From a virus, in the IMG/VR virus record IMGVR_UViG_3300034418_005574, positions 1 through 43,314 of that record: 43,314 nt of DNA; one strand, 5' to 3'. Shown piece by piece: positions 1 to 43,314 of this stretch (its first letter is position 1; each line of letters begins with the position of its first letter). The notes under the pieces are model-generated. The model saw nothing but the letters and a program-made list of their open reading frames with translations, had not been told where the DNA came from and did no database searches. Made by a program: the position numbers and the translations under genes.

Positions 1-147
1 AACACCTTCGGTCACGATCTGCGGGTTGCTGATCGAGAGCGTGGGGTTCGGGCCGCCGTAATCGACCGCAGTGTTGACCTCGTCAAAGAAGGTCTGGAAG
101 CGCATCCGCTCCCCGCCCTTAATGATCTTGGCCGTGCCGGAAGCCTT
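1..147. repeat. Left copy of the contig terminal overlap
   Basis: These 147 bases match 43168-43314 except for one base (a at 121, g at 43288). The repeat lies inside the capsid reading frame and is continuous in that frame at both ends, so it reads as an assembly overlap of a circular or circularly permuted genome rather than a packaged terminal repeat between genes. The mismatch is synonymous (ATT versus ATC, Ile), which fits strain variation in the source population or a sequencing error. Confidence 0.95.
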
Positions 148-267
148 CAGGAACTTGCCCAGAAGAGGGGACCGCTCGGTAGCTTGGTTGATCAGCTTGT
201 CCGGCGAGTCGAAGTAAGTGTCGTCAGTGGTTGCCGCGAAGTCGGCGAAAACGTCAGTCCATCCCAT
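1..267 (-). CDS. Major capsid protein, N-terminal 89 residues (continues at 43167)
   Basis: This is the first part of the major capsid protein, cut by the contig end. The ATG at 267-265 is preceded by AAGGAG (275-280 on the complementary strand) at 7 nt, a canonical ribosome site. The frame stays open to base 1 and continues without a break at 43167 on the other contig end, giving a joined protein of 413 residues. The start MGWTDVFADF and the following polar helix are typical of N-terminal arms of HK97-fold capsid proteins. The gene directly follows the scaffold gene (stop at 293), as in most podoviruses. Assignment rests on gene order and overall similarity to phage capsid proteins; the fold itself is inferred. 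Confidence 0.85.
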   Translation of the reverse strand, partial: MGWTDVFADFAATTDDTYFDSPDKLINQATERSPLLGKFLKASGTAKIIKGGERMRFQTFFDEVNTAVDYGGPNPTLSISNPQIVTEGV

Positions 268-292
268 TGGAGAACTCCTTGGTTAGTGGCCG

Positions 293-1240
293 TCAGCTAA
301 GCCCGTGCTCTTGTTCCAGTCGCTTGAACATCTCGAATCCGCTGTCGAAGTCGGAGTCGGGCTGCACAGCGACCTTGCGCGCAGCAGTACGGGTCTGGCT
401 GGCCGACCGTTTACGTGAAACAGAAGACCGCTTCTCCTTTGCAGCGTCACGAGGACTGCCAAACTCAAGGCGGGCGGCGTCGCGGAGTAGGTCATCCATC
501 GACTGGTACTCGCCCCAGTTCAGGGAACGAGCCTTGGCCTTGACAGCCTCTTGCTGCTCAGGATCAGCAAGCTGCGGATACGCATCCGACAGCTGGCGAA
601 AGCTCTCCTTGATCAGGAGGCCCTCAACAGCGTTAGACAGCATTTGGTTCTGCTGGCTGACACGCTGAAACATCGTCCGCATAGGGGCGATGACCGCCTC
701 CGCATCATCGTCTCCGAAGGTGTCCTTGAGGGGTGCGGTCAGAGCGTCCCAGTCGATGTCTGCGGTCGCGTCTGCTTGCGCAGGCGCGGGGGTGTCCGCA
801 GCTTCGACCGTGTCGTCGCCGTCCTCTTCAGATTCCGAAGCCGTCTTTGCAGATAGCTTGTTGTCCACATCTGCCTGGATCTTCGCCAGCTGAGCACCCC
901 ACGCAATGAGGTCCTCGTCTGACAGCCCATCCATTACAGACTGTGGAGTTTTGGCGCGGCGAAGGGCTCTAACAGCCGCCTCGCGCTCTTCAGACCGCGC
1001 AACAACAGGCTCGTTTGACGGAGAATCCGCCTCGTCGTCCTGTTCCCCAGCGTCGCTCGCACTCTCTCCTCTCGCGAGAGCGTCTGCAGAGTCCTTCGCC
1101 GCATATTCGTCGTCGTCGTTCAGCCCAAGGCCTCTCTGGGCCTCTAGGGCTGCAAACGCAGCGAGCCCAGCGTCTTGGCTGGCCTCGGCAGGGGCGTCGG
1201 CTTGGGGCTCAACGCTGGTTGTCTCTAGTTCGTCGGTCAT
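293..1240 (-). CDS. Capsid scaffolding protein
   Basis: The 315-residue product is strongly acidic in its first two thirds (Asp/Glu/Ala-rich, low complexity) and ends in a helical section plus a basic Ser/Arg/Lys stretch (about residues 265-290). That charge layout, and the position between the portal-side genes and the capsid gene, is characteristic of podovirus scaffolding proteins, which template procapsid assembly and bind capsid through a basic C-terminal helix. The start chosen is ATG at 1240, which overlaps the TAA of the upstream gene (TAATG), implying translational coupling; a GTG five codons earlier gives a longer frame that is less likely. No protease gene is adjacent, so scaffold exit rather than cleavage is an inference. 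Confidence 0.8.
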   Translation of the reverse strand: MTDELETTSVEPQADAPAEASQDAGLAAFAALEAQRGLGLNDDDEYAAKDSADALARGESASDAGEQDDEADSPSNEPVVARSEEREAAVRALRRAKTPQSVMDGLSDEDLIAWGAQLAKIQADVDNKLSAKTASESEEDGDDTVEAADTPAPAQADATADIDWDALTAPLKDTFGDDDAEAVIAPMRTMFQRVSQQNQMLSNAVEGLLIKESFRQLSDAYPQLADPEQQEAVKAKARSLNWGEYQSMDDLLRDAARLEFGSPRDAAKEKRSSVSRKRSASQTRTAARKVAVQPDSDFDSGFEMFKRLEQEHGLS

Positions 1241-1491
1241 TACCACTTCTTGCACGACCAGTACCGTGCAGTCATCTTGCTGGGGGGTCTGGAGTCACAC
1301 CCGTGCCGCGCTCGAAAGTTCTTGCGGCGGCCGGGCTGGTCCTTTTTGATCGTCATGTTGGGGTCACCGAAGCGGATGAGCTTGACTTGGTCGCCCTGCT
1401 TTGCGAGCACAGCGAACTTCTTGCTCTTGCCAGGGGTTCGCTTCGGCTTGTTGTAGCCGCTGAACCTTTCGCCTCGGTAGTTGATCGCCAT
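1240..1491 (-). CDS. Small conserved phage protein (DUF6321-like)
   Basis: An 83-residue basic protein beginning MAINYRGERFSGYNKPKRTP and ending in an aromatic/Lys section. From memory this matches a small family common in T7-like and pelagic podoviruses just upstream of scaffold and capsid genes (DUF6321), with the shared NYRGERFSG..KPKRTP start, a central KLIRFGD block and a C-terminal ARYW..K.W block. Function is not established; position suggests a minor head or assembly role. The ATG overlaps the TAA of the preceding gene (TAATG at 1489-1493) and its own TAA overlaps the scaffold ATG, so the three genes are tightly coupled. Confidence 0.7.
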   Translation of the reverse strand: MAINYRGERFSGYNKPKRTPGKSKKFAVLAKQGDQVKLIRFGDPNMTIKKDQPGRRKNFRARHGCDSRPPSKMTARYWSCKKW

Positions 1492-1802
1492 TAGCTGTCC
1501 AAACCCCAGTCTGTGGAGGCGCTGTCGCGCCCGTTGTTGCGCGCGATGAACTCCCTGGCCTCGTTGCGGTTGTTGAAGGCTGCCCAGCCCTCCTTGGTGT
1601 GGTGCTTGACGTCCGGGTGGAAGCGATGCACTTGCCGGGACACAAACCCGTTGTCTACTCGCGACGCGACCGACGAAAGGACTCGACGCAGCTTGCGCCC
1701 ATCGTGGTTACGAATCGCGCCGATGTCGTCGCACTCGTCTACGTGCAGGTAGATCTCGACGATCTCGTCGTTGGCTTCGTCAATGTACTCGTACAGGGGC
1801 AT
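1491..1802 (-). CDS. FmdB-like small protein lacking zinc ligands
   Basis: A 103-residue protein whose first residues, MPLYEYIDE, match the opening of FmdB-family zinc ribbon proteins (MP.YEY.C..C). In place of the CxxC knuckles it has only one Cys (C24), so the zinc ribbon appears lost. The remainder is charged, with His-rich QVHRFHPDVKHHTKEGW and the helix NRNEAREFIARN. The start ATG overlaps the portal stop (TGATG at 1800-1804). FmdB-like proteins occur in several phage head modules, often next to portal genes, without a known function; a head-assembly role is inferred only from position. Confidence 0.55.
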   Translation of the reverse strand: MPLYEYIDEANDEIVEIYLHVDECDDIGAIRNHDGRKLRRVLSSVASRVDNGFVSRQVHRFHPDVKHHTKEGWAAFNNRNEAREFIARNNGRDSASTDWGLDS

Positions 1803-3622
1803 CAGACACCGTTCGCCATCATGTTGCCGGGGTTGTTAGCGCTCGCCGCCATGCGGCCAGCCAGAGGGTTAGCAGCGCCCGCGCTCATGGGGGAGGGCGA
1901 CGAGCCCATAGCCGACTGCTGCATTTGCATCTGCATGGCCTGCTGCTGCGCCTGCACCAAAGCCTGCTCGGTGATGAGCGTGCCCATGTCTTGCAGGTTC
2001 AACGACTCGGCGGCCTTCTGCAGCATCTTGTCGATGACGGGCGCCAGCGGCGGGGCCTGAAGGCCAACGCCTGCCATCTGCACGTACATCTGCATGAACT
2101 CAAGGACGCGACGCTGATACAGGCCCTCGTTAGCCCGGTTCATGCTGTACGCGTCGATCTCAAACTCATAGGCGTCGAACGGCGTGGCGTCTTCCGGCGG
2201 TCGATACCACACGGTCCCCGGCTCCATACCGAGGCTGCGCGCCACATCTGCGGTCACCGGATACCGGCTGCGCTGGTCCTCGCGCATGTACCACGCCACG
2301 CGCCGCAGGATCTCGCGCACACCGCGATAGAACTGTTTGCGCACGAACTCCACGCGGATGTTTGCCGCGCTGTCTGCGATGCTGACCTCAGTAGCAGTGC
2401 CGCCGCCGCCAACCTGTCCGCGCTGCACATCAGTGATGCCCGACACGCGCTCTAGACGCTGGCGCTCGGCGTTCATGTACAGCATCAACTCGCTGTGCGG
2501 CCCGCCAACCTCAACCGGGACAACGGCCTCGCGGATCGACAGGTTGCCGGTCTGCAGCGTGAAGACGCCCTGGTCCTCGAAGTTCTTGATCGCGTCAGCG
2601 ACCTCCGGTTCCGAGGCGTTGATGGCTACGCCCTTCTTGGCCTTGCGAGCGCCATCGAGGAACGCGTTGGTGAAGTCGTTGAGACTTTGGACCTGATCTT
2701 CGACGGCAGCCAGAGGGGACAGCCAGTACGTCTCGTTCGGCACCGGGTACACGCCCCACACGACGTAGGGGCCCTCTTTGGGCCCGAACCACGGCTGCGG
2801 GTCACGCAGGAAGATGCCGTCGGTGGTGCCGTCTTTGTGAGACTGAGAGCCCAGCGTGTACAGCGTGCCGTTGAACCCGTCGCGCTCGCCAACCTCGTCA
2901 TCGACGACCTGCTCAGGAATCCACACTTCGTAGATGCGAAGCTCGTCGCGATCCACCGTCTCTAGGTGGTCATCGTCCTGATGCGCAGAAGCCGCCGCAC
3001 GGATCGCCTCTTCACGCCAGCCGAGATCCGGGTTGCGGGACGCCTCCTCAAGAAGGTCGTCGCGATCACGCGTGTAGCAGTGGCCCATGTAGCGCACCGC
3101 GTCACGGCGGGTCGCCAGCGGGTCCCAGAACACGTCGGTAGGGTCGATGGTAATGACGCGCGGGCGCATCACCACTTCGTCCTCCAGAAGCCCGTCGCGC
3201 GCCATCTCGGGCACCGGGCCGGGATACGGCTCTTGGTAGACGTAGGCCACGCCCCAGGCGTAGAAGCCGTCGGTCGCGTAGTCCGTCAGGAGGCGGTCGA
3301 ACTGGGTGTCTTTGACCCAGCGGTTGAGGCTGTGGGCCAGGGCCTCGGTGTCCGGGATCTCACCCATAGACGCCATGGCCGCCTCGTCGCGAGAAGTCAC
3401 CCGCACCTTCGGGTTGTCCAGCACCAGTCGCGGCAGCATCAGGCTGACGTACTCGTGGTAATGGTTCTCCAGGCACGCGCCGTGGCTGAGGTTGCTCGGG
3501 TTTTTGTATGCGCGGCCATGACTGCGCTGCACCATCTTGCGGAAATGGCGCATGTGCAGGTCGCGGTCCTCTTCGGCCGCTTTGACCTCGCTATACAGGC
3601 TGTTCTCGTCGTCCTTCAGCAT
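1802..3622 (-). CDS. Portal protein
   Basis: A 606-residue protein directly after the large terminase, the usual portal position. It has the expected features: a helical N-terminus, a central alpha/beta region rich in aromatic residues (about residues 100-330), a segment with NDFTNAFLDGARKAK that resembles the long portal helix, and a Met/Gln/Ala-rich C-terminal tail after about residue 540 that may form the barrel or be disordered. Portals form the dodecameric DNA channel at one capsid vertex and dock terminase and the adaptor. GGGAG lies 7 nt before the ATG, and the TerL TGA lies one base upstream of the ATG. Family assignment comes from size, context and composition; no catalytic motif exists to confirm it. 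Confidence 0.85.
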   Translation of the reverse strand: MLKDDENSLYSEVKAAEEDRDLHMRHFRKMVQRSHGRAYKNPSNLSHGACLENHYHEYVSLMLPRLVLDNPKVRVTSRDEAAMASMGEIPDTEALAHSLNRWVKDTQFDRLLTDYATDGFYAWGVAYVYQEPYPGPVPEMARDGLLEDEVVMRPRVITIDPTDVFWDPLATRRDAVRYMGHCYTRDRDDLLEEASRNPDLGWREEAIRAAASAHQDDDHLETVDRDELRIYEVWIPEQVVDDEVGERDGFNGTLYTLGSQSHKDGTTDGIFLRDPQPWFGPKEGPYVVWGVYPVPNETYWLSPLAAVEDQVQSLNDFTNAFLDGARKAKKGVAINASEPEVADAIKNFEDQGVFTLQTGNLSIREAVVPVEVGGPHSELMLYMNAERQRLERVSGITDVQRGQVGGGGTATEVSIADSAANIRVEFVRKQFYRGVREILRRVAWYMREDQRSRYPVTADVARSLGMEPGTVWYRPPEDATPFDAYEFEIDAYSMNRANEGLYQRRVLEFMQMYVQMAGVGLQAPPLAPVIDKMLQKAAESLNLQDMGTLITEQALVQAQQQAMQMQMQQSAMGSSPSPMSAGAANPLAGRMAASANNPGNMMANGV

Positions 3623-3623
3623 G

Positions 3624-5138
3624 TCACTGCTCCCGGAGCCTTATAAGCCGCAGGTACTCAGGGTCGCGCGTCAGAACGTGCTCTGGGCGCCTGGGCTCGT
3701 AGATCTCCATATTAGGGGGTTTGACGTGCTTCTCAAATACTGCCCATAGCAGGTAAAGCATGGCGTCAATCCCGTGGTCGTTGACCTTGATGGGGATGTC
3801 CGCCGCCGGGCCCTCGCCCCCCACGGCCTCGTACATTTTGGACGTCCGAACCGGGGCCCACTGGTAGCCCGGAATCTCCTCGACCGTCCGGGTGGGCTTT
3901 TTCCGCAGGTTCACGTCAGCGTCGTGCTTCCGGGAGTCCTCTAGGAACCGGATTTTGCCGCTGTGCATCAGGTGGTACGCGTGCATGACCATGGCGAACT
4001 TGCGCTTACCGGCCTTGCTGCTGTGCTTGTCCGCGAAGGTCAGCAGGGGGCGCCCGTCTCGGGCCCGCAGGCGGCGGTTAGCCATGGCTATGCCAGCGGC
4101 GTTCTCCGGGTCGCTGACGACCCTCCAGAAGCCGTAGTACTCGTGGAGCCTCTCGATCTCGTCCGTCCACCACGCGTCGTCTCGCTCGGTCTGGTAGACC
4201 TCCTCGACCAGATAGGCGGTCCCGTCAGACGAGAAGCCCCAGACGCTAACCACCCCTGGGCTCTTGAAGCCCCAGTCCTGGCCTGCCGCCATCCACTCCA
4301 GGCGGATTGGCTCCTGTTCAGGCTCAAAAACGTAGAAGTAACCGTCGTTTCCACGGCTGACCTCGGCGTGGACGACGTGCTGGTTGGGGTCGAAGCAGTC
4401 GAAAACCTGCCCCTCAGCGGCTGCCCAGCGGCCCTCATAGAGCCTCTGGAAGCGCACCCCGCTCATTCCGTACAGCAGGTTGTCCCGGAACTCGGCCCCA
4501 GCAGGGGTCCACTCCTCAGCATCGGCGTCGTAGTACGCCGGATTGTCCCGGAAAGTGGCCCTGCGCCTCACGAAGCCCGGAGGGGGGTCCTCGATGAACT
4601 TCTGGTAGAGCCAGTGGTAGGGCGAATCCGGGTTGGTTTCGACCACCATGACGTGGAATGGGGCCCCTTTGGGCCAGCGCAGGGAGCGGAAAAAGCGCTC
4701 GAAGCTGTCCTCGCTGGCCTCTGAGCCCTCCACCATCAGCACACCGTTCCATTCCGTGGAATAGAGCTTCTGGGGCTCGTCCAGGCCGCTCAAAACGATG
4801 GTGGAGCCCCCAATCGTGTACTCCTGACGGTGCTGTTTGCTGCCTCGCCCTGGGCTGAGCCCGTATGCAGGCAGAACTTGCTCCTCAAAAGAGGTCTGCC
4901 AGGAGTTCCTGAGGCTCTTGAGCGTCTGGCGGCACACAAGAAAGCGGGACCCAGGGTAGTCCAGGCACCACCGCACCAATGTGGCCCCCGTTCCAATCGA
5001 CTTCCCGGTGCCCGCAGAACTGTCGATCATGATCGCGCGCACCCGATGGCCGTCCTCCTTGCGGTGGGGTAGCCAACGTAGCTCCTGCATCGGCCCCCGT
5101 AGCTCTAGGGGGATGCTCTTGACGTCTAGGAGGTCCAA
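3624..5138 (-). CDS. Terminase large subunit (packaging ATPase/nuclease)
   Basis: A 504-residue DNA packaging motor. The Walker A loop is SSAGTGKS (residues 40-47), a Walker B-like strand with acidic residue is GVLMVEGSEA (about 132-141), the coupling motif is VETNP (166-170), and the RNase H-fold nuclease begins at AGQDWG (D288) with a further Asp in NDHGIDAML near the C-terminus. Length and motif order fit TerL of podoviruses. I chose the TTG at 5138: GGAG lies 8 nt upstream, and the first downstream ATG (residue 17) has no better site. The start overlaps the preceding small gene by 13 nt. It acts with the portal encoded next. Confidence 0.93.
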   Translation of the reverse strand: MDLLDVKSIPLELRGPMQELRWLPHRKEDGHRVRAIMIDSSAGTGKSIGTGATLVRWCLDYPGSRFLVCRQTLKSLRNSWQTSFEEQVLPAYGLSPGRGSKQHRQEYTIGGSTIVLSGLDEPQKLYSTEWNGVLMVEGSEASEDSFERFFRSLRWPKGAPFHVMVVETNPDSPYHWLYQKFIEDPPPGFVRRRATFRDNPAYYDADAEEWTPAGAEFRDNLLYGMSGVRFQRLYEGRWAAAEGQVFDCFDPNQHVVHAEVSRGNDGYFYVFEPEQEPIRLEWMAAGQDWGFKSPGVVSVWGFSSDGTAYLVEEVYQTERDDAWWTDEIERLHEYYGFWRVVSDPENAAGIAMANRRLRARDGRPLLTFADKHSSKAGKRKFAMVMHAYHLMHSGKIRFLEDSRKHDADVNLRKKPTRTVEEIPGYQWAPVRTSKMYEAVGGEGPAADIPIKVNDHGIDAMLYLLWAVFEKHVKPPNMEIYEPRRPEHVLTRDPEYLRLIRLREQ

Positions 5139-5350
5139 TCCGCGCGCTCCCAGCGCAGGATCTGCCTAGTGGGCTCTATCTGGTCCAGGGCGTCTTGCAA
5201 TGCGTCGTGGCGCGCCAGCAGGGCTACGCAGTTGGGGTCTAACGGGTCGCCTGTTTCGTCGAGCGCGTCGTAGTACTCCAAAAGAGCGTCCTCCGCTAGC
5301 TCGCGGATACGCCTCCGGGCCGCTTCAACGTCAATCTTCCTGTTGACCAC
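5126..5350 (-). CDS. Small helical protein between the terminase genes
   Basis: A 74-residue, mostly helical acidic protein (VNRKIDVEAARRRIRELAED at its start). The longer frame from 5413 overlaps the upstream gene completely there, so I take the GTG at 5350, which has GGAG 10 nt upstream and overlaps the TerS-like stop by 20 nt. I do not recognise the family. Lying between the terminase small and large subunits it could be a packaging accessory, or even the true small subunit, since small terminase subunits are short helical proteins; this cannot be settled from the sequence. Confidence 0.6.
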   Translation of the reverse strand: MVNRKIDVEAARRRIRELAEDALLEYYDALDETGDPLDPNCVALLARHDALQDALDQIEPTRQILRWERADWTS

Positions 5351-5756
5351 TAGGCAAAGGCTCCTGCAGACGATCCGCCACGTCGTCCAGACCAGCCTGC
5401 CGCAGCGCGGCAACGCAGGCCATTAGCACGTCCGCAGGGTTACGCGTCGCCTGCGCCGTCGCAAGCTGCTGCTCCTTGTCGAACGCGTCCGGGTTGTCCC
5501 CGTCGTGCCACTGCATTAGCTGCAGGGCCATCTTGCTGTCTATCTGACCGTCCCGAATGAGCGTTCTGAGGATCTCCTCCATCAGATTAGGATCGCCCAT
5601 AAAGATCCGGCGCAGGTAGGTACGGAAGGACACGTGACCAGGGGGTCTTCCGCGTGGGTTCCCGCTATAGCCCGGAGCGAAGCGGCCGGATGACTCCCGC
5701 CCGTGGGGGTGGGGGTGGCGGTTGCCGTCGGCGTCGGTCACCCAGCGGTCATCCAT
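5331..5756 (-). CDS. Putative terminase small subunit (DUF5681-like N-terminus)
   Basis: A 141-residue protein whose N-terminal half carries GRFAPGYSGNPRGRPPG, the signature of the DUF5681 domain (SGRF.PG.SGNP.GRP) that is frequently found at the start of phage terminase small subunits and neighbouring packaging proteins. The rest is helical and could mediate oligomerisation. It is the first gene of the late block and sits two genes before TerL, consistent with a DNA-recognition subunit. The ATG at 5756 was preferred over a GTG at 5780, which has no ribosome site. Function is inferred from domain association and position. Confidence 0.6.
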   Translation of the reverse strand: MDDRWVTDADGNRHPHPHGRESSGRFAPGYSGNPRGRPPGHVSFRTYLRRIFMGDPNLMEEILRTLIRDGQIDSKMALQLMQWHDGDNPDAFDKEQQLATAQATRNPADVLMACVAALRQAGLDDVADRLQEPLPSGQQED

Positions 5757-6741
5757 GATAGCCGCCGCCCCGTTCGGCACCTGTTAGCGTGTCGCATAAT
5801 GTCCCTTCTGTTGCGCTGCAACGCGGGGGCTCTCCCCGGCCCTCTCGCGGACGGTAGCGGCCGGACGGCCACGAGTCCAGGCTCGACCCTTCCCGGCCCC
5901 CAGGCGCGCGCTCAGCCGCTCTCCGCCGATCCTGCGCCTGCGTGCAGCCCACCTGATAAGCAGGCTCTATTGCTTGTGCTGTCTGGCGCCCCAATTGTGT
6001 CCAACATATTTCCTGAAATTCCCGGTTCGCTCCCGTTCGGATCGCCGCTCGGTGTTGTGCGGGTCGAGGTCTGCTTCGCCCGCCGCTCTTTCTCTCCCTG
6101 CTTCCCTCCCTGATCGTGCTGCGCCCCCTGCGCCGCTCGTGACCCGGTGGGCCCGCAGCCCTGGCGCCTTGCGCCGGGCGCGCCCCTGGTCGCTTGCCGC
6201 CTTGCCATGGCTGACACCGTGACGGTCGAGGACGGCCCCCGCTGCGATAGCGCGGGCCGGACACGCTGGGCGCTGAGCGCCCCGCTCTCTGACAACCAAG
6301 TGCCCGCCAGCCCCTCCGCGCGAGTCCGTGACGCTGGCCCCTCGAAGGAACCCTCGGCCAGTGGCTTGGGGAAGTGGCGGCCCGAAGGAACGACCAAGAG
6401 CCCAGGCCGGAACGAGTAGCGACCGATACCTGACGGCGAGCGCCGCCCACTACGGGCAGGCTGGCACGGCCAGCCGCGCTGCAGCCGCGAGCCTGGGACA
6501 CCGGGAACCGCCCCGGCAGCCCGCGAGACTGAGCGTGACAGGCTCAGGCAAGCGAGCAGCGGATCCGATGCTGCCTGCCTTCACAGCAGGCAAGCGAGCA
6601 CGGCAGGTCGAGCAGGTTCACCCCTGGCTCGGCCTGCTGGCTCACCTCACCCAACCCATCATCCACCCCCTGAGCCTGACACACCGATTCTGCCCAGGGG
6701 GCAGTCTGTCCCGACCTAACCACAAGCCTAGGAGCACTCCC
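5757..6741. other. Divergent intergenic region, about 985 bp, no gene supported, hairpin-rich
   Basis: This is the only gap longer than 300 bases. It separates the late minus block from the early plus block and so should hold promoters for both. Open frames in it have no ribosome sites and no recognisable proteins. On the plus strand it contains many compact inverted repeats: 6160-6178 (8 bp, loop CTT), 6233-6259 (10 pairs with one C-C mismatch), 6268-6282 (GGGCGC TGA GCGCCC), 6459-6475 (GGCTGGC ACG GCCAGCC), 6570-6590 (TGCCTGC/GCAGGCA) and 6666-6701 (CCCCCTG/CAGGGGG). There are two copies of GGCAAGCGAGCA (about 6547 and 6590) and two of CGAAGGAAC (about 6344 and 6384). A locally AT-richer section lies at 5990-6020 with the palindrome ATTTC CT GAAAT. 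A structured RNA, a long leader or a replication region are all possible. Confidence 0.6.
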
Positions 6742-7167
6742 ATGTCCGACCCCCGCGAAGACCTCTTCGAGGCCTACCACTCCGCCGTCAACTCAGTGGG
6801 CGCCGCCGCTGTCCCCCTCTACCTGCTGGCGCTCGCAGACTGCGAGGACGCCGTGCTCGAAAGGCTGGAGGCCTGGGACTACACGCGGCTGAAGCTTGCC
6901 TCAGCGGGCCTGGAGGACGATCTCCTCCACGAGGTCCTCTGCGAGGTCGTGGACGAGTCCCCCTGGACCTCCGAGGCCCACCGGGCCCAGGCCGTCTACG
7001 ACGGCGCCGACCGCCTCGGCAACGCGGCGAGGCACCTGCAGGAGGATGAGGACGATCCCCGCGAGCGCGCCCGCGCGATCCTGATCGGGGTCTTGGCCCC
7101 GCAGCTGGCAGACATTGCCGAGTCCCTCCGGCACGCCAGCGTCCGCTGGTCGATGGAGCACCGCTGA
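6742..7167 (+). CDS. Unknown acidic helical protein, first gene of the early block
   Basis: A 141-residue acidic, Ala/Leu-rich, predicted all-helical protein beginning MSDPREDLFEAYHSA. I do not recognise the family. The frame is open far upstream (to 6328), but the ATG at 6742 is chosen because TAGGAG lies 7 nt before it and the upstream part is Pro/Arg/Ser low-complexity sequence typical of read-through in GC-rich DNA. It is the only gene in the first 3.5 kb of this block with a clear Shine-Dalgarno site. A CCCCCTG/CAGGGGG stem (6666-6701) precedes the start. Third codon positions are strongly C/G-biased, as in the genes that follow. Confidence 0.75.
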   Translation: MSDPREDLFEAYHSAVNSVGAAAVPLYLLALADCEDAVLERLEAWDYTRLKLASAGLEDDLLHEVLCEVVDESPWTSEAHRAQAVYDGADRLGNAARHLQEDEDDPRERARAILIGVLAPQLADIAESLRHASVRWSMEHR

Positions 7168-7216
7168 TTCCCACATTTCCCCGTTCGATCCCACCCAGTA
7201 CCACGCTCAGCCCGTC

Positions 7217-7399
7217 ATGACCGAGAACCCTGACAACCAGTACCCCCTCGAAGGCCCCTGGACCTTCTCTAACGGCCGCACCGTCTACTACGACCGCGTC
7301 GAGGGCCGCTACTACGACCGCTCCGTCGATCTGTACCTGACCGATGAGGAGGCCTACCTCCTGCACTTCGGCCGCCCCGCCCGCACCTTCCACGCCTGA
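7217..7399 (+). CDS. Unknown 60-residue protein
   Basis: A small acidic, Tyr-rich protein starting MTENPDNQYPLEG, with TVYYDRVEGRYYDRSVDLYL in the middle, suggestive of a small beta-sheet domain. The family is not recognised. The ATG at 7217 fits the start of biased coding sequence; the longer frame from 7115 would overlap the upstream gene. The 49-nt gap before it is C-rich and has no Shine-Dalgarno site. It lies in a run of similar small genes, all on the same strand and probably co-transcribed. Confidence 0.65.
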   Translation: MTENPDNQYPLEGPWTFSNGRTVYYDRVEGRYYDRSVDLYLTDEEAYLLHFGRPARTFHA

Positions 7400-7410
7400 C
7401 CCCTGATCCC

Positions 7411-7719
7411 ATGACCCTTACCCAGACCGCCCGACCCATGCGCGCCCTGCGCGTCCGCCGCCTCCCCGCGACCACCTATGTGGGCCATCGAGTTCGCATC
7501 TACGACGACCTGGGGATCATCGAGCGCCCGTTCACGGTTCCGTTCGACCATGACTTCAACACCTGCCTGGAGGTTGCCGCCGCCAAGCTGCAGCGCCACG
7601 GCTGGCAGATCGAGGCCTACTGCGTTGGCGGCTGGTCGCCCACTGGCACCGGGGACGACCTGCTGCTGGTTTCCGACTTCCACCGCGACCGCTGGACCAA
7701 CGCCCTGCCCAACGCCTAG
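7411..7719 (+). CDS. Unknown 102-residue protein
   Basis: A basic-start alpha/beta protein (MTLTQTARPMRALRVRRLPA), with a probable helix LEVAAAKLQRHGWQIEAYC and a C-terminal strand DDLLLVSDFHRDRW. I do not recognise the family. Only 11 nt separate it from the preceding gene (cccctgatccc) and there is no purine-rich ribosome site. Coding bias (C/G-ending codons throughout) and tight spacing support it as a real gene. Confidence 0.65.
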   Translation: MTLTQTARPMRALRVRRLPATTYVGHRVRIYDDLGIIERPFTVPFDHDFNTCLEVAAAKLQRHGWQIEAYCVGGWSPTGTGDDLLLVSDFHRDRWTNALPNA

Positions 7720-7739
7720 CCCCTGACCCACCTAGAACC

Positions 7740-8021
7740 ATGCCCACCGAGATCTACTCCAACACCGTCCAGCGCCGCTACCGCCGCACCTACTACAGCG
7801 AGGCGCAGGTCCGCTTCCCCGATGTGCCCCCGGCCCCCTACCGGGAGGCCCTGAAGGCCTACGGGTTCCGCTGGCACCGCGCGGGGCAGTACTGGTACGC
7901 GCCCTCCAGCGTGGCCCGCGCGACCGTCATCGACTGCCTGCACGGCGGCTGCACTGACCTCGACGACATCGCCCTGCATGTGGCCGAGTGCGAGGCCGAG
8001 GCCGCCTGCGGCATCATCTGA
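7740..8021 (+). CDS. Unknown 93-residue protein with a GFRW...WYA motif
   Basis: The central segment LKAYGFRWHRAGQYWYAPS resembles a short motif (LK..GFRW....WYA) that recurs in small domains of phage and plasmid proteins, often beside DNA-modifying or polyvalent proteins; its function is unknown to me. A Cys-containing C-terminus (CLHGGC, AECEAEAAC) could bind metal but is not a canonical finger. The leader cccctgacccacctagaacc lacks a Shine-Dalgarno site and ends ACC before ATG. Confidence 0.65.
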   Translation: MPTEIYSNTVQRRYRRTYYSEAQVRFPDVPPAPYREALKAYGFRWHRAGQYWYAPSSVARATVIDCLHGGCTDLDDIALHVAECEAEAACGII

Positions 8022-8044
8022 TCCACCCCTACCCCTGACCGACC

Positions 8045-8353
8045 ATGACTCCGCGACAGCACGAAAACGCATTCACCGTCAATCGACGCCTCATCCCCGG
8101 CTACTACGGGGAAAACGACCTGCCCCGCTACACCTACTGGGTGCAGCACAAGGGCTACCGCCCCCAAGAGGGGCCCTTTAAGACCCGCAAGGAGGCCCTG
8201 CGCGCGGGCTCGCACCAGCAGGTGACTGCCCGCTACCTAGGGTGGACCCGCCGCAGTGTTGAGTCTCCCCCTCAGCTCATGCGCCGCATTGCGCGTGAGG
8301 ACCGTGCCCGATTCATCGAGGCCGCAAACCGTGCCGTGGAGGAGGCCCGATGA
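8045..8353 (+). CDS. Unknown basic 102-residue protein
   Basis: A basic protein with an aromatic strand region (NDLPRYTYWVQHKGYRP) followed by Arg-rich helices to the C-terminus (RRSVESPPQLMRRIAREDRA). It might bind nucleic acid, but no known domain is recognised. The leader ends cccctgaccgaccATG, again without a ribosome site. Its TGA overlaps the ATG of the tiny membrane gene that follows (ATGA at 8350-8353), which suggests coupled translation. Confidence 0.65.
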   Translation: MTPRQHENAFTVNRRLIPGYYGENDLPRYTYWVQHKGYRPQEGPFKTRKEALRAGSHQQVTARYLGWTRRSVESPPQLMRRIAREDRARFIEAANRAVEEAR

Positions 8354-8424
8354 GGCCCCTACTCCGCGCCCTGTTCCCCTGGGCGTTCCACCTGCTCCTG
8401 CTGTTCCTGCTGTGGGCAGCCTGA
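8350..8424 (+). CDS. Putative 24-residue membrane micropeptide
   Basis: A short frame encoding MRPLLRALFPWAF then a Leu-rich run ending LLWAA: two Arg residues near the N-terminus and one hydrophobic helix. The ATG overlaps the stop of the upstream gene (ATGA), which is the best evidence that it is translated. Function unknown; it could be a membrane-active accessory peptide. Such short frames arise by chance in GC-rich DNA, so confidence is moderate. Confidence 0.4.
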   Translation: MRPLLRALFPWAFHLLLLFLLWAA

Positions 8425-8433
8425 GCGCTCCGT

Positions 8434-8447
8434 TATCCAGCTGGATA
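8434..8447. promoter_or_regulatory. Perfect 14-bp palindrome, candidate operator
   Basis: TATCCAGCTGGATA is an exact 14-base palindrome in the 89-bp gap before the DUF932 gene. Just downstream is a 9-bp imperfect direct repeat, ACTTTCCGC then ACTTTCTGC (8462-8479). The palindrome is AT-richer than its surroundings, has no U tract after it, and has a zero-length loop, so a protein-binding site is more likely than a terminator. Confidence 0.5.
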
Positions 8448-8513
8448 GCTAACCCTGACCGACTTTCCGCACTTTCTGCATTCGATCTACCAACCGAACC
8501 CTCTGAACCAACC

Positions 8514-9581
8514 ATGAGCCACAACATCCAAGAGAACGACGCCGCCGCCTTCAACGCCCAGCCCGCGTGGCACGGCCTCGGACAGGTCCTCCCTGAGGGG
8601 GACCTCAACATCGAGCGGGTGCGCAGGCAGCTGCCCGGCTTCCTGTTCCCCATCGAGTCCCGCCCCCTGATCGTGGGGGACCGCACCCCGGTATTCACTG
8701 CCGACGGCGTCCTGGCCGACGGCGTGGTGCCCATGACTGGCGACGACGGCGCGCCCCGTATCGTCCCGGACAAGGTAGCCCAGGTCGCCGGGGACACGGG
8801 CGAGGTGCTCGCCGTGACTGGCGACGGCTACGAAGTGTTCGATAACGGGCAGCTGCTCGACCTCGCCGCGCGCATCAGCGCCTTCGGGGACGGCACGACC
8901 CTGGAGTCCGCACTGACCCTGCGCGGACGGCGCACGGCCGTGGTGCTGGCCCACGCTGGGCAGTTCGTGCTGCCTGGGGACGATGTGAACGAGTCGTACT
9001 ACCTCTTCACGACCACCCACGATGGCACGGCTGCTCTGCAGGTGCTGCCTACTAGCGTGCGCGTGGTCTGCTCCAACACGCTGGCGCTTGCCCAGGCAAG
9101 TAGCAAGAACACCCTGCGAGCGCGCCACACTAGCAACATGGCCGTGGCTATCGAGGCCGGGGTGGAGGCCATGCGCAACGGCGCAGCGTTCCACCGCCAG
9201 TTCGAGCAGCAGGCGCGAGCTATGGCATCCAAGCCTGCTAGCAAGGCCGATGTGCAGCGCTTCTTCCAGGCGGTGTACGAGGCCCAGTACGGGGCGCTGC
9301 AAGCTAACCCCAAGACGCGCGGCGAGAAGGCGCGCTACACCCGCGCGGTGGACATGGTCGCTAGCTGGACGCGCAACCTCGACGACCCGAAGCAGCGCAT
9401 GCAAGGCAGCACCACCGTGTGGTCGCTGTTTAACAGCGTGACCCAGTACGCAGACCACGAGTCCAATGTGCGCCGCACTAACGGCGAGACGGCGACCTCT
9501 GCCCGCAACCACTCGCGCCTGTTCGGTCAGGCCGGGAAGCTGAAGGACGCTGCCCTGTCCCAGGCCCTGGCCCTGGTCTGA
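8514..9581 (+). CDS. DUF932 (TIGR03299-like) phage/plasmid protein
   Basis: A 355-residue protein starting MSHNIQENDAAAFNAQPAWHG; the AWHGLG block near residue 20 and the central strands up to the VRVVCSNTLALA segment are hallmarks of the DUF932 family found in many phages and plasmids. The biochemical role is not established; these genes often lie in early regions with small unknown genes, as here. The ATG at 8514 is chosen because the family starts at this M-S-H-N-I sequence; the frame is open to 8256 but that part overlaps two other genes. There is no Shine-Dalgarno site (ccaaccATG). A strong UUCG hairpin follows the stop. Confidence 0.85.
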   Translation: MSHNIQENDAAAFNAQPAWHGLGQVLPEGDLNIERVRRQLPGFLFPIESRPLIVGDRTPVFTADGVLADGVVPMTGDDGAPRIVPDKVAQVAGDTGEVLAVTGDGYEVFDNGQLLDLAARISAFGDGTTLESALTLRGRRTAVVLAHAGQFVLPGDDVNESYYLFTTTHDGTAALQVLPTSVRVVCSNTLALAQASSKNTLRARHTSNMAVAIEAGVEAMRNGAAFHRQFEQQARAMASKPASKADVQRFFQAVYEAQYGALQANPKTRGEKARYTRAVDMVASWTRNLDDPKQRMQGSTTVWSLFNSVTQYADHESNVRRTNGETATSARNHSRLFGQAGKLKDAALSQALALV

Positions 9582-9592
9582 GCAGCAACACG

Positions 9593-9616
9593 GGGGCGGG
9601 GCTTCGGCCCTGCCCC
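9593..9616 (+). terminator. C(UUCG)G hairpin after the DUF932 gene
   Basis: A 10-bp GC stem (GGGGCGGGGC against GCCCTGCCCC with one G-U) closed by a UUCG tetraloop, 11 nt after the DUF932 stop. A weaker CCTGG/CCAGG hairpin follows (about 9624-9644), then a T6 run at 9651-9656. The first hairpin has no immediate U tract, so it may be a partial terminator or an mRNA 3' stabiliser; the T6 run after the second hairpin may help termination. Confidence 0.55.
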
Positions 9617-9693
9617 GACACGCCCTGGTGATAGCCGCCAGGATTCTGAAACTTTTTTCGTTCGGTCTTCGACCACTACCCGCTTAGTTCCCC

Positions 9694-9987
9694 ATGACTA
9701 CTACCAAAGCCAACAAGCGCCAGTCTCATACCCTCTTCACCCACCTCGTCGGCAGCCGCAAGAAGGGCGGCAGCATCACCGTCGAGTGGTCCGCGCCCGA
9801 GAGTAACGGCAACTACATCCCCGTGTCCCTTGTTGACACGGTCCACATCACCTCGCCTACGGGCAACCGTAGCACCTACGAGTTCGACCCTGGGGACACC
9901 CGCGTGACCATGCTCCTCGATGCCTGCGATGTGGCATGGACCAAGGGCCACGACTACGCGCTCGACCCGTTCGGATCAAAGGCCTGA
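9694..9987 (+). CDS. Unknown 97-residue protein upstream of the ribozyme
   Basis: A basic-start protein (MTTTKANKRQSHTLFTHLVG) with alternating hydrophobic stretches suggesting a small beta domain (SITVEWSAPE, VSLVDTVHITS). The family is not recognised. Its TGA (9985-9987) forms part of the outer stem of the hammerhead ribozyme that follows, so its mRNA would end with the ribozyme after cleavage. The leader is pyrimidine-rich (cttagttcccc) with no ribosome site. Confidence 0.65.
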   Translation: MTTTKANKRQSHTLFTHLVGSRKKGGSITVEWSAPESNGNYIPVSLVDTVHITSPTGNRSTYEFDPGDTRVTMLLDACDVAWTKGHDYALDPFGSKA

Positions 9988-10043
9988 CCCGCTGACGAGT
10001 CCCGAGGCGTCGGGACGAAACGCCCTTCGGGGCGTCCGGGACG
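9985..10043 (+). ncRNA. Type I hammerhead self-cleaving ribozyme
   Basis: All conserved parts of the hammerhead core are present in the right order. CUGACGA is at 9992-9998 (CUGANGA consensus). Stem II is 9999-10004 with 10011-10016 (GUCCCG/CGGGAC, loop AGGCGU). GAAA is at 10017-10020. Stem III is 10020-10025 with 10030-10035 (ACGCCC/GGGCGU, UUCG loop). The cleavage triplet is GUC, with cutting expected after C10036. Stem I is open-ended: 9988-9991 (CCCG) pairs with 10037-10040 (CGGG), then an A-A mismatch and two more pairs using the stop codon. Open stem I makes it type I. It lies between two early genes on the sense strand, so cleavage would split the mRNA and leave a 5'-OH leader of 43 nt before the next ATG. 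Confidence 0.93.
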
Positions 10044-10051
10044 CACACCCG

Positions 10052-10068
10052 GCAGGCACGGTGCCTGC
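10052..10068 (+). promoter_or_regulatory. Leader hairpin just after the ribozyme cleavage site
   Basis: GCAGGCA CGG TGCCTGC forms a 7-bp stem with a 3-nt loop, 15 nt downstream of the predicted cleavage site and 11 nt before the ATG at 10080. After cleavage it would sit near the new 5' end of the downstream mRNA, where it could protect the 5'-OH transcript or affect ribosome entry, since no Shine-Dalgarno site is present. The structure is seen in the sequence; its role is inference. Confidence 0.6.
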
Positions 10069-10079
10069 ACTAGACAACC

Positions 10080-10370
10080 ATGAGCAACTACCCCAACCTT
10101 CCCCGCACCGCCTGGATCGTGTGCTTGGATGTTTACCACAAGGGCGAGGGCCTCGCGTACACCATGACGCGCCGGGTCTTTCTCGACCGAGAGCAGGCCC
10201 AGCAGTATTGCGAAGCCAAAGCAGCCGAGTCTGACTACAAGTGGTCTTGGGTTGCCAAAGAGTGGTGCTCCAGCTGGCAGCGCGACGGAAGCATGAAGAC
10301 GCAGTACCGCATGTACATCAGCGAAGGTCGCCTGGAGCAGCCCGTTCCCCAGCAGGAGGAGGTGCACTGA
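10080..10370 (+). CDS. Unknown 96-residue protein downstream of the ribozyme
   Basis: A Trp/Tyr-rich protein starting MSNYPNLPRTAWIVCLDVYH, with an Asp/Glu helix (LDREQAQQYCEAKAAE) and a second aromatic section (WSWVAKEWCSSW). The family is not recognised. Its mRNA would be the 3' product of the hammerhead. The start is ccATG with no ribosome site. The next gene begins 1 nt after its stop and its SD (aggagg) lies in this gene's last codons. Confidence 0.65.
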   Translation: MSNYPNLPRTAWIVCLDVYHKGEGLAYTMTRRVFLDREQAQQYCEAKAAESDYKWSWVAKEWCSSWQRDGSMKTQYRMYISEGRLEQPVPQQEEVH

Positions 10371-10371
10371 T

Positions 10372-10578
10372 ATGACTGACACTAAACGATACGCCCTGAT
10401 CCAGGGCGACGCCGATCTGCGCGATGTGCAGGACTACCTGCCCAGCAACTACACCGCCACGAGCACCGAGGACGGCATCCTGATTAGCGGGCACGACCGC
10501 TTCGGCTGGACCCTCGACGGCTATGTGCTTCCGCGACTGGGCTCTGCTCTGATCGCGGGCAAGGAGGTGTTCAAGTGA
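10372..10578 (+). CDS. Small conserved phage protein, 68 residues
   Basis: Starts MTDTKRYALIQGDADLRDVQ and continues with the YLPSNY and GWTLDGYVLPRLGS blocks, which resemble a short hypothetical protein seen in many actinobacterial and environmental phages (ALIQG...V..YLPSNY...GWTLD.YV.PRL.S). Function unknown. From this gene on the early block has canonical ribosome sites: AGGAGG lies 9 nt before the ATG. Confidence 0.7.
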   Translation: MTDTKRYALIQGDADLRDVQDYLPSNYTATSTEDGILISGHDRFGWTLDGYVLPRLGSALIAGKEVFK

Positions 10579-10820
10579 CCGGCTACTCAGAGGACGATGT
10601 GAACCAGACCTACTACCTGTTTACGACGACAGACAAGGACCGTCTGCAGGACATTAGCCGCGTGCCGACGCGATTGTTCGAGGCTTTGGTAGTGCTGCGT
10701 GATGCGCTGGACGCGATGGCTTCGGGATATACCCCCGCGACTCAGGCCAACCTTGATGCTCTTGCAGACGCAATGCAGAACCTGCTCTTCCCTGGCATGA
10801 ACGAGGAGGTGCAGGCATGA
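10575..10820 (+). CDS. Unknown 81-residue protein
   Basis: A GTG start at 10575 with AAGGAGG 7 nt upstream, overlapping the previous stop (GTGA at 10575-10578). The product has an N-terminal polar part with YYLFTTTDKDRLQDI, followed by two helices (FEALVVLRDALDAMA, NLDALADAMQNLLF). The early segment NQTYYLFTTTD is reminiscent of NESYYLFTTTH in the DUF932 protein of this phage, a short shared stretch that may be chance. Family not recognised. Confidence 0.65.
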   Translation: MTGYSEDDVNQTYYLFTTTDKDRLQDISRVPTRLFEALVVLRDALDAMASGYTPATQANLDALADAMQNLLFPGMNEEVQA

Positions 10821-11176
10821 AACCAAACACGATGACAGCCGCCATCCCCGACCTGCTTAAGCAGGTAGATATTGAATGCAACACGCTCGTGTTTGCCTAC
10901 GGCGACAACATGTGCTGGAAGGTGATCGTCGCGCCACAGATCGACGACCGCCTGGAGTACGACACCTACGCATTCTCGGTCACCTGCTTGTACTCAGGCC
11001 CCGGAATGCCGTACCACGAGTCCACGATCAAGTCCCGCCGCGATCTCCAGCACATGCTTGCAGAGCTTGTAGTCGAGGAGGGACTGCTACTGATTAGCGA
11101 GGTTCACGACATGCATGAGCCCATGCCCGTGACCCTTATTCGAGAAGACCCCAAGACCGACCCCAAAGATGACTGA
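10817..11176 (+). CDS. Unknown 119-residue acidic protein
   Basis: An alpha/beta protein starting MKPNTMTAAIPDLLKQVDIE, with CNTLVFAYGDNMCW and a C-terminal helix LQHMLAELVVEEGLLL. The family is not recognised. AGGAGG lies 7 nt before the ATG, which overlaps the stop of the preceding gene (ATGA). It was probably acquired and is expressed with its neighbours as one operon. Confidence 0.65.
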   Translation: MKPNTMTAAIPDLLKQVDIECNTLVFAYGDNMCWKVIVAPQIDDRLEYDTYAFSVTCLYSGPGMPYHESTIKSRRDLQHMLAELVVEEGLLLISEVHDMHEPMPVTLIREDPKTDPKDD

Positions 11177-11345
11177 CCTACACAAAGAGGACGCGCTGCA
11201 AGAGGCGATGCACCTCATCGCGCGCCTGCGCAACCACATCGAACTGCTGCAGAACGAGCACAACGCTCTCATCCAAGTCCTGCGCGACATCAGAAACACG
11301 AGCGCCCTCGGCAGGGCAAAGGAGGTTCGCGATGCCGAGGCATGA
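11169..11345 (+). CDS. Small coiled-coil protein, 58 residues
   Basis: An 8-nt overlap with the upstream gene starts a short frame MTDLHKEDALQEAMHLIARL that is one continuous amphipathic helix (heptads through LRNHIELLQNEHNALIQVL), then a basic end. There is no ribosome site at its ATG, so it would rely on coupling. Its end overlaps the next gene by 14 nt, and the next gene's SD (AAAGGAGG) lies within it. Function unknown. Confidence 0.55.
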   Translation: MTDLHKEDALQEAMHLIARLRNHIELLQNEHNALIQVLRDIRNTSALGRAKEVRDAEA

Positions 11346-11547
11346 GCTAGACGCGTGGCGCGATCAGCAGGCGCGCGTCATCGAGAACCTGTGGATGGCC
11401 GTGCGCGGCGAGCATCAGGAACTCGTGGCTGAGCTTGCCGACCTGCGCAAGCAGAACAAACAACTGACGGATCAGCTGAACCGCTTGGCCGCAGCGGTCA
11501 AGCGTGCCGAGACTGTCGCAACCGTGTACCGCAACGGAGGACTGTGA
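11332..11547 (+). CDS. Small coiled-coil protein, 71 residues
   Basis: The protein starts MPRHELDAWRDQQARVIENL and is helical throughout, with a leucine-heptad stretch ELVAELADLRKQNKQLTDQL. AAAGGAGG lies 6 nt before the ATG. Two consecutive coiled-coil proteins (this and the previous gene) might form a hetero-oligomer, but there is no direct evidence. No family recognised. Confidence 0.6.
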   Translation: MPRHELDAWRDQQARVIENLWMAVRGEHQELVAELADLRKQNKQLTDQLNRLAAAVKRAETVATVYRNGGL

Positions 11548-11861
11548 TGCCGACCTACCATCAAGAGGACGCGCAGGAGAGCAACCTGCCTAAGAAGGTG
11601 GCCTACCCTAACGGCCTGACCCTGAGCCGCATCTACTATGGTGCCCCGGACAGTGACTACTGGGAGGTGGCCGTGATCAAAGACCACCAGCTTCTGCCGC
11701 TGGTCGAGCTTATGCGTTTTGAAGAGGACGAGCCTGCCTACTGGGACACGGTCGCGATCATCCCTAAGACCGCGTACCCTAACCTGTGCGAACTAGTCTG
11801 CAAGGGCGACCTGACTGACATCCAGTCCTACCTGCGGACCTTTACCCCGGAGTACAAATGA
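11547..11861 (+). CDS. Unknown 104-residue protein
   Basis: Begins MPTYHQEDAQESNLPKKVAY with an alpha/beta composition (LSRIYYGAPDSDYWEVAVIK; LVELMRFEEDEPAYWDTV). The ATG at 11547 shares bases with the previous TGA (TGATG) and has GGAGG 6 nt upstream; a GTG one codon earlier is the alternative start. Family not recognised. Confidence 0.65.
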   Translation: MPTYHQEDAQESNLPKKVAYPNGLTLSRIYYGAPDSDYWEVAVIKDHQLLPLVELMRFEEDEPAYWDTVAIIPKTAYPNLCELVCKGDLTDIQSYLRTFTPEYK

Positions 11862-12118
11862 GCAAGCAGAAGGAACGAGTGCTTACATGGCTGCGCGACG
11901 GCCGACCCCTGACCCGTCTTGTCGCCTGGGACACCCTCGGAGTGCTGGAGGCCCCGGCTCGTGTGCTGGAGCTACGGCGCGAAGGCTGGCCCATCAGCAC
12001 AGAGATGGTCAAGGTGCGCAACCGATACGGCGAGCCTGTGCGCATCGCGCAATGGAGGCTCGCCAAAGGCGCTACCCCGGAGAACGGCGTTGGACCTCTT
12101 CCAGTGCGAGCCGAGTGA
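11858..12118 (+). CDS. Winged helix-turn-helix protein
   Basis: An 86-residue protein matching the short phage HTH family typified by a helix QKERVLTWLRDGRPLT, then an LGV..APARVLELRREGW recognition helix, a short wing (PISTEMVKV...GEPVRIAQWRL) and a Gly/Pro tail. Such proteins are common in phage early regions and probably regulate transcription or replication of the phage. GGAG lies 5 nt before the ATG, which overlaps the preceding stop (ATGA). Its target could be the palindrome at 8434 or the large divergent gap, but this is speculation. Confidence 0.7.
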   Translation: MSKQKERVLTWLRDGRPLTRLVAWDTLGVLEAPARVLELRREGWPISTEMVKVRNRYGEPVRIAQWRLAKGATPENGVGPLPVRAE

Positions 12119-12362
12119 CCCGGTAGTCATCGTGGAGCTCCCTGAGTCTGGGGACCTCCACATGTTCAGGGACACCGCCCACAATGTCATCGAGGCCTAC
12201 ATGCTGGCCGCCGACGACAGCCCTAGCTACATAAGCTGGTGCGTTGAGCGCAGCCGCGACTGTGACGACCCAAGAACAGCAGTAGAGTTTATGACTGAGG
12301 ACCTCGCCATGTGGCTGGTCCTTGACCCGAACTCCGACGCCGCTACAAGCTACCTGTTCTGA
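12090..12362 (+). CDS. Unknown acidic 90-residue protein (TTG start)
   Basis: An acidic alpha/beta protein with VVIVELPESGDLHMF near its start and a Met/Asp/Trp-rich C-terminal half. The long frame opens at 11919, inside the HTH gene, but the best start is TTG at 12090 with GGAG 7 nt upstream; it then overlaps the HTH gene by 29 nt. An ATG at 12162 is a shorter alternative without a ribosome site. Family not recognised. Confidence 0.55.
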   Translation: MDLFQCEPSDPVVIVELPESGDLHMFRDTAHNVIEAYMLAADDSPSYISWCVERSRDCDDPRTAVEFMTEDLAMWLVLDPNSDAATSYLF

Positions 12363-12448
12363 TGTTGATCATTCTCACAGTCGTCGTCCCGCTTTGGTTC
12401 CTGTGGGCGCTGTGCGTCGCGGCAGGAAGCGACGACCGCCACTGCTAG
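12362..12448 (+). CDS. Putative 28-residue membrane micropeptide, last early gene
   Basis: Encodes MLIILTVVVPLWFLWALCVA followed by a short polar tail (AGSDDRHC). One hydrophobic helix spans most of it. Its ATG overlaps the previous stop (TGATG), which supports translation by coupling. It lies 15 nt before the terminator hairpin that ends this block. With the micropeptide at 8350 it is one of two very short hydrophobic frames in the early operon. Confidence 0.45.
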   Translation: MLIILTVVVPLWFLWALCVAAGSDDRHC

Positions 12449-12463
12449 GCGGTCGCATCACCC

Positions 12464-12495
12464 GAAGGGCCTCCCGTGACGGCGGGGGGCCCTTC
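12464..12495. terminator. Bidirectional terminator at the convergent junction
   Basis: A 13-bp stem (GAAGGGCCTCCCG with CGGGGGGCCCTTC, one T-G) and a 6-nt loop lie between the last early plus gene (stop 12448) and the last tail gene on the minus strand (stop 12500). There is no clear T run on either side, but the stem is very stable and the position between converging units is exactly where a terminator is expected. The left arm resembles that of the hairpin at 23103-23136. Confidence 0.8.
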
Positions 12496-12499
12496 ACCT

Positions 12500-15400
12500 T
12501 TAGGGTGTAGCCCCGTCTCCCCGGATCGGCGGGACGATGACGGTGATCTTGTCCCCGCCATACGGGCTGGGCTCGTCATACGCAGCGGTCTGGTCGCTCG
12601 ACCATCCCAGGTGCCGCGCATAGTAATTGACCGTGTGAACCATGCCGGGGATCGGCCTGTCCTGCCCCGTGAGCGTGGTCGGGGGGACGTCCACATGGAT
12701 CATTACAGCCACGACGGTCGGGTCGCGCTCGAACTTCAGCCGGAACTGCGCCCCCTCTTCAAGAGCAGGCCGCCCGAAGGCCTCTGCCGAGGCAATGCTG
12801 CCCGGACTAAGCTGGATGAACGCCGTAAGTGCAGCCGTGCCAAAGGCTTCCGCGCTTTGTACGGCGACTGGACGGACCTGACCAGCCGCGTCTAGAACCG
12901 GGGTGCCGAAGGCCTCCTGGCTAGCAATGCCGGTGGGCTCGACGGGTGGCAGCGCCGTGCTGATTGTGGGTGTTCCGAAGGCCTCGTCGCTACCGATTGC
13001 GGTTGCCGTGGCCGTGACACCCCCGGCCTGTACGGTTGCTGTTCCGAACGCCTCTACGGACGCGATCCCTGTGGCGGTTACGGTGACAGCGCCTGGAGTC
13101 AGGGTCGGGCTACCGAACGCCTCGCCGCTGGCGATGCCCGTAGCAAAGAGGGACTGGGCGGGGGCCGCACCCTGCGACACGGAGGGAGTTCCGAACGCCT
13201 CGCCGCTGGCGATGCCTTGCGGGCTTACCTGCACCGTACCGGCAGTCGCAGTTGGCGTCCCAAACGCCTCGCTAGACGCAATTCCCGTAGCTGTTACGGT
13301 CTGTGCCGCACCACCGCCGCCACCGCCGACGTCGGGCTGCTGGCCCAGGACGAAGTAGACACCGTGCCTGCCTGCGACCGTATCCTGGGATGGCGTCCAA
13401 CCAATTGTCACCTCGCCAGTCGTGTTGTTGACCGACGAGACATATGCGTGCTTCTCGCCAGGGCTATAGTCTGCTGCTCGATAGTAGAGCGAACTGCTGT
13501 TAGGCAGGTTCTGGGGCGTGGTGCGCGCAACGATGTTCTGCTTGACCGTGAGGTTAGCCGACGATGTGGAGCCCATACCGAAGGCGCCTACCGTGGTGTC
13601 GCTCTCGTCGAACACCGTACCCGTCCAGGCCTGCGAGTACGACGAGTCTTGGTTGGTCGTGGCGTTTACAATGCCACAGACCATGCCGTCGATGACTCCG
13701 GGGTTGGTGACGGTCGGGCTCGGCGTGAACGCGGTGGAAGTGTCCGTGTCGTTCGTAGCTTGGCCCGTGGCGGCACCGTCGAGGTACAGGCCAAGGCACA
13801 TATACCGAAGGCCCCAGGTCAGGTTGGTGCTTCCGATGGTTAGGTCTAGGTCGTTGCCTGAGATGGCTCCGCTGACCTGATAAAACCACTTCCACTGGTA
13901 GTGGGCGTCCGTTCGCGAAGTACCGGACACCACTCCATTATCGAAGCCGCCCTGCACGGTACGGATAGCCCCGTCCGACTCAAGTGCGTGCTTCTCCAAG
14001 ACTGCGTTGGAGTCTCCGTTGCTGTTCAGCCATGCCCGGTTTATGCCGCAGTTCTCAAGGCGGCGGCTGCCCAGGGTTGCCATGTCCGGCACCGAGATGA
14101 TGTTGACAGCCTCCAGGCCGGTCAGGCTGCTGAAGGTGACCGTGTCAACTGTGGCTGCCGTTGTCGATGAGATCCAGTCTGATCGAGCCTCCGCCTCGAC
14201 GTTCGGGCCGCAGATGGCGTAGCCCGTGTAGGTCATCTGGGTTCCGCTACCGCTGGGCTGGGTGGCCCAGGTGACGGTGAACCCACTGGTCGTATGGGAG
14301 GTGTACGAACACTTCGCGAAGGTCGAGTCCGCAGACTCGTCGTACAGGTGCAGCAGGGACGAGTTAATCGACGACGACATGTCGCCAAGGTTGGCCCCCG
14401 TGGCTTCGTCCCGGTGGGAGGAGTCAGAGCAGAACTCGTTGGTCAGGTCCGTGAAGCCGTAGGACTCCATGGGACCGTTGCCGGTTGTCGAGTTGGAGGG
14501 GTCGTTCTGTCCCTTCGCATCAACCGCGAAAATGATGATCGCCTTGAGATCGGAGGCGGCATCTAGGGCAGTATCAAACGAGATCGTCGAGGTACTACCT
14601 GGGCTGCCCGAGATAGTCCCTGCGAAATGTCTGTAGTAAACCTTGCCCACCGAGGCCTCGAAGGCCCCAGGGTTGCAGGTCGCGCCGCTGCGAGCCACGC
14701 CGTCGATGTCGGTGGTCGGGACATCGCTGTTTACCGAAGGCCCGACGCCCTGCTGCCAGACATCGTTCTCCGCGACGTTGTAGAGCCGCCCCGTCGCCGC
14801 CTTGTAGATGGCCCAGTCGCCAGCGCCGGGCGAGGTGTTGGTCGTTGGGGTGATCGGGTAGGGGCTGCCCTGGATGGCGACGGGAAACGGGTTGGTCGAG
14901 CCGCCGAAGTTGTTAGAGCCGGTAACTGTGACGGTGCCGCTAGCGGTGTAAGCCCCGCCCGCACCTCCTAGGTGTAAGTGGTTGACGAACTCGGCGCTGA
15001 TCGTCGCCGTGCTAGACTGAGCTATGCGAATAGCGGCAACAGAAGTTGGGCCATTCTTTACGGTGCAGTTGCGTACACTTACTGATATCGTGCCAGATGA
15101 GGCATTTGGATAGATCGCGTGGCTGACGGAACTCAGGACGCAGTTTTCTACGGCTATATCTACAGAATCATAGTAGATAACCAGACCCTGCGAGGCTGCA
15201 TCAACAATGCAGTTGCGAACAGTCAGGCCTGTGAGTTGCCTGATATTGAAAACCTGACTGCCGGTCCCGTTGACCTCCATCCCATCGAAGAGCATGTAGT
15301 CATCGCGGAATACCATGAAGTACGAAGCATTGATGACCACTCCAGCGCCGGGCACACCGCCATGCTCGCTGCCAGCAGCAGGCTTGTAAGTCACATTGCG

Positions 15401-15598
15401 CGTGGCGTCGGTGGTCAGCGAGCTATTGAAGGTCACATACTCCGTGTAGGTCCCAGCATCCGCCTCGAAGACAATCGCCTCATCGTTCGCAACGAGGTTA
15501 GCCGAGGTCCCGATGTTCGTAACATCGGCCTCGGCCAGCGTGAACGAAGCGTAGTCACGCCCGCTCGGCCCGATTGTCCGCGTGATGACCGTGACCAT
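12500..15598 (-). CDS. Tail fibre/spike with parallel beta-helix and EAFG repeats
   Basis: A 1,032-residue modular appendage protein. About residues 1-280 look like a right-handed beta-helix (repeating short strands such as SVRNCTVKNG and GLTVRNCIVD, as in pectate-lyase-like phage spikes). The middle (about 330-760) is a Ser/Thr-rich beta region with several Cys. A Gly run follows, then eight imperfect repeats with the core GIASxEAFGTP (about residues 770-950). The C-terminal domain (FKFERDPTVVAVMIHVDVPP onward) is short and beta-rich. Likely role: host recognition or glycan depolymerisation at the tail tip. It is last in its operon, overlaps the gene before it (TGATG-like junction at 15598) and is followed 4 nt later by a terminator. 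Confidence 0.75.
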   Translation of the reverse strand: MVTVITRTIGPSGRDYASFTLAEADVTNIGTSANLVANDEAIVFEADAGTYTEYVTFNSSLTTDATRNVTYKPAAGSEHGGVPGAGVVINASYFMVFRDDYMLFDGMEVNGTGSQVFNIRQLTGLTVRNCIVDAASQGLVIYYDSVDIAVENCVLSSVSHAIYPNASSGTISVSVRNCTVKNGPTSVAAIRIAQSSTATISAEFVNHLHLGGAGGAYTASGTVTVTGSNNFGGSTNPFPVAIQGSPYPITPTTNTSPGAGDWAIYKAATGRLYNVAENDVWQQGVGPSVNSDVPTTDIDGVARSGATCNPGAFEASVGKVYYRHFAGTISGSPGSTSTISFDTALDAASDLKAIIIFAVDAKGQNDPSNSTTGNGPMESYGFTDLTNEFCSDSSHRDEATGANLGDMSSSINSSLLHLYDESADSTFAKCSYTSHTTSGFTVTWATQPSGSGTQMTYTGYAICGPNVEAEARSDWISSTTAATVDTVTFSSLTGLEAVNIISVPDMATLGSRRLENCGINRAWLNSNGDSNAVLEKHALESDGAIRTVQGGFDNGVVSGTSRTDAHYQWKWFYQVSGAISGNDLDLTIGSTNLTWGLRYMCLGLYLDGAATGQATNDTDTSTAFTPSPTVTNPGVIDGMVCGIVNATTNQDSSYSQAWTGTVFDESDTTVGAFGMGSTSSANLTVKQNIVARTTPQNLPNSSSLYYRAADYSPGEKHAYVSSVNNTTGEVTIGWTPSQDTVAGRHGVYFVLGQQPDVGGGGGGAAQTVTATGIASSEAFGTPTATAGTVQVSPQGIASGEAFGTPSVSQGAAPAQSLFATGIASGEAFGSPTLTPGAVTVTATGIASVEAFGTATVQAGGVTATATAIGSDEAFGTPTISTALPPVEPTGIASQEAFGTPVLDAAGQVRPVAVQSAEAFGTAALTAFIQLSPGSIASAEAFGRPALEEGAQFRLKFERDPTVVAVMIHVDVPPTTLTGQDRPIPGMVHTVNYYARHLGWSSDQTAAYDEPSPYGGDKITVIVPPIRGDGATP
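12765..13293 (-). repeat. Eight tandem EAFG repeats coding for the fibre stalk
   Basis: Within the tail protein, a unit of about 22 codons recurs eight times with the core (T)GIAS-x-EAFG-TPT. Variants include SSEAFGTPTA, SGEAFGSPTL, SVEAFGTATV, SDEAFGTPTI and SAEAFGRPAL. At the DNA level a block of at least 24 bases (reading gaacgcctcgccgctggcga on the plus strand) is identical at about 13113 and 13191, which shows recent duplication or gene conversion. Similar IASAEAFGTP repeats are known from phage tail proteins, in my recollection; their structure is not established here. Confidence 0.85.
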
Positions 15599-15981
15599 CA
15601 GCCGCCAGCCTTGTCGCTACGCAGAGCGAGGATCTCCGCCCAGGTCTTCGTGATCGCAGCAGCCGCCGGATCGTCGTGATCCACCCAGGTCAGGTGCGCT
15701 GCGTCGGCCAGCGTCACCGTGTAGCGCCGCTTCCCAAGCTGCTCACGGCCCTGATCCGGGTCGTCCGGGTCGATCAGGTCGCCCTCCCACGGGGCCATGA
15801 GCGCCAAAACATCCGGGTCGTCATGCTCCTTGTCGGAGCAGTAGACGAACGCGAAACCGGAGCTAGTGCCGGTCACGCTGCCGCCGGGGTTCAGGTGCCC
15901 GTCGAGGACCTGGACGACATCGTTGTCGGAGTAAGTAAGGCCGCCGCTCGGAGCTGCGGTGATGATGAGTGTGTGTGCCAT
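15598..15981 (-). CDS. Unknown tail-associated protein, 127 residues
   Basis: Starts MAHTLIITAAPSGGLTYSDN and continues with beta-rich sequence, an acidic middle (LIDPDDPDQGREQLG) and a helical end (ITKTWAEILALRSDKAGG). The family is not recognised. It lies between a conserved tail-associated protein and the large fibre, and its stop overlaps the fibre start, so a minor fibre or chaperone role is plausible. The 69-bp gap upstream holds two hairpins and no obvious SD. Confidence 0.6.
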   Translation of the reverse strand: MAHTLIITAAPSGGLTYSDNDVVQVLDGHLNPGGSVTGTSSGFAFVYCSDKEHDDPDVLALMAPWEGDLIDPDDPDQGREQLGKRRYTVTLADAAHLTWVDHDDPAAAAITKTWAEILALRSDKAGG

Positions 15982-15986
15982 TGTCT

Positions 15987-16043
15987 GGGGCCGCCGCGCT
16001 CTAGATACGACGGCCCCCTAAGGTGGCAGCAGGCCTAGCCTGC
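15987..16043 (-). promoter_or_regulatory. Two hairpins between tail genes, possible attenuator
   Basis: In the gap 15982-16050, GCAGGC CTA GCCTGC (16029-16043) forms a compact hairpin, and GGGGCCG (15987-15993) pairs with CGGCCCC (16011-16017) around a 17-nt loop. No U tract follows. The pair could slow or stop transcription before the 127-residue gene and the large fibre, or mark an RNA-processing site. Confidence 0.45.
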
Positions 16044-16050
16044 CAGTGGA

Positions 16051-16452
16051 TCAGAGCTTGAAGATCTTGTTGGCTCCGCTGTCCCAGGCCACGGTGATGT
16101 CGCCACCGTTGGGAGTGACCGGGAGGTTGGTAGCCGTGTCGATGTAAGCGATCAGCGGGGAGGTGCCAGCCGTGCCCGTGTCCTTCCAGATCACAAGAGC
16201 CTCGGCGCTGGACCCGGTAACGGCGCTGAATGTCACGTCGGCAGCGTCAGCCACCCCAAGCGCGAAGGTCTTGCTGGCGAGGTTGCCAGAGTCAGCCACG
16301 ACCCCGGAGAGGTCCGAGTAGAACTCATGCGTGTCGATGACGACGGTGTACGTCCCGGTGTCCACAAGGGAAACCTTGATGTTGTCCGTGTCCCAAGCGA
16401 TGTCCCCGGTCAGGAACTTCTCGCGGCCTTTGCCGTAAAGTGCGTTTGCCAT
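16051..16452 (-). CDS. Conserved tail-associated protein, 133 residues
   Basis: Starts MANALYGKGREKFLTGDIAW and ends with NGGDITVAWDSGANKIFKL. I recognise this pattern from a protein widespread in mycobacteriophages and environmental phages (MANALY.KGRE.FL.G.I.WD...KV.LVD...Y.V), typically beside tail fibre genes. The function is not established; a beta-sandwich that decorates the tail or attaches fibres is plausible. It follows the 459-residue fibre by 6 nt and lacks a clear SD. Confidence 0.75.
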   Translation of the reverse strand: MANALYGKGREKFLTGDIAWDTDNIKVSLVDTGTYTVVIDTHEFYSDLSGVVADSGNLASKTFALGVADAADVTFSAVTGSSAEALVIWKDTGTAGTSPLIAYIDTATNLPVTPNGGDITVAWDSGANKIFKL

Positions 16453-16458
16453 GTTAGT

Positions 16459-17838
16459 CTAGGTTGAGGTGAATCGGGTCGCGTCTAGCGAAACGAGTGC
16501 GTATGCGGGGTCCATCGTGAACGAGGCACCCGTAGCAAGCGGCTCGCCGCTCGCCCACAAGTTGTTGTACTTCTTGCCCGTGAAGGTGCGGATGTTCCCG
16601 CCAGCCTCCTCGTTGCTGATCAGCGCCCCGGTGTCCATCCACATCTGGCCCTTCGTCCAGAGTGACTGCACATCGGTCGTGTCGAACAGCGGCACCGCTG
16701 GGTTGTAGTTCCGCCCGAAGAAGTTGGGCGAGAACATCTGCCCATCTGGGCCGATACCGAATCCTGCGTCATCCAGCAGTACGCCGCCGTCAATCCAGCT
16801 TGTGTAGAAGTAGAACGAGGTGATCGACTCCTCGTCCGCGCCGACATAGACCGCGCCAACGGGGTAGTACCCAGCGATGGCCCCACCCGTGGTGTGGTAC
16901 GGGCACTCAACGCTTAGTCCACGGAAAGTCACATGCCCGCTATCCACGACGTGGACGCCGTACCCTTGGGGCGCAGAAGTGGACCCGCCGCTGCCGATCT
17001 TGCGGACAACGCATCGCACTACTTGGACAGGCTCCGCTCCAGTGCCGCTGCGCTTGGTCAGCTGGATGCCGTGCTTGCCGCACTCCTCGATCAAGCAGTC
17101 GATCATGTGGATTCGGTATCCACTGAGCGCCGCCTCGGTGCCACCCGTCAGGGTGCAGTCCATGAGCAGATAGTTGGCGGGCACCTCGCCGGACAGCGCC
17201 ACAGAGGGCAGGTTGACGAGCAGTGCGTACTGGTTGCTGCCACCCTCAAACAGGCAGTTGGTGAACTGCACCTCGGTCGTGACTGTGACCGTGCAGTTCT
17301 GGAAGCGAGTATTCTGGATCGAGGTGCTGCCCCCGTTGTTGGCAACAAGCCATGCAGCGTCAATCGTCTGGTCGGTGTTGTACGTCGTGGTGTACCCACC
17401 TGACGCGCCGACATCGGAGGCTAGAGTTTTCTGGGTGTAGACCCCGCCGTTATCCACATTGTTCCCGTTGAAGACACCCGCGCCTGCGGCCCCGCCTGTG
17501 CCCCCTTGGGGAGCGCCGACATAAACATTGAAGTTAAGCGAGCCCTCGTAGAACGACTTGACCTTGATGACGGCCACGCCGTTGGTGTCGGTCACGGTCG
17601 GGTCCGGGCCACGCAGGCGGTCTTCTTCCGCCGGGGCTGCGGGAAGGGCCGAGTCACTAATGAAGTGGCGGCCAGTCTGCTCCTCAATGAACACCTCCGC
17701 ATACGGGATCACCGCAGCAGAGGTGTCTTTCGCGGTGACTGTGATCGTCACCTCGTCGCGCCCGTTGGCTCTGGCCCCCGTGTCGCCTGACACGACAACC
17801 GTGCTGGCCGACCTGTCTAGCGTCTGGTTGAGTGCCAT
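16459..17838 (-). CDS. Tail fibre/spike: Ig-like N-terminus plus beta-helix
   Basis: A 459-residue protein. Residues about 10-105 look like an invasin-type (Big_1-like) Ig domain: DEVTITVTAKDTSAAVIPYA, then a TDTNGVAVIKVKS strand pair. After a Gly/Asn linker (about 105-135) comes a right-handed beta-helix with repeating short strands (FQNCTVTVTTEVQFTNCLFE, HMIDCLIEECGKHGIQ, VQVVRCVVRKIG) to about residue 350, then a C-terminal domain with several Trp and Gly. It is likely a receptor-binding or glycan-degrading spike. The start overlaps the previous stop (TGATG at 17836-17840). Confidence 0.7.
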   Translation of the reverse strand: MALNQTLDRSASTVVVSGDTGARANGRDEVTITVTAKDTSAAVIPYAEVFIEEQTGRHFISDSALPAAPAEEDRLRGPDPTVTDTNGVAVIKVKSFYEGSLNFNVYVGAPQGGTGGAAGAGVFNGNNVDNGGVYTQKTLASDVGASGGYTTTYNTDQTIDAAWLVANNGGSTSIQNTRFQNCTVTVTTEVQFTNCLFEGGSNQYALLVNLPSVALSGEVPANYLLMDCTLTGGTEAALSGYRIHMIDCLIEECGKHGIQLTKRSGTGAEPVQVVRCVVRKIGSGGSTSAPQGYGVHVVDSGHVTFRGLSVECPYHTTGGAIAGYYPVGAVYVGADEESITSFYFYTSWIDGGVLLDDAGFGIGPDGQMFSPNFFGRNYNPAVPLFDTTDVQSLWTKGQMWMDTGALISNEEAGGNIRTFTGKKYNNLWASGEPLATGASFTMDPAYALVSLDATRFTST

Positions 17839-18314
17839 CAGGTCACGTCAATGAGGCCCTTCACCGGACGCGGCTCCGTCTGCCAGATGCCTCGGACCCA
17901 AGTGTCCTGCCAGTCAGCATCGTTGTCGGCCACGGCGATGCCCCAGTCCCCGCTCCGGTTATCCAGAGCAGCAGTCTTGGCGGCAGACGCCGTGAAACGG
18001 ACGCGGGATGTGTTGCCACCAGTCGGATCCACGGTGACAACAACATCGTCGTTGGTCTGCGCCGGGAGGTTGCCGACCATGAGCAGTGCGCCCTGGCTGT
18101 TGGTGTCTCGGAACTCAATCCGAAACTCGTACTTGTCCACGCCGCCGACCTGCGCGGTAAAGTCAATGCCGGTGAACTCAAGATCAAACACGACCTCCGA
18201 ACCCGGCTTGATCTTGTGGAGGTGAGCTACACCAACAGCGTCAGTGGCAGTCAGGACCGTGTCCGACAGGCCTACCCCGTCGAAGTTGACCTGAAGACTA
18301 GGGGCGAGACTCAT
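17838..18314 (-). CDS. Unknown beta-rich tail-associated protein, 158 residues
   Basis: Starts MSLAPSLQVNFDGVGLSDTV and is composed mainly of alternating hydrophobic strands with Thr/Val/Asp (VVFDLEFTGIDFTAQVGG; VVVTVDPTGGNTSRVRFTAS), suggesting one beta-sandwich. The family is not recognised. Position at the head of the fibre cluster suggests an adaptor that attaches spikes to the tail. The ATG overlaps the upstream stop (ATGA). Confidence 0.6.
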   Translation of the reverse strand: MSLAPSLQVNFDGVGLSDTVLTATDAVGVAHLHKIKPGSEVVFDLEFTGIDFTAQVGGVDKYEFRIEFRDTNSQGALLMVGNLPAQTNDDVVVTVDPTGGNTSRVRFTASAAKTAALDNRSGDWGIAVADNDADWQDTWVRGIWQTEPRPVKGLIDVT

Positions 18315-18451
18315 TTCCTCTTCGACCTCCGCAGCGCCGCGTTAGTCGGCGCGCCCTTGGATCCAGGCTTACGCATCTTCTCGCCGCTACCGGCTTTGAT
18401 GCGCTTCCGCTTGGCGTGGATGTTGTCCCACAGCCCTCGTTTCTTTGCCAT
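18311..18451 (-). CDS. Small basic conserved phage protein, 46 residues
   Basis: Encodes MAKKRGLWDNIHAKRKRIKA, then GSGEKMRKPGSKGAPT and a basic end. I recognise this as a very common tiny protein of marine and T7-like phages (MAKK.GLW.NIHAKRKRI..GSGE.MRKPG.KGAPT). Function unknown; the high Lys/Arg content suggests nucleic-acid or membrane contact. Its ATG has only a weak G-rich sequence upstream. Its TGA overlaps the start of the next gene. Confidence 0.8.
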   Translation of the reverse strand: MAKKRGLWDNIHAKRKRIKAGSGEKMRKPGSKGAPTNAALRRSKRK

Positions 18452-18478
18452 GACGCCCCCGGCGCAGCCCTAGCGCCC

Positions 18479-18583
18479 TCAGCGGCCCTTCTTCTTGGCC
18501 TTCTTTTTGACAGCCTTCTTCTTAGCTGCCTTCTTCTTGAACTTCTCGAATCCGCCGTACTCTTTCGCCATCTTTCCGGGCAT
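18479..18583 (-). CDS. Lysine-rich micropeptide, 34 residues
   Basis: Encodes MPGKMAKEYGGFEKF, then almost pure Lys/Ala (KKKAAKKKAVKKKAKKKGR). AAGGAG lies 8 nt before the ATG, a strong ribosome site, which supports it despite its size. The Lys-rich tail resembles histone H1-like tails and may bind DNA or RNA. MAKEYGGF-like starts with poly-Lys ends occur in other environmental phages next to the MAKKxGLW protein, as here. Confidence 0.7.
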   Translation of the reverse strand: MPGKMAKEYGGFEKFKKKAAKKKAVKKKAKKKGR

Positions 18584-18603
18584 GTCCGCTCTCCTTGTGA
18601 ATA

Positions 18604-18670
18604 GCCAGGGGGGCCAGTCTCGTAAGCCCCAACCGACCCCATGTCAGTTGAGAAGGGCGACCCCCCTGGC
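18604..18670 (-). terminator. Large stem-loop between lipoprotein and tail genes
   Basis: A perfect 10-bp inverted repeat, GCCAGGGGGG (18604-18613) with CCCCCCTGGC (18661-18670), encloses a 47-nt loop. It fills the gap between the lipoprotein stop (18680) and the lysine-rich gene. It may separate replication/lysis transcripts from tail transcripts. The long loop and lack of a U run make classical termination uncertain. Confidence 0.4.
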
Positions 18671-18679
18671 AGGTCTAGT

Positions 18680-19270
18680 CTAGGCGATTTGGTCCTCAGC
18701 GTCAGCGGCGGCCTTGGAGCCGGGGCTGCTGTGCTTAGCGCCTGCGGCCTTGAGCAGGTAGGCCCCCATCTCGCCCAGGTTGCCCTTAGCAAGGGCCTTC
18801 ATGGCCCGCCCGGTGTGCCGTCGAGCCCTAGAGCTAGCGATCAGGACCAGAAGCGTCGAGGCGAAGGGCACCAGGGGCTGGACCGGAGCCGGGATCAGCG
18901 GGGCCACGAGGCTAATGACCCCATCTGCCCGCTGCTTGAAGGCGGCGTCGAGCATCTTGCGCTCCTCGCCAACGGTGGAGACGTACTTGCCGACAAGCTC
19001 CTCGTGCTTCTCCTGAAGCTCCAGAAGCTGGCCCGCGTAGAGCCCAAGGTCCTCAGCGGCCCCAGCCTTAGCCTGAACCACCGCCGTCTGCAGGGTGGCC
19101 TCAGCCTCCTGCTCGACCTGACGGATCATCTGCTCCAGCGTTGCAATCTCCTCCTGATAAGCAAGCAGCTGTTCCTGCTGCTCCTGAGCAAGGGAGCCGG
19201 TAACAAAATCAGTAAGGGCCTGACACGAGGAGAGGCCGCCGACGAGGATGAGAGCGGGGATGATCTTCAT
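18680..19270 (-). CDS. Lipoprotein with coiled coil and C-terminal membrane segment (possible u-spanin)
   Basis: The 196-residue protein begins MKIIPALILVGGLSSC: a short signal with lipobox LSSC, so Cys16 should be lipidated. Residues about 28-110 are Gln/Glu/Ala-rich and helical (coiled coil). Residues about 118-147 (GVISLVAPLIP...LVPFASTLLVLIAS) are hydrophobic, followed by SRARRHTGR and a cytoplasmic-type tail of about 45 residues. A lipoprotein N-terminus with a C-terminal membrane segment is the layout of unimolecular spanins, which fuse inner and outer membranes in lysis. The prolines in the segment and the long tail are atypical. ATG at 19270 was chosen because it gives the signal peptide; the frame continues upstream to 19330 inside RusA. 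Confidence 0.6.
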   Translation of the reverse strand: MKIIPALILVGGLSSCQALTDFVTGSLAQEQQEQLLAYQEEIATLEQMIRQVEQEAEATLQTAVVQAKAGAAEDLGLYAGQLLELQEKHEELVGKYVSTVGEERKMLDAAFKQRADGVISLVAPLIPAPVQPLVPFASTLLVLIASSRARRHTGRAMKALAKGNLGEMGAYLLKAAGAKHSSPGSKAAADAEDQIA

Positions 19271-19275
19271 GCCCG

Positions 19276-19731
19276 TTATTTCAGGCAACAGATCTCTACG
19301 TCGCAACCCTCTGGGCCATCCAAAGCCCAACGCTTGGACACGGTCAGGTCCACAACCTGGGAGTCGTTGATATATGCGACTTCCAAGCCGTCCATTACGG
19401 CCTTGGAGTAGTTGTCCACGTCCCCGTCTCTGGAGCCTGTGGGGTGGGTCCTAGACTTGGGCAGCAGGCGGCCCTTGCTGTTCAGCAGGCTGGCCGCTGG
19501 CTCTATCGCCACCTCGATGCGGATAGCCTTGGCGCAGCCACATGGCTGCAGCCCGGCGTCAATCGCGGCCTGCTTGACCGCCGCCTTGTAGGCCTTCAGG
19601 CTCTGCCCCATCACCCTGTCCGGGGTGTAGGCCCGGCCGAACGGCCCCGCGCTGGTGAACTTGACCCTCGGCTGGGGCAAGGGCTTGCCGGGCACCCTGA
19701 ACGACACCGGCTTCAAGCTGCAGCTGCTCAT
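19276..19731 (-). CDS. rusA: RusA-like Holliday junction resolvase
   Basis: A 151-residue protein with the RusA pattern: the opening FRVPGKPLPQPRVKF, then the catalytic block GDVDNYSKAVMDGLE with D104 and D106, and the INDSQVVDL block with D123 followed by SKRW. These align with the three Asp of E. coli RusA (GDLDN and DDSQV). It cuts four-way junctions and branched phage DNA during recombination and before packaging, and fits with the RecE/RecT pair encoded nearby. The start overlaps the loader gene by 173 nt, which is long; a GGAG sits about 14 nt upstream of the ATG. Confidence 0.9.
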   Translation of the reverse strand: MSSCSLKPVSFRVPGKPLPQPRVKFTSAGPFGRAYTPDRVMGQSLKAYKAAVKQAAIDAGLQPCGCAKAIRIEVAIEPAASLLNSKGRLLPKSRTHPTGSRDGDVDNYSKAVMDGLEVAYINDSQVVDLTVSKRWALDGPEGCDVEICCLK

Positions 19732-19990
19732 GACGCTGTTGTAGCTTCTCCAGAGCGTCAGATCCCAGCACCCTCCGGTTGTTCGTCAGGCGCTCCATGA
19801 TCTGCTTGGGGGTAGGGAAGAACTCGCAGCTGACGAAGCACGCCCGGATGACATCCCGTAGCTCGTGCGGGTAGTAGTCCCGGAAGACGGCGTAGTACCC
19901 CTCCAGGGCCGCCTTGTTGAGGCGATCCCCCCCTGGCAGCACCGTCAGGGGGGCCAGCATCTTCGCTAGCTCTTGCTTACTGGTTCTCAT
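19559..19990 (-). CDS. Helicase loader-like replication protein
   Basis: Residues 1-75 (AKMLAPLTVLPGGDRLNKAA, then YYAVFRDYYPHELRDVI and CEFFPTPKQIMERL) follow the pattern of phage helicase loader/inhibitor N-domains (G39P and P-loader types): a helical bundle with ...F...L..Y....V..A.......F.PT..... The second half (after about residue 85) is Gln/Gly/Ala-rich and lies out of frame over the RusA start, so it may be a natural overlap or the result of a frameshift. It would deliver host DnaB-type helicase to the origin with the upstream initiator. AGGAGG lies 6 nt before the ATG, which overlaps the initiator gene by 14 nt. Confidence 0.65.
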   Translation of the reverse strand: MRTSKQELAKMLAPLTVLPGGDRLNKAALEGYYAVFRDYYPHELRDVIRACFVSCEFFPTPKQIMERLTNNRRVLGSDALEKLQQRHEQLQLEAGVVQGARQALAPAEGQVHQRGAVRPGLHPGQGDGAEPEGLQGGGQAGRD

Positions 19991-20729
19991 AAGGCACCTC
20001 CTCCTCGTCGTGCCATTCCTTCAAAACCTTGAGCGCCTTCGGCATGCCGTCGTCGTCCCTTACATCCTGCTTACTTGGGGCAAACAGCCCCTGGTAGCCC
20101 TGAGAGATGCTCCAGTCCACCGCAGCCTCGAAGGCTGCTGGGTCCTGCTCCGCTTCAGCTAGGCGCTTGCGCCATGTTGTGGCCGTCCAGGCCTTGATGG
20201 CCGCCTCCTGGCGATAGGCCTGCCAGCGCAGGGCTGCCTTCAGGACCCTGACGTTCGAGGTCATGGACTCCAGCAGCAGGCCCCTCCTGTTATTAGAAGT
20301 ATGGGTCTGGGTCTGGGTCTGGGTTGTTCCATCGGTCGTTGCAACGCTCGTTGCAACGGTCGTTGCAACGCTCGTTGGCTTGCGCCGCCTCGCTGCGGAG
20401 CGCCTGCCAGCCTCTGAGCGCTGCTGCAGGTGCTCTACGGAGCGCTGACGCTCCTCAGCCATGCGGGGGTTGGCGTATCCGCCCTCCACCCGCTCGAACT
20501 TGTCCTGCAGGACGGCCTCCCAGATCGCCTCGAAGGCCTGTTCCGTGGGACAGCCCGCGATCCGGGCTAGACGCCGCACCTCCGCTGGTATGGACCCGTG
20601 GACGAACTGGTGCACCAGCAAGCTGATGTAGCAGCCCTTCTCCTCAGCCGTCCACCCGGACGTACCGCCCAACCACCTGTCTGCCCAAAACGCAAAGTAC
20701 ATAGGGTTCCTGCTAGCTCCGCGTTTCAA
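19977..20729 (-). CDS. DUF1376-type replication initiator (lambda O-like role)
   Basis: A 250-residue protein. Residues 8-100 match the DUF1376 pattern (NPMYFAFWADRWLGG, EEKGCYISLLVHQFVHGSIP, LARIAG, then KFERVEGGYANPRM), a winged-helix domain found in phage replication initiators. A low-complexity Thr/Gln middle (about 118-150) is encoded by repeated DNA, followed by a helical C-terminal domain. The start is TTG at 20729, with AGGAGG 5 nt upstream; an ATG nine codons later is the alternative. Like lambda O, its gene may contain the origin it binds. It is followed by a loader gene and probably uses host DnaB. Confidence 0.75.
   Translation of the reverse strand: MKRGASRNPMYFAFWADRWLGGTSGWTAEEKGCYISLLVHQFVHGSIPAEVRRLARIAGCPTEQAFEAIWEAVLQDKFERVEGGYANPRMAEERQRSVEHLQQRSEAGRRSAARRRKPTSVATTVATSVATTDGTTQTQTQTHTSNNRRGLLLESMTSNVRVLKAALRWQAYRQEAAIKAWTATTWRKRLAEAEQDPAAFEAAVDWSISQGYQGLFAPSKQDVRDDDGMPKALKVLKEWHDEEEVPYENQ
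20288..20377. other. Candidate replication origin: 12-bp iterons and AT-richer tract
   Basis: Three perfect palindromes CGTTGCAACG lie at 20337-20346, 20349-20358 and 20361-20370, spaced exactly 12 bp, with a half copy (CGTTG) at 20373. Just beside them is GGGTCT repeated three to four times (about 20304-20325) and an AT-richer tract tgttattagaagtat (20288-20302) that stands out in GC-rich DNA. The array lies inside the initiator gene between its DNA-binding and C-terminal domains, the same layout as the lambda origin inside O. Iterons of this type are usually bound by the initiator; binding here is inference. Confidence 0.65.
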
Positions 20730-21026
20730 TCATCCCTCCTCTCGCCGTTGCTTCCAAGTGCGTCCTCCCATCTGCTGGCCCCGTGGGCGCAGTTCGTCAA
20801 TCGCGCCGAGGCGGCGCAGGATCTGCTCTAGTTCATCGCAGTCCAGCATGCTGGCAATGCGCATGGCCCAGCAGACCACGTCGTCGGATGGGCACGAGTA
20901 CACCTCCTGCCCAGCGACCTCAACCACCAGCTGGCGACGCTTGCCCAGGTTCCTCACCTTCAGCAGCAGTTCCCTGTCGGGCCTGCGGCTCCAGGCGTTC
21001 ACCTCTTTGTCGTAGCTCCCATTCAC
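20730..21026 (-). CDS. Unknown 98-residue protein (GTG start)
   Basis: A charged alpha/beta protein with ELLLKVRNLGKRRQLVVEVA (strand pair) and MRIASMLDCDELEQILRRLG (helices), ending in a basic tail. The family is not recognised. The start is GTG at 21026 with AGGAGG 6 nt upstream, a strong site. It overlaps the upstream HTH gene by 107 nt in another frame. It sits between a DNA-binding regulator and the replication initiator, so a replication or regulatory role is likely. Confidence 0.65.
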   Translation of the reverse strand: MNGSYDKEVNAWSRRPDRELLLKVRNLGKRRQLVVEVAGQEVYSCPSDDVVCWAMRIASMLDCDELEQILRRLGAIDELRPRGQQMGGRTWKQRREEG

Positions 21027-21165
21027 GTAGGTCCTCCTCTCTGATCAGAATCCGTCGGCCGACCTTGAACGCAGGGAACTCCCCCCGACGCCGCAGCCGC
21101 AGCAGCGTGGCGGCCTTGATGCCATACATCGTCGCGACTTCCTGCACCGTGTACACCTCAGACAT
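20920..21165 (-). CDS. Excisionase-type helix-turn-helix protein
   Basis: An 81-residue protein whose first 52 residues match the HTH_17/excisionase (MerR-like) pattern: YTVQEVATMYGIKAATLLRL, then RRRGEFPAFKVGRRILIREEDL and REWE. These small proteins bind DNA as architectural factors or regulators. No integrase is present in the window, so it is more likely a regulator of the divergent promoters than a true excisionase. Residues after 52 are overlapped by the next gene and look low-complexity (Gly/Glu/Pro). It is the first gene of the minus replication block, 92 bp from the divergent RecE gene. Confidence 0.75.
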   Translation of the reverse strand: MSEVYTVQEVATMYGIKAATLLRLRRRGEFPAFKVGRRILIREEDLREWELRQRGERLEPQARQGTAAEGEEPGQASPAGG

Positions 21166-21184
21166 GAGCGCACATTAGCAGTGC

Positions 21185-21214
21185 GCGACAGGCCCCGACA
21201 AGTCCCTAGATAAT
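21185..21214 (+). promoter_or_regulatory. Candidate sigma70-type promoter for recE/recT
   Basis: In the 91-bp divergent gap, GCGACA (21185-21190, 4 of 6 to TTGACA) and GATAAT (21209-21214, 5 of 6 to TATAAT) are 18 bp apart and would start transcription near 21221, 36 nt before the recE ATG. Two GACA repeats (21187 and 21197) in the spacer may be operator sites for the divergently encoded HTH protein. This is a motif match only. Confidence 0.45.
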
Positions 21215-21256
21215 CCTGTTGATACCCAGGTGCGCCGAGGTGTAGCATCACGCACC

Positions 21257-22069
21257 ATGACGCACTCAGACAACCGTCGCGAGCAGTACATGCTCGACGA
21301 GGACTACTTCGGCGCGGAGGGGATCAGCAGCACAGATCTCAAGCAGTGGCTGAAGCTCACGCCGCTTGAGTGGCGGCACTGGAAGGCCAACGGCATGACC
21401 CTGACGGACTCCATGACGCTGGGAAGCGCGATGCACTGCGCCGTGCTGGAGCCCGACTTCTACGAGGGGCGCTACGCCGTCTACCGGGGTCGCCGCCAGG
21501 GCGGGGAGTGGGAGCAGTTCTCACGGGACAACTACGAGAAGACCATCCTGACCCAGAACCAGCAGCTGGTAGTGGAGGCCGCGATGGACTTCATGCGCGG
21601 CAACCACAAGCTGCATCGCATCATCAGCGAGGGCGACTCGGAGGTCAGCTACTTCACCAAGGACCTGTACGGCAACATCCGCAAGGCCCGCGCCGACTGG
21701 ATTGGCAAGCTCGGTGGGCAGAACGTCATCATCGACCTGAAGACCACAGCTGCGCTCGACGACCGCTCTCTCGCCAAGACGCTAGCCAACATGCGCTACC
21801 ACGTGCAGGCCGCGTGGTATCTCGACGTCGCTGGCGCTGTGGAGCCTGAGCCCATCACTGGGTTCGCCATCCTCTGGGTGCGCAACTCGCTGCCAATCGA
21901 CATGCGCCTCAGCGTGGTCGGCGTGGACTCTATCGAGGTCGGCCGCAAGCTCTACACCCAGGCGTATGACGAGATGATGCACGCCAAGGAAAACGACGCA
22001 TATCCGGGCTACGGCTTGGACCCCTTTGTTCTCGACCTGCCCAGCTGGGCAATGAACGACCATGACTAA
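21257..22069 (+). CDS. RecE-like PD-(D/E)XK exonuclease
   Basis: A 270-residue 5'-3' exonuclease candidate. It shows the RecE/exonuclease VIII signature: GSAMHCAVLEPDFY with H60, E129 region (GDSEVSYF), KARADWIG with D147, then the catalytic IIDLKTT (D160 and K162) and YHVQAAWYLD with Q184 and Y188. It would resect double-strand ends and hand 3' single strands to the adjacent RecT. The ATG at 21257 (caccATG) gives the family start; a GTG at 21230 would add nine residues. The only purine-rich site, GAGG, is 16 nt upstream. It overlaps recT by 8 nt. Confidence 0.88.
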   Translation: MTHSDNRREQYMLDEDYFGAEGISSTDLKQWLKLTPLEWRHWKANGMTLTDSMTLGSAMHCAVLEPDFYEGRYAVYRGRRQGGEWEQFSRDNYEKTILTQNQQLVVEAAMDFMRGNHKLHRIISEGDSEVSYFTKDLYGNIRKARADWIGKLGGQNVIIDLKTTAALDDRSLAKTLANMRYHVQAAWYLDVAGAVEPEPITGFAILWVRNSLPIDMRLSVVGVDSIEVGRKLYTQAYDEMMHAKENDAYPGYGLDPFVLDLPSWAMNDHD

Positions 22070-22790
22070 ACCTGAAGCAAAGCAGCTGAGCGTCCTTTCC
22101 AAGGTCGCGACGAAGTACTCCATGACGGGCGGCAATCTGCTGTCTACGCTGTCCGACACGATCTTTCCAAGTCGAAAGAGTGCGACTCCTGAACAGGTGC
22201 AGGCGCTGCTGATCGTTGCCGACCAGTACAACCTGAACCCGTTCACTAAGGAGGTCTACGCCTTCCCCGGCAAGGGCGGCGGCATCATGCCTGTGGTGTC
22301 GGTAGACGGTTGGCTCAAGCTGGCGAACAGCCACCCAATGTTCGACGGCATGGACATCAAGTTCGAGGACGACAAGGACCTCAAGCCCATCAGCTGCACC
22401 TGCACCATCTACCGCAAGGATCGCGGCCACCCGATTCAGATCACCGAGTACTACTCGGAGAACCGCCGCATGACAGATCCGTGGAAGACCAACCCCCACC
22501 GGATGCTGCGGCACCGCGCGATCATTCAGGCGATCCGGGTCGCGTTCTCGTTCAGCGGCATCTACCTGCCCGACGAGGTCGAGGCCATGAGCGACGCGAC
22601 GCAAGACCCGCGTGAGGCAGAGGTGATCGACGTGTTCAGCCAAGCGCTGCGCGATCACGCCGAAGAGGAGCCTGAACCGAAGCCGGAAGAAGAGGCAGAA
22701 CCGATTGAGGTCGCAAGCAAGCTCAGCCCGTCCACCGAGGCTGCAGCCGATGAACTGTTCGCAGCCGAGGACACTGATTGGGTTGACTAA
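22062..22790 (+). CDS. bet: RecT/Bet single-strand annealing protein
   Basis: A 242-residue annealase of the phage Bet/RecT family. Recognisable blocks are QYNLNPFTKEVYAFPGKGGG, PVVSVDGWLKLANSHP, and the WKTNPHRMLRHRAIIQAIRV block followed by FSFSGIYLPDEVE, all typical of lambda Beta-type proteins. After about residue 180 a Glu/Pro-rich acidic tail replaces conserved sequence. It anneals complementary strands in phage recombination and end joining together with the RecE-like nuclease. The ATG overlaps the upstream stop; no SD is seen (cgaccATG). Confidence 0.92.
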   Translation: MTKPEAKQLSVLSKVATKYSMTGGNLLSTLSDTIFPSRKSATPEQVQALLIVADQYNLNPFTKEVYAFPGKGGGIMPVVSVDGWLKLANSHPMFDGMDIKFEDDKDLKPISCTCTIYRKDRGHPIQITEYYSENRRMTDPWKTNPHRMLRHRAIIQAIRVAFSFSGIYLPDEVEAMSDATQDPREAEVIDVFSQALRDHAEEEPEPKPEEEAEPIEVASKLSPSTEAAADELFAAEDTDWVD

Positions 22791-23050
22791 TGAAGCGCGG
22801 ACTGACGCAGAAGCAGATGCGCGTCAAGCTGCGCGAGTTGCAAGATCGGACGCCCGACGTGCGCTGGGGAGCGTACAAGGACCTTCGGGACGGTCTTTGG
22901 CGTCTGATGGCGCAGGATGCAGCCTCCGGTTCTGAGGTAGTGACCGAGGAGGGCTTGCAGCCTGTAGCACTGGCTCGATATATTGACGGCATCCTGACGG
23001 GCCTTCGGTTGGCCCAGAGGGCATCAAGCGACGCTAACGGGGCTTCTTGA
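22790..23050 (+). CDS. Unknown 86-residue protein after recT
   Basis: Basic helical N-terminal half (MKRGLTQKQMRVKLRELQDR) and a helical end (ALARYIDGILTGLRLAQRA). The family is not recognised. The ATG shares bases with the recT TAA (TAATG), so it is translationally coupled and likely serves the recombination or replication module. It is the last gene before the terminator at 23103. Confidence 0.65.
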   Translation: MKRGLTQKQMRVKLRELQDRTPDVRWGAYKDLRDGLWRLMAQDAASGSEVVTEEGLQPVALARYIDGILTGLRLAQRASSDANGAS

Positions 23051-23102
23051 TCGCGGCCCCATCCCTCCCATGCGCGTCGCGGGATGAGTGCGGACAACCG
23101 AA

Positions 23103-23136
23103 GGGCCCTCCTACTGCACTGGAAGTAGGGGGGCCC
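23103..23136. terminator. Bidirectional terminator at the recT/late convergent junction
   Basis: A 13-bp stem (GGGCCCTCCTACT with AGTAGGGGGGCCC, one T-G) and an 8-nt loop lie between the plus block end (23050) and the end of the late minus block (23139). The right arm ends 2 nt before the HNH stop. Sequence around the left arm (CCGAAGGGCCC) resembles that of the other convergent terminator at 12464 (CCGAAGGGCC). Confidence 0.85.
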
Positions 23137-23138
23137 AC

Positions 23139-23393
23139 CTATTTGGAGCCCTTGCGGCGGTTGACCTTGCGGGTCACTACGCGCCGGTTGCTGCGGCCGT
23201 TTCCGCCGCCACGGCTTAGAGGCTTGATGTGGTCTACCTCTTTGCCGTCGCCCTTGCGCACCGCGCCTGCGCGCTCTGCCTGCCGACGAGCCTTATTGCG
23301 GGCGGCCCGGTCCTTCTTAGCCTTCGTGCTGGACTGGAACTTCGCGTACTCGCGTTTGTAGTTCCGCTTGTTAGCCGGTTTCTCGCCCGGCAT
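23139..23393 (-). CDS. Small HNH-type endonuclease
   Basis: An 84-residue basic protein with VDHIKPLSRGGGNGRSNRRV, the D-H...N core of HNH nucleases in the short form seen in T7-like and pelagic phages (small basic proteins beginning with Lys/Tyr-rich sequence and ending in DxDH...N...N.RVV). The N-terminal half is Lys/Arg-rich (KAKKDRAARNKARRQAERAG). It may act in packaging or host-DNA cutting; the role of this family is not settled. The ATG overlaps the upstream TGA (TGATG at 23391-23395). It is the last gene of the late block. Confidence 0.75.
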   Translation of the reverse strand: MPGEKPANKRNYKREYAKFQSSTKAKKDRAARNKARRQAERAGAVRKGDGKEVDHIKPLSRGGGNGRSNRRVVTRKVNRRKGSK

Positions 23394-23638
23394 CACTTCT
23401 GCTCCAGCCTCTCAATGCGCTCGTCTAGGCTGGCGACCTGCTGGACAAGCTCGTGCAGCAGCTTCTCCAGACGCATGTTGGTCGAGGCCTGCGAACGCAG
23501 AAACTCTAGGTGCGACTCCACCACTCGGCTCATCAACGGACCTGCTTTACGCAGTACGCGCCATATTAGCGCGGACAAACCCAGCAGCAATACGGTAGAA
23601 ACCCCTAGCTCCTGCACCGCCTGTGTGACCTGTTCCAT
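23393..23638 (-). CDS. Holin-like small membrane protein
   Basis: An 81-residue protein with a single hydrophobic helix (about residues 12-29, VSTVLLLGLSALIWRVL), then Arg/Lys and a long heptad helix (LEKLLHELVQQVASLDERIE). This one-TM-plus-coiled-coil plan resembles BhlA/UviB-type holins and phage membrane accessories. Its position at the end of the late block fits lysis timing, but no endolysin gene is recognised beside it. The start is 1 nt from the stop of the giant gene. Confidence 0.55.
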   Translation of the reverse strand: MEQVTQAVQELGVSTVLLLGLSALIWRVLRKAGPLMSRVVESHLEFLRSQASTNMRLEKLLHELVQQVASLDERIERLEQK

Positions 23639-23639
23639 G

Positions 23640-26600
23640 TCAATCTGCCCTGTACCCCTGCTTGCGTAGTTCTGCGCGAGTCGCCGCCGCTCGCTCCTGA
23701 AGCTGCTTTAGTGTAACCGCCGGGCGCTTGCGACCGGAGACTGCTTCGCGCACAGATGCCTCGTATGCCTTGATGATCTCGGACTGCGTCTCCGTGATGA
23801 TCGTCGCGTATTCCGCGCGCTCCTCTTCGGTCTGCGCGGCCCTCATAAGGCGGCGCACCGGGGACAGATCGCGGTGGACCTCCTCGAACACCAGACCGAA
23901 CCCGTAGCTTAGCTCGTACTTCTCAATCGACTGCTCGTAGCGCTCAGGGTCGGTTTTCTGCATCTCGTCGATCATCTCTACCACGCGTCCTGTCTGCTCC
24001 CGGATCTCATAGAAGTTCCGCTGCACGGGCAGTTCAGGCGTCTTGTAGATAAACGACCCGGCAAAAGGGTTCTTATCCGGGCGGACTGGAGCGGCCGCCT
24101 CCTTGTACACCTTGCCCACGGTTCGCCAGATGTCGCGACCTAGCGAGCCGAAAAGGCTGTTCATCACGTGGTCGAAGTTGTCTGGCGTGAAGTCGCGCAC
24201 GCTGTCCATGGGGCTTGGCTTCATAGCGTCGCCTCCAAGGACCTCGAATATCGCCTTCGTGGCCTCCTTTGCCGCACGGCTCGCGTCTGGCGTTTTCAGG
24301 TGGTCTGGCAGGTTGCGCTCCAGAAGGAACGGCGAGCTAATGTCGCCTCCGTACCACGTCACGTTCTCTCCAGCCTGAACGAACGGGTCGAAAACGCTAG
24401 GCGCGATGAGTTGACCAAACGTGGGGCCAGACGGCAGCGGGTTGAAGGTCTGCAACGCCGTCACCATCAGGTCGTAGCCCGACTCTGTAGCCTCCTTGTC
24501 GCCCATAGCCATAGCCATCATTTCCTGGCCTAGCGCCCAGAACACGTTCAGCCCGTAGGAGACGGGCATCTGGAAGTACGTGTCCCCGATGGGAATGATC
24601 GCGGTGCGGTGGCGGCGATGCGCCGGGATCATCGCGTACTCGTACTCGTCGTCAGGACCTTGCCCCATCAGGCCGCGCATCATGACGTAGTGGACAGCGC
24701 CCGACATCGCGACCCCGCCAAGGAACGCCCGGAATCGACGGCTCTTCCGGGCAGCGCGGATAAAGTTCATCGAGCCCTCGAACCCTGCGTTGAAGAACAT
24801 CGTGTGGACGTTGACCCAGGGTCCGATGTAGCCCATTCGGTCAAAGTTCACGGTGGACTCCTTAGCCAGGAGCGCGGCCTCTGCCTCGCTGGCCCCAGCA
24901 TCCAGGGCTGATTTGAACGCCGCAAGCCGCACAACCTCTTCGCTAGTCTGCGAGCCAAACTCAAGCGCGATGCCCATCATGTTCATCACTTTGGACAAGC
25001 TGCCGCGCTCTAGCTCTCGCCTCAGGTCGCGGCGCACGTTCTCAAGGCTCACGCTTTGGCGCCACCCAGTAAACGCGCCCGCTTCACGCGCCCTGCGATA
25101 CAGGTCCGCCATCTCGCCCTGCGGCGACTGCTGCATGTTCATGGACGCCACCGCTGGCGCGACAAGGGCTATGTTCTTGACGACGTCGGCAACGCCGATG
25201 TTTAGGCCGCTGTCCTTCCAAGCTTGGCTTTTGGCTATTGCGTACTCGATGTCACGGAACGCGTTGCTAACGCTGAACGTTGGCGACGCAGTCGTATTGA
25301 GGCGCGCTTGCGTTCTAGTCACAGCCCGGAACGCTTTCATGAACTTGGGCAAGGAATCCACGCCTACGCTGGCAATGGATCGCGCAAGATCAGGGTCGGC
25401 CAGCCGGATGCTGTGCGGCACGCCCTTGATGTTTAGCCGGAAATGGGTGTCGCGGTTGCGACGGCTGTAGCGCTCACCAGGGCGCAGCCTGCGAACCTCA
25501 AGTACCTGACGGGGAACCTGCCTAGCAATGTTGTAGAAGGCGATGCCGACCTCGTTGGCTACGCCTCGCTGAATGGCCTCGTAGGCCTGATTCAGCACAT
25601 AGACGACAGGGCTGTCCGGGCGACTATCGCGGCCACCACGCAACAGGGCCACCGGACCCCATGTCGAGAAGCCACGGCGCTTGTTTAGCGGCGACGGCTC
25701 TGAGTAACCCTCGTCCGTCTCCCAGCCACGCAGCGGAACGTAGTACTTGAACTTGTTCCACTCGTCGTACTGCTCCTGGCTAATAACCTCGGTCTGCAGC
25801 AGGAGGTCACGCGTCTCAGCAACCATCCCGTCAATGCGGCGCGCGAGCGCGGCAAACTCCGGGTACTTCTGGCGCAGCTGCTTGACGAGGTCCTTGGCCT
25901 GATCAGTCTCGTACACCTCGTACAGCAGGCGCGGGCGTATGGCGCGAGCGGTGGCCCTATTCCGCTTGATCTCGTCGCGCATAGCCTTGACCTCAGATGC
26001 GGTGAGGAATCTGACGTTCGTAGCGGTTAGCACATTGGGGTCGTCCGACTCCAAGACACGCCCGGCAAGCTGATCAGCTAGCGCATCTGCCTGCGCCTCT
26101 AGGGCATCAGCCTGCGCCGCGCGCTGCTCTAGCACTGCGTTAGCCTCAGGGGCGTGACGCGCGATGAGGAAGTCCTCGAAGTCCGAGAAGGCCTGCCTGT
26201 TATCGAGGCCCGCGCTCCTAGCGGCCTTGAGGAACGGAGCCAGATGCCGCTCATTGAAGCCAAGAATCAGACCGCTTTCGCGGCTGGCGGATAGCTCGGC
26301 TTTCCGCAAGGGGCTCCTTTCTGTCGGCAGGTTGGCAAGCCGAGGGTCGATCAGGCCGATGTATTCCTCGAAGTCGGCAAGCCTCGTGTACCTGTCCTTG
26401 ACCTCCGCCCACACGCGCCGCGTTATGCGCATGTTGGGCATCGGGGCGATGGTGTCAGTGTTCGGAGCAATGACGGGGGGCGCCCCACGGAATTGGTTCT
26501 GGAACTCGCGCTCTACGTCCTGAGCGGCGCTTGACTCCATGGCCCTGATGACAAGGCCCATCATTCGCAGCGCGCGTTGGCGCTCGACGTCAGCTGAAGC

Positions 26601-29600
26601 GTCCGATTCGGCAAACAGCTGCTGCCTCATGCGGCCCAGCAAGTGCAGCTGCACCACGTTGTTAGATAGCTCAAGCCCCGGTGCCGCGAAGCCGCCGATC
26701 ATCATGTTAGCGCGCGCAGACTGCAGGCCGTACTGATCGTTCAGGTCCTCTATGCCGCGAGTGCTTTCTGCAGCCTCGATAAGCGGCGGCAGAATCCCGC
26801 TCACCGACGCCGAGATCTGAGACTCTTGCTCCTGAGACAGGTTGCGCGCGTAGTTGTCTAGAGCGCGGAAGTACGCGTCCTGTTCGCGCTGGAACTCTGG
26901 CTCGTTAGCCAGCATCTCCTCCCTGGTCATGGACTGACCAAGAGGCAGAGCAAACTGGCTAATGAGATCGCGATCTACGCTAAAGTCTCTGCTCAGCGCG
27001 CCAGAGGCCTTCAGGGCCTCAACGGTAGCGTCTAGCTCTGACTGTCCGGGCTTTGGCGCGAGTCGGCTCGGCTCTCGTTCCTCAATGTTGTCGGCTCGGA
27101 ATCGGGCGACGCCGGGAATCCACGATAGCGCGTCAAGATCTCGGCTAGAGAGGATGCGCCCAACCGACTGGACGTACTCAATCGCACTTTGTTGCGCTTT
27201 CTTTGACTTGCCCTTCGGTCGTCGGGCGTATTCGTCTGGCGTGAAGAATCGGGGTACTCCATGTGTGTCCTCAATAACGTAGCCACGGGTGCCGTCTGAC
27301 AGGTACACGAAGGCCTGCTCAAACGTGTCTCGGCTCTGACGCCCCTCAATGACGCCCAGGCCTGCGATGTTGCCGTCGCCCGTAAAGCGGCGAAGGCTAG
27401 CGTGACCAACAGCCTGTGACGACACAAGCAGCCACGACTCCCAGTGGTAGCGGCCGACGTCGGGCTGACGATTCGTTCCTTGATAGGCCTCGTCAAGAGC
27501 GCTGCGCATGCCGCGCTCCATGCCCTCGTACAGCGCTAGCCCAGAAGGCCCGTCAAGAATGTCGGCTACACCGGCCGTGACCGGCTTGCCCTTCTTGTCG
27601 AACTGGCCTGGGACGACGACGCCGTCGTACGGGTCAACGGGCTTCTTGGCCTCACTGAACTGGGGCCACATGTTGCGCGCCTGCCAGCGGTCGATGACGA
27701 ACACGTCTCGCTTGCCAGCGATAAGCATGACAAACGAGGTTAGCTTCGTGCCCATGCCGCTTTGACCGGCGTGGGACAGGAACAGGCGACGGACGTCGCT
27801 TCCAGTCGTGTTCGGATCCTCCAGGGCCTCGTGAACCACCTGCATCAGCGGCCGACCGTTGACGCGAGCGTTTGCCACGTTGCCAGCCCAAGACGTGTCG
27901 CGCCCCTCGCTACCGCCAATAGCGTTGAGGTTGGTCTTGGCGCTAGACATCCACTCGCCGTGCAGCTTCTTCTTATCCTCTTCCGCCAGGACAGGCAGCC
28001 ACCCCTTGACCCAGCTAGCCCACTCCTGCTCGTCGGCCTCGGTCCACTGCCCTTGCGCGATTCGCTCTGTGAACCGCGACAGCCCGTTTTCATAGGCCAT
28101 GAGGAACGCCGACTCGTGCGGCGCAGCGCTTAGCATGCGGCTCAAGAACGCCCACACGAACAAGTCTGCCGTGTCTGTCGGCGTCATCTCGCCGTTTTCG
28201 TAGCGTTGCCGCAGGACATCGGTTAGCTCGATGCCCTCATTGGCGTGCATGATCTGGTCAGCGTCCAGATTCGACAGTTGCTCGCGCAGCGTCTCAGGGT
28301 TGCGCACCCCATCGATCAAGCGCCGAGGCGGCGCGACGCTGAAGTCATCGCCAAACGCCGTCTTGACCAGCTTGTGCCACATGCGCGTGCTGGTCAGAGG
28401 GTTGGGAATCAGCCGCTCTAGGTTGACCAGCTGCGTAAGGTTGGCCTCACGGTTGCTGTCGTTGAACTTCTGCGTCAGCTTTGTGAAGTCAGGCACAGGC
28501 GCCTGATTCGTCGTGACCTGCAGAGGCGCGGGCAAGCTCTTGGGGGCAGCAAACCGCGACCGGCGGTCTAGCTCCTCTTGGCCGACCTCCTCGACAAACC
28601 GTCGAACGTTTTCTACGTCCTGCTCGGTGACCATACCGGCCACAGATGTACGCAGAGCCTCCTCTTGAGCCTCAAGACGAGTCATGCCGCCTTCGGCCAT
28701 GGGGTCAATGCTGTCCGCTAGCGAGCGAAGTCGCAGAGCTAGTTGCTCCTGTTCAGTTGCGCTAGCTAAAAGCTCACGGTCCATTGCCGCGTCACGTAGC
28801 TGCTCTTGATCGTATAGCAGTTCATTCCGACGCTGGTCTAGCGCAGATACGCCACCGGCTGGCTGCGCAATGGTTTCTACGTCTCGCTGACTGAGGTCGT
28901 CGAGACGGTCAGCCATGCCGAGTTCTGTGCGCCGCTGGTCATCAAACCGATCAAGCGCTTCCTCTAGCGGGCGAGCCGCCGTTTGGCGCTTCCGATTATC
29001 TGACAACCTTCGATACGGTGCATCGAGGGTTGCGCGCGCTGCCGTCATATCTACGTCTGTTCCCAACGCGACTGTCGTCAGCGCACGTGAAATGTCTAGC
29101 AGACTGCCCAGGACAGACTCTTCTATCTCATTCCCGCGACCCAGCAGGTTCTCCTGCCCCATAGCGGCCCGCTCCGCAATAGTTGCTCCGCGTCGGAACA
29201 CAGCCGAAAGTTCCGGGAACAGGCCGAGTCGATTGATGATGCTGAGGCCACGATCCTCAATCGCGCGCGCCATCATCTCGGCGGCCAACTCACCACCGCG
29301 AGCAAAGTCGGCGCCAATCATGTTGTAGAAGCGCGGGCTTTCGAGGTAGTACGGTATTTGAGCGGCATCCTCTCCAAATAGCTCAACCAACTCCTGCGTC
29401 AACAGCTGGCTGTCGCTGTCGCGCAGCATAATGTCGCGCAGCCGCGCAAACATTTGGACCACAGCGCCAGCCTTCTCGTTATTGACCATGTCGTCATACG
29501 AGATCATGTGCCCCAGTTCGTGCAGGAACGTGGTCCCGTATGTGGCGCGCTGCATGCCCTTGCGCCGCACATCACTGTATTGGCCGGGATTCATGATCAG

Positions 29601-32600
29601 GCGCCCGGCATGTGCTTGAGTGGAATATTTCACAAGCGCCGCTGCGCCTAGCATGCCCGGACGCTCGCGGAACCGCAGCTGCAGAACTGTGTCGCGCACG
29701 CGCTCCTGCGGCAACGACATGAGCATGAACGAGTAGGCAATAACCTGCTGCTCGCTAAACAGACCGTTGCGGTACAGCGCCTCCAGCTGCTTGGCCGCCA
29801 TATCCAGCGGCGACCCTTGCGGAGCTTGCTCCATAACCCCCGGCAGAGGAATCCGACTCCACGGGGTCATTACCGGCGGCGGCAAAACCATGTCGCTTAG
29901 GTCGTACCCGCTGACATCTTCGCCCCGCCGCTCAGCCTGCCGGACAATGGCTTCAGCCGCCTGCTTGTCTACCTGCGTGCGCCGACGATTTTGCGGGGCT
30001 CTCCCAGGCGTAAACATCTTCGCCTGCTCTGCCTGGGCCGCAGCCATTTCGTCCATAGGCGTGGGAAGGCCAACGATGGCGCCGGGCTGCCTACCGGGCA
30101 TGGGCCTATCGCTCGCCTTTGGGCGTCCCGGCTCTGTGCGCGGCCGCGCAAACCGCGACTGCCCACGCAGCGCGTCTTGAGCAGCTTGGCCGATACGCTC
30201 CTGATCGCCCAGGGTCGGGTCTGCTACGCCCTCGACAGGAGTCAGTCGGTCTACAGCGACGACATCACCTGTTTCCAACCGCGCTCGCTGCGCGCCTTCG
30301 GGGCCAGTCACGTCTACAACGCGAACTGCGTCCGGGGCCCCAGGGCCACGGATGGGAATAAACGCCTCCTCACCCTCTGCGGCGGTTACGGCGTTGCGCA
30401 CCATAGAGCCCGGCGCAATAGGCATGGACGCCGGGCCCTGTAGCTCGACGCCCTCTTGCGCAGACACAAGGTCATCCAGCGGGACGGCAATGCGCCGATT
30501 GAGCGCTGCGTTGCCAATGCTGGCGTACTGGACGCCCTCGATGTCGTAGACGTTCTCGATGACCCAGGGGTCGCTTTGCTGAGTCTCCCCGATCTTGCGC
30601 GTGTAGTTGCTGTTGCGCTGGCGCAGACGCACCGGAGCGCCCTCTACAAGCTCGCGCGACAGTGGGGTGCTGCCACGGAACGGGCTCGGCTGCTGTGCTT
30701 CTACGCGCGCCTGAAGCTCATCCAGAGGCAGGCCCTGTAGCTCCCCCTCAAGGTCGCCAAGCAGCTTGTCAGACTCGCGCTCCAGGGCGCGTATCTCTTT
30801 CTTGAGTTGCTGTCGTTTCTGGCGAGGCATCGTCGCGGGAGCCGCCTCAAGCTCCTGGCGCAGCGCTTCCGCCTGATTGCGCATGCGCAGCGCCGTCTCC
30901 ATCGTCAGGCGCACAGCCTCCTGCTCAACGTCTACGTCTGCCGCTTGAGGCCGTTGTACGGACGGTGCTTGAGGCTCTCCTTCTACAGCAGGCTCTACCG
31001 GCTCCTGCGGTGCGGCGGGTTCAGCCGCAAGCTCAGCCAAAGACTCGTCCAAAGCTTCGCGCAGCGGCTGCGTCAGGTGCTGCGTCTCGGGCGCGTCAAC
31101 GGCGTCGGTAATCAACTCGCGCGCCTCTGCGGACTGCTTACGGCCACGCACAATAGCGGCCACATCCATGGCCTCTAGCAGCGAATCAACTGCCGTGGCT
31201 CGGTCCACTGCGTCCGCAGGGTTATCCACGCCGCCCATTAGGCCAGCTTCCTGCAGTCGCTGTAGGCCAGACGCCTGCACGTCCATCTGCAGCATCTGGC
31301 GCGTCTTGCGCCACACGCGCTCTAGCAGGTTGCCGTCACGGCCCAGTAGGTCGCGCATCGCCTTGCGCACCTCACTGCGCTTGGCCCCCTGCGTCGCTCC
31401 AAACAGTGTGCGCCAGTTGCGCTGGGCAATGGTAGCTGCAGCCTCATCGGCAGATACGTCATCCTGTAGGTCAGCGCGGACAGGCAGACCAGCGGCTTCG
31501 GCCTCCGCGTCGTACTGAGCGCCCGCATCCTGCCATTCCTGAGTGGACTCAGCAGCGCCCACCATGGTGCGCCAATCTTCGCCCAGCACATCGCTGACCG
31601 AGTGCCAGCCCTCGTGGTAGGCAAGCTCGCCCAGCGCCTGCGACACCGCCCCGCCCTCTTCCTCGGTGCCGAACGTGTCGCTGTTGATAAAGATGGTCCC
31701 ACGGACCTGACGGTTGTAAAAGCCACCGGCTTTGGCTTCGTTCTCAGGCGTGCGCTCGCCTGGGCTGTAGAACCGGAGGTTGATACCCATGTTGCCCAGC
31801 GCCTCGACAACCGTCTCTGCGCCTTCGGGCATCTCGCCCTCACGCAGATCGTAGTTCTGCGCAAATTGCTGCAACTCCTCCGTCGTTGCCGCTGCCGCAC
31901 GGTCGGTCCCAGCTAGCCTCTCAGCTGCCTCGCGGCGTCGGCGCATTCCGGGATCCTCCACGAGCGGCCGCACGACTTTTCCGGCAGCGCCCAGACCTTT
32001 GCGGGCAAGCTGAGTGCCGCCCATCGTTCCCGCGACAGTCAGCGCCTCGACGATCCACTCGTCGATTGTCGGGAACGCATCCTCCCAACTGCCCGTCTCT
32101 TCCTCGCCGGTCAGCCAGCCAGCCTTGCCCGCGCCAACCTCCATAAAGCGCGCAGCCTGCTCCTCAAATAGCTCGACCAGCGTGCCCTTAACGCCAAATG
32201 GCGCCACGGGCACAAGGTTGCGCAAATCATTGCGCGCTACCATCGCTGCCCACTCCGCAGGCGAGATCCCTGGGAAAATCGTGCGGCCAAGGGGGTAGGA
32301 CTGCGCAGCGGCCCCGTACTGCTTCAGCACGTTGCCCTGACCTGGGAAGAGGATGTTCGACACGCGCTCCGACGCGTACTCGATCAAAGCCTTGATGTGG
32401 TCGGGCCAGTCGGTTTGCTCTAGCGGTTGTGTCGCAAGGCTTTCCCATTGCGGCTTCATCGGATCGTCTCCGAAGCCGGTGATGATAGCTGCGTTTGCTA
32501 GCGCCTCTTCGACGTTGATGCGATCCGCAAGGCCATAGATAGGAATCTCGTCCGCTGCACCAGTGGCCGTAGACAGCAACACAGATGCGCCGACGTTGAC

Positions 32601-33611
32601 CCCGTACTGCTCTGCCAGCGCCCACCCCTCGCCTGCGGTGCGGGTAGCCAGATTTGCGACGCCTTCGGTGGCCTGCGCAGCGCGCGCGACGAAGCCTGTT
32701 CCGCTAGCGGCGTTGCGCAAGTGCCCCAGCATGCCTGCCTGCATGCTGCGCATGATTGAGTTGCGAACACCGGCTTCCGTCGTTTCGGCGCCCAGCTTTT
32801 TCATTGCTGCGCCGAAACCGGCTTTCAAGCCAGCCCGTATGCCTCGGGCGCCTAGCCCGCCGACGAACATGTCGCCAACGAACTGCAGACTCGTCATCAC
32901 GCCGTCATAGACCTGCGCGGCGGTCGTCTTCGGGCGATAGGTGTCAATCAGGTACTTGGTGATCCGCTCGTCTTCCTCAAGCGTCGTTTTGCCATCTGCG
33001 GACTTCTTCAGAAGACCGTAAAGCTCGATGTCGCTACGAACGTCCTGAATCATGCCCCAGACCGGGATCAGGGTTTCGTAGTCATAATCGGCTACGGCAT
33101 CCAGCACATCCTTCTCAGGCAGTGCCGAGATCCAGTCCTGCATCAAGTCGCCGTAACCGGAGAAGGCTTGAGCGTAACGGCCATCCGTCGTGCCCATCAT
33201 CTCGTCTAGGCGCGCGCCAAACGCCCGATCAGTATCCATGCTGAACTGATTGAGCAGCTGCGCGCGTATGATGCGCGGGTCGGATCCGTTACGCAGCAGC
33301 TTCTCGGTGATGCCCAGGATCTGGTGAACGCCCCCAAGCCGACTCTCAATCAGTTGCCGGTCCTCCTCGGTCGTGAAGAGGCTGCGGAACATTTCTGGCG
33401 CTTGAGTGGCCTCAACTGCTGTAGCAATGATGCCCCGCTCGTTTTGCTTGAGCGGCTTTAGGTCTAGTTCGTATGCGTCTAGCCCAAAGTCCTCTAGGCC
33501 TAGGTCCCTGGCCTTCATGACGGTCTGCAAGTACGTCCATCGCTCACGCGGCTCTTGCGTAGCCGGATCGGCGGTAGGGTCCAGAGCAGGGGACTTGGGC
33601 TCGTTGATCAT
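23640..33611 (-). CDS. Giant polyvalent/internal virion protein, 3,323 residues
   Basis: By far the largest gene (9,972 bp, 23% of the genome). It carries two HExxH zinc-protease motifs: H666-E-G-W-H670 (AYHEGWHS) and H1364-E-L-G-H1368 (FLHELGHM). Around residue 1970 is a segment GKRDVFVIDRWQARNMW. The last 600 residues (ASPTFSVSNAFRDIEYA onward, with FLGGVAMSGAVHYVMM) resemble the LPD38-type domain of phage polyvalent proteins, which are packed in the capsid and delivered with DNA. Between are long helical, Gln/Arg-rich spacers. In short-tailed phages such giant proteins (e.g. T7 gp16, N4 vRNAP) help DNA entry or protect it. The ATG overlaps the upstream stop by 4 nt. Confidence 0.8.
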   Translation of the reverse strand: MINEPKSPALDPTADPATQEPRERWTYLQTVMKARDLGLEDFGLDAYELDLKPLKQNERGIIATAVEATQAPEMFRSLFTTEEDRQLIESRLGGVHQILGITEKLLRNGSDPRIIRAQLLNQFSMDTDRAFGARLDEMMGTTDGRYAQAFSGYGDLMQDWISALPEKDVLDAVADYDYETLIPVWGMIQDVRSDIELYGLLKKSADGKTTLEEDERITKYLIDTYRPKTTAAQVYDGVMTSLQFVGDMFVGGLGARGIRAGLKAGFGAAMKKLGAETTEAGVRNSIMRSMQAGMLGHLRNAASGTGFVARAAQATEGVANLATRTAGEGWALAEQYGVNVGASVLLSTATGAADEIPIYGLADRINVEEALANAAIITGFGDDPMKPQWESLATQPLEQTDWPDHIKALIEYASERVSNILFPGQGNVLKQYGAAAQSYPLGRTIFPGISPAEWAAMVARNDLRNLVPVAPFGVKGTLVELFEEQAARFMEVGAGKAGWLTGEEETGSWEDAFPTIDEWIVEALTVAGTMGGTQLARKGLGAAGKVVRPLVEDPGMRRRREAAERLAGTDRAAAATTEELQQFAQNYDLREGEMPEGAETVVEALGNMGINLRFYSPGERTPENEAKAGGFYNRQVRGTIFINSDTFGTEEEGGAVSQALGELAYHEGWHSVSDVLGEDWRTMVGAAESTQEWQDAGAQYDAEAEAAGLPVRADLQDDVSADEAAATIAQRNWRTLFGATQGAKRSEVRKAMRDLLGRDGNLLERVWRKTRQMLQMDVQASGLQRLQEAGLMGGVDNPADAVDRATAVDSLLEAMDVAAIVRGRKQSAEARELITDAVDAPETQHLTQPLREALDESLAELAAEPAAPQEPVEPAVEGEPQAPSVQRPQAADVDVEQEAVRLTMETALRMRNQAEALRQELEAAPATMPRQKRQQLKKEIRALERESDKLLGDLEGELQGLPLDELQARVEAQQPSPFRGSTPLSRELVEGAPVRLRQRNSNYTRKIGETQQSDPWVIENVYDIEGVQYASIGNAALNRRIAVPLDDLVSAQEGVELQGPASMPIAPGSMVRNAVTAAEGEEAFIPIRGPGAPDAVRVVDVTGPEGAQRARLETGDVVAVDRLTPVEGVADPTLGDQERIGQAAQDALRGQSRFARPRTEPGRPKASDRPMPGRQPGAIVGLPTPMDEMAAAQAEQAKMFTPGRAPQNRRRTQVDKQAAEAIVRQAERRGEDVSGYDLSDMVLPPPVMTPWSRIPLPGVMEQAPQGSPLDMAAKQLEALYRNGLFSEQQVIAYSFMLMSLPQERVRDTVLQLRFRERPGMLGAAALVKYSTQAHAGRLIMNPGQYSDVRRKGMQRATYGTTFLHELGHMISYDDMVNNEKAGAVVQMFARLRDIMLRDSDSQLLTQELVELFGEDAAQIPYYLESPRFYNMIGADFARGGELAAEMMARAIEDRGLSIINRLGLFPELSAVFRRGATIAERAAMGQENLLGRGNEIEESVLGSLLDISRALTTVALGTDVDMTAARATLDAPYRRLSDNRKRQTAARPLEEALDRFDDQRRTELGMADRLDDLSQRDVETIAQPAGGVSALDQRRNELLYDQEQLRDAAMDRELLASATEQEQLALRLRSLADSIDPMAEGGMTRLEAQEEALRTSVAGMVTEQDVENVRRFVEEVGQEELDRRSRFAAPKSLPAPLQVTTNQAPVPDFTKLTQKFNDSNREANLTQLVNLERLIPNPLTSTRMWHKLVKTAFGDDFSVAPPRRLIDGVRNPETLREQLSNLDADQIMHANEGIELTDVLRQRYENGEMTPTDTADLFVWAFLSRMLSAAPHESAFLMAYENGLSRFTERIAQGQWTEADEQEWASWVKGWLPVLAEEDKKKLHGEWMSSAKTNLNAIGGSEGRDTSWAGNVANARVNGRPLMQVVHEALEDPNTTGSDVRRLFLSHAGQSGMGTKLTSFVMLIAGKRDVFVIDRWQARNMWPQFSEAKKPVDPYDGVVVPGQFDKKGKPVTAGVADILDGPSGLALYEGMERGMRSALDEAYQGTNRQPDVGRYHWESWLLVSSQAVGHASLRRFTGDGNIAGLGVIEGRQSRDTFEQAFVYLSDGTRGYVIEDTHGVPRFFTPDEYARRPKGKSKKAQQSAIEYVQSVGRILSSRDLDALSWIPGVARFRADNIEEREPSRLAPKPGQSELDATVEALKASGALSRDFSVDRDLISQFALPLGQSMTREEMLANEPEFQREQDAYFRALDNYARNLSQEQESQISASVSGILPPLIEAAESTRGIEDLNDQYGLQSARANMMIGGFAAPGLELSNNVVQLHLLGRMRQQLFAESDASADVERQRALRMMGLVIRAMESSAAQDVEREFQNQFRGAPPVIAPNTDTIAPMPNMRITRRVWAEVKDRYTRLADFEEYIGLIDPRLANLPTERSPLRKAELSASRESGLILGFNERHLAPFLKAARSAGLDNRQAFSDFEDFLIARHAPEANAVLEQRAAQADALEAQADALADQLAGRVLESDDPNVLTATNVRFLTASEVKAMRDEIKRNRATARAIRPRLLYEVYETDQAKDLVKQLRQKYPEFAALARRIDGMVAETRDLLLQTEVISQEQYDEWNKFKYYVPLRGWETDEGYSEPSPLNKRRGFSTWGPVALLRGGRDSRPDSPVVYVLNQAYEAIQRGVANEVGIAFYNIARQVPRQVLEVRRLRPGERYSRRNRDTHFRLNIKGVPHSIRLADPDLARSIASVGVDSLPKFMKAFRAVTRTQARLNTTASPTFSVSNAFRDIEYAIAKSQAWKDSGLNIGVADVVKNIALVAPAVASMNMQQSPQGEMADLYRRAREAGAFTGWRQSVSLENVRRDLRRELERGSLSKVMNMMGIALEFGSQTSEEVVRLAAFKSALDAGASEAEAALLAKESTVNFDRMGYIGPWVNVHTMFFNAGFEGSMNFIRAARKSRRFRAFLGGVAMSGAVHYVMMRGLMGQGPDDEYEYAMIPAHRRHRTAIIPIGDTYFQMPVSYGLNVFWALGQEMMAMAMGDKEATESGYDLMVTALQTFNPLPSGPTFGQLIAPSVFDPFVQAGENVTWYGGDISSPFLLERNLPDHLKTPDASRAAKEATKAIFEVLGGDAMKPSPMDSVRDFTPDNFDHVMNSLFGSLGRDIWRTVGKVYKEAAAPVRPDKNPFAGSFIYKTPELPVQRNFYEIREQTGRVVEMIDEMQKTDPERYEQSIEKYELSYGFGLVFEEVHRDLSPVRRLMRAAQTEEERAEYATIITETQSEIIKAYEASVREAVSGRKRPAVTLKQLQERAAATRAELRKQGYRAD

Positions 33612-35056
33612 TGCTGGCCGGGGGCAATCTGCACGTTTGAAAATGCGGACTGGACGTCGGTGCTGCTGCCGACGTCTGTCGTGCCGGTGCTGCCGCTAAG
33701 GGTTGAATTGTTATTAGAGGGCGCGCGTGCAGACGTGGTGAGCCTACCCAGCGCCTCGCGCTGCTGCATGGTGTCGATGACCCATTGCTGGCTTTCTAGC
33801 TTGATCGCCATTAGTTCTGGCTGGGCGCTGATGTCGAGCGGATCAAGCGTTTGAATGATCCAGCGGTGCCACTCACTCTGGGTCAGTCGGTCTTCCGCAA
33901 GGCTTTCAAGCTCGCTCTGTTGACGGTCAAGCCATGACGATGGGTTCATCATTGACCTGTCCCCTAGATCCTCAGGCAGCTTGTTGGTGTTCAGCGCGGA
34001 TGCGCCCAGCCCACCATACATCTCCTGCACTGACGCGACGAGCCCAAGGCCCTCCGCTTGCCTCTTGATGCTGAACTCGATTGCATCGGCCGCTCCGATC
34101 AGGCTCTGCGTCAGCGCCGCCGCCATCCCGTATTGGTTCCGCTGCTGCGCCTGGGCAAGCGCAGTCAGCCCTCGACTAAAGTCCGCATCTTGTAGCAACT
34201 GCGGCATTTCGGCCATCTTGCGGCGCAACGTCGTCATGTTGACCGTCGCGTCGCGCGCGTACTGGAACGACTTCTGCTCGAAGTAGTCGCTGACCACCTT
34301 TTTAACAGCGGCCCCTTTCATGGAGGGGGTCATGTCCGGGTCATCTGCGTCCAAGATGCCTTGCGCAGCGTCTGCAAGCTCATCTGGCAGAAAGTTCCTA
34401 ATCGCGCCGAATCCAGCAGCGTATGCCTCGTCACTAAGGTCCTGCGCGCTAGCCGTTGCCTGCATGCGCTGAAACGCAAACTGCTCTGCTTCCAGTTTGG
34501 TTTGTGCCAGCTTGTTCTGCGTCTGCGCAGACTCTACTTGCTGGCCCAGCAGGCGCGCTGTGGCGTCGCGCGTATAGCTTCGGATCCGCGTGGACTCGGG
34601 GCTCGTAAACTCGTCGAACTCCAACTGCGCTCGACGCGCACCTAGCTCGGCCAAGTAAGCCTCGGCTGCCGCAGTCATCCTGCGCTGAGGCTCTAGAGCC
34701 TGTGTCTCTTCAAATTGGTATTGGGCGAGCGCATTGCCCAAGGCGCTTCCAGCAACTTGCTCTGTTAGCAGACTAGTCTCTAGTTCGGCTTGCACCCCAG
34801 CCTGTGCGTTGCGTGCGTTTGTGGCGTCGATCTCGCCCTGCAGCACGCCTTCTAGCTTAGATGCTAGCGCTTGCTGGACGCGCGCTTGCGCTTCGCGATA
34901 CGGGGTTAGCGCATCAAACTGCCGTCGCTGTTCGCGCTGCTTCGATGCTTCAGCGAACATCCCCATTGTCTGCGCAGCGCCACGCTGGAAGCCAGCAGCG
35001 GCGGCGCCCGTAGGGCTCTCCTCTCCTGCGAGAACGCGGATTCCAAATAGCGGCAT
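33608..35056 (-). CDS. Internal virion protein (helical), 482 residues
   Basis: Starts MPLFGIRVLAGEESPTGAAA, then helical Gln/Ala/Glu-rich sequence (residues about 30-430) with long heptads and no hydrophobic segment longer than a few residues. It ends in a Ser/Thr/Asn-rich tail with NNNSTLSGSTGTTDVG. Size, composition and position between nozzle-linked and giant genes fit T7 gp15-like ejected proteins, which are stored in the capsid and enter the host with DNA. No catalytic motif is seen. TGATG overlap with the preceding gene. Confidence 0.65.
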   Translation of the reverse strand: MPLFGIRVLAGEESPTGAAAAGFQRGAAQTMGMFAEASKQREQRRQFDALTPYREAQARVQQALASKLEGVLQGEIDATNARNAQAGVQAELETSLLTEQVAGSALGNALAQYQFEETQALEPQRRMTAAAEAYLAELGARRAQLEFDEFTSPESTRIRSYTRDATARLLGQQVESAQTQNKLAQTKLEAEQFAFQRMQATASAQDLSDEAYAAGFGAIRNFLPDELADAAQGILDADDPDMTPSMKGAAVKKVVSDYFEQKSFQYARDATVNMTTLRRKMAEMPQLLQDADFSRGLTALAQAQQRNQYGMAAALTQSLIGAADAIEFSIKRQAEGLGLVASVQEMYGGLGASALNTNKLPEDLGDRSMMNPSSWLDRQQSELESLAEDRLTQSEWHRWIIQTLDPLDISAQPELMAIKLESQQWVIDTMQQREALGRLTTSARAPSNNNSTLSGSTGTTDVGSSTDVQSAFSNVQIAPGQQ

Positions 35057-35745
35057 CAGGCAATTCCAGTGTTGATGATGGTGGTGTCGCCTCCGTCGAG
35101 GAAGAAGTCCTTGCCAAGGCCCATGCCAAAGAAGGTGCCTCCCAGGGTCCCTGCCATCGAAGACAGGCCAGTGTTGACGACAGGCTGGTAGCTACCCATC
35201 AGCTGAGCTAGCTGCGCGGCGCTTTGCGCCTCCATCTGCCCCTGCTGCATGTACATCTGACCGCTCTGCCCCGACAGCTGGGCCAGTTGGGTGGCTAGCT
35301 GCTGCTGCAGTTGCGCGCGCTGCCCGGCCCCTTGAGCTGCTACATCGAGCCCCATAAGACCCAAATTCCGCAACATCCCCTGGCTTGCCAGAGAGCCTAG
35401 GGTCGTTCCCATCTGCCCTCGGCCAAACGCCGTTTGTGTTCGCTGATCCTGCATCTGGCGGCTGCGCATATTGGCAAGCGTCTGAGCGCGCTGCTCGCCA
35501 GCCGTCAGGCGGCGCTCGGCGGCCTTAGTGCCTTCGCGGGCCTGGGCCTGCGCAGCGCGGTTCTGCGCTTGCGCGGCAGCATTTGCCGCGCGCTGCCGCG
35601 TTTGCCCCTGACGCATTTCGGAGATCGCGTTTGCGTACATGCGGTCTAGCTTCTTTTCAGCGCTCTTGGACTCCGCAAAGCCAAGGACGCCTCCAAGGGC
35701 CGTCATGCCAAGTCCCAAGTATCCCAGCGTAGGGTTTTCAAACAT
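35056..35745 (-). CDS. Small internal virion protein (T7 gp14-like role), 229 residues
   Basis: The start MFENPTLGYLGLGMTALGGV is a hydrophobic helix, followed by a Gln/Ala/Arg-rich helical body with heptads, then Met/Gln-rich and Gly-rich sections ending DGGDTTIINTGIA. This resembles small ejected virion proteins that insert into the outer membrane. I chose the ATG at 35745, which shares bases with the nozzle stop (TGATG) and has AAGGAG 9 nt upstream; the frame opens 20 codons earlier inside the nozzle gene. Confidence 0.65.
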   Translation of the reverse strand: MFENPTLGYLGLGMTALGGVLGFAESKSAEKKLDRMYANAISEMRQGQTRQRAANAAAQAQNRAAQAQAREGTKAAERRLTAGEQRAQTLANMRSRQMQDQRTQTAFGRGQMGTTLGSLASQGMLRNLGLMGLDVAAQGAGQRAQLQQQLATQLAQLSGQSGQMYMQQGQMEAQSAAQLAQLMGSYQPVVNTGLSSMAGTLGGTFFGMGLGKDFFLDGGDTTIINTGIA

Positions 35746-38700
35746 CAGCGATCTCTCCTTCGTCCTGCCAGATGCAGGTCTGCGTGTAGTGACTCCAACG
35801 CCCACTGGCCGCCGCCAGTCGCGTTCTCTAGCTTGATCCAGATGTAACCGCCCCTAGCACGCGCAGGAACGCGGTCATTGTACCCAGCGACCAAACTCCC
35901 AGACGCGACTGCCGTGCCCAGGGTTTCGGGGTTGTCGCTGGCGTACAGCGTGTAGCGGCAACCAGCGCCGATGTTCGCCACGATGGCGTGCAAGCTGCTG
36001 ATCCGCTGCTCGGCAGGGGTGTCCGGCGCAAAGATCGGACCGATCAGCACATCCGACTCGATGGCCGTGCCGTCGTCGTTCGATGCAGTCTTATCGAACA
36101 CCCGGACATATCCATCCTCGCATCCAATAGCGACCCGGCGGTCAGACGGCTTGAGCCCTTCAAGCAATACAGTGCTGTAAGGCTGAAGCGTCGTCGCGTT
36201 GAACTCCTGAGGCCACCAAGACTTTGTCCGGGCCTCCCAGAACCAGTGCTGGGTCGTGGCGCTTACGCTCCCTGTCAGGGGCGTGATGAACACATGCAGG
36301 CCCTGGCACTCTTGGTCCCACACCAGCTTCGGCAGGTACTGAGACAGGTCAATGTCTCGAAGCTCCTCCGCGATGGTGTCGCGCGTCAGTTCGACCGGCG
36401 GCTGGGTACGGCCATCGGAGCGCGGCGACATCACCCAGACACCGCCACGGCTACCGAAAAAGTACATAAGGCCCTCTGGGCTCAAAGCCCATGAGTTGCC
36501 GAACGCCATCCCAGTGACATCCGTGAAGTAGTCAACCTGCCCGATCTCGCTCAGGTCGCCCCGGTACTGCGTGATGCTGTGGTCGCCACCGACCAGCAGG
36601 ACATCGTCGTAGAACGGAGCAAGCGCGTTTACGACGTCCGGGTTGCGGGCCGTGTCTTGGTTTGCTCCCCCGAACGCCTTAGTCAGACTCTCCGTCTTAG
36701 GGAAGAAGTCCCAGTTGTACGGGTCGCCAACCGCGCTGGCGAAGATGGTGTGCGGATCTTTGTCGGAGCGACCCAGAACCATTCGGCCTCGGTAGAAGGC
36801 CGCCAGTCGGCACCCCTCGGGGATTTCGCCAGCCGTGTCGGCCTCCCAGGGCTCGAACGTGCCGCCGTTCTTGACCGGGTCGTAGGTGGCGTACAGGCCA
36901 TTGTCCACGAAGAACATCTGGCCGTAGGCAGCGACCGCCTGCGTAAACGCCGACTCGGACGAGCGCGCCACCGTGCCGATGCCGGTCCAACTTGTGCCGT
37001 TGAGCCGATACGCCTGGGTGCCAGCCACTGCAAAGCGGATGACGTTCCGCACATTCTGGTTGCTGGCCGTCCTAGCGATCAGGGCCAGCTTGTGCTGCGT
37101 TAGCAGGTCCGGGATTGCGTCCTCGTTCGTGTCGAGGTTCTTGTTCGCAACCCAGATGTACTCTGGACCCGTAATGCTGGAATCCGGGTAGACGTACTCC
37201 AGTTCAGGTCGGACACCAACGGCGCTGGTAGCAAAGTCTGCGCTCGCGCTACCGTTGATGTCGTAGTACCAGTTTTTGCTTGTCAGCGTGCTGTTGATGA
37301 CAGAGTTTGCGATGCTGCCACCTTGGGGCTCAGGCACCCACTTCTGGATATGGCTGGCCTTGCTGGAGCTACCACTGGCAATCGGGCCAGTGCGCGGGAC
37401 ATACAGAGTGCCATCGGCATCCACAGACATGCGGAACACCGTGTCGTCTGGGTCTGGAATGACGTAGGGAACCAGCAAGTAGCCAGCACAGTTCCAGGCG
37501 CTCAACCTTTCGCTGCCGGACTTGGCCCCAGTGGAGCCCGTGAACTGCTGGAACTGAACATCGAAGTTAGACGGCGCGCTCGAAGTCAGCGTCATCGTCG
37601 GCGTGATGTCGAGTGCGCTGCTTCCGATCATGTAGACACGAATCGTGCGCGTGTCGCTGGATCCTTTGGGCGCATAGATCGGGTAGTTCGGCGGTGTCAG
37701 GCCGTTGACCGCGCTATAGAAGACCGTCTGGAACCCATAAGGGCTGGACTGGTCCGCCAAAGTCGTGTCTAGATCCGTTCCGATCTGGACATCGTTTGTA
37801 GTGCTAGGCGAAGTACGGAAGGTCAGCACCGTCGTCGTCGTGCCATCCGTAACCGTCAGCGTGTCTCCATTGGCAGGGTTAGCAAAGAACGATAGCTCTG
37901 CAAAGCCGCGCCGCCGAATGCGGACATACGGCCCGACATCTACCAGCTTCCGGCCCTGCACGACCCATTCGTACTCCTGGCTCGTAACAGCAGGAGAGCC
38001 TGGGTCCTTAGGGCCGATAGTGTAGATCAGGCCGTCGTTGTCATCCGAAACGACCCCGTACCCCATCCCTGCGCCAGACACAGCCCAAGTGTGGCTGCCA
38101 TCAGTCAGTTGGATCTTCGCGGTGATGCCAAGCGTAGACTTGAGAGACTCGCTGATGGTCTGCCCCGTCAGCGCAGCTTGAAGCTCATCGCCTGACCCAG
38201 AGGGCGGCGTTGATCGGAACTGGTTGCCGTCAAAGTTGGCCCCAGTGCCAGTCTTGAGGACCGTGGCCGCTACACCCCACTTGTGAGCGATGTAAGCCTC
38301 AACTCTCTCTACATCATCAAAGAAGGTGCTAGGGGGGGCTGGCAGCGTGCTGCGGACGCCATACGCATCGTCATGCGGGCTGCCTAGCGCGCTGCTGTCT
38401 CCAAAGTAGGTGATCGCTTCGCACAGCCACCCGTCAAAGTTGCTGAAGCCACCCCCGATGAAGTTGCGGCCTGTCCACACATTCTGGATCTGCCCCGAAA
38501 GGTATGGAGAGTGGAAGATCGTTGACCCGATGACATCGCGGCGCTTGTCGCGGTTGAAGTTCTCGGGGAAGAAGCTGACCTTGTCAGAGCCGATGCCAGT
38601 GACGTCTGACTCAGCATTTACGCGCAGGCGGATAGCCGGTCGGCCTGCACCAATACCGTCCTTTTCGCAGATAACGGTAATCAGGTACAGGCGCTCGACG

Positions 38701-40382
38701 CTGTTCGCCCCGTTATGTACTGCGCCGTGAATCTCTGGTGCGGCCCATGCGGCGCCATCCGTCAGCACCAAATCATCGGCCTCAAGGTCATTGAGCGTGT
38801 TAGTCGTGCCGCCGTTGCCATCGTCTTCCTGTAGCAGCGACAACTCAGGCGAGTACAGCGCGACGGCCCCCGGAAGAGCCTGTGGCTTGCGCACCGGCCC
38901 GTAATACTCGCCAAGGCGTTGCGCTTCGTCCGGGTCGTGCATAAAAAACCGGCCCCACTCCGAAACGCCATGGCCGGTCCCGTGCCCGTTGATCGTCAGC
39001 GCGACGTAGTTGCCCGGCAGCTTTTTGTCGCCACTCTTGGGCTTACCGTTCCAAATCCACAAGACCATCGGCACATCGGTCTTGCAGCGCACCAGCATGG
39101 TCGTGGCCCAGGTCTGGTTCAGAACCTGTGGATACAAGCCGGTAGAGCGGGAAAGGACGTCGTTAGTCGAGATCTTGTCTCGATGCCACTCGCCGTCGCC
39201 CTCCAGCGGCGAGGTCAGTCCATAGCCTTCTGCATAGTTGAACCGGAACCTCGGCCCCTCGTCAGGGCTGCCCGCAGTAGCGTCAAACCGATAGGCGGGG
39301 TACGGGCCTAGGCCGTTGGGGTCCCACTTCGGCCAGTTCGTGTTGCCCCAGACCTTGCTGGTATAGCCGCGAACTGTGTCGTCCGTGAAGTCATCGGTCT
39401 TCGAGGAAACCGCTAGGTACTCGTTGCGTCGGTCGAACGCCTGGACGTGAGTGCCCGGCGCAGCAGCCTGATGTGCGCGCGCGTCGATCCAGCAGTGAAT
39501 GCGCTCCTCGTAGCTTGCAAGATCAAACGGCGTCCAGTCGATAACCGTTGGCCCGACATTCTGGACAAGCTCGCGGTCTACGCGGTCATCAGCTGGAGCC
39601 GAAGCGTACACGATGCCGCCTTTGCTGAACGCAATCTGGCGTATCGGGTATGTCGCGTTGTACTCCGCAGACTTGTACGGAGTGTCGCTAGTCAGGCCCT
39701 GGTAGGCGTCAATGTACGCCTCCTTCTCGTCGTCCTCATTGCGAGCGAGGAACAGCGTCCCGCCGCGCAACAGAAGATCCCGATAGGTGCCCGGCTCAAT
39801 GTCTACGACGTATTGCAGGTCTGCTCCGTCGTCATCGTCATTAGGAACAATCCTAGCTAGACGCCCGACGTTGCTGCCGCCGCTGAACACGCCGTACACG
39901 CCGCCCTCTGCATCTACAGCGATCTTCCCCAGCAAATCCTCGCTGATAATCGGGAATGGCTCGGACCAGACCAGTACGCCCTGAGCATTGCGCTTCTCGA
40001 CGGTCCCGTCCGAGGTCAGCCAGTACGAGTTGCCCGACTCGTCTACGACGACATCCAGCGATCCGCTGTCTGTATCGTTAGCGTTTTCCCAGTCCGCGAC
40101 GATGTCGCCAGAGGTCTGGCTGTACGCGAAGGCTGGGCGGTCGTATACAAGCGAGGACACTGACCTCACCGGAGAAGTCGGGTGGACCTGCGCTGCGTCA
40201 GTGCCGGTTGCCGAGTCTTCTAGCTTTGCAAGACCGGGCCGCTGCCCACCCTGCATACGCTCTGTGCCCGCAGCGTAGTTGCGGACATTCTTCGCATCCG
40301 ATGTCGTAAGCTCGGGCTGGTCGCCCCGCGCGTTGTTATCGACCCGGCCCTTAAAGGGCCACTGGATGCGTTGACGTGCCAT
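35745..40382 (-). CDS. Tail nozzle/stabilisation protein with inserted LamG-like domain
   Basis: A 1,545-residue structural protein. The start ARQRIQWPFKGRVDNNARGD and NVRNYAAGTERMQGGQRPGL follow the pattern of podoviral nozzle proteins. The last third (SPEGLMYFFGSRGGVWVMSP, then WFWEARTKSWWPQEF) resembles the beta-propeller of gp10/gp12-like stabilisation proteins. Inserted at about residues 290-705 is a jelly-roll-like domain ending VEAYIAHKWGVA, the closing signature of LamG/concanavalin-type modules. It probably forms the short tail tube and may also bind host glycans. It is larger than T7 gp12 (794 residues). The ATG is 1 nt from the adaptor stop. Confidence 0.75.
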   Translation of the reverse strand: MARQRIQWPFKGRVDNNARGDQPELTTSDAKNVRNYAAGTERMQGGQRPGLAKLEDSATGTDAAQVHPTSPVRSVSSLVYDRPAFAYSQTSGDIVADWENANDTDSGSLDVVVDESGNSYWLTSDGTVEKRNAQGVLVWSEPFPIISEDLLGKIAVDAEGGVYGVFSGGSNVGRLARIVPNDDDDGADLQYVVDIEPGTYRDLLLRGGTLFLARNEDDEKEAYIDAYQGLTSDTPYKSAEYNATYPIRQIAFSKGGIVYASAPADDRVDRELVQNVGPTVIDWTPFDLASYEERIHCWIDARAHQAAAPGTHVQAFDRRNEYLAVSSKTDDFTDDTVRGYTSKVWGNTNWPKWDPNGLGPYPAYRFDATAGSPDEGPRFRFNYAEGYGLTSPLEGDGEWHRDKISTNDVLSRSTGLYPQVLNQTWATTMLVRCKTDVPMVLWIWNGKPKSGDKKLPGNYVALTINGHGTGHGVSEWGRFFMHDPDEAQRLGEYYGPVRKPQALPGAVALYSPELSLLQEDDGNGGTTNTLNDLEADDLVLTDGAAWAAPEIHGAVHNGANSVERLYLITVICEKDGIGAGRPAIRLRVNAESDVTGIGSDKVSFFPENFNRDKRRDVIGSTIFHSPYLSGQIQNVWTGRNFIGGGFSNFDGWLCEAITYFGDSSALGSPHDDAYGVRSTLPAPPSTFFDDVERVEAYIAHKWGVAATVLKTGTGANFDGNQFRSTPPSGSGDELQAALTGQTISESLKSTLGITAKIQLTDGSHTWAVSGAGMGYGVVSDDNDGLIYTIGPKDPGSPAVTSQEYEWVVQGRKLVDVGPYVRIRRRGFAELSFFANPANGDTLTVTDGTTTTVLTFRTSPSTTNDVQIGTDLDTTLADQSSPYGFQTVFYSAVNGLTPPNYPIYAPKGSSDTRTIRVYMIGSSALDITPTMTLTSSAPSNFDVQFQQFTGSTGAKSGSERLSAWNCAGYLLVPYVIPDPDDTVFRMSVDADGTLYVPRTGPIASGSSSKASHIQKWVPEPQGGSIANSVINSTLTSKNWYYDINGSASADFATSAVGVRPELEYVYPDSSITGPEYIWVANKNLDTNEDAIPDLLTQHKLALIARTASNQNVRNVIRFAVAGTQAYRLNGTSWTGIGTVARSSESAFTQAVAAYGQMFFVDNGLYATYDPVKNGGTFEPWEADTAGEIPEGCRLAAFYRGRMVLGRSDKDPHTIFASAVGDPYNWDFFPKTESLTKAFGGANQDTARNPDVVNALAPFYDDVLLVGGDHSITQYRGDLSEIGQVDYFTDVTGMAFGNSWALSPEGLMYFFGSRGGVWVMSPRSDGRTQPPVELTRDTIAEELRDIDLSQYLPKLVWDQECQGLHVFITPLTGSVSATTQHWFWEARTKSWWPQEFNATTLQPYSTVLLEGLKPSDRRVAIGCEDGYVRVFDKTASNDDGTAIESDVLIGPIFAPDTPAEQRISSLHAIVANIGAGCRYTLYASDNPETLGTAVASGSLVAGYNDRVPARARGGYIWIKLENATGGGQWALESLHADLHLAGRRRDR

Positions 40383-40383
40383 G

Positions 40384-41115
40384 CTATGGGTTCGTCACTT
40401 GGACGTGGAACCGGGTATCCCAGTGATGCGGCCCGCTCTCGGCGGCGCCGTTAGTCAGGCGGCCAATGCCCGGCTGCAGGCTGCCGTCACGAGCGACAGC
40501 GTCCGTCCAGACTTTGCTTTGCGCCAAACGGGCAAGGCGGTCGTACCCCAGCATGCCCGCCTCGGCGCCCTTGTCGTACTCCTCGAACGCACGCACGACC
40601 TCGGTGCAGGCCCAGATGAACACGGGCTCTAGCCACTCAGGGATCGACACGTAGTCCGTAGCGACTCTGACCGGCGTCCAGTCTGCATGATAGTGCAGCA
40701 CGAGGAAGTCGTTCGCGTCGGCACTAGGCGTCGGGTAAAGCTCGATGCGGGCGATAGGAGCGCCGCCACCGGCCTGCGGCGTGTGGGTTACGGCGCCCCA
40801 GTACTTGAGCGGCGATACGGTGCCGGTGCTGCGGATCTTCTGGAGGTCATCAATCGTGGTGAACTCCCACTGCACCGTCAGGCCGTTGGTCGGGTACACG
40901 GAGACGATGCTCCGCAGCCTGGGCAGAGCCACGAAGCTCTGGCCCGACACTAGGCTCAGGTTAGCGGTCGCCCCCTCACACCACTTCCAAGGCCGTGCGT
41001 TCACCAGCCACTGGCCGGTGTGGTTCACGATGTTGACAGTGGTGTAGGGAGCAGCAGATGACCCTCCAAGCGCAGCTTCGAGGTACGTCTCAATGGTGCT
41101 TACTTGGAGGGCCAT
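40384..41115 (-). CDS. Head-tail adaptor (T7 gp11-like)
   Basis: A 243-residue protein starting MALQVSTIETYLEAALGGSS, with helices followed by a beta domain (FVALPRLRSIVSVYPTNGLT; ARIELYPTPSADANDFLVLH) and a long helical C-terminus (EPVFIWACTEVVRAFEEY). The pattern SF..LP...R...V and RIELYPTP.....L.LHY is common to podoviral adaptor/tail tubular A proteins, which join portal to nozzle. It directly precedes the nozzle gene, as in T7-like order. Confidence 0.75.
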   Translation of the reverse strand: MALQVSTIETYLEAALGGSSAAPYTTVNIVNHTGQWLVNARPWKWCEGATANLSLVSGQSFVALPRLRSIVSVYPTNGLTVQWEFTTIDDLQKIRSTGTVSPLKYWGAVTHTPQAGGGAPIARIELYPTPSADANDFLVLHYHADWTPVRVATDYVSIPEWLEPVFIWACTEVVRAFEEYDKGAEAGMLGYDRLARLAQSKVWTDAVARDGSLQPGIGRLTNGAAESGPHHWDTRFHVQVTNP

Positions 41116-41118
41116 GTG

Positions 41119-41634
41119 TTACCGGCTAGCTTTGGCGCCCATGGATCCGGGCATAGGCTTCGCAACTTTGATGCGCGTTGCGTTAGCGGCAGTCTGATTG
41201 CCTGAACCCAGTACCGCCGGGCCATCTTCCATTGCGATGGCGTATACATTTTGGCCGTCAGGCGCGACGCCCATCATCCCATTGCGCTTGATCGTCAGGT
41301 AGTCGCCTGCCGAAACCTGAGTCTCACCAAACGAGTTGTCGATGGCGACATCGACATACCCGGTAATGCGCGCGCGCACGGTGGTGTCGGCCTCGCCGGT
41401 TTGCAGGGCAATCGCAAGGATGCCGCCGCGCAGGTTGTCTTGAAAGGTGCCTGCGCTGTTGATGCCGCCGGTCACGAGGTACTTGTAGACGATGCCCCCA
41501 TCAGGCGACTCTTCAAGAGTCGTAGGGACCACGGCCCCAAGCACCACATTGGTTTCGTTGACGGCGGAGTACAGCGAAACTTCCGCGTCATAGACGGGAA
41601 CAACGCTCTGTGAGTCGAACTGACGGAAGACCAT
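41119..41634 (-). CDS. Beta-rich structural protein, possible decoration protein
   Basis: A 171-residue beta-rich protein starting MVFRQFDSQSVVPVYDAEVS; the segment VSAGDYLTIKRNGMMGVAPD and NVYAIAMEDG resembles decoration proteins (AGD.......G....A..ED). It comes after a hairpin and before the adaptor gene. It could be a second head decoration or a head-completion protein. No clear SD precedes the ATG. Family assignment is tentative. Confidence 0.55.
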   Translation of the reverse strand: MVFRQFDSQSVVPVYDAEVSLYSAVNETNVVLGAVVPTTLEESPDGGIVYKYLVTGGINSAGTFQDNLRGGILAIALQTGEADTTVRARITGYVDVAIDNSFGETQVSAGDYLTIKRNGMMGVAPDGQNVYAIAMEDGPAVLGSGNQTAANATRIKVAKPMPGSMGAKASR

Positions 41635-41661
41635 GTTTGTATCTGTACAGGGGTAAGGCAG

Positions 41662-41683
41662 CCCCCCGGCCTAAGCCGAGGGG
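41662..41683 (-). terminator. Hairpin between capsid cluster and tail genes
   Basis: In the gap 41635-41695, CCCCTCGGC TTAG GCCGGGGGG on the minus strand gives a 9-bp stem with one G-U and a 4-nt loop, 12 nt after the decoration-protein stop. No U run follows. It may act as a partial terminator that lets capsid and decoration transcripts exceed tail transcripts. Confidence 0.6.
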
Positions 41684-41695
41684 CCACCGTTAGGA

Positions 41696-42172
41696 TCAGG
41701 CGTGCCTGGTTCCGAAGCCGTTGAGGCCGTCGAACAGCACCTGCTTGAGTTGGCCGGAAACACCGTCCTCCATCATGAAGCCAACGATCTTGTTGCCCAA
41801 CGCAGGAGCCTGGAGATCCTTAGTGGTTTCTTTGACGGCGACTGCCGCACCTTTGCCAGGAGTTCCAAAGATCTTGGCATCAACGACGCCCTGAACACGG
41901 AACTTGGCATAGACCGTGGTAATGGCATCAACATAAGTCGCAGCCTCAAGCGCCACGGCGAAAACGCCGAACTCGTTGTCGTCAGTGGACGTATTGGCGG
42001 TTGCGGGGGCCTTCGTCGTCGTAAAGCGGTTGCCCTCAGTTGCGCCAGGAGCAATCGCCACGACATCACCAGCGGCAACCGTAGCTGAGATCTTAAGGAC
42101 GACATCGCAAGGTGCCACCTCAAGGCCAATCGGGAACCCAGCGTAAGTGCTGGGAGAGTTGACAATACCCAT
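41696..42172 (-). CDS. Head decoration/stabilisation protein
   Basis: A 158-residue beta-rich protein starting MGIVNSPSTYAGFPIGLEVA, with repeated short strands (AAGDVVAIAPGATEGN; GVFAVALEAATYVDA; VYAKFRVQGVVDAKIF). The AGDVVA...GVFAVALEDA layout resembles DUF2190-like capsid decoration proteins. It lies next to the capsid gene and has AGGAGG 7 nt before the ATG, a strong site consistent with high expression. Function inferred from fold-type composition and position. Confidence 0.65.
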   Translation of the reverse strand: MGIVNSPSTYAGFPIGLEVAPCDVVLKISATVAAGDVVAIAPGATEGNRFTTTKAPATANTSTDDNEFGVFAVALEAATYVDAITTVYAKFRVQGVVDAKIFGTPGKGAAVAVKETTKDLQAPALGNKIVGFMMEDGVSGQLKQVLFDGLNGFGTRHA

Positions 42173-42192
42173 ATCAGAACCTCCTAGTCAGA

Positions 42193-43314
42193 TCAGGCGT
42201 CTTGCTGCGGGGAAATAATGCCCAGCTTGCGCCGCTCGGTGCAGACAAGCTGGTGCCAGCAGTCAACCCACATGACGTGGCTGAACGGCTGGTTCGGGTG
42301 AGGCTGAGGCTGCTTCCGCGAGAAGTAACGCTCGTCGTGGAAGACCTTGCAGAGGACATCGGTGTCGATCCAGTAGAAGCGGGGGCCGACATCAACGCCG
42401 CTGGCAACGTCAACGGTAGCGGTGCCTTCCGAAACAACCCCGGTCGAGCCGTCACCAGTGGCCTTACCCTCACTGTCGTACAGGGCCGCGGTGTCCAGCT
42501 TGCTGGCGTAAATCACCGGGACGCCCGCGTAGAGCGGGTTCAGGTAAGCAGGGTCCTGACGCGAGCCAGCGACCAGTTGGTCGTTGAGCTGGCGAAGGGC
42601 CGTCATGTAAGCCTTGCGGCCAGCCTTAGACGCGGCGATGAAGTTCGGGTTGTTCAGCGCCTCGCTCTGGCCCTCGTACATCGGCAGCGGGTTGTACTGG
42701 ACGAGGTGCATCATTTCGTCGAAGGCGGCGAACAGAGCCTGGGCCTCGGCGTCACTGGCGGCGACATCGCCGTAGGCAGCAGTGCTGCCGTTACCAGCGT
42801 TGAGGCCAGTACTCTTGTCGTAGAACACGACTTGGTTGCCCCAGTTCGCGCTCGGGTCAATGCCCTCAAGCGTCGTGGACCAAGTGGTGGTCGAGGTGTG
42901 GGGGTCCTGGCCCGCATCGTTCTCAGTGATGAACGTCGGGATCGAGAACGGCTTGGAACCGGCAGAGCCCTCCATCGACTCATCCGGCACGGCGAAGAGA
43001 TGATTCTCCATGTGCTTGATGATGGAGGTCGCAAGGCGCTGCTCCTTCACCGCGTACAGGTCGCGGATCCGGCGGTAACGAGCCTCACGGGTCATCGAGG
43101 TGTTGACCTGAAGGCCGATCTCGTGATCGGTCCAGGCCATGTGGTCGGCAGAGAAGCGCCAGTCCGCAACACCTTCGGTCACGATCTGCGGGTTGCTGAT
43201 CGAGAGCGTGGGGTTCGGGCCGCCGTAATCGACCGCAGTGTTGACCTCGTCAAAGAAGGTCTGGAAGCGCATCCGCTCCCCGCCCTTGATGATCTTGGCC
43301 GTGCCGGAAGCCTT
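42193..43314 (-). CDS. Major capsid protein, residues 41-413 (5' end at window start)
   Basis: The main part of the capsid protein. With the first residues encoded at 267-1 the full protein has 413 residues. The segment FQTFFDEVNTAVDYGGPNPT and the C-terminal SHVMWVDCWHQLVCTERRKL are typical of podoviral HK97-fold capsid proteins. The alternating strands around YGDVAASDAEAQALFAAFDE suggest a long loop or A-domain. It follows scaffold and precedes a decoration protein. Reading begins inside the codons repeated at the window start (147-base overlap). Confidence 0.88.
   Translation of the reverse strand, partial: KASGTAKIIKGGERMRFQTFFDEVNTAVDYGGPNPTLSISNPQIVTEGVADWRFSADHMAWTDHEIGLQVNTSMTREARYRRIRDLYAVKEQRLATSIIKHMENHLFAVPDESMEGSAGSKPFSIPTFITENDAGQDPHTSTTTWSTTLEGIDPSANWGNQVVFYDKSTGLNAGNGSTAAYGDVAASDAEAQALFAAFDEMMHLVQYNPLPMYEGQSEALNNPNFIAASKAGRKAYMTALRQLNDQLVAGSRQDPAYLNPLYAGVPVIYASKLDTAALYDSEGKATGDGSTGVVSEGTATVDVASGVDVGPRFYWIDTDVLCKVFHDERYFSRKQPQPHPNQPFSHVMWVDCWHQLVCTERRKLGIISPQQDA
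43168..43314. repeat. Right copy of the contig terminal overlap
   Basis: Identical to 1-147 except at 43288 (g instead of a). Joining the ends gives a circle of 43,167 bp with one uninterrupted capsid gene. Confidence 0.95.

What the first reader, a model, noticed from the sequence alone, without database searches (positions are those of the whole stretch)
9985..10043. Hammerhead ribozyme between two early phage genes
All core elements are seen: CUGACGA, stem II with a 6-nt loop, GAAA, stem III capped by UUCG, a GUC cleavage site, and an open stem I that uses the upstream stop codon. Hammerheads are established in some phages, but one placed exactly at a stop codon in an early operon, with UUCG-capped stem III, suggests programmed mRNA cutting. 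Cleavage after C10036 would leave the ribozyme as a 3' tail on the upstream mRNA and a 43-nt leader on the downstream gene. It could set the relative levels or stability of the two genes.
Basis: partly seen in the sequence, partly recalled or inferred. Interest (0 to 1): 0.93.

Follow-up and report, generated by a model that had tools for sequence, protein, structure and literature searches.

The report
Phage hammerhead ribozyme fused to stop codon
A metagenomic phage carries what looks like a genuine self-cutting RNA (a type I hammerhead ribozyme) that starts right after the stop codon of one gene and probably cuts the shared messenger RNA so that the next gene gets its own leader; the same stop-codon-plus-ribozyme module occurs, often as a series, in many other phages.

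Summary
Window 9985-10046 (+) holds a complete type I hammerhead: stem I CCCG/CGGG, core CUGACGA/GAAA, 7-bp stem II, UUCG-capped stem III, GUC site cut after C10036. Rfam's Hammerhead_1 model scores it 30.0 bits (E 1.3e-5 for 351 bases, 0.0016 for the window), just under its 34-bit cut-off, so routine annotation misses it. A covariance model built from 38 other phage hammerheads, window left out, finds it at 67.6 bits (E 2e-13). No such match arose in 1000 simulated windows. An otherwise almost unrelated phage has the same ribozyme, leader and downstream gene: core unchanged, stems II and III each with a compensated pair change, a 29-nt leader stretch identical. Homology starts at the ribozyme; the upstream gene differs. 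The stop-codon placement recurs: in 55 related phage hammerheads the stop abuts stem I in 25 and is the core UGA in 11. Some phages carry four or five copies, between successive genes. Most likely role: cutting a polycistronic phage mRNA into smaller units with a defined 5' leader. Phage hammerheads flanking genes have been known since 2011, so this is a new member, well supported by sequence; cleavage itself is untested.

The parts
9694..9987 (+). upstream gene (97 aa, no family match), stop codon UGA at 9985-9987
   Evidence: ORF, translation; GC by codon position 0.52/0.50/0.83 supports coding; no Pfam or PHROG match; not related to the gene at this place in the relative G001
9985..9987 (+). 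stop codon of the upstream gene, directly abutting stem I
   Evidence: sequence; the same position is the stop in 25 of 55 subfamily members
9988..10040 (+). type I hammerhead ribozyme (stem I to stem I)
   Evidence: RF00163 30.0 bits at 9986-10042; own model R1 67.6 bits at 9985-10046
9992..9998 (+). catalytic core CUGACGA
   Evidence: invariant except N7 in 38 aligned relatives, most of it part of the search pattern
9999..10016 (+). stem II, 7 bp, loop GGCG
   Evidence: three of six counted pairs with changes on both sides across relatives
10006..10009 (+). loop II GGCG; G10007-C10008-G10009 can pair with C10042-G10043-C10044 (predicted pseudoknot)
   Evidence: loop-tail complementarity above shuffled pairings: 21 of 35 versus 8.6 expected, 0 of 2000 shuffles
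10017..10020 (+). core GAAA (A10020 pairs with U10035)
   Evidence: part of the search pattern in relatives
10020..10035 (+). stem III, 6 bp, loop UUCG
   Evidence: three of five pairs with changes on both sides, all cells paired
10034..10036 (+). GUC, predicted cleavage after C10036
   Evidence: established hammerhead rule NUH (PMC3088659)
10037..10079 (+). 43-nt leader that would become the 5' UTR of the downstream gene
   Evidence: leaders of similar length in relatives, median 38.5 nt
10042..10044 (+). 3' tail CGC, predicted partner of loop II in the pseudoknot
10052..10068 (+). perfect inverted repeat GCAGGCAC-G-GTGCCTGC, leader hairpin
   Evidence: identical in G001 within a 29-nt identical stretch although the downstream gene differs at about 29% of aligned bases
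10080..10370 (+). downstream gene (96 aa, function unknown, no Shine-Dalgarno)
   Evidence: 59% identical protein in G001; no family match; no SD-like motif upstream

Best explanation
This is a functional type I hammerhead ribozyme that cuts a phage polycistronic mRNA in cis. Shown by sequence: the complete conserved core, three stems of which II and III are kept by compensatory changes in relatives, a predicted loop II to 3'-tail pseudoknot, fusion of the ribozyme's 5' edge to a stop codon, and a conserved leader hairpin before the next gene. Inferred: soon after it is transcribed, and once the upstream ribosome has terminated, the RNA folds and cleaves after C10036. The upstream mRNA then ends just past its stop codon in a compact folded ribozyme with a 2',3'-cyclic phosphate. 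The downstream mRNA starts with a 5'-OH, followed by a short leader whose first bases can pair (CGGG/CCCG) next to a second hairpin. The result is separate mRNAs with structured ends, so the two genes can be expressed and can decay independently; the module travels with the downstream gene.
For: Rfam RF00163 match. None in 1000 simulations. Model without the window finds it at E 2.2e-13. Homologous site in G001/L129: only N7, one stem II pair (U-A to G-C), one stem III pair (G-C to A-U) and the stem III loop region differ; a 29-nt leader stretch is identical. Same 31-nt core plus stem II with a different stem III in another phage, L004. Of 132 unique pattern hits in which stems I and III were not part of the search, 97 form both stems versus 0.6% with shuffled flanks. 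Covariation score 0.387 versus 0.103 shuffled, and at most 0.108 when slid. Homology with G001 begins at 9983, the ribozyme edge, and the upstream proteins are unrelated. Arrays of four to five copies, with stop codons at model position 1 after successive genes. Perreault et al. 2011 (PMC3088659) showed cleavage in vitro of phage-type arrays and in vivo, in E. coli, for one of them.
Against: No cleavage assay and no RNA data. The score is below Rfam's cut-off. Stem I is only 4 bp, and the computed fold of longer transcripts prefers competing pairings (among them CGGG/CCCG in the leader) over stem I by 1.5 to 7 kcal/mol (tertiary contacts not counted), so cutting must be fast or helped by the pseudoknot. 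Only one copy in this genome and only one diverged homologue of this exact site. A simple sigma-70 scan found no promoter between ribozyme and downstream gene, but other promoter types are not excluded, so co-transcription of the two genes is assumed.
Confidence: 0.85

Rival explanations
1. Translation-gated ribozyme: because the stop codon touches stem I or lies in the core, a ribosome terminating on the upstream gene covers stem I and the core and keeps the ribozyme unfolded; cutting happens only when translation of the upstream gene is low, or after release, so the ribozyme couples mRNA cutting to translation. (A refinement of the best explanation, not exclusive with it.)
For: Stop abuts stem I in 25 and is the core UGA in 11 of 55 subfamily members, against about 0.5% per position at random points; the trinucleotide before stem I varies when the stop lies elsewhere, so the stop, not the ribozyme, seems to fix that position; upstream coding sequence can misfold with the core when not covered.
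Against: The same placement is expected if selection only keeps ribosomes from running through the ribozyme and keeps the gap short. Nothing here measures an effect of translation.
Confidence: 0.2
2. Mainly a 3'-end device: the ribozyme ends the upstream transcript (a terminator substitute), and the leader has no special role.
For: In G001 two type I copies sit behind a gene and just before a sigma-70-like promoter, where cutting would trim read-through; no terminator-like site follows the ribozyme on the + strand.
Against: In the window and its homologue no such promoter follows, the leader hairpin is kept without change, and the ribozyme is homologous together with the downstream, not the upstream, gene.
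Confidence: 0.25
3. Decayed or inactive hammerhead-like sequence, or a stable double hairpin (terminator or pause) that resembles one.
For: Below the Rfam cut-off; short stem I; competing fold.
Against: Every catalytic position is intact, changes in the homologue are compensated, dozens of relatives form all three stems, and no U run follows.
Confidence: 0.06

Closest known systems
Type I hammerhead ribozyme, Rfam RF00163 (Hammerhead_1)
   Same: Same permutation, core CUGANGA/GAAA, NUH site, three stems; matched over all 45 model positions
   Different: 30.0 bits against a 34-bit cut-off; short GC-rich stem I directly behind a stop codon; GGCR loop II with a predicted pseudoknot to the 3' tail
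Clustered hammerheads flanking genes in prophages (Perreault et al. 2011, PMC3088659)
   Same: Hammerheads between phage genes, several per operon in relatives, pseudoknot between stems I and II, genes not constant, an anti-restriction gene downstream in some (ardA there; ArdC in G001/L089 here)
   Different: The main text of that paper does not mention stop codons; the window itself has a single copy
RiboJ, the engineered hammerhead insulator (sTRSV ribozyme plus 23-nt hairpin, described in PMC8794103)
   Same: Works alike in design: a hammerhead that removes upstream RNA, followed at once by a hairpin in the new 5' UTR
   Different: RiboJ is man-made and removes promoter-derived leader; the window element is natural and cuts between two genes. 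Resemblance only, not kinship
Theta ribozymes of phages (HDV-like; PMC10879173)
   Same: Another self-cutting RNA that phages use to trim transcripts, there at tRNA 3' ends
   Different: Different ribozyme class; no tRNA here
RAGATH-1 hammerhead (RF03152)
   Same: Hammerhead core; weak match 16.4 bits
   Different: Far below the 56.3-bit cut-off; the additional upstream stem of that model is not matched well

Membership tests
Hammerhead ribozyme, type I | Catalytic core CUGANGA ... GAAA ... NUH | tested here: met
   9992-9998, 10017-10020, GUC 10034-10036
Hammerhead ribozyme, type I | Three stems, stem I open-ended and stems II and III capped | tested here: met
   Descriptor match 4/7/6 bp; folds of 9980-10046 and 9985-10044 give it
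Hammerhead ribozyme, type I | Stems conserved by covariation among relatives | tested here: met
   Stems II and III covary; stem I is invariant there because it was in the search pattern, but its pairs vary widely in the set not chosen on stem I
Hammerhead ribozyme, type I | Score above the Rfam RF00163 gathering cut-off | tested here: not met
   30.0 versus 34 bits, E 1.3e-5. A curation threshold, not a defining trait; none of six phage records with relatives passes it either
Hammerhead ribozyme, type I | Stem I - stem II tertiary contact (loop contact or pseudoknot) | tested here: inconclusive
   3-bp pairing GCG/CGC predicted in the window; loop-tail complementarity enriched in the subfamily; not shown physically
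Hammerhead ribozyme, type I | Mg2+-dependent self-cleavage leaving 2',3'-cyclic phosphate and 5'-OH | not testable with these tools
   needs RNA
Phage operon-processing hammerheads (Perreault 2011) | Lies between co-directional phage genes | tested here: met
   Genes 9694-9987 and 10080-10370, both +; phage contig with terminase and portal
Phage operon-processing hammerheads (Perreault 2011) | Several copies flank genes in one genome | tested here: not met
   One copy in the window; relatives have four to five
RAGATH-1 hammerhead (RF03152) | Score above the family's gathering cut-off | tested here: not met
   16.4 versus 56.3 bits

The most novel reading that the evidence does not exclude
A phage-borne subfamily of type I hammerheads in which the stop codon of the preceding gene is built into or directly against the ribozyme, used in series as portable gene separators, and whose cutting is gated by translation termination on the upstream gene.
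Probability: 0.2. Interest if true: 0.75.

Novelty: new member of a known kind. Interest (0 to 1): 0.5.

Why it matters
The biological role of phage hammerheads has been open since 2011. The stop-codon-abutting, leader-carrying modules found here, often in series in relatives, give a concrete and easily tested hypothesis (one cut per gene end, possibly tied to translation), and they show that Rfam's cut-off hides this subfamily from routine annotation. They also look like natural counterparts of the RiboJ insulator of synthetic biology.

Tried and rejected
Terminator reading: no + strand terminator-like site at the element. Other ribozymes in the window: none; sX6 and mir-583 hits are weak and off-topic. 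Leader hairpin as a general part of phage hammerhead leaders: rejected, 55 leaders have a mean z of -0.25. Hairpin as a repeated operator in the window: only one weak partial copy at 13355. Annotated phage records: no relative of the region or of the downstream protein; the 61-base query gave mostly short stem III look-alikes in Streptomyces phages. Downstream protein: no family, no relative in bacterial genomes, structure model poor (pLDDT 57), so no fold search was made. The first translation of the G001 upstream gene used a wrong frame and was redone. Bacterial genomes: nine pattern stretches in the whole collection; by eye L201 forms a full type I hammerhead, three others (L202, L203, L206) are hammerhead-like, and the rest look like chance. 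The codon-position test of the downstream gene was flat (26/27/30), so it adds no proof of coding; the coding call rests on GC by codon position and the conserved open frame.

Full report
What is there. The window is a 43,314-base virus record with terminase, portal, tail and recombination genes, so a tailed phage. Between two co-directional small genes, 9694-9987 and 10080-10370, lies a complete type I hammerhead: stem I 9988-9991/10037-10040, CUGACGA 9992-9998, stem II 9999-10005/10010-10016 with loop GGCG, GAAA 10017-10020, stem III 10020-10025/10030-10035 with loop UUCG, and GUC 10034-10036. Rfam gives RF00163 30.0 bits, E 1.3e-5 in a 351-base search and 0.0016 over the window; the gathering cut-off is 34, so the default search is empty. 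The minimum-energy fold of 9985-10044 is exactly this structure. A structural descriptor finds it once and finds nothing in 1000 simulated window strands of the same dinucleotide make-up.

Relatives. Two near-identical records, 3300025771_000096 and 3300006874_000315, carry the same site. A third record, L004, has the same 31-nt core and stem II but another stem III. Most informative is G001 (L129/L130, 41.3 kb), with the partial record L089 that carries the same site: it aligns with the window over 9983-10359 at 73% identity and, by DNA search, nowhere else; a protein-level comparison adds one further clear shared stretch near 18.7-19.0 kb. Thus homology begins at the ribozyme's edge, and the genes upstream are unrelated. 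In the ribozyme the only differences are the free position N7, one stem II pair changed on both sides (U-A to G-C), one stem III pair changed on both sides (G-C to A-U) and a longer stem III loop region; 29 leader bases that include the hairpin are identical, while the downstream genes differ at about 29% of aligned positions (26, 27 and 30 of 96 by codon position). I take this as selection on both the ribozyme and the leader; the flat codon-position pattern suggests that the gene itself evolves fast.

A subfamily. Among its 132 unique hits, stems I and III were not part of the pattern, yet 97 form both (0.6% with shuffled flanks), and their stem I and III pairs vary widely. A second scan for members with the window's stem I sequence was complete: 73 stretches, 75 unique sites, 55 of them type I. 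From 38 of these, without the window or its near-identical copies, I made an alignment, counted pairs (covariation score 0.387 versus 0.103 in shuffles) and built model R1. R1 finds the window at 67.6 bits, E 2.2e-13, once. The G001/L089 homologue of the site was in the model, so the test is independent of the window but not of its relative; the members were also chosen by a pattern that the window fits, so this E-value measures fit to the subfamily rather than an unbiased discovery.

Stop codon. In those 55, the stop of the longest upstream open frame abuts stem I in 25 and is the UGA of the core in 11; at random points the rate is about 0.5% per position. Members from one contig or close contigs are not independent, and GC-rich frames stay open easily, so the counts are approximate. 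In L147 and L143 several successive genes end exactly at the first three positions of the model. G001 has five hammerheads in 3.3 kb, three type I and two type III.

Pseudoknot. In the window G10007-C10008-G10009 can pair with C10042-G10043-C10044. Across 35 distinct loop/tail pairs of the subfamily, 21 have at least three Watson-Crick pairs in register versus 8.6 in shuffles, none of 2000 reaching it. Perreault et al. found that such a pseudoknot is critical for fast cleavage in the ribozymes they tested and predicted one in about 40% of hammerheads.

How it most likely works. Cutting after C10036 separates the two coding sequences. The new 5' end CGGG can fold back on CCCG 10047-10050 next to the GCAGGCA hairpin; both sequences are conserved in G001. 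The same pairing competes with stem I before cutting (stem I is 1.5 to 7 kcal/mol less favourable in longer transcripts), so I infer fast, co-transcriptional cutting followed by refolding that makes the cut hard to reverse. This step is inference. Downstream genes of the subfamily are not constant: they include DUF932, a MoxR-type ATPase and an ArdC-type anti-restriction gene, in line with the ardA of the 2011 paper. That the module works like the engineered insulator RiboJ (ribozyme plus hairpin) is an analogy.

Known or new. Hammerheads between phage genes, in arrays and with pseudoknots, were described in PMC3088659, including cutting in vitro and in E. coli. The window is a new member of that kind. 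The stop codon directly against the ribozyme and the portable ribozyme-leader-gene block are, as far as the open papers I searched show, not described, but most subscription papers were not searchable and that paper's supplement was not read.

Noticed in passing
L130 7160-7230 and 7540-7605 (minus strand): Two type III hammerheads in G001 carry, just upstream, GACACC-UCCG-GGUGUC, a hairpin that would compete with stem III and looks like the 3' half of a type I copy; possible origin of one permutation from another, or a switch.
   Followed up: no
L130 4640-4700, 5660-5730, 6740-6800 (minus strand): Consensus-like sigma-70 promoters (TTGACA..TACAAT, TATACT, TATGCT) and leaders with GCGGG..CCCGC-type hairpins followed by an ACAGCCATG-type start, without Shine-Dalgarno, recur before genes of the G001 array, whether the 5' end would come from a promoter or from a ribozyme.
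   Followed up: partly
window 10080-10370: The downstream gene lacks a Shine-Dalgarno while most of the following genes have one (10372, 10575, 10817, 11332); its divergence from the G001 homologue is about equal at all three codon positions.
   Followed up: partly
window 8256-9581: A DUF932 protein lies just upstream of the gene before the ribozyme; a DUF932 gene also sits directly behind a hammerhead in L103.
   Followed up: no
window 23640-33611: A 3323-aa open reading frame on the minus strand, very large for a 43-kb phage record; not examined.
   Followed up: no
   Followed up: partly
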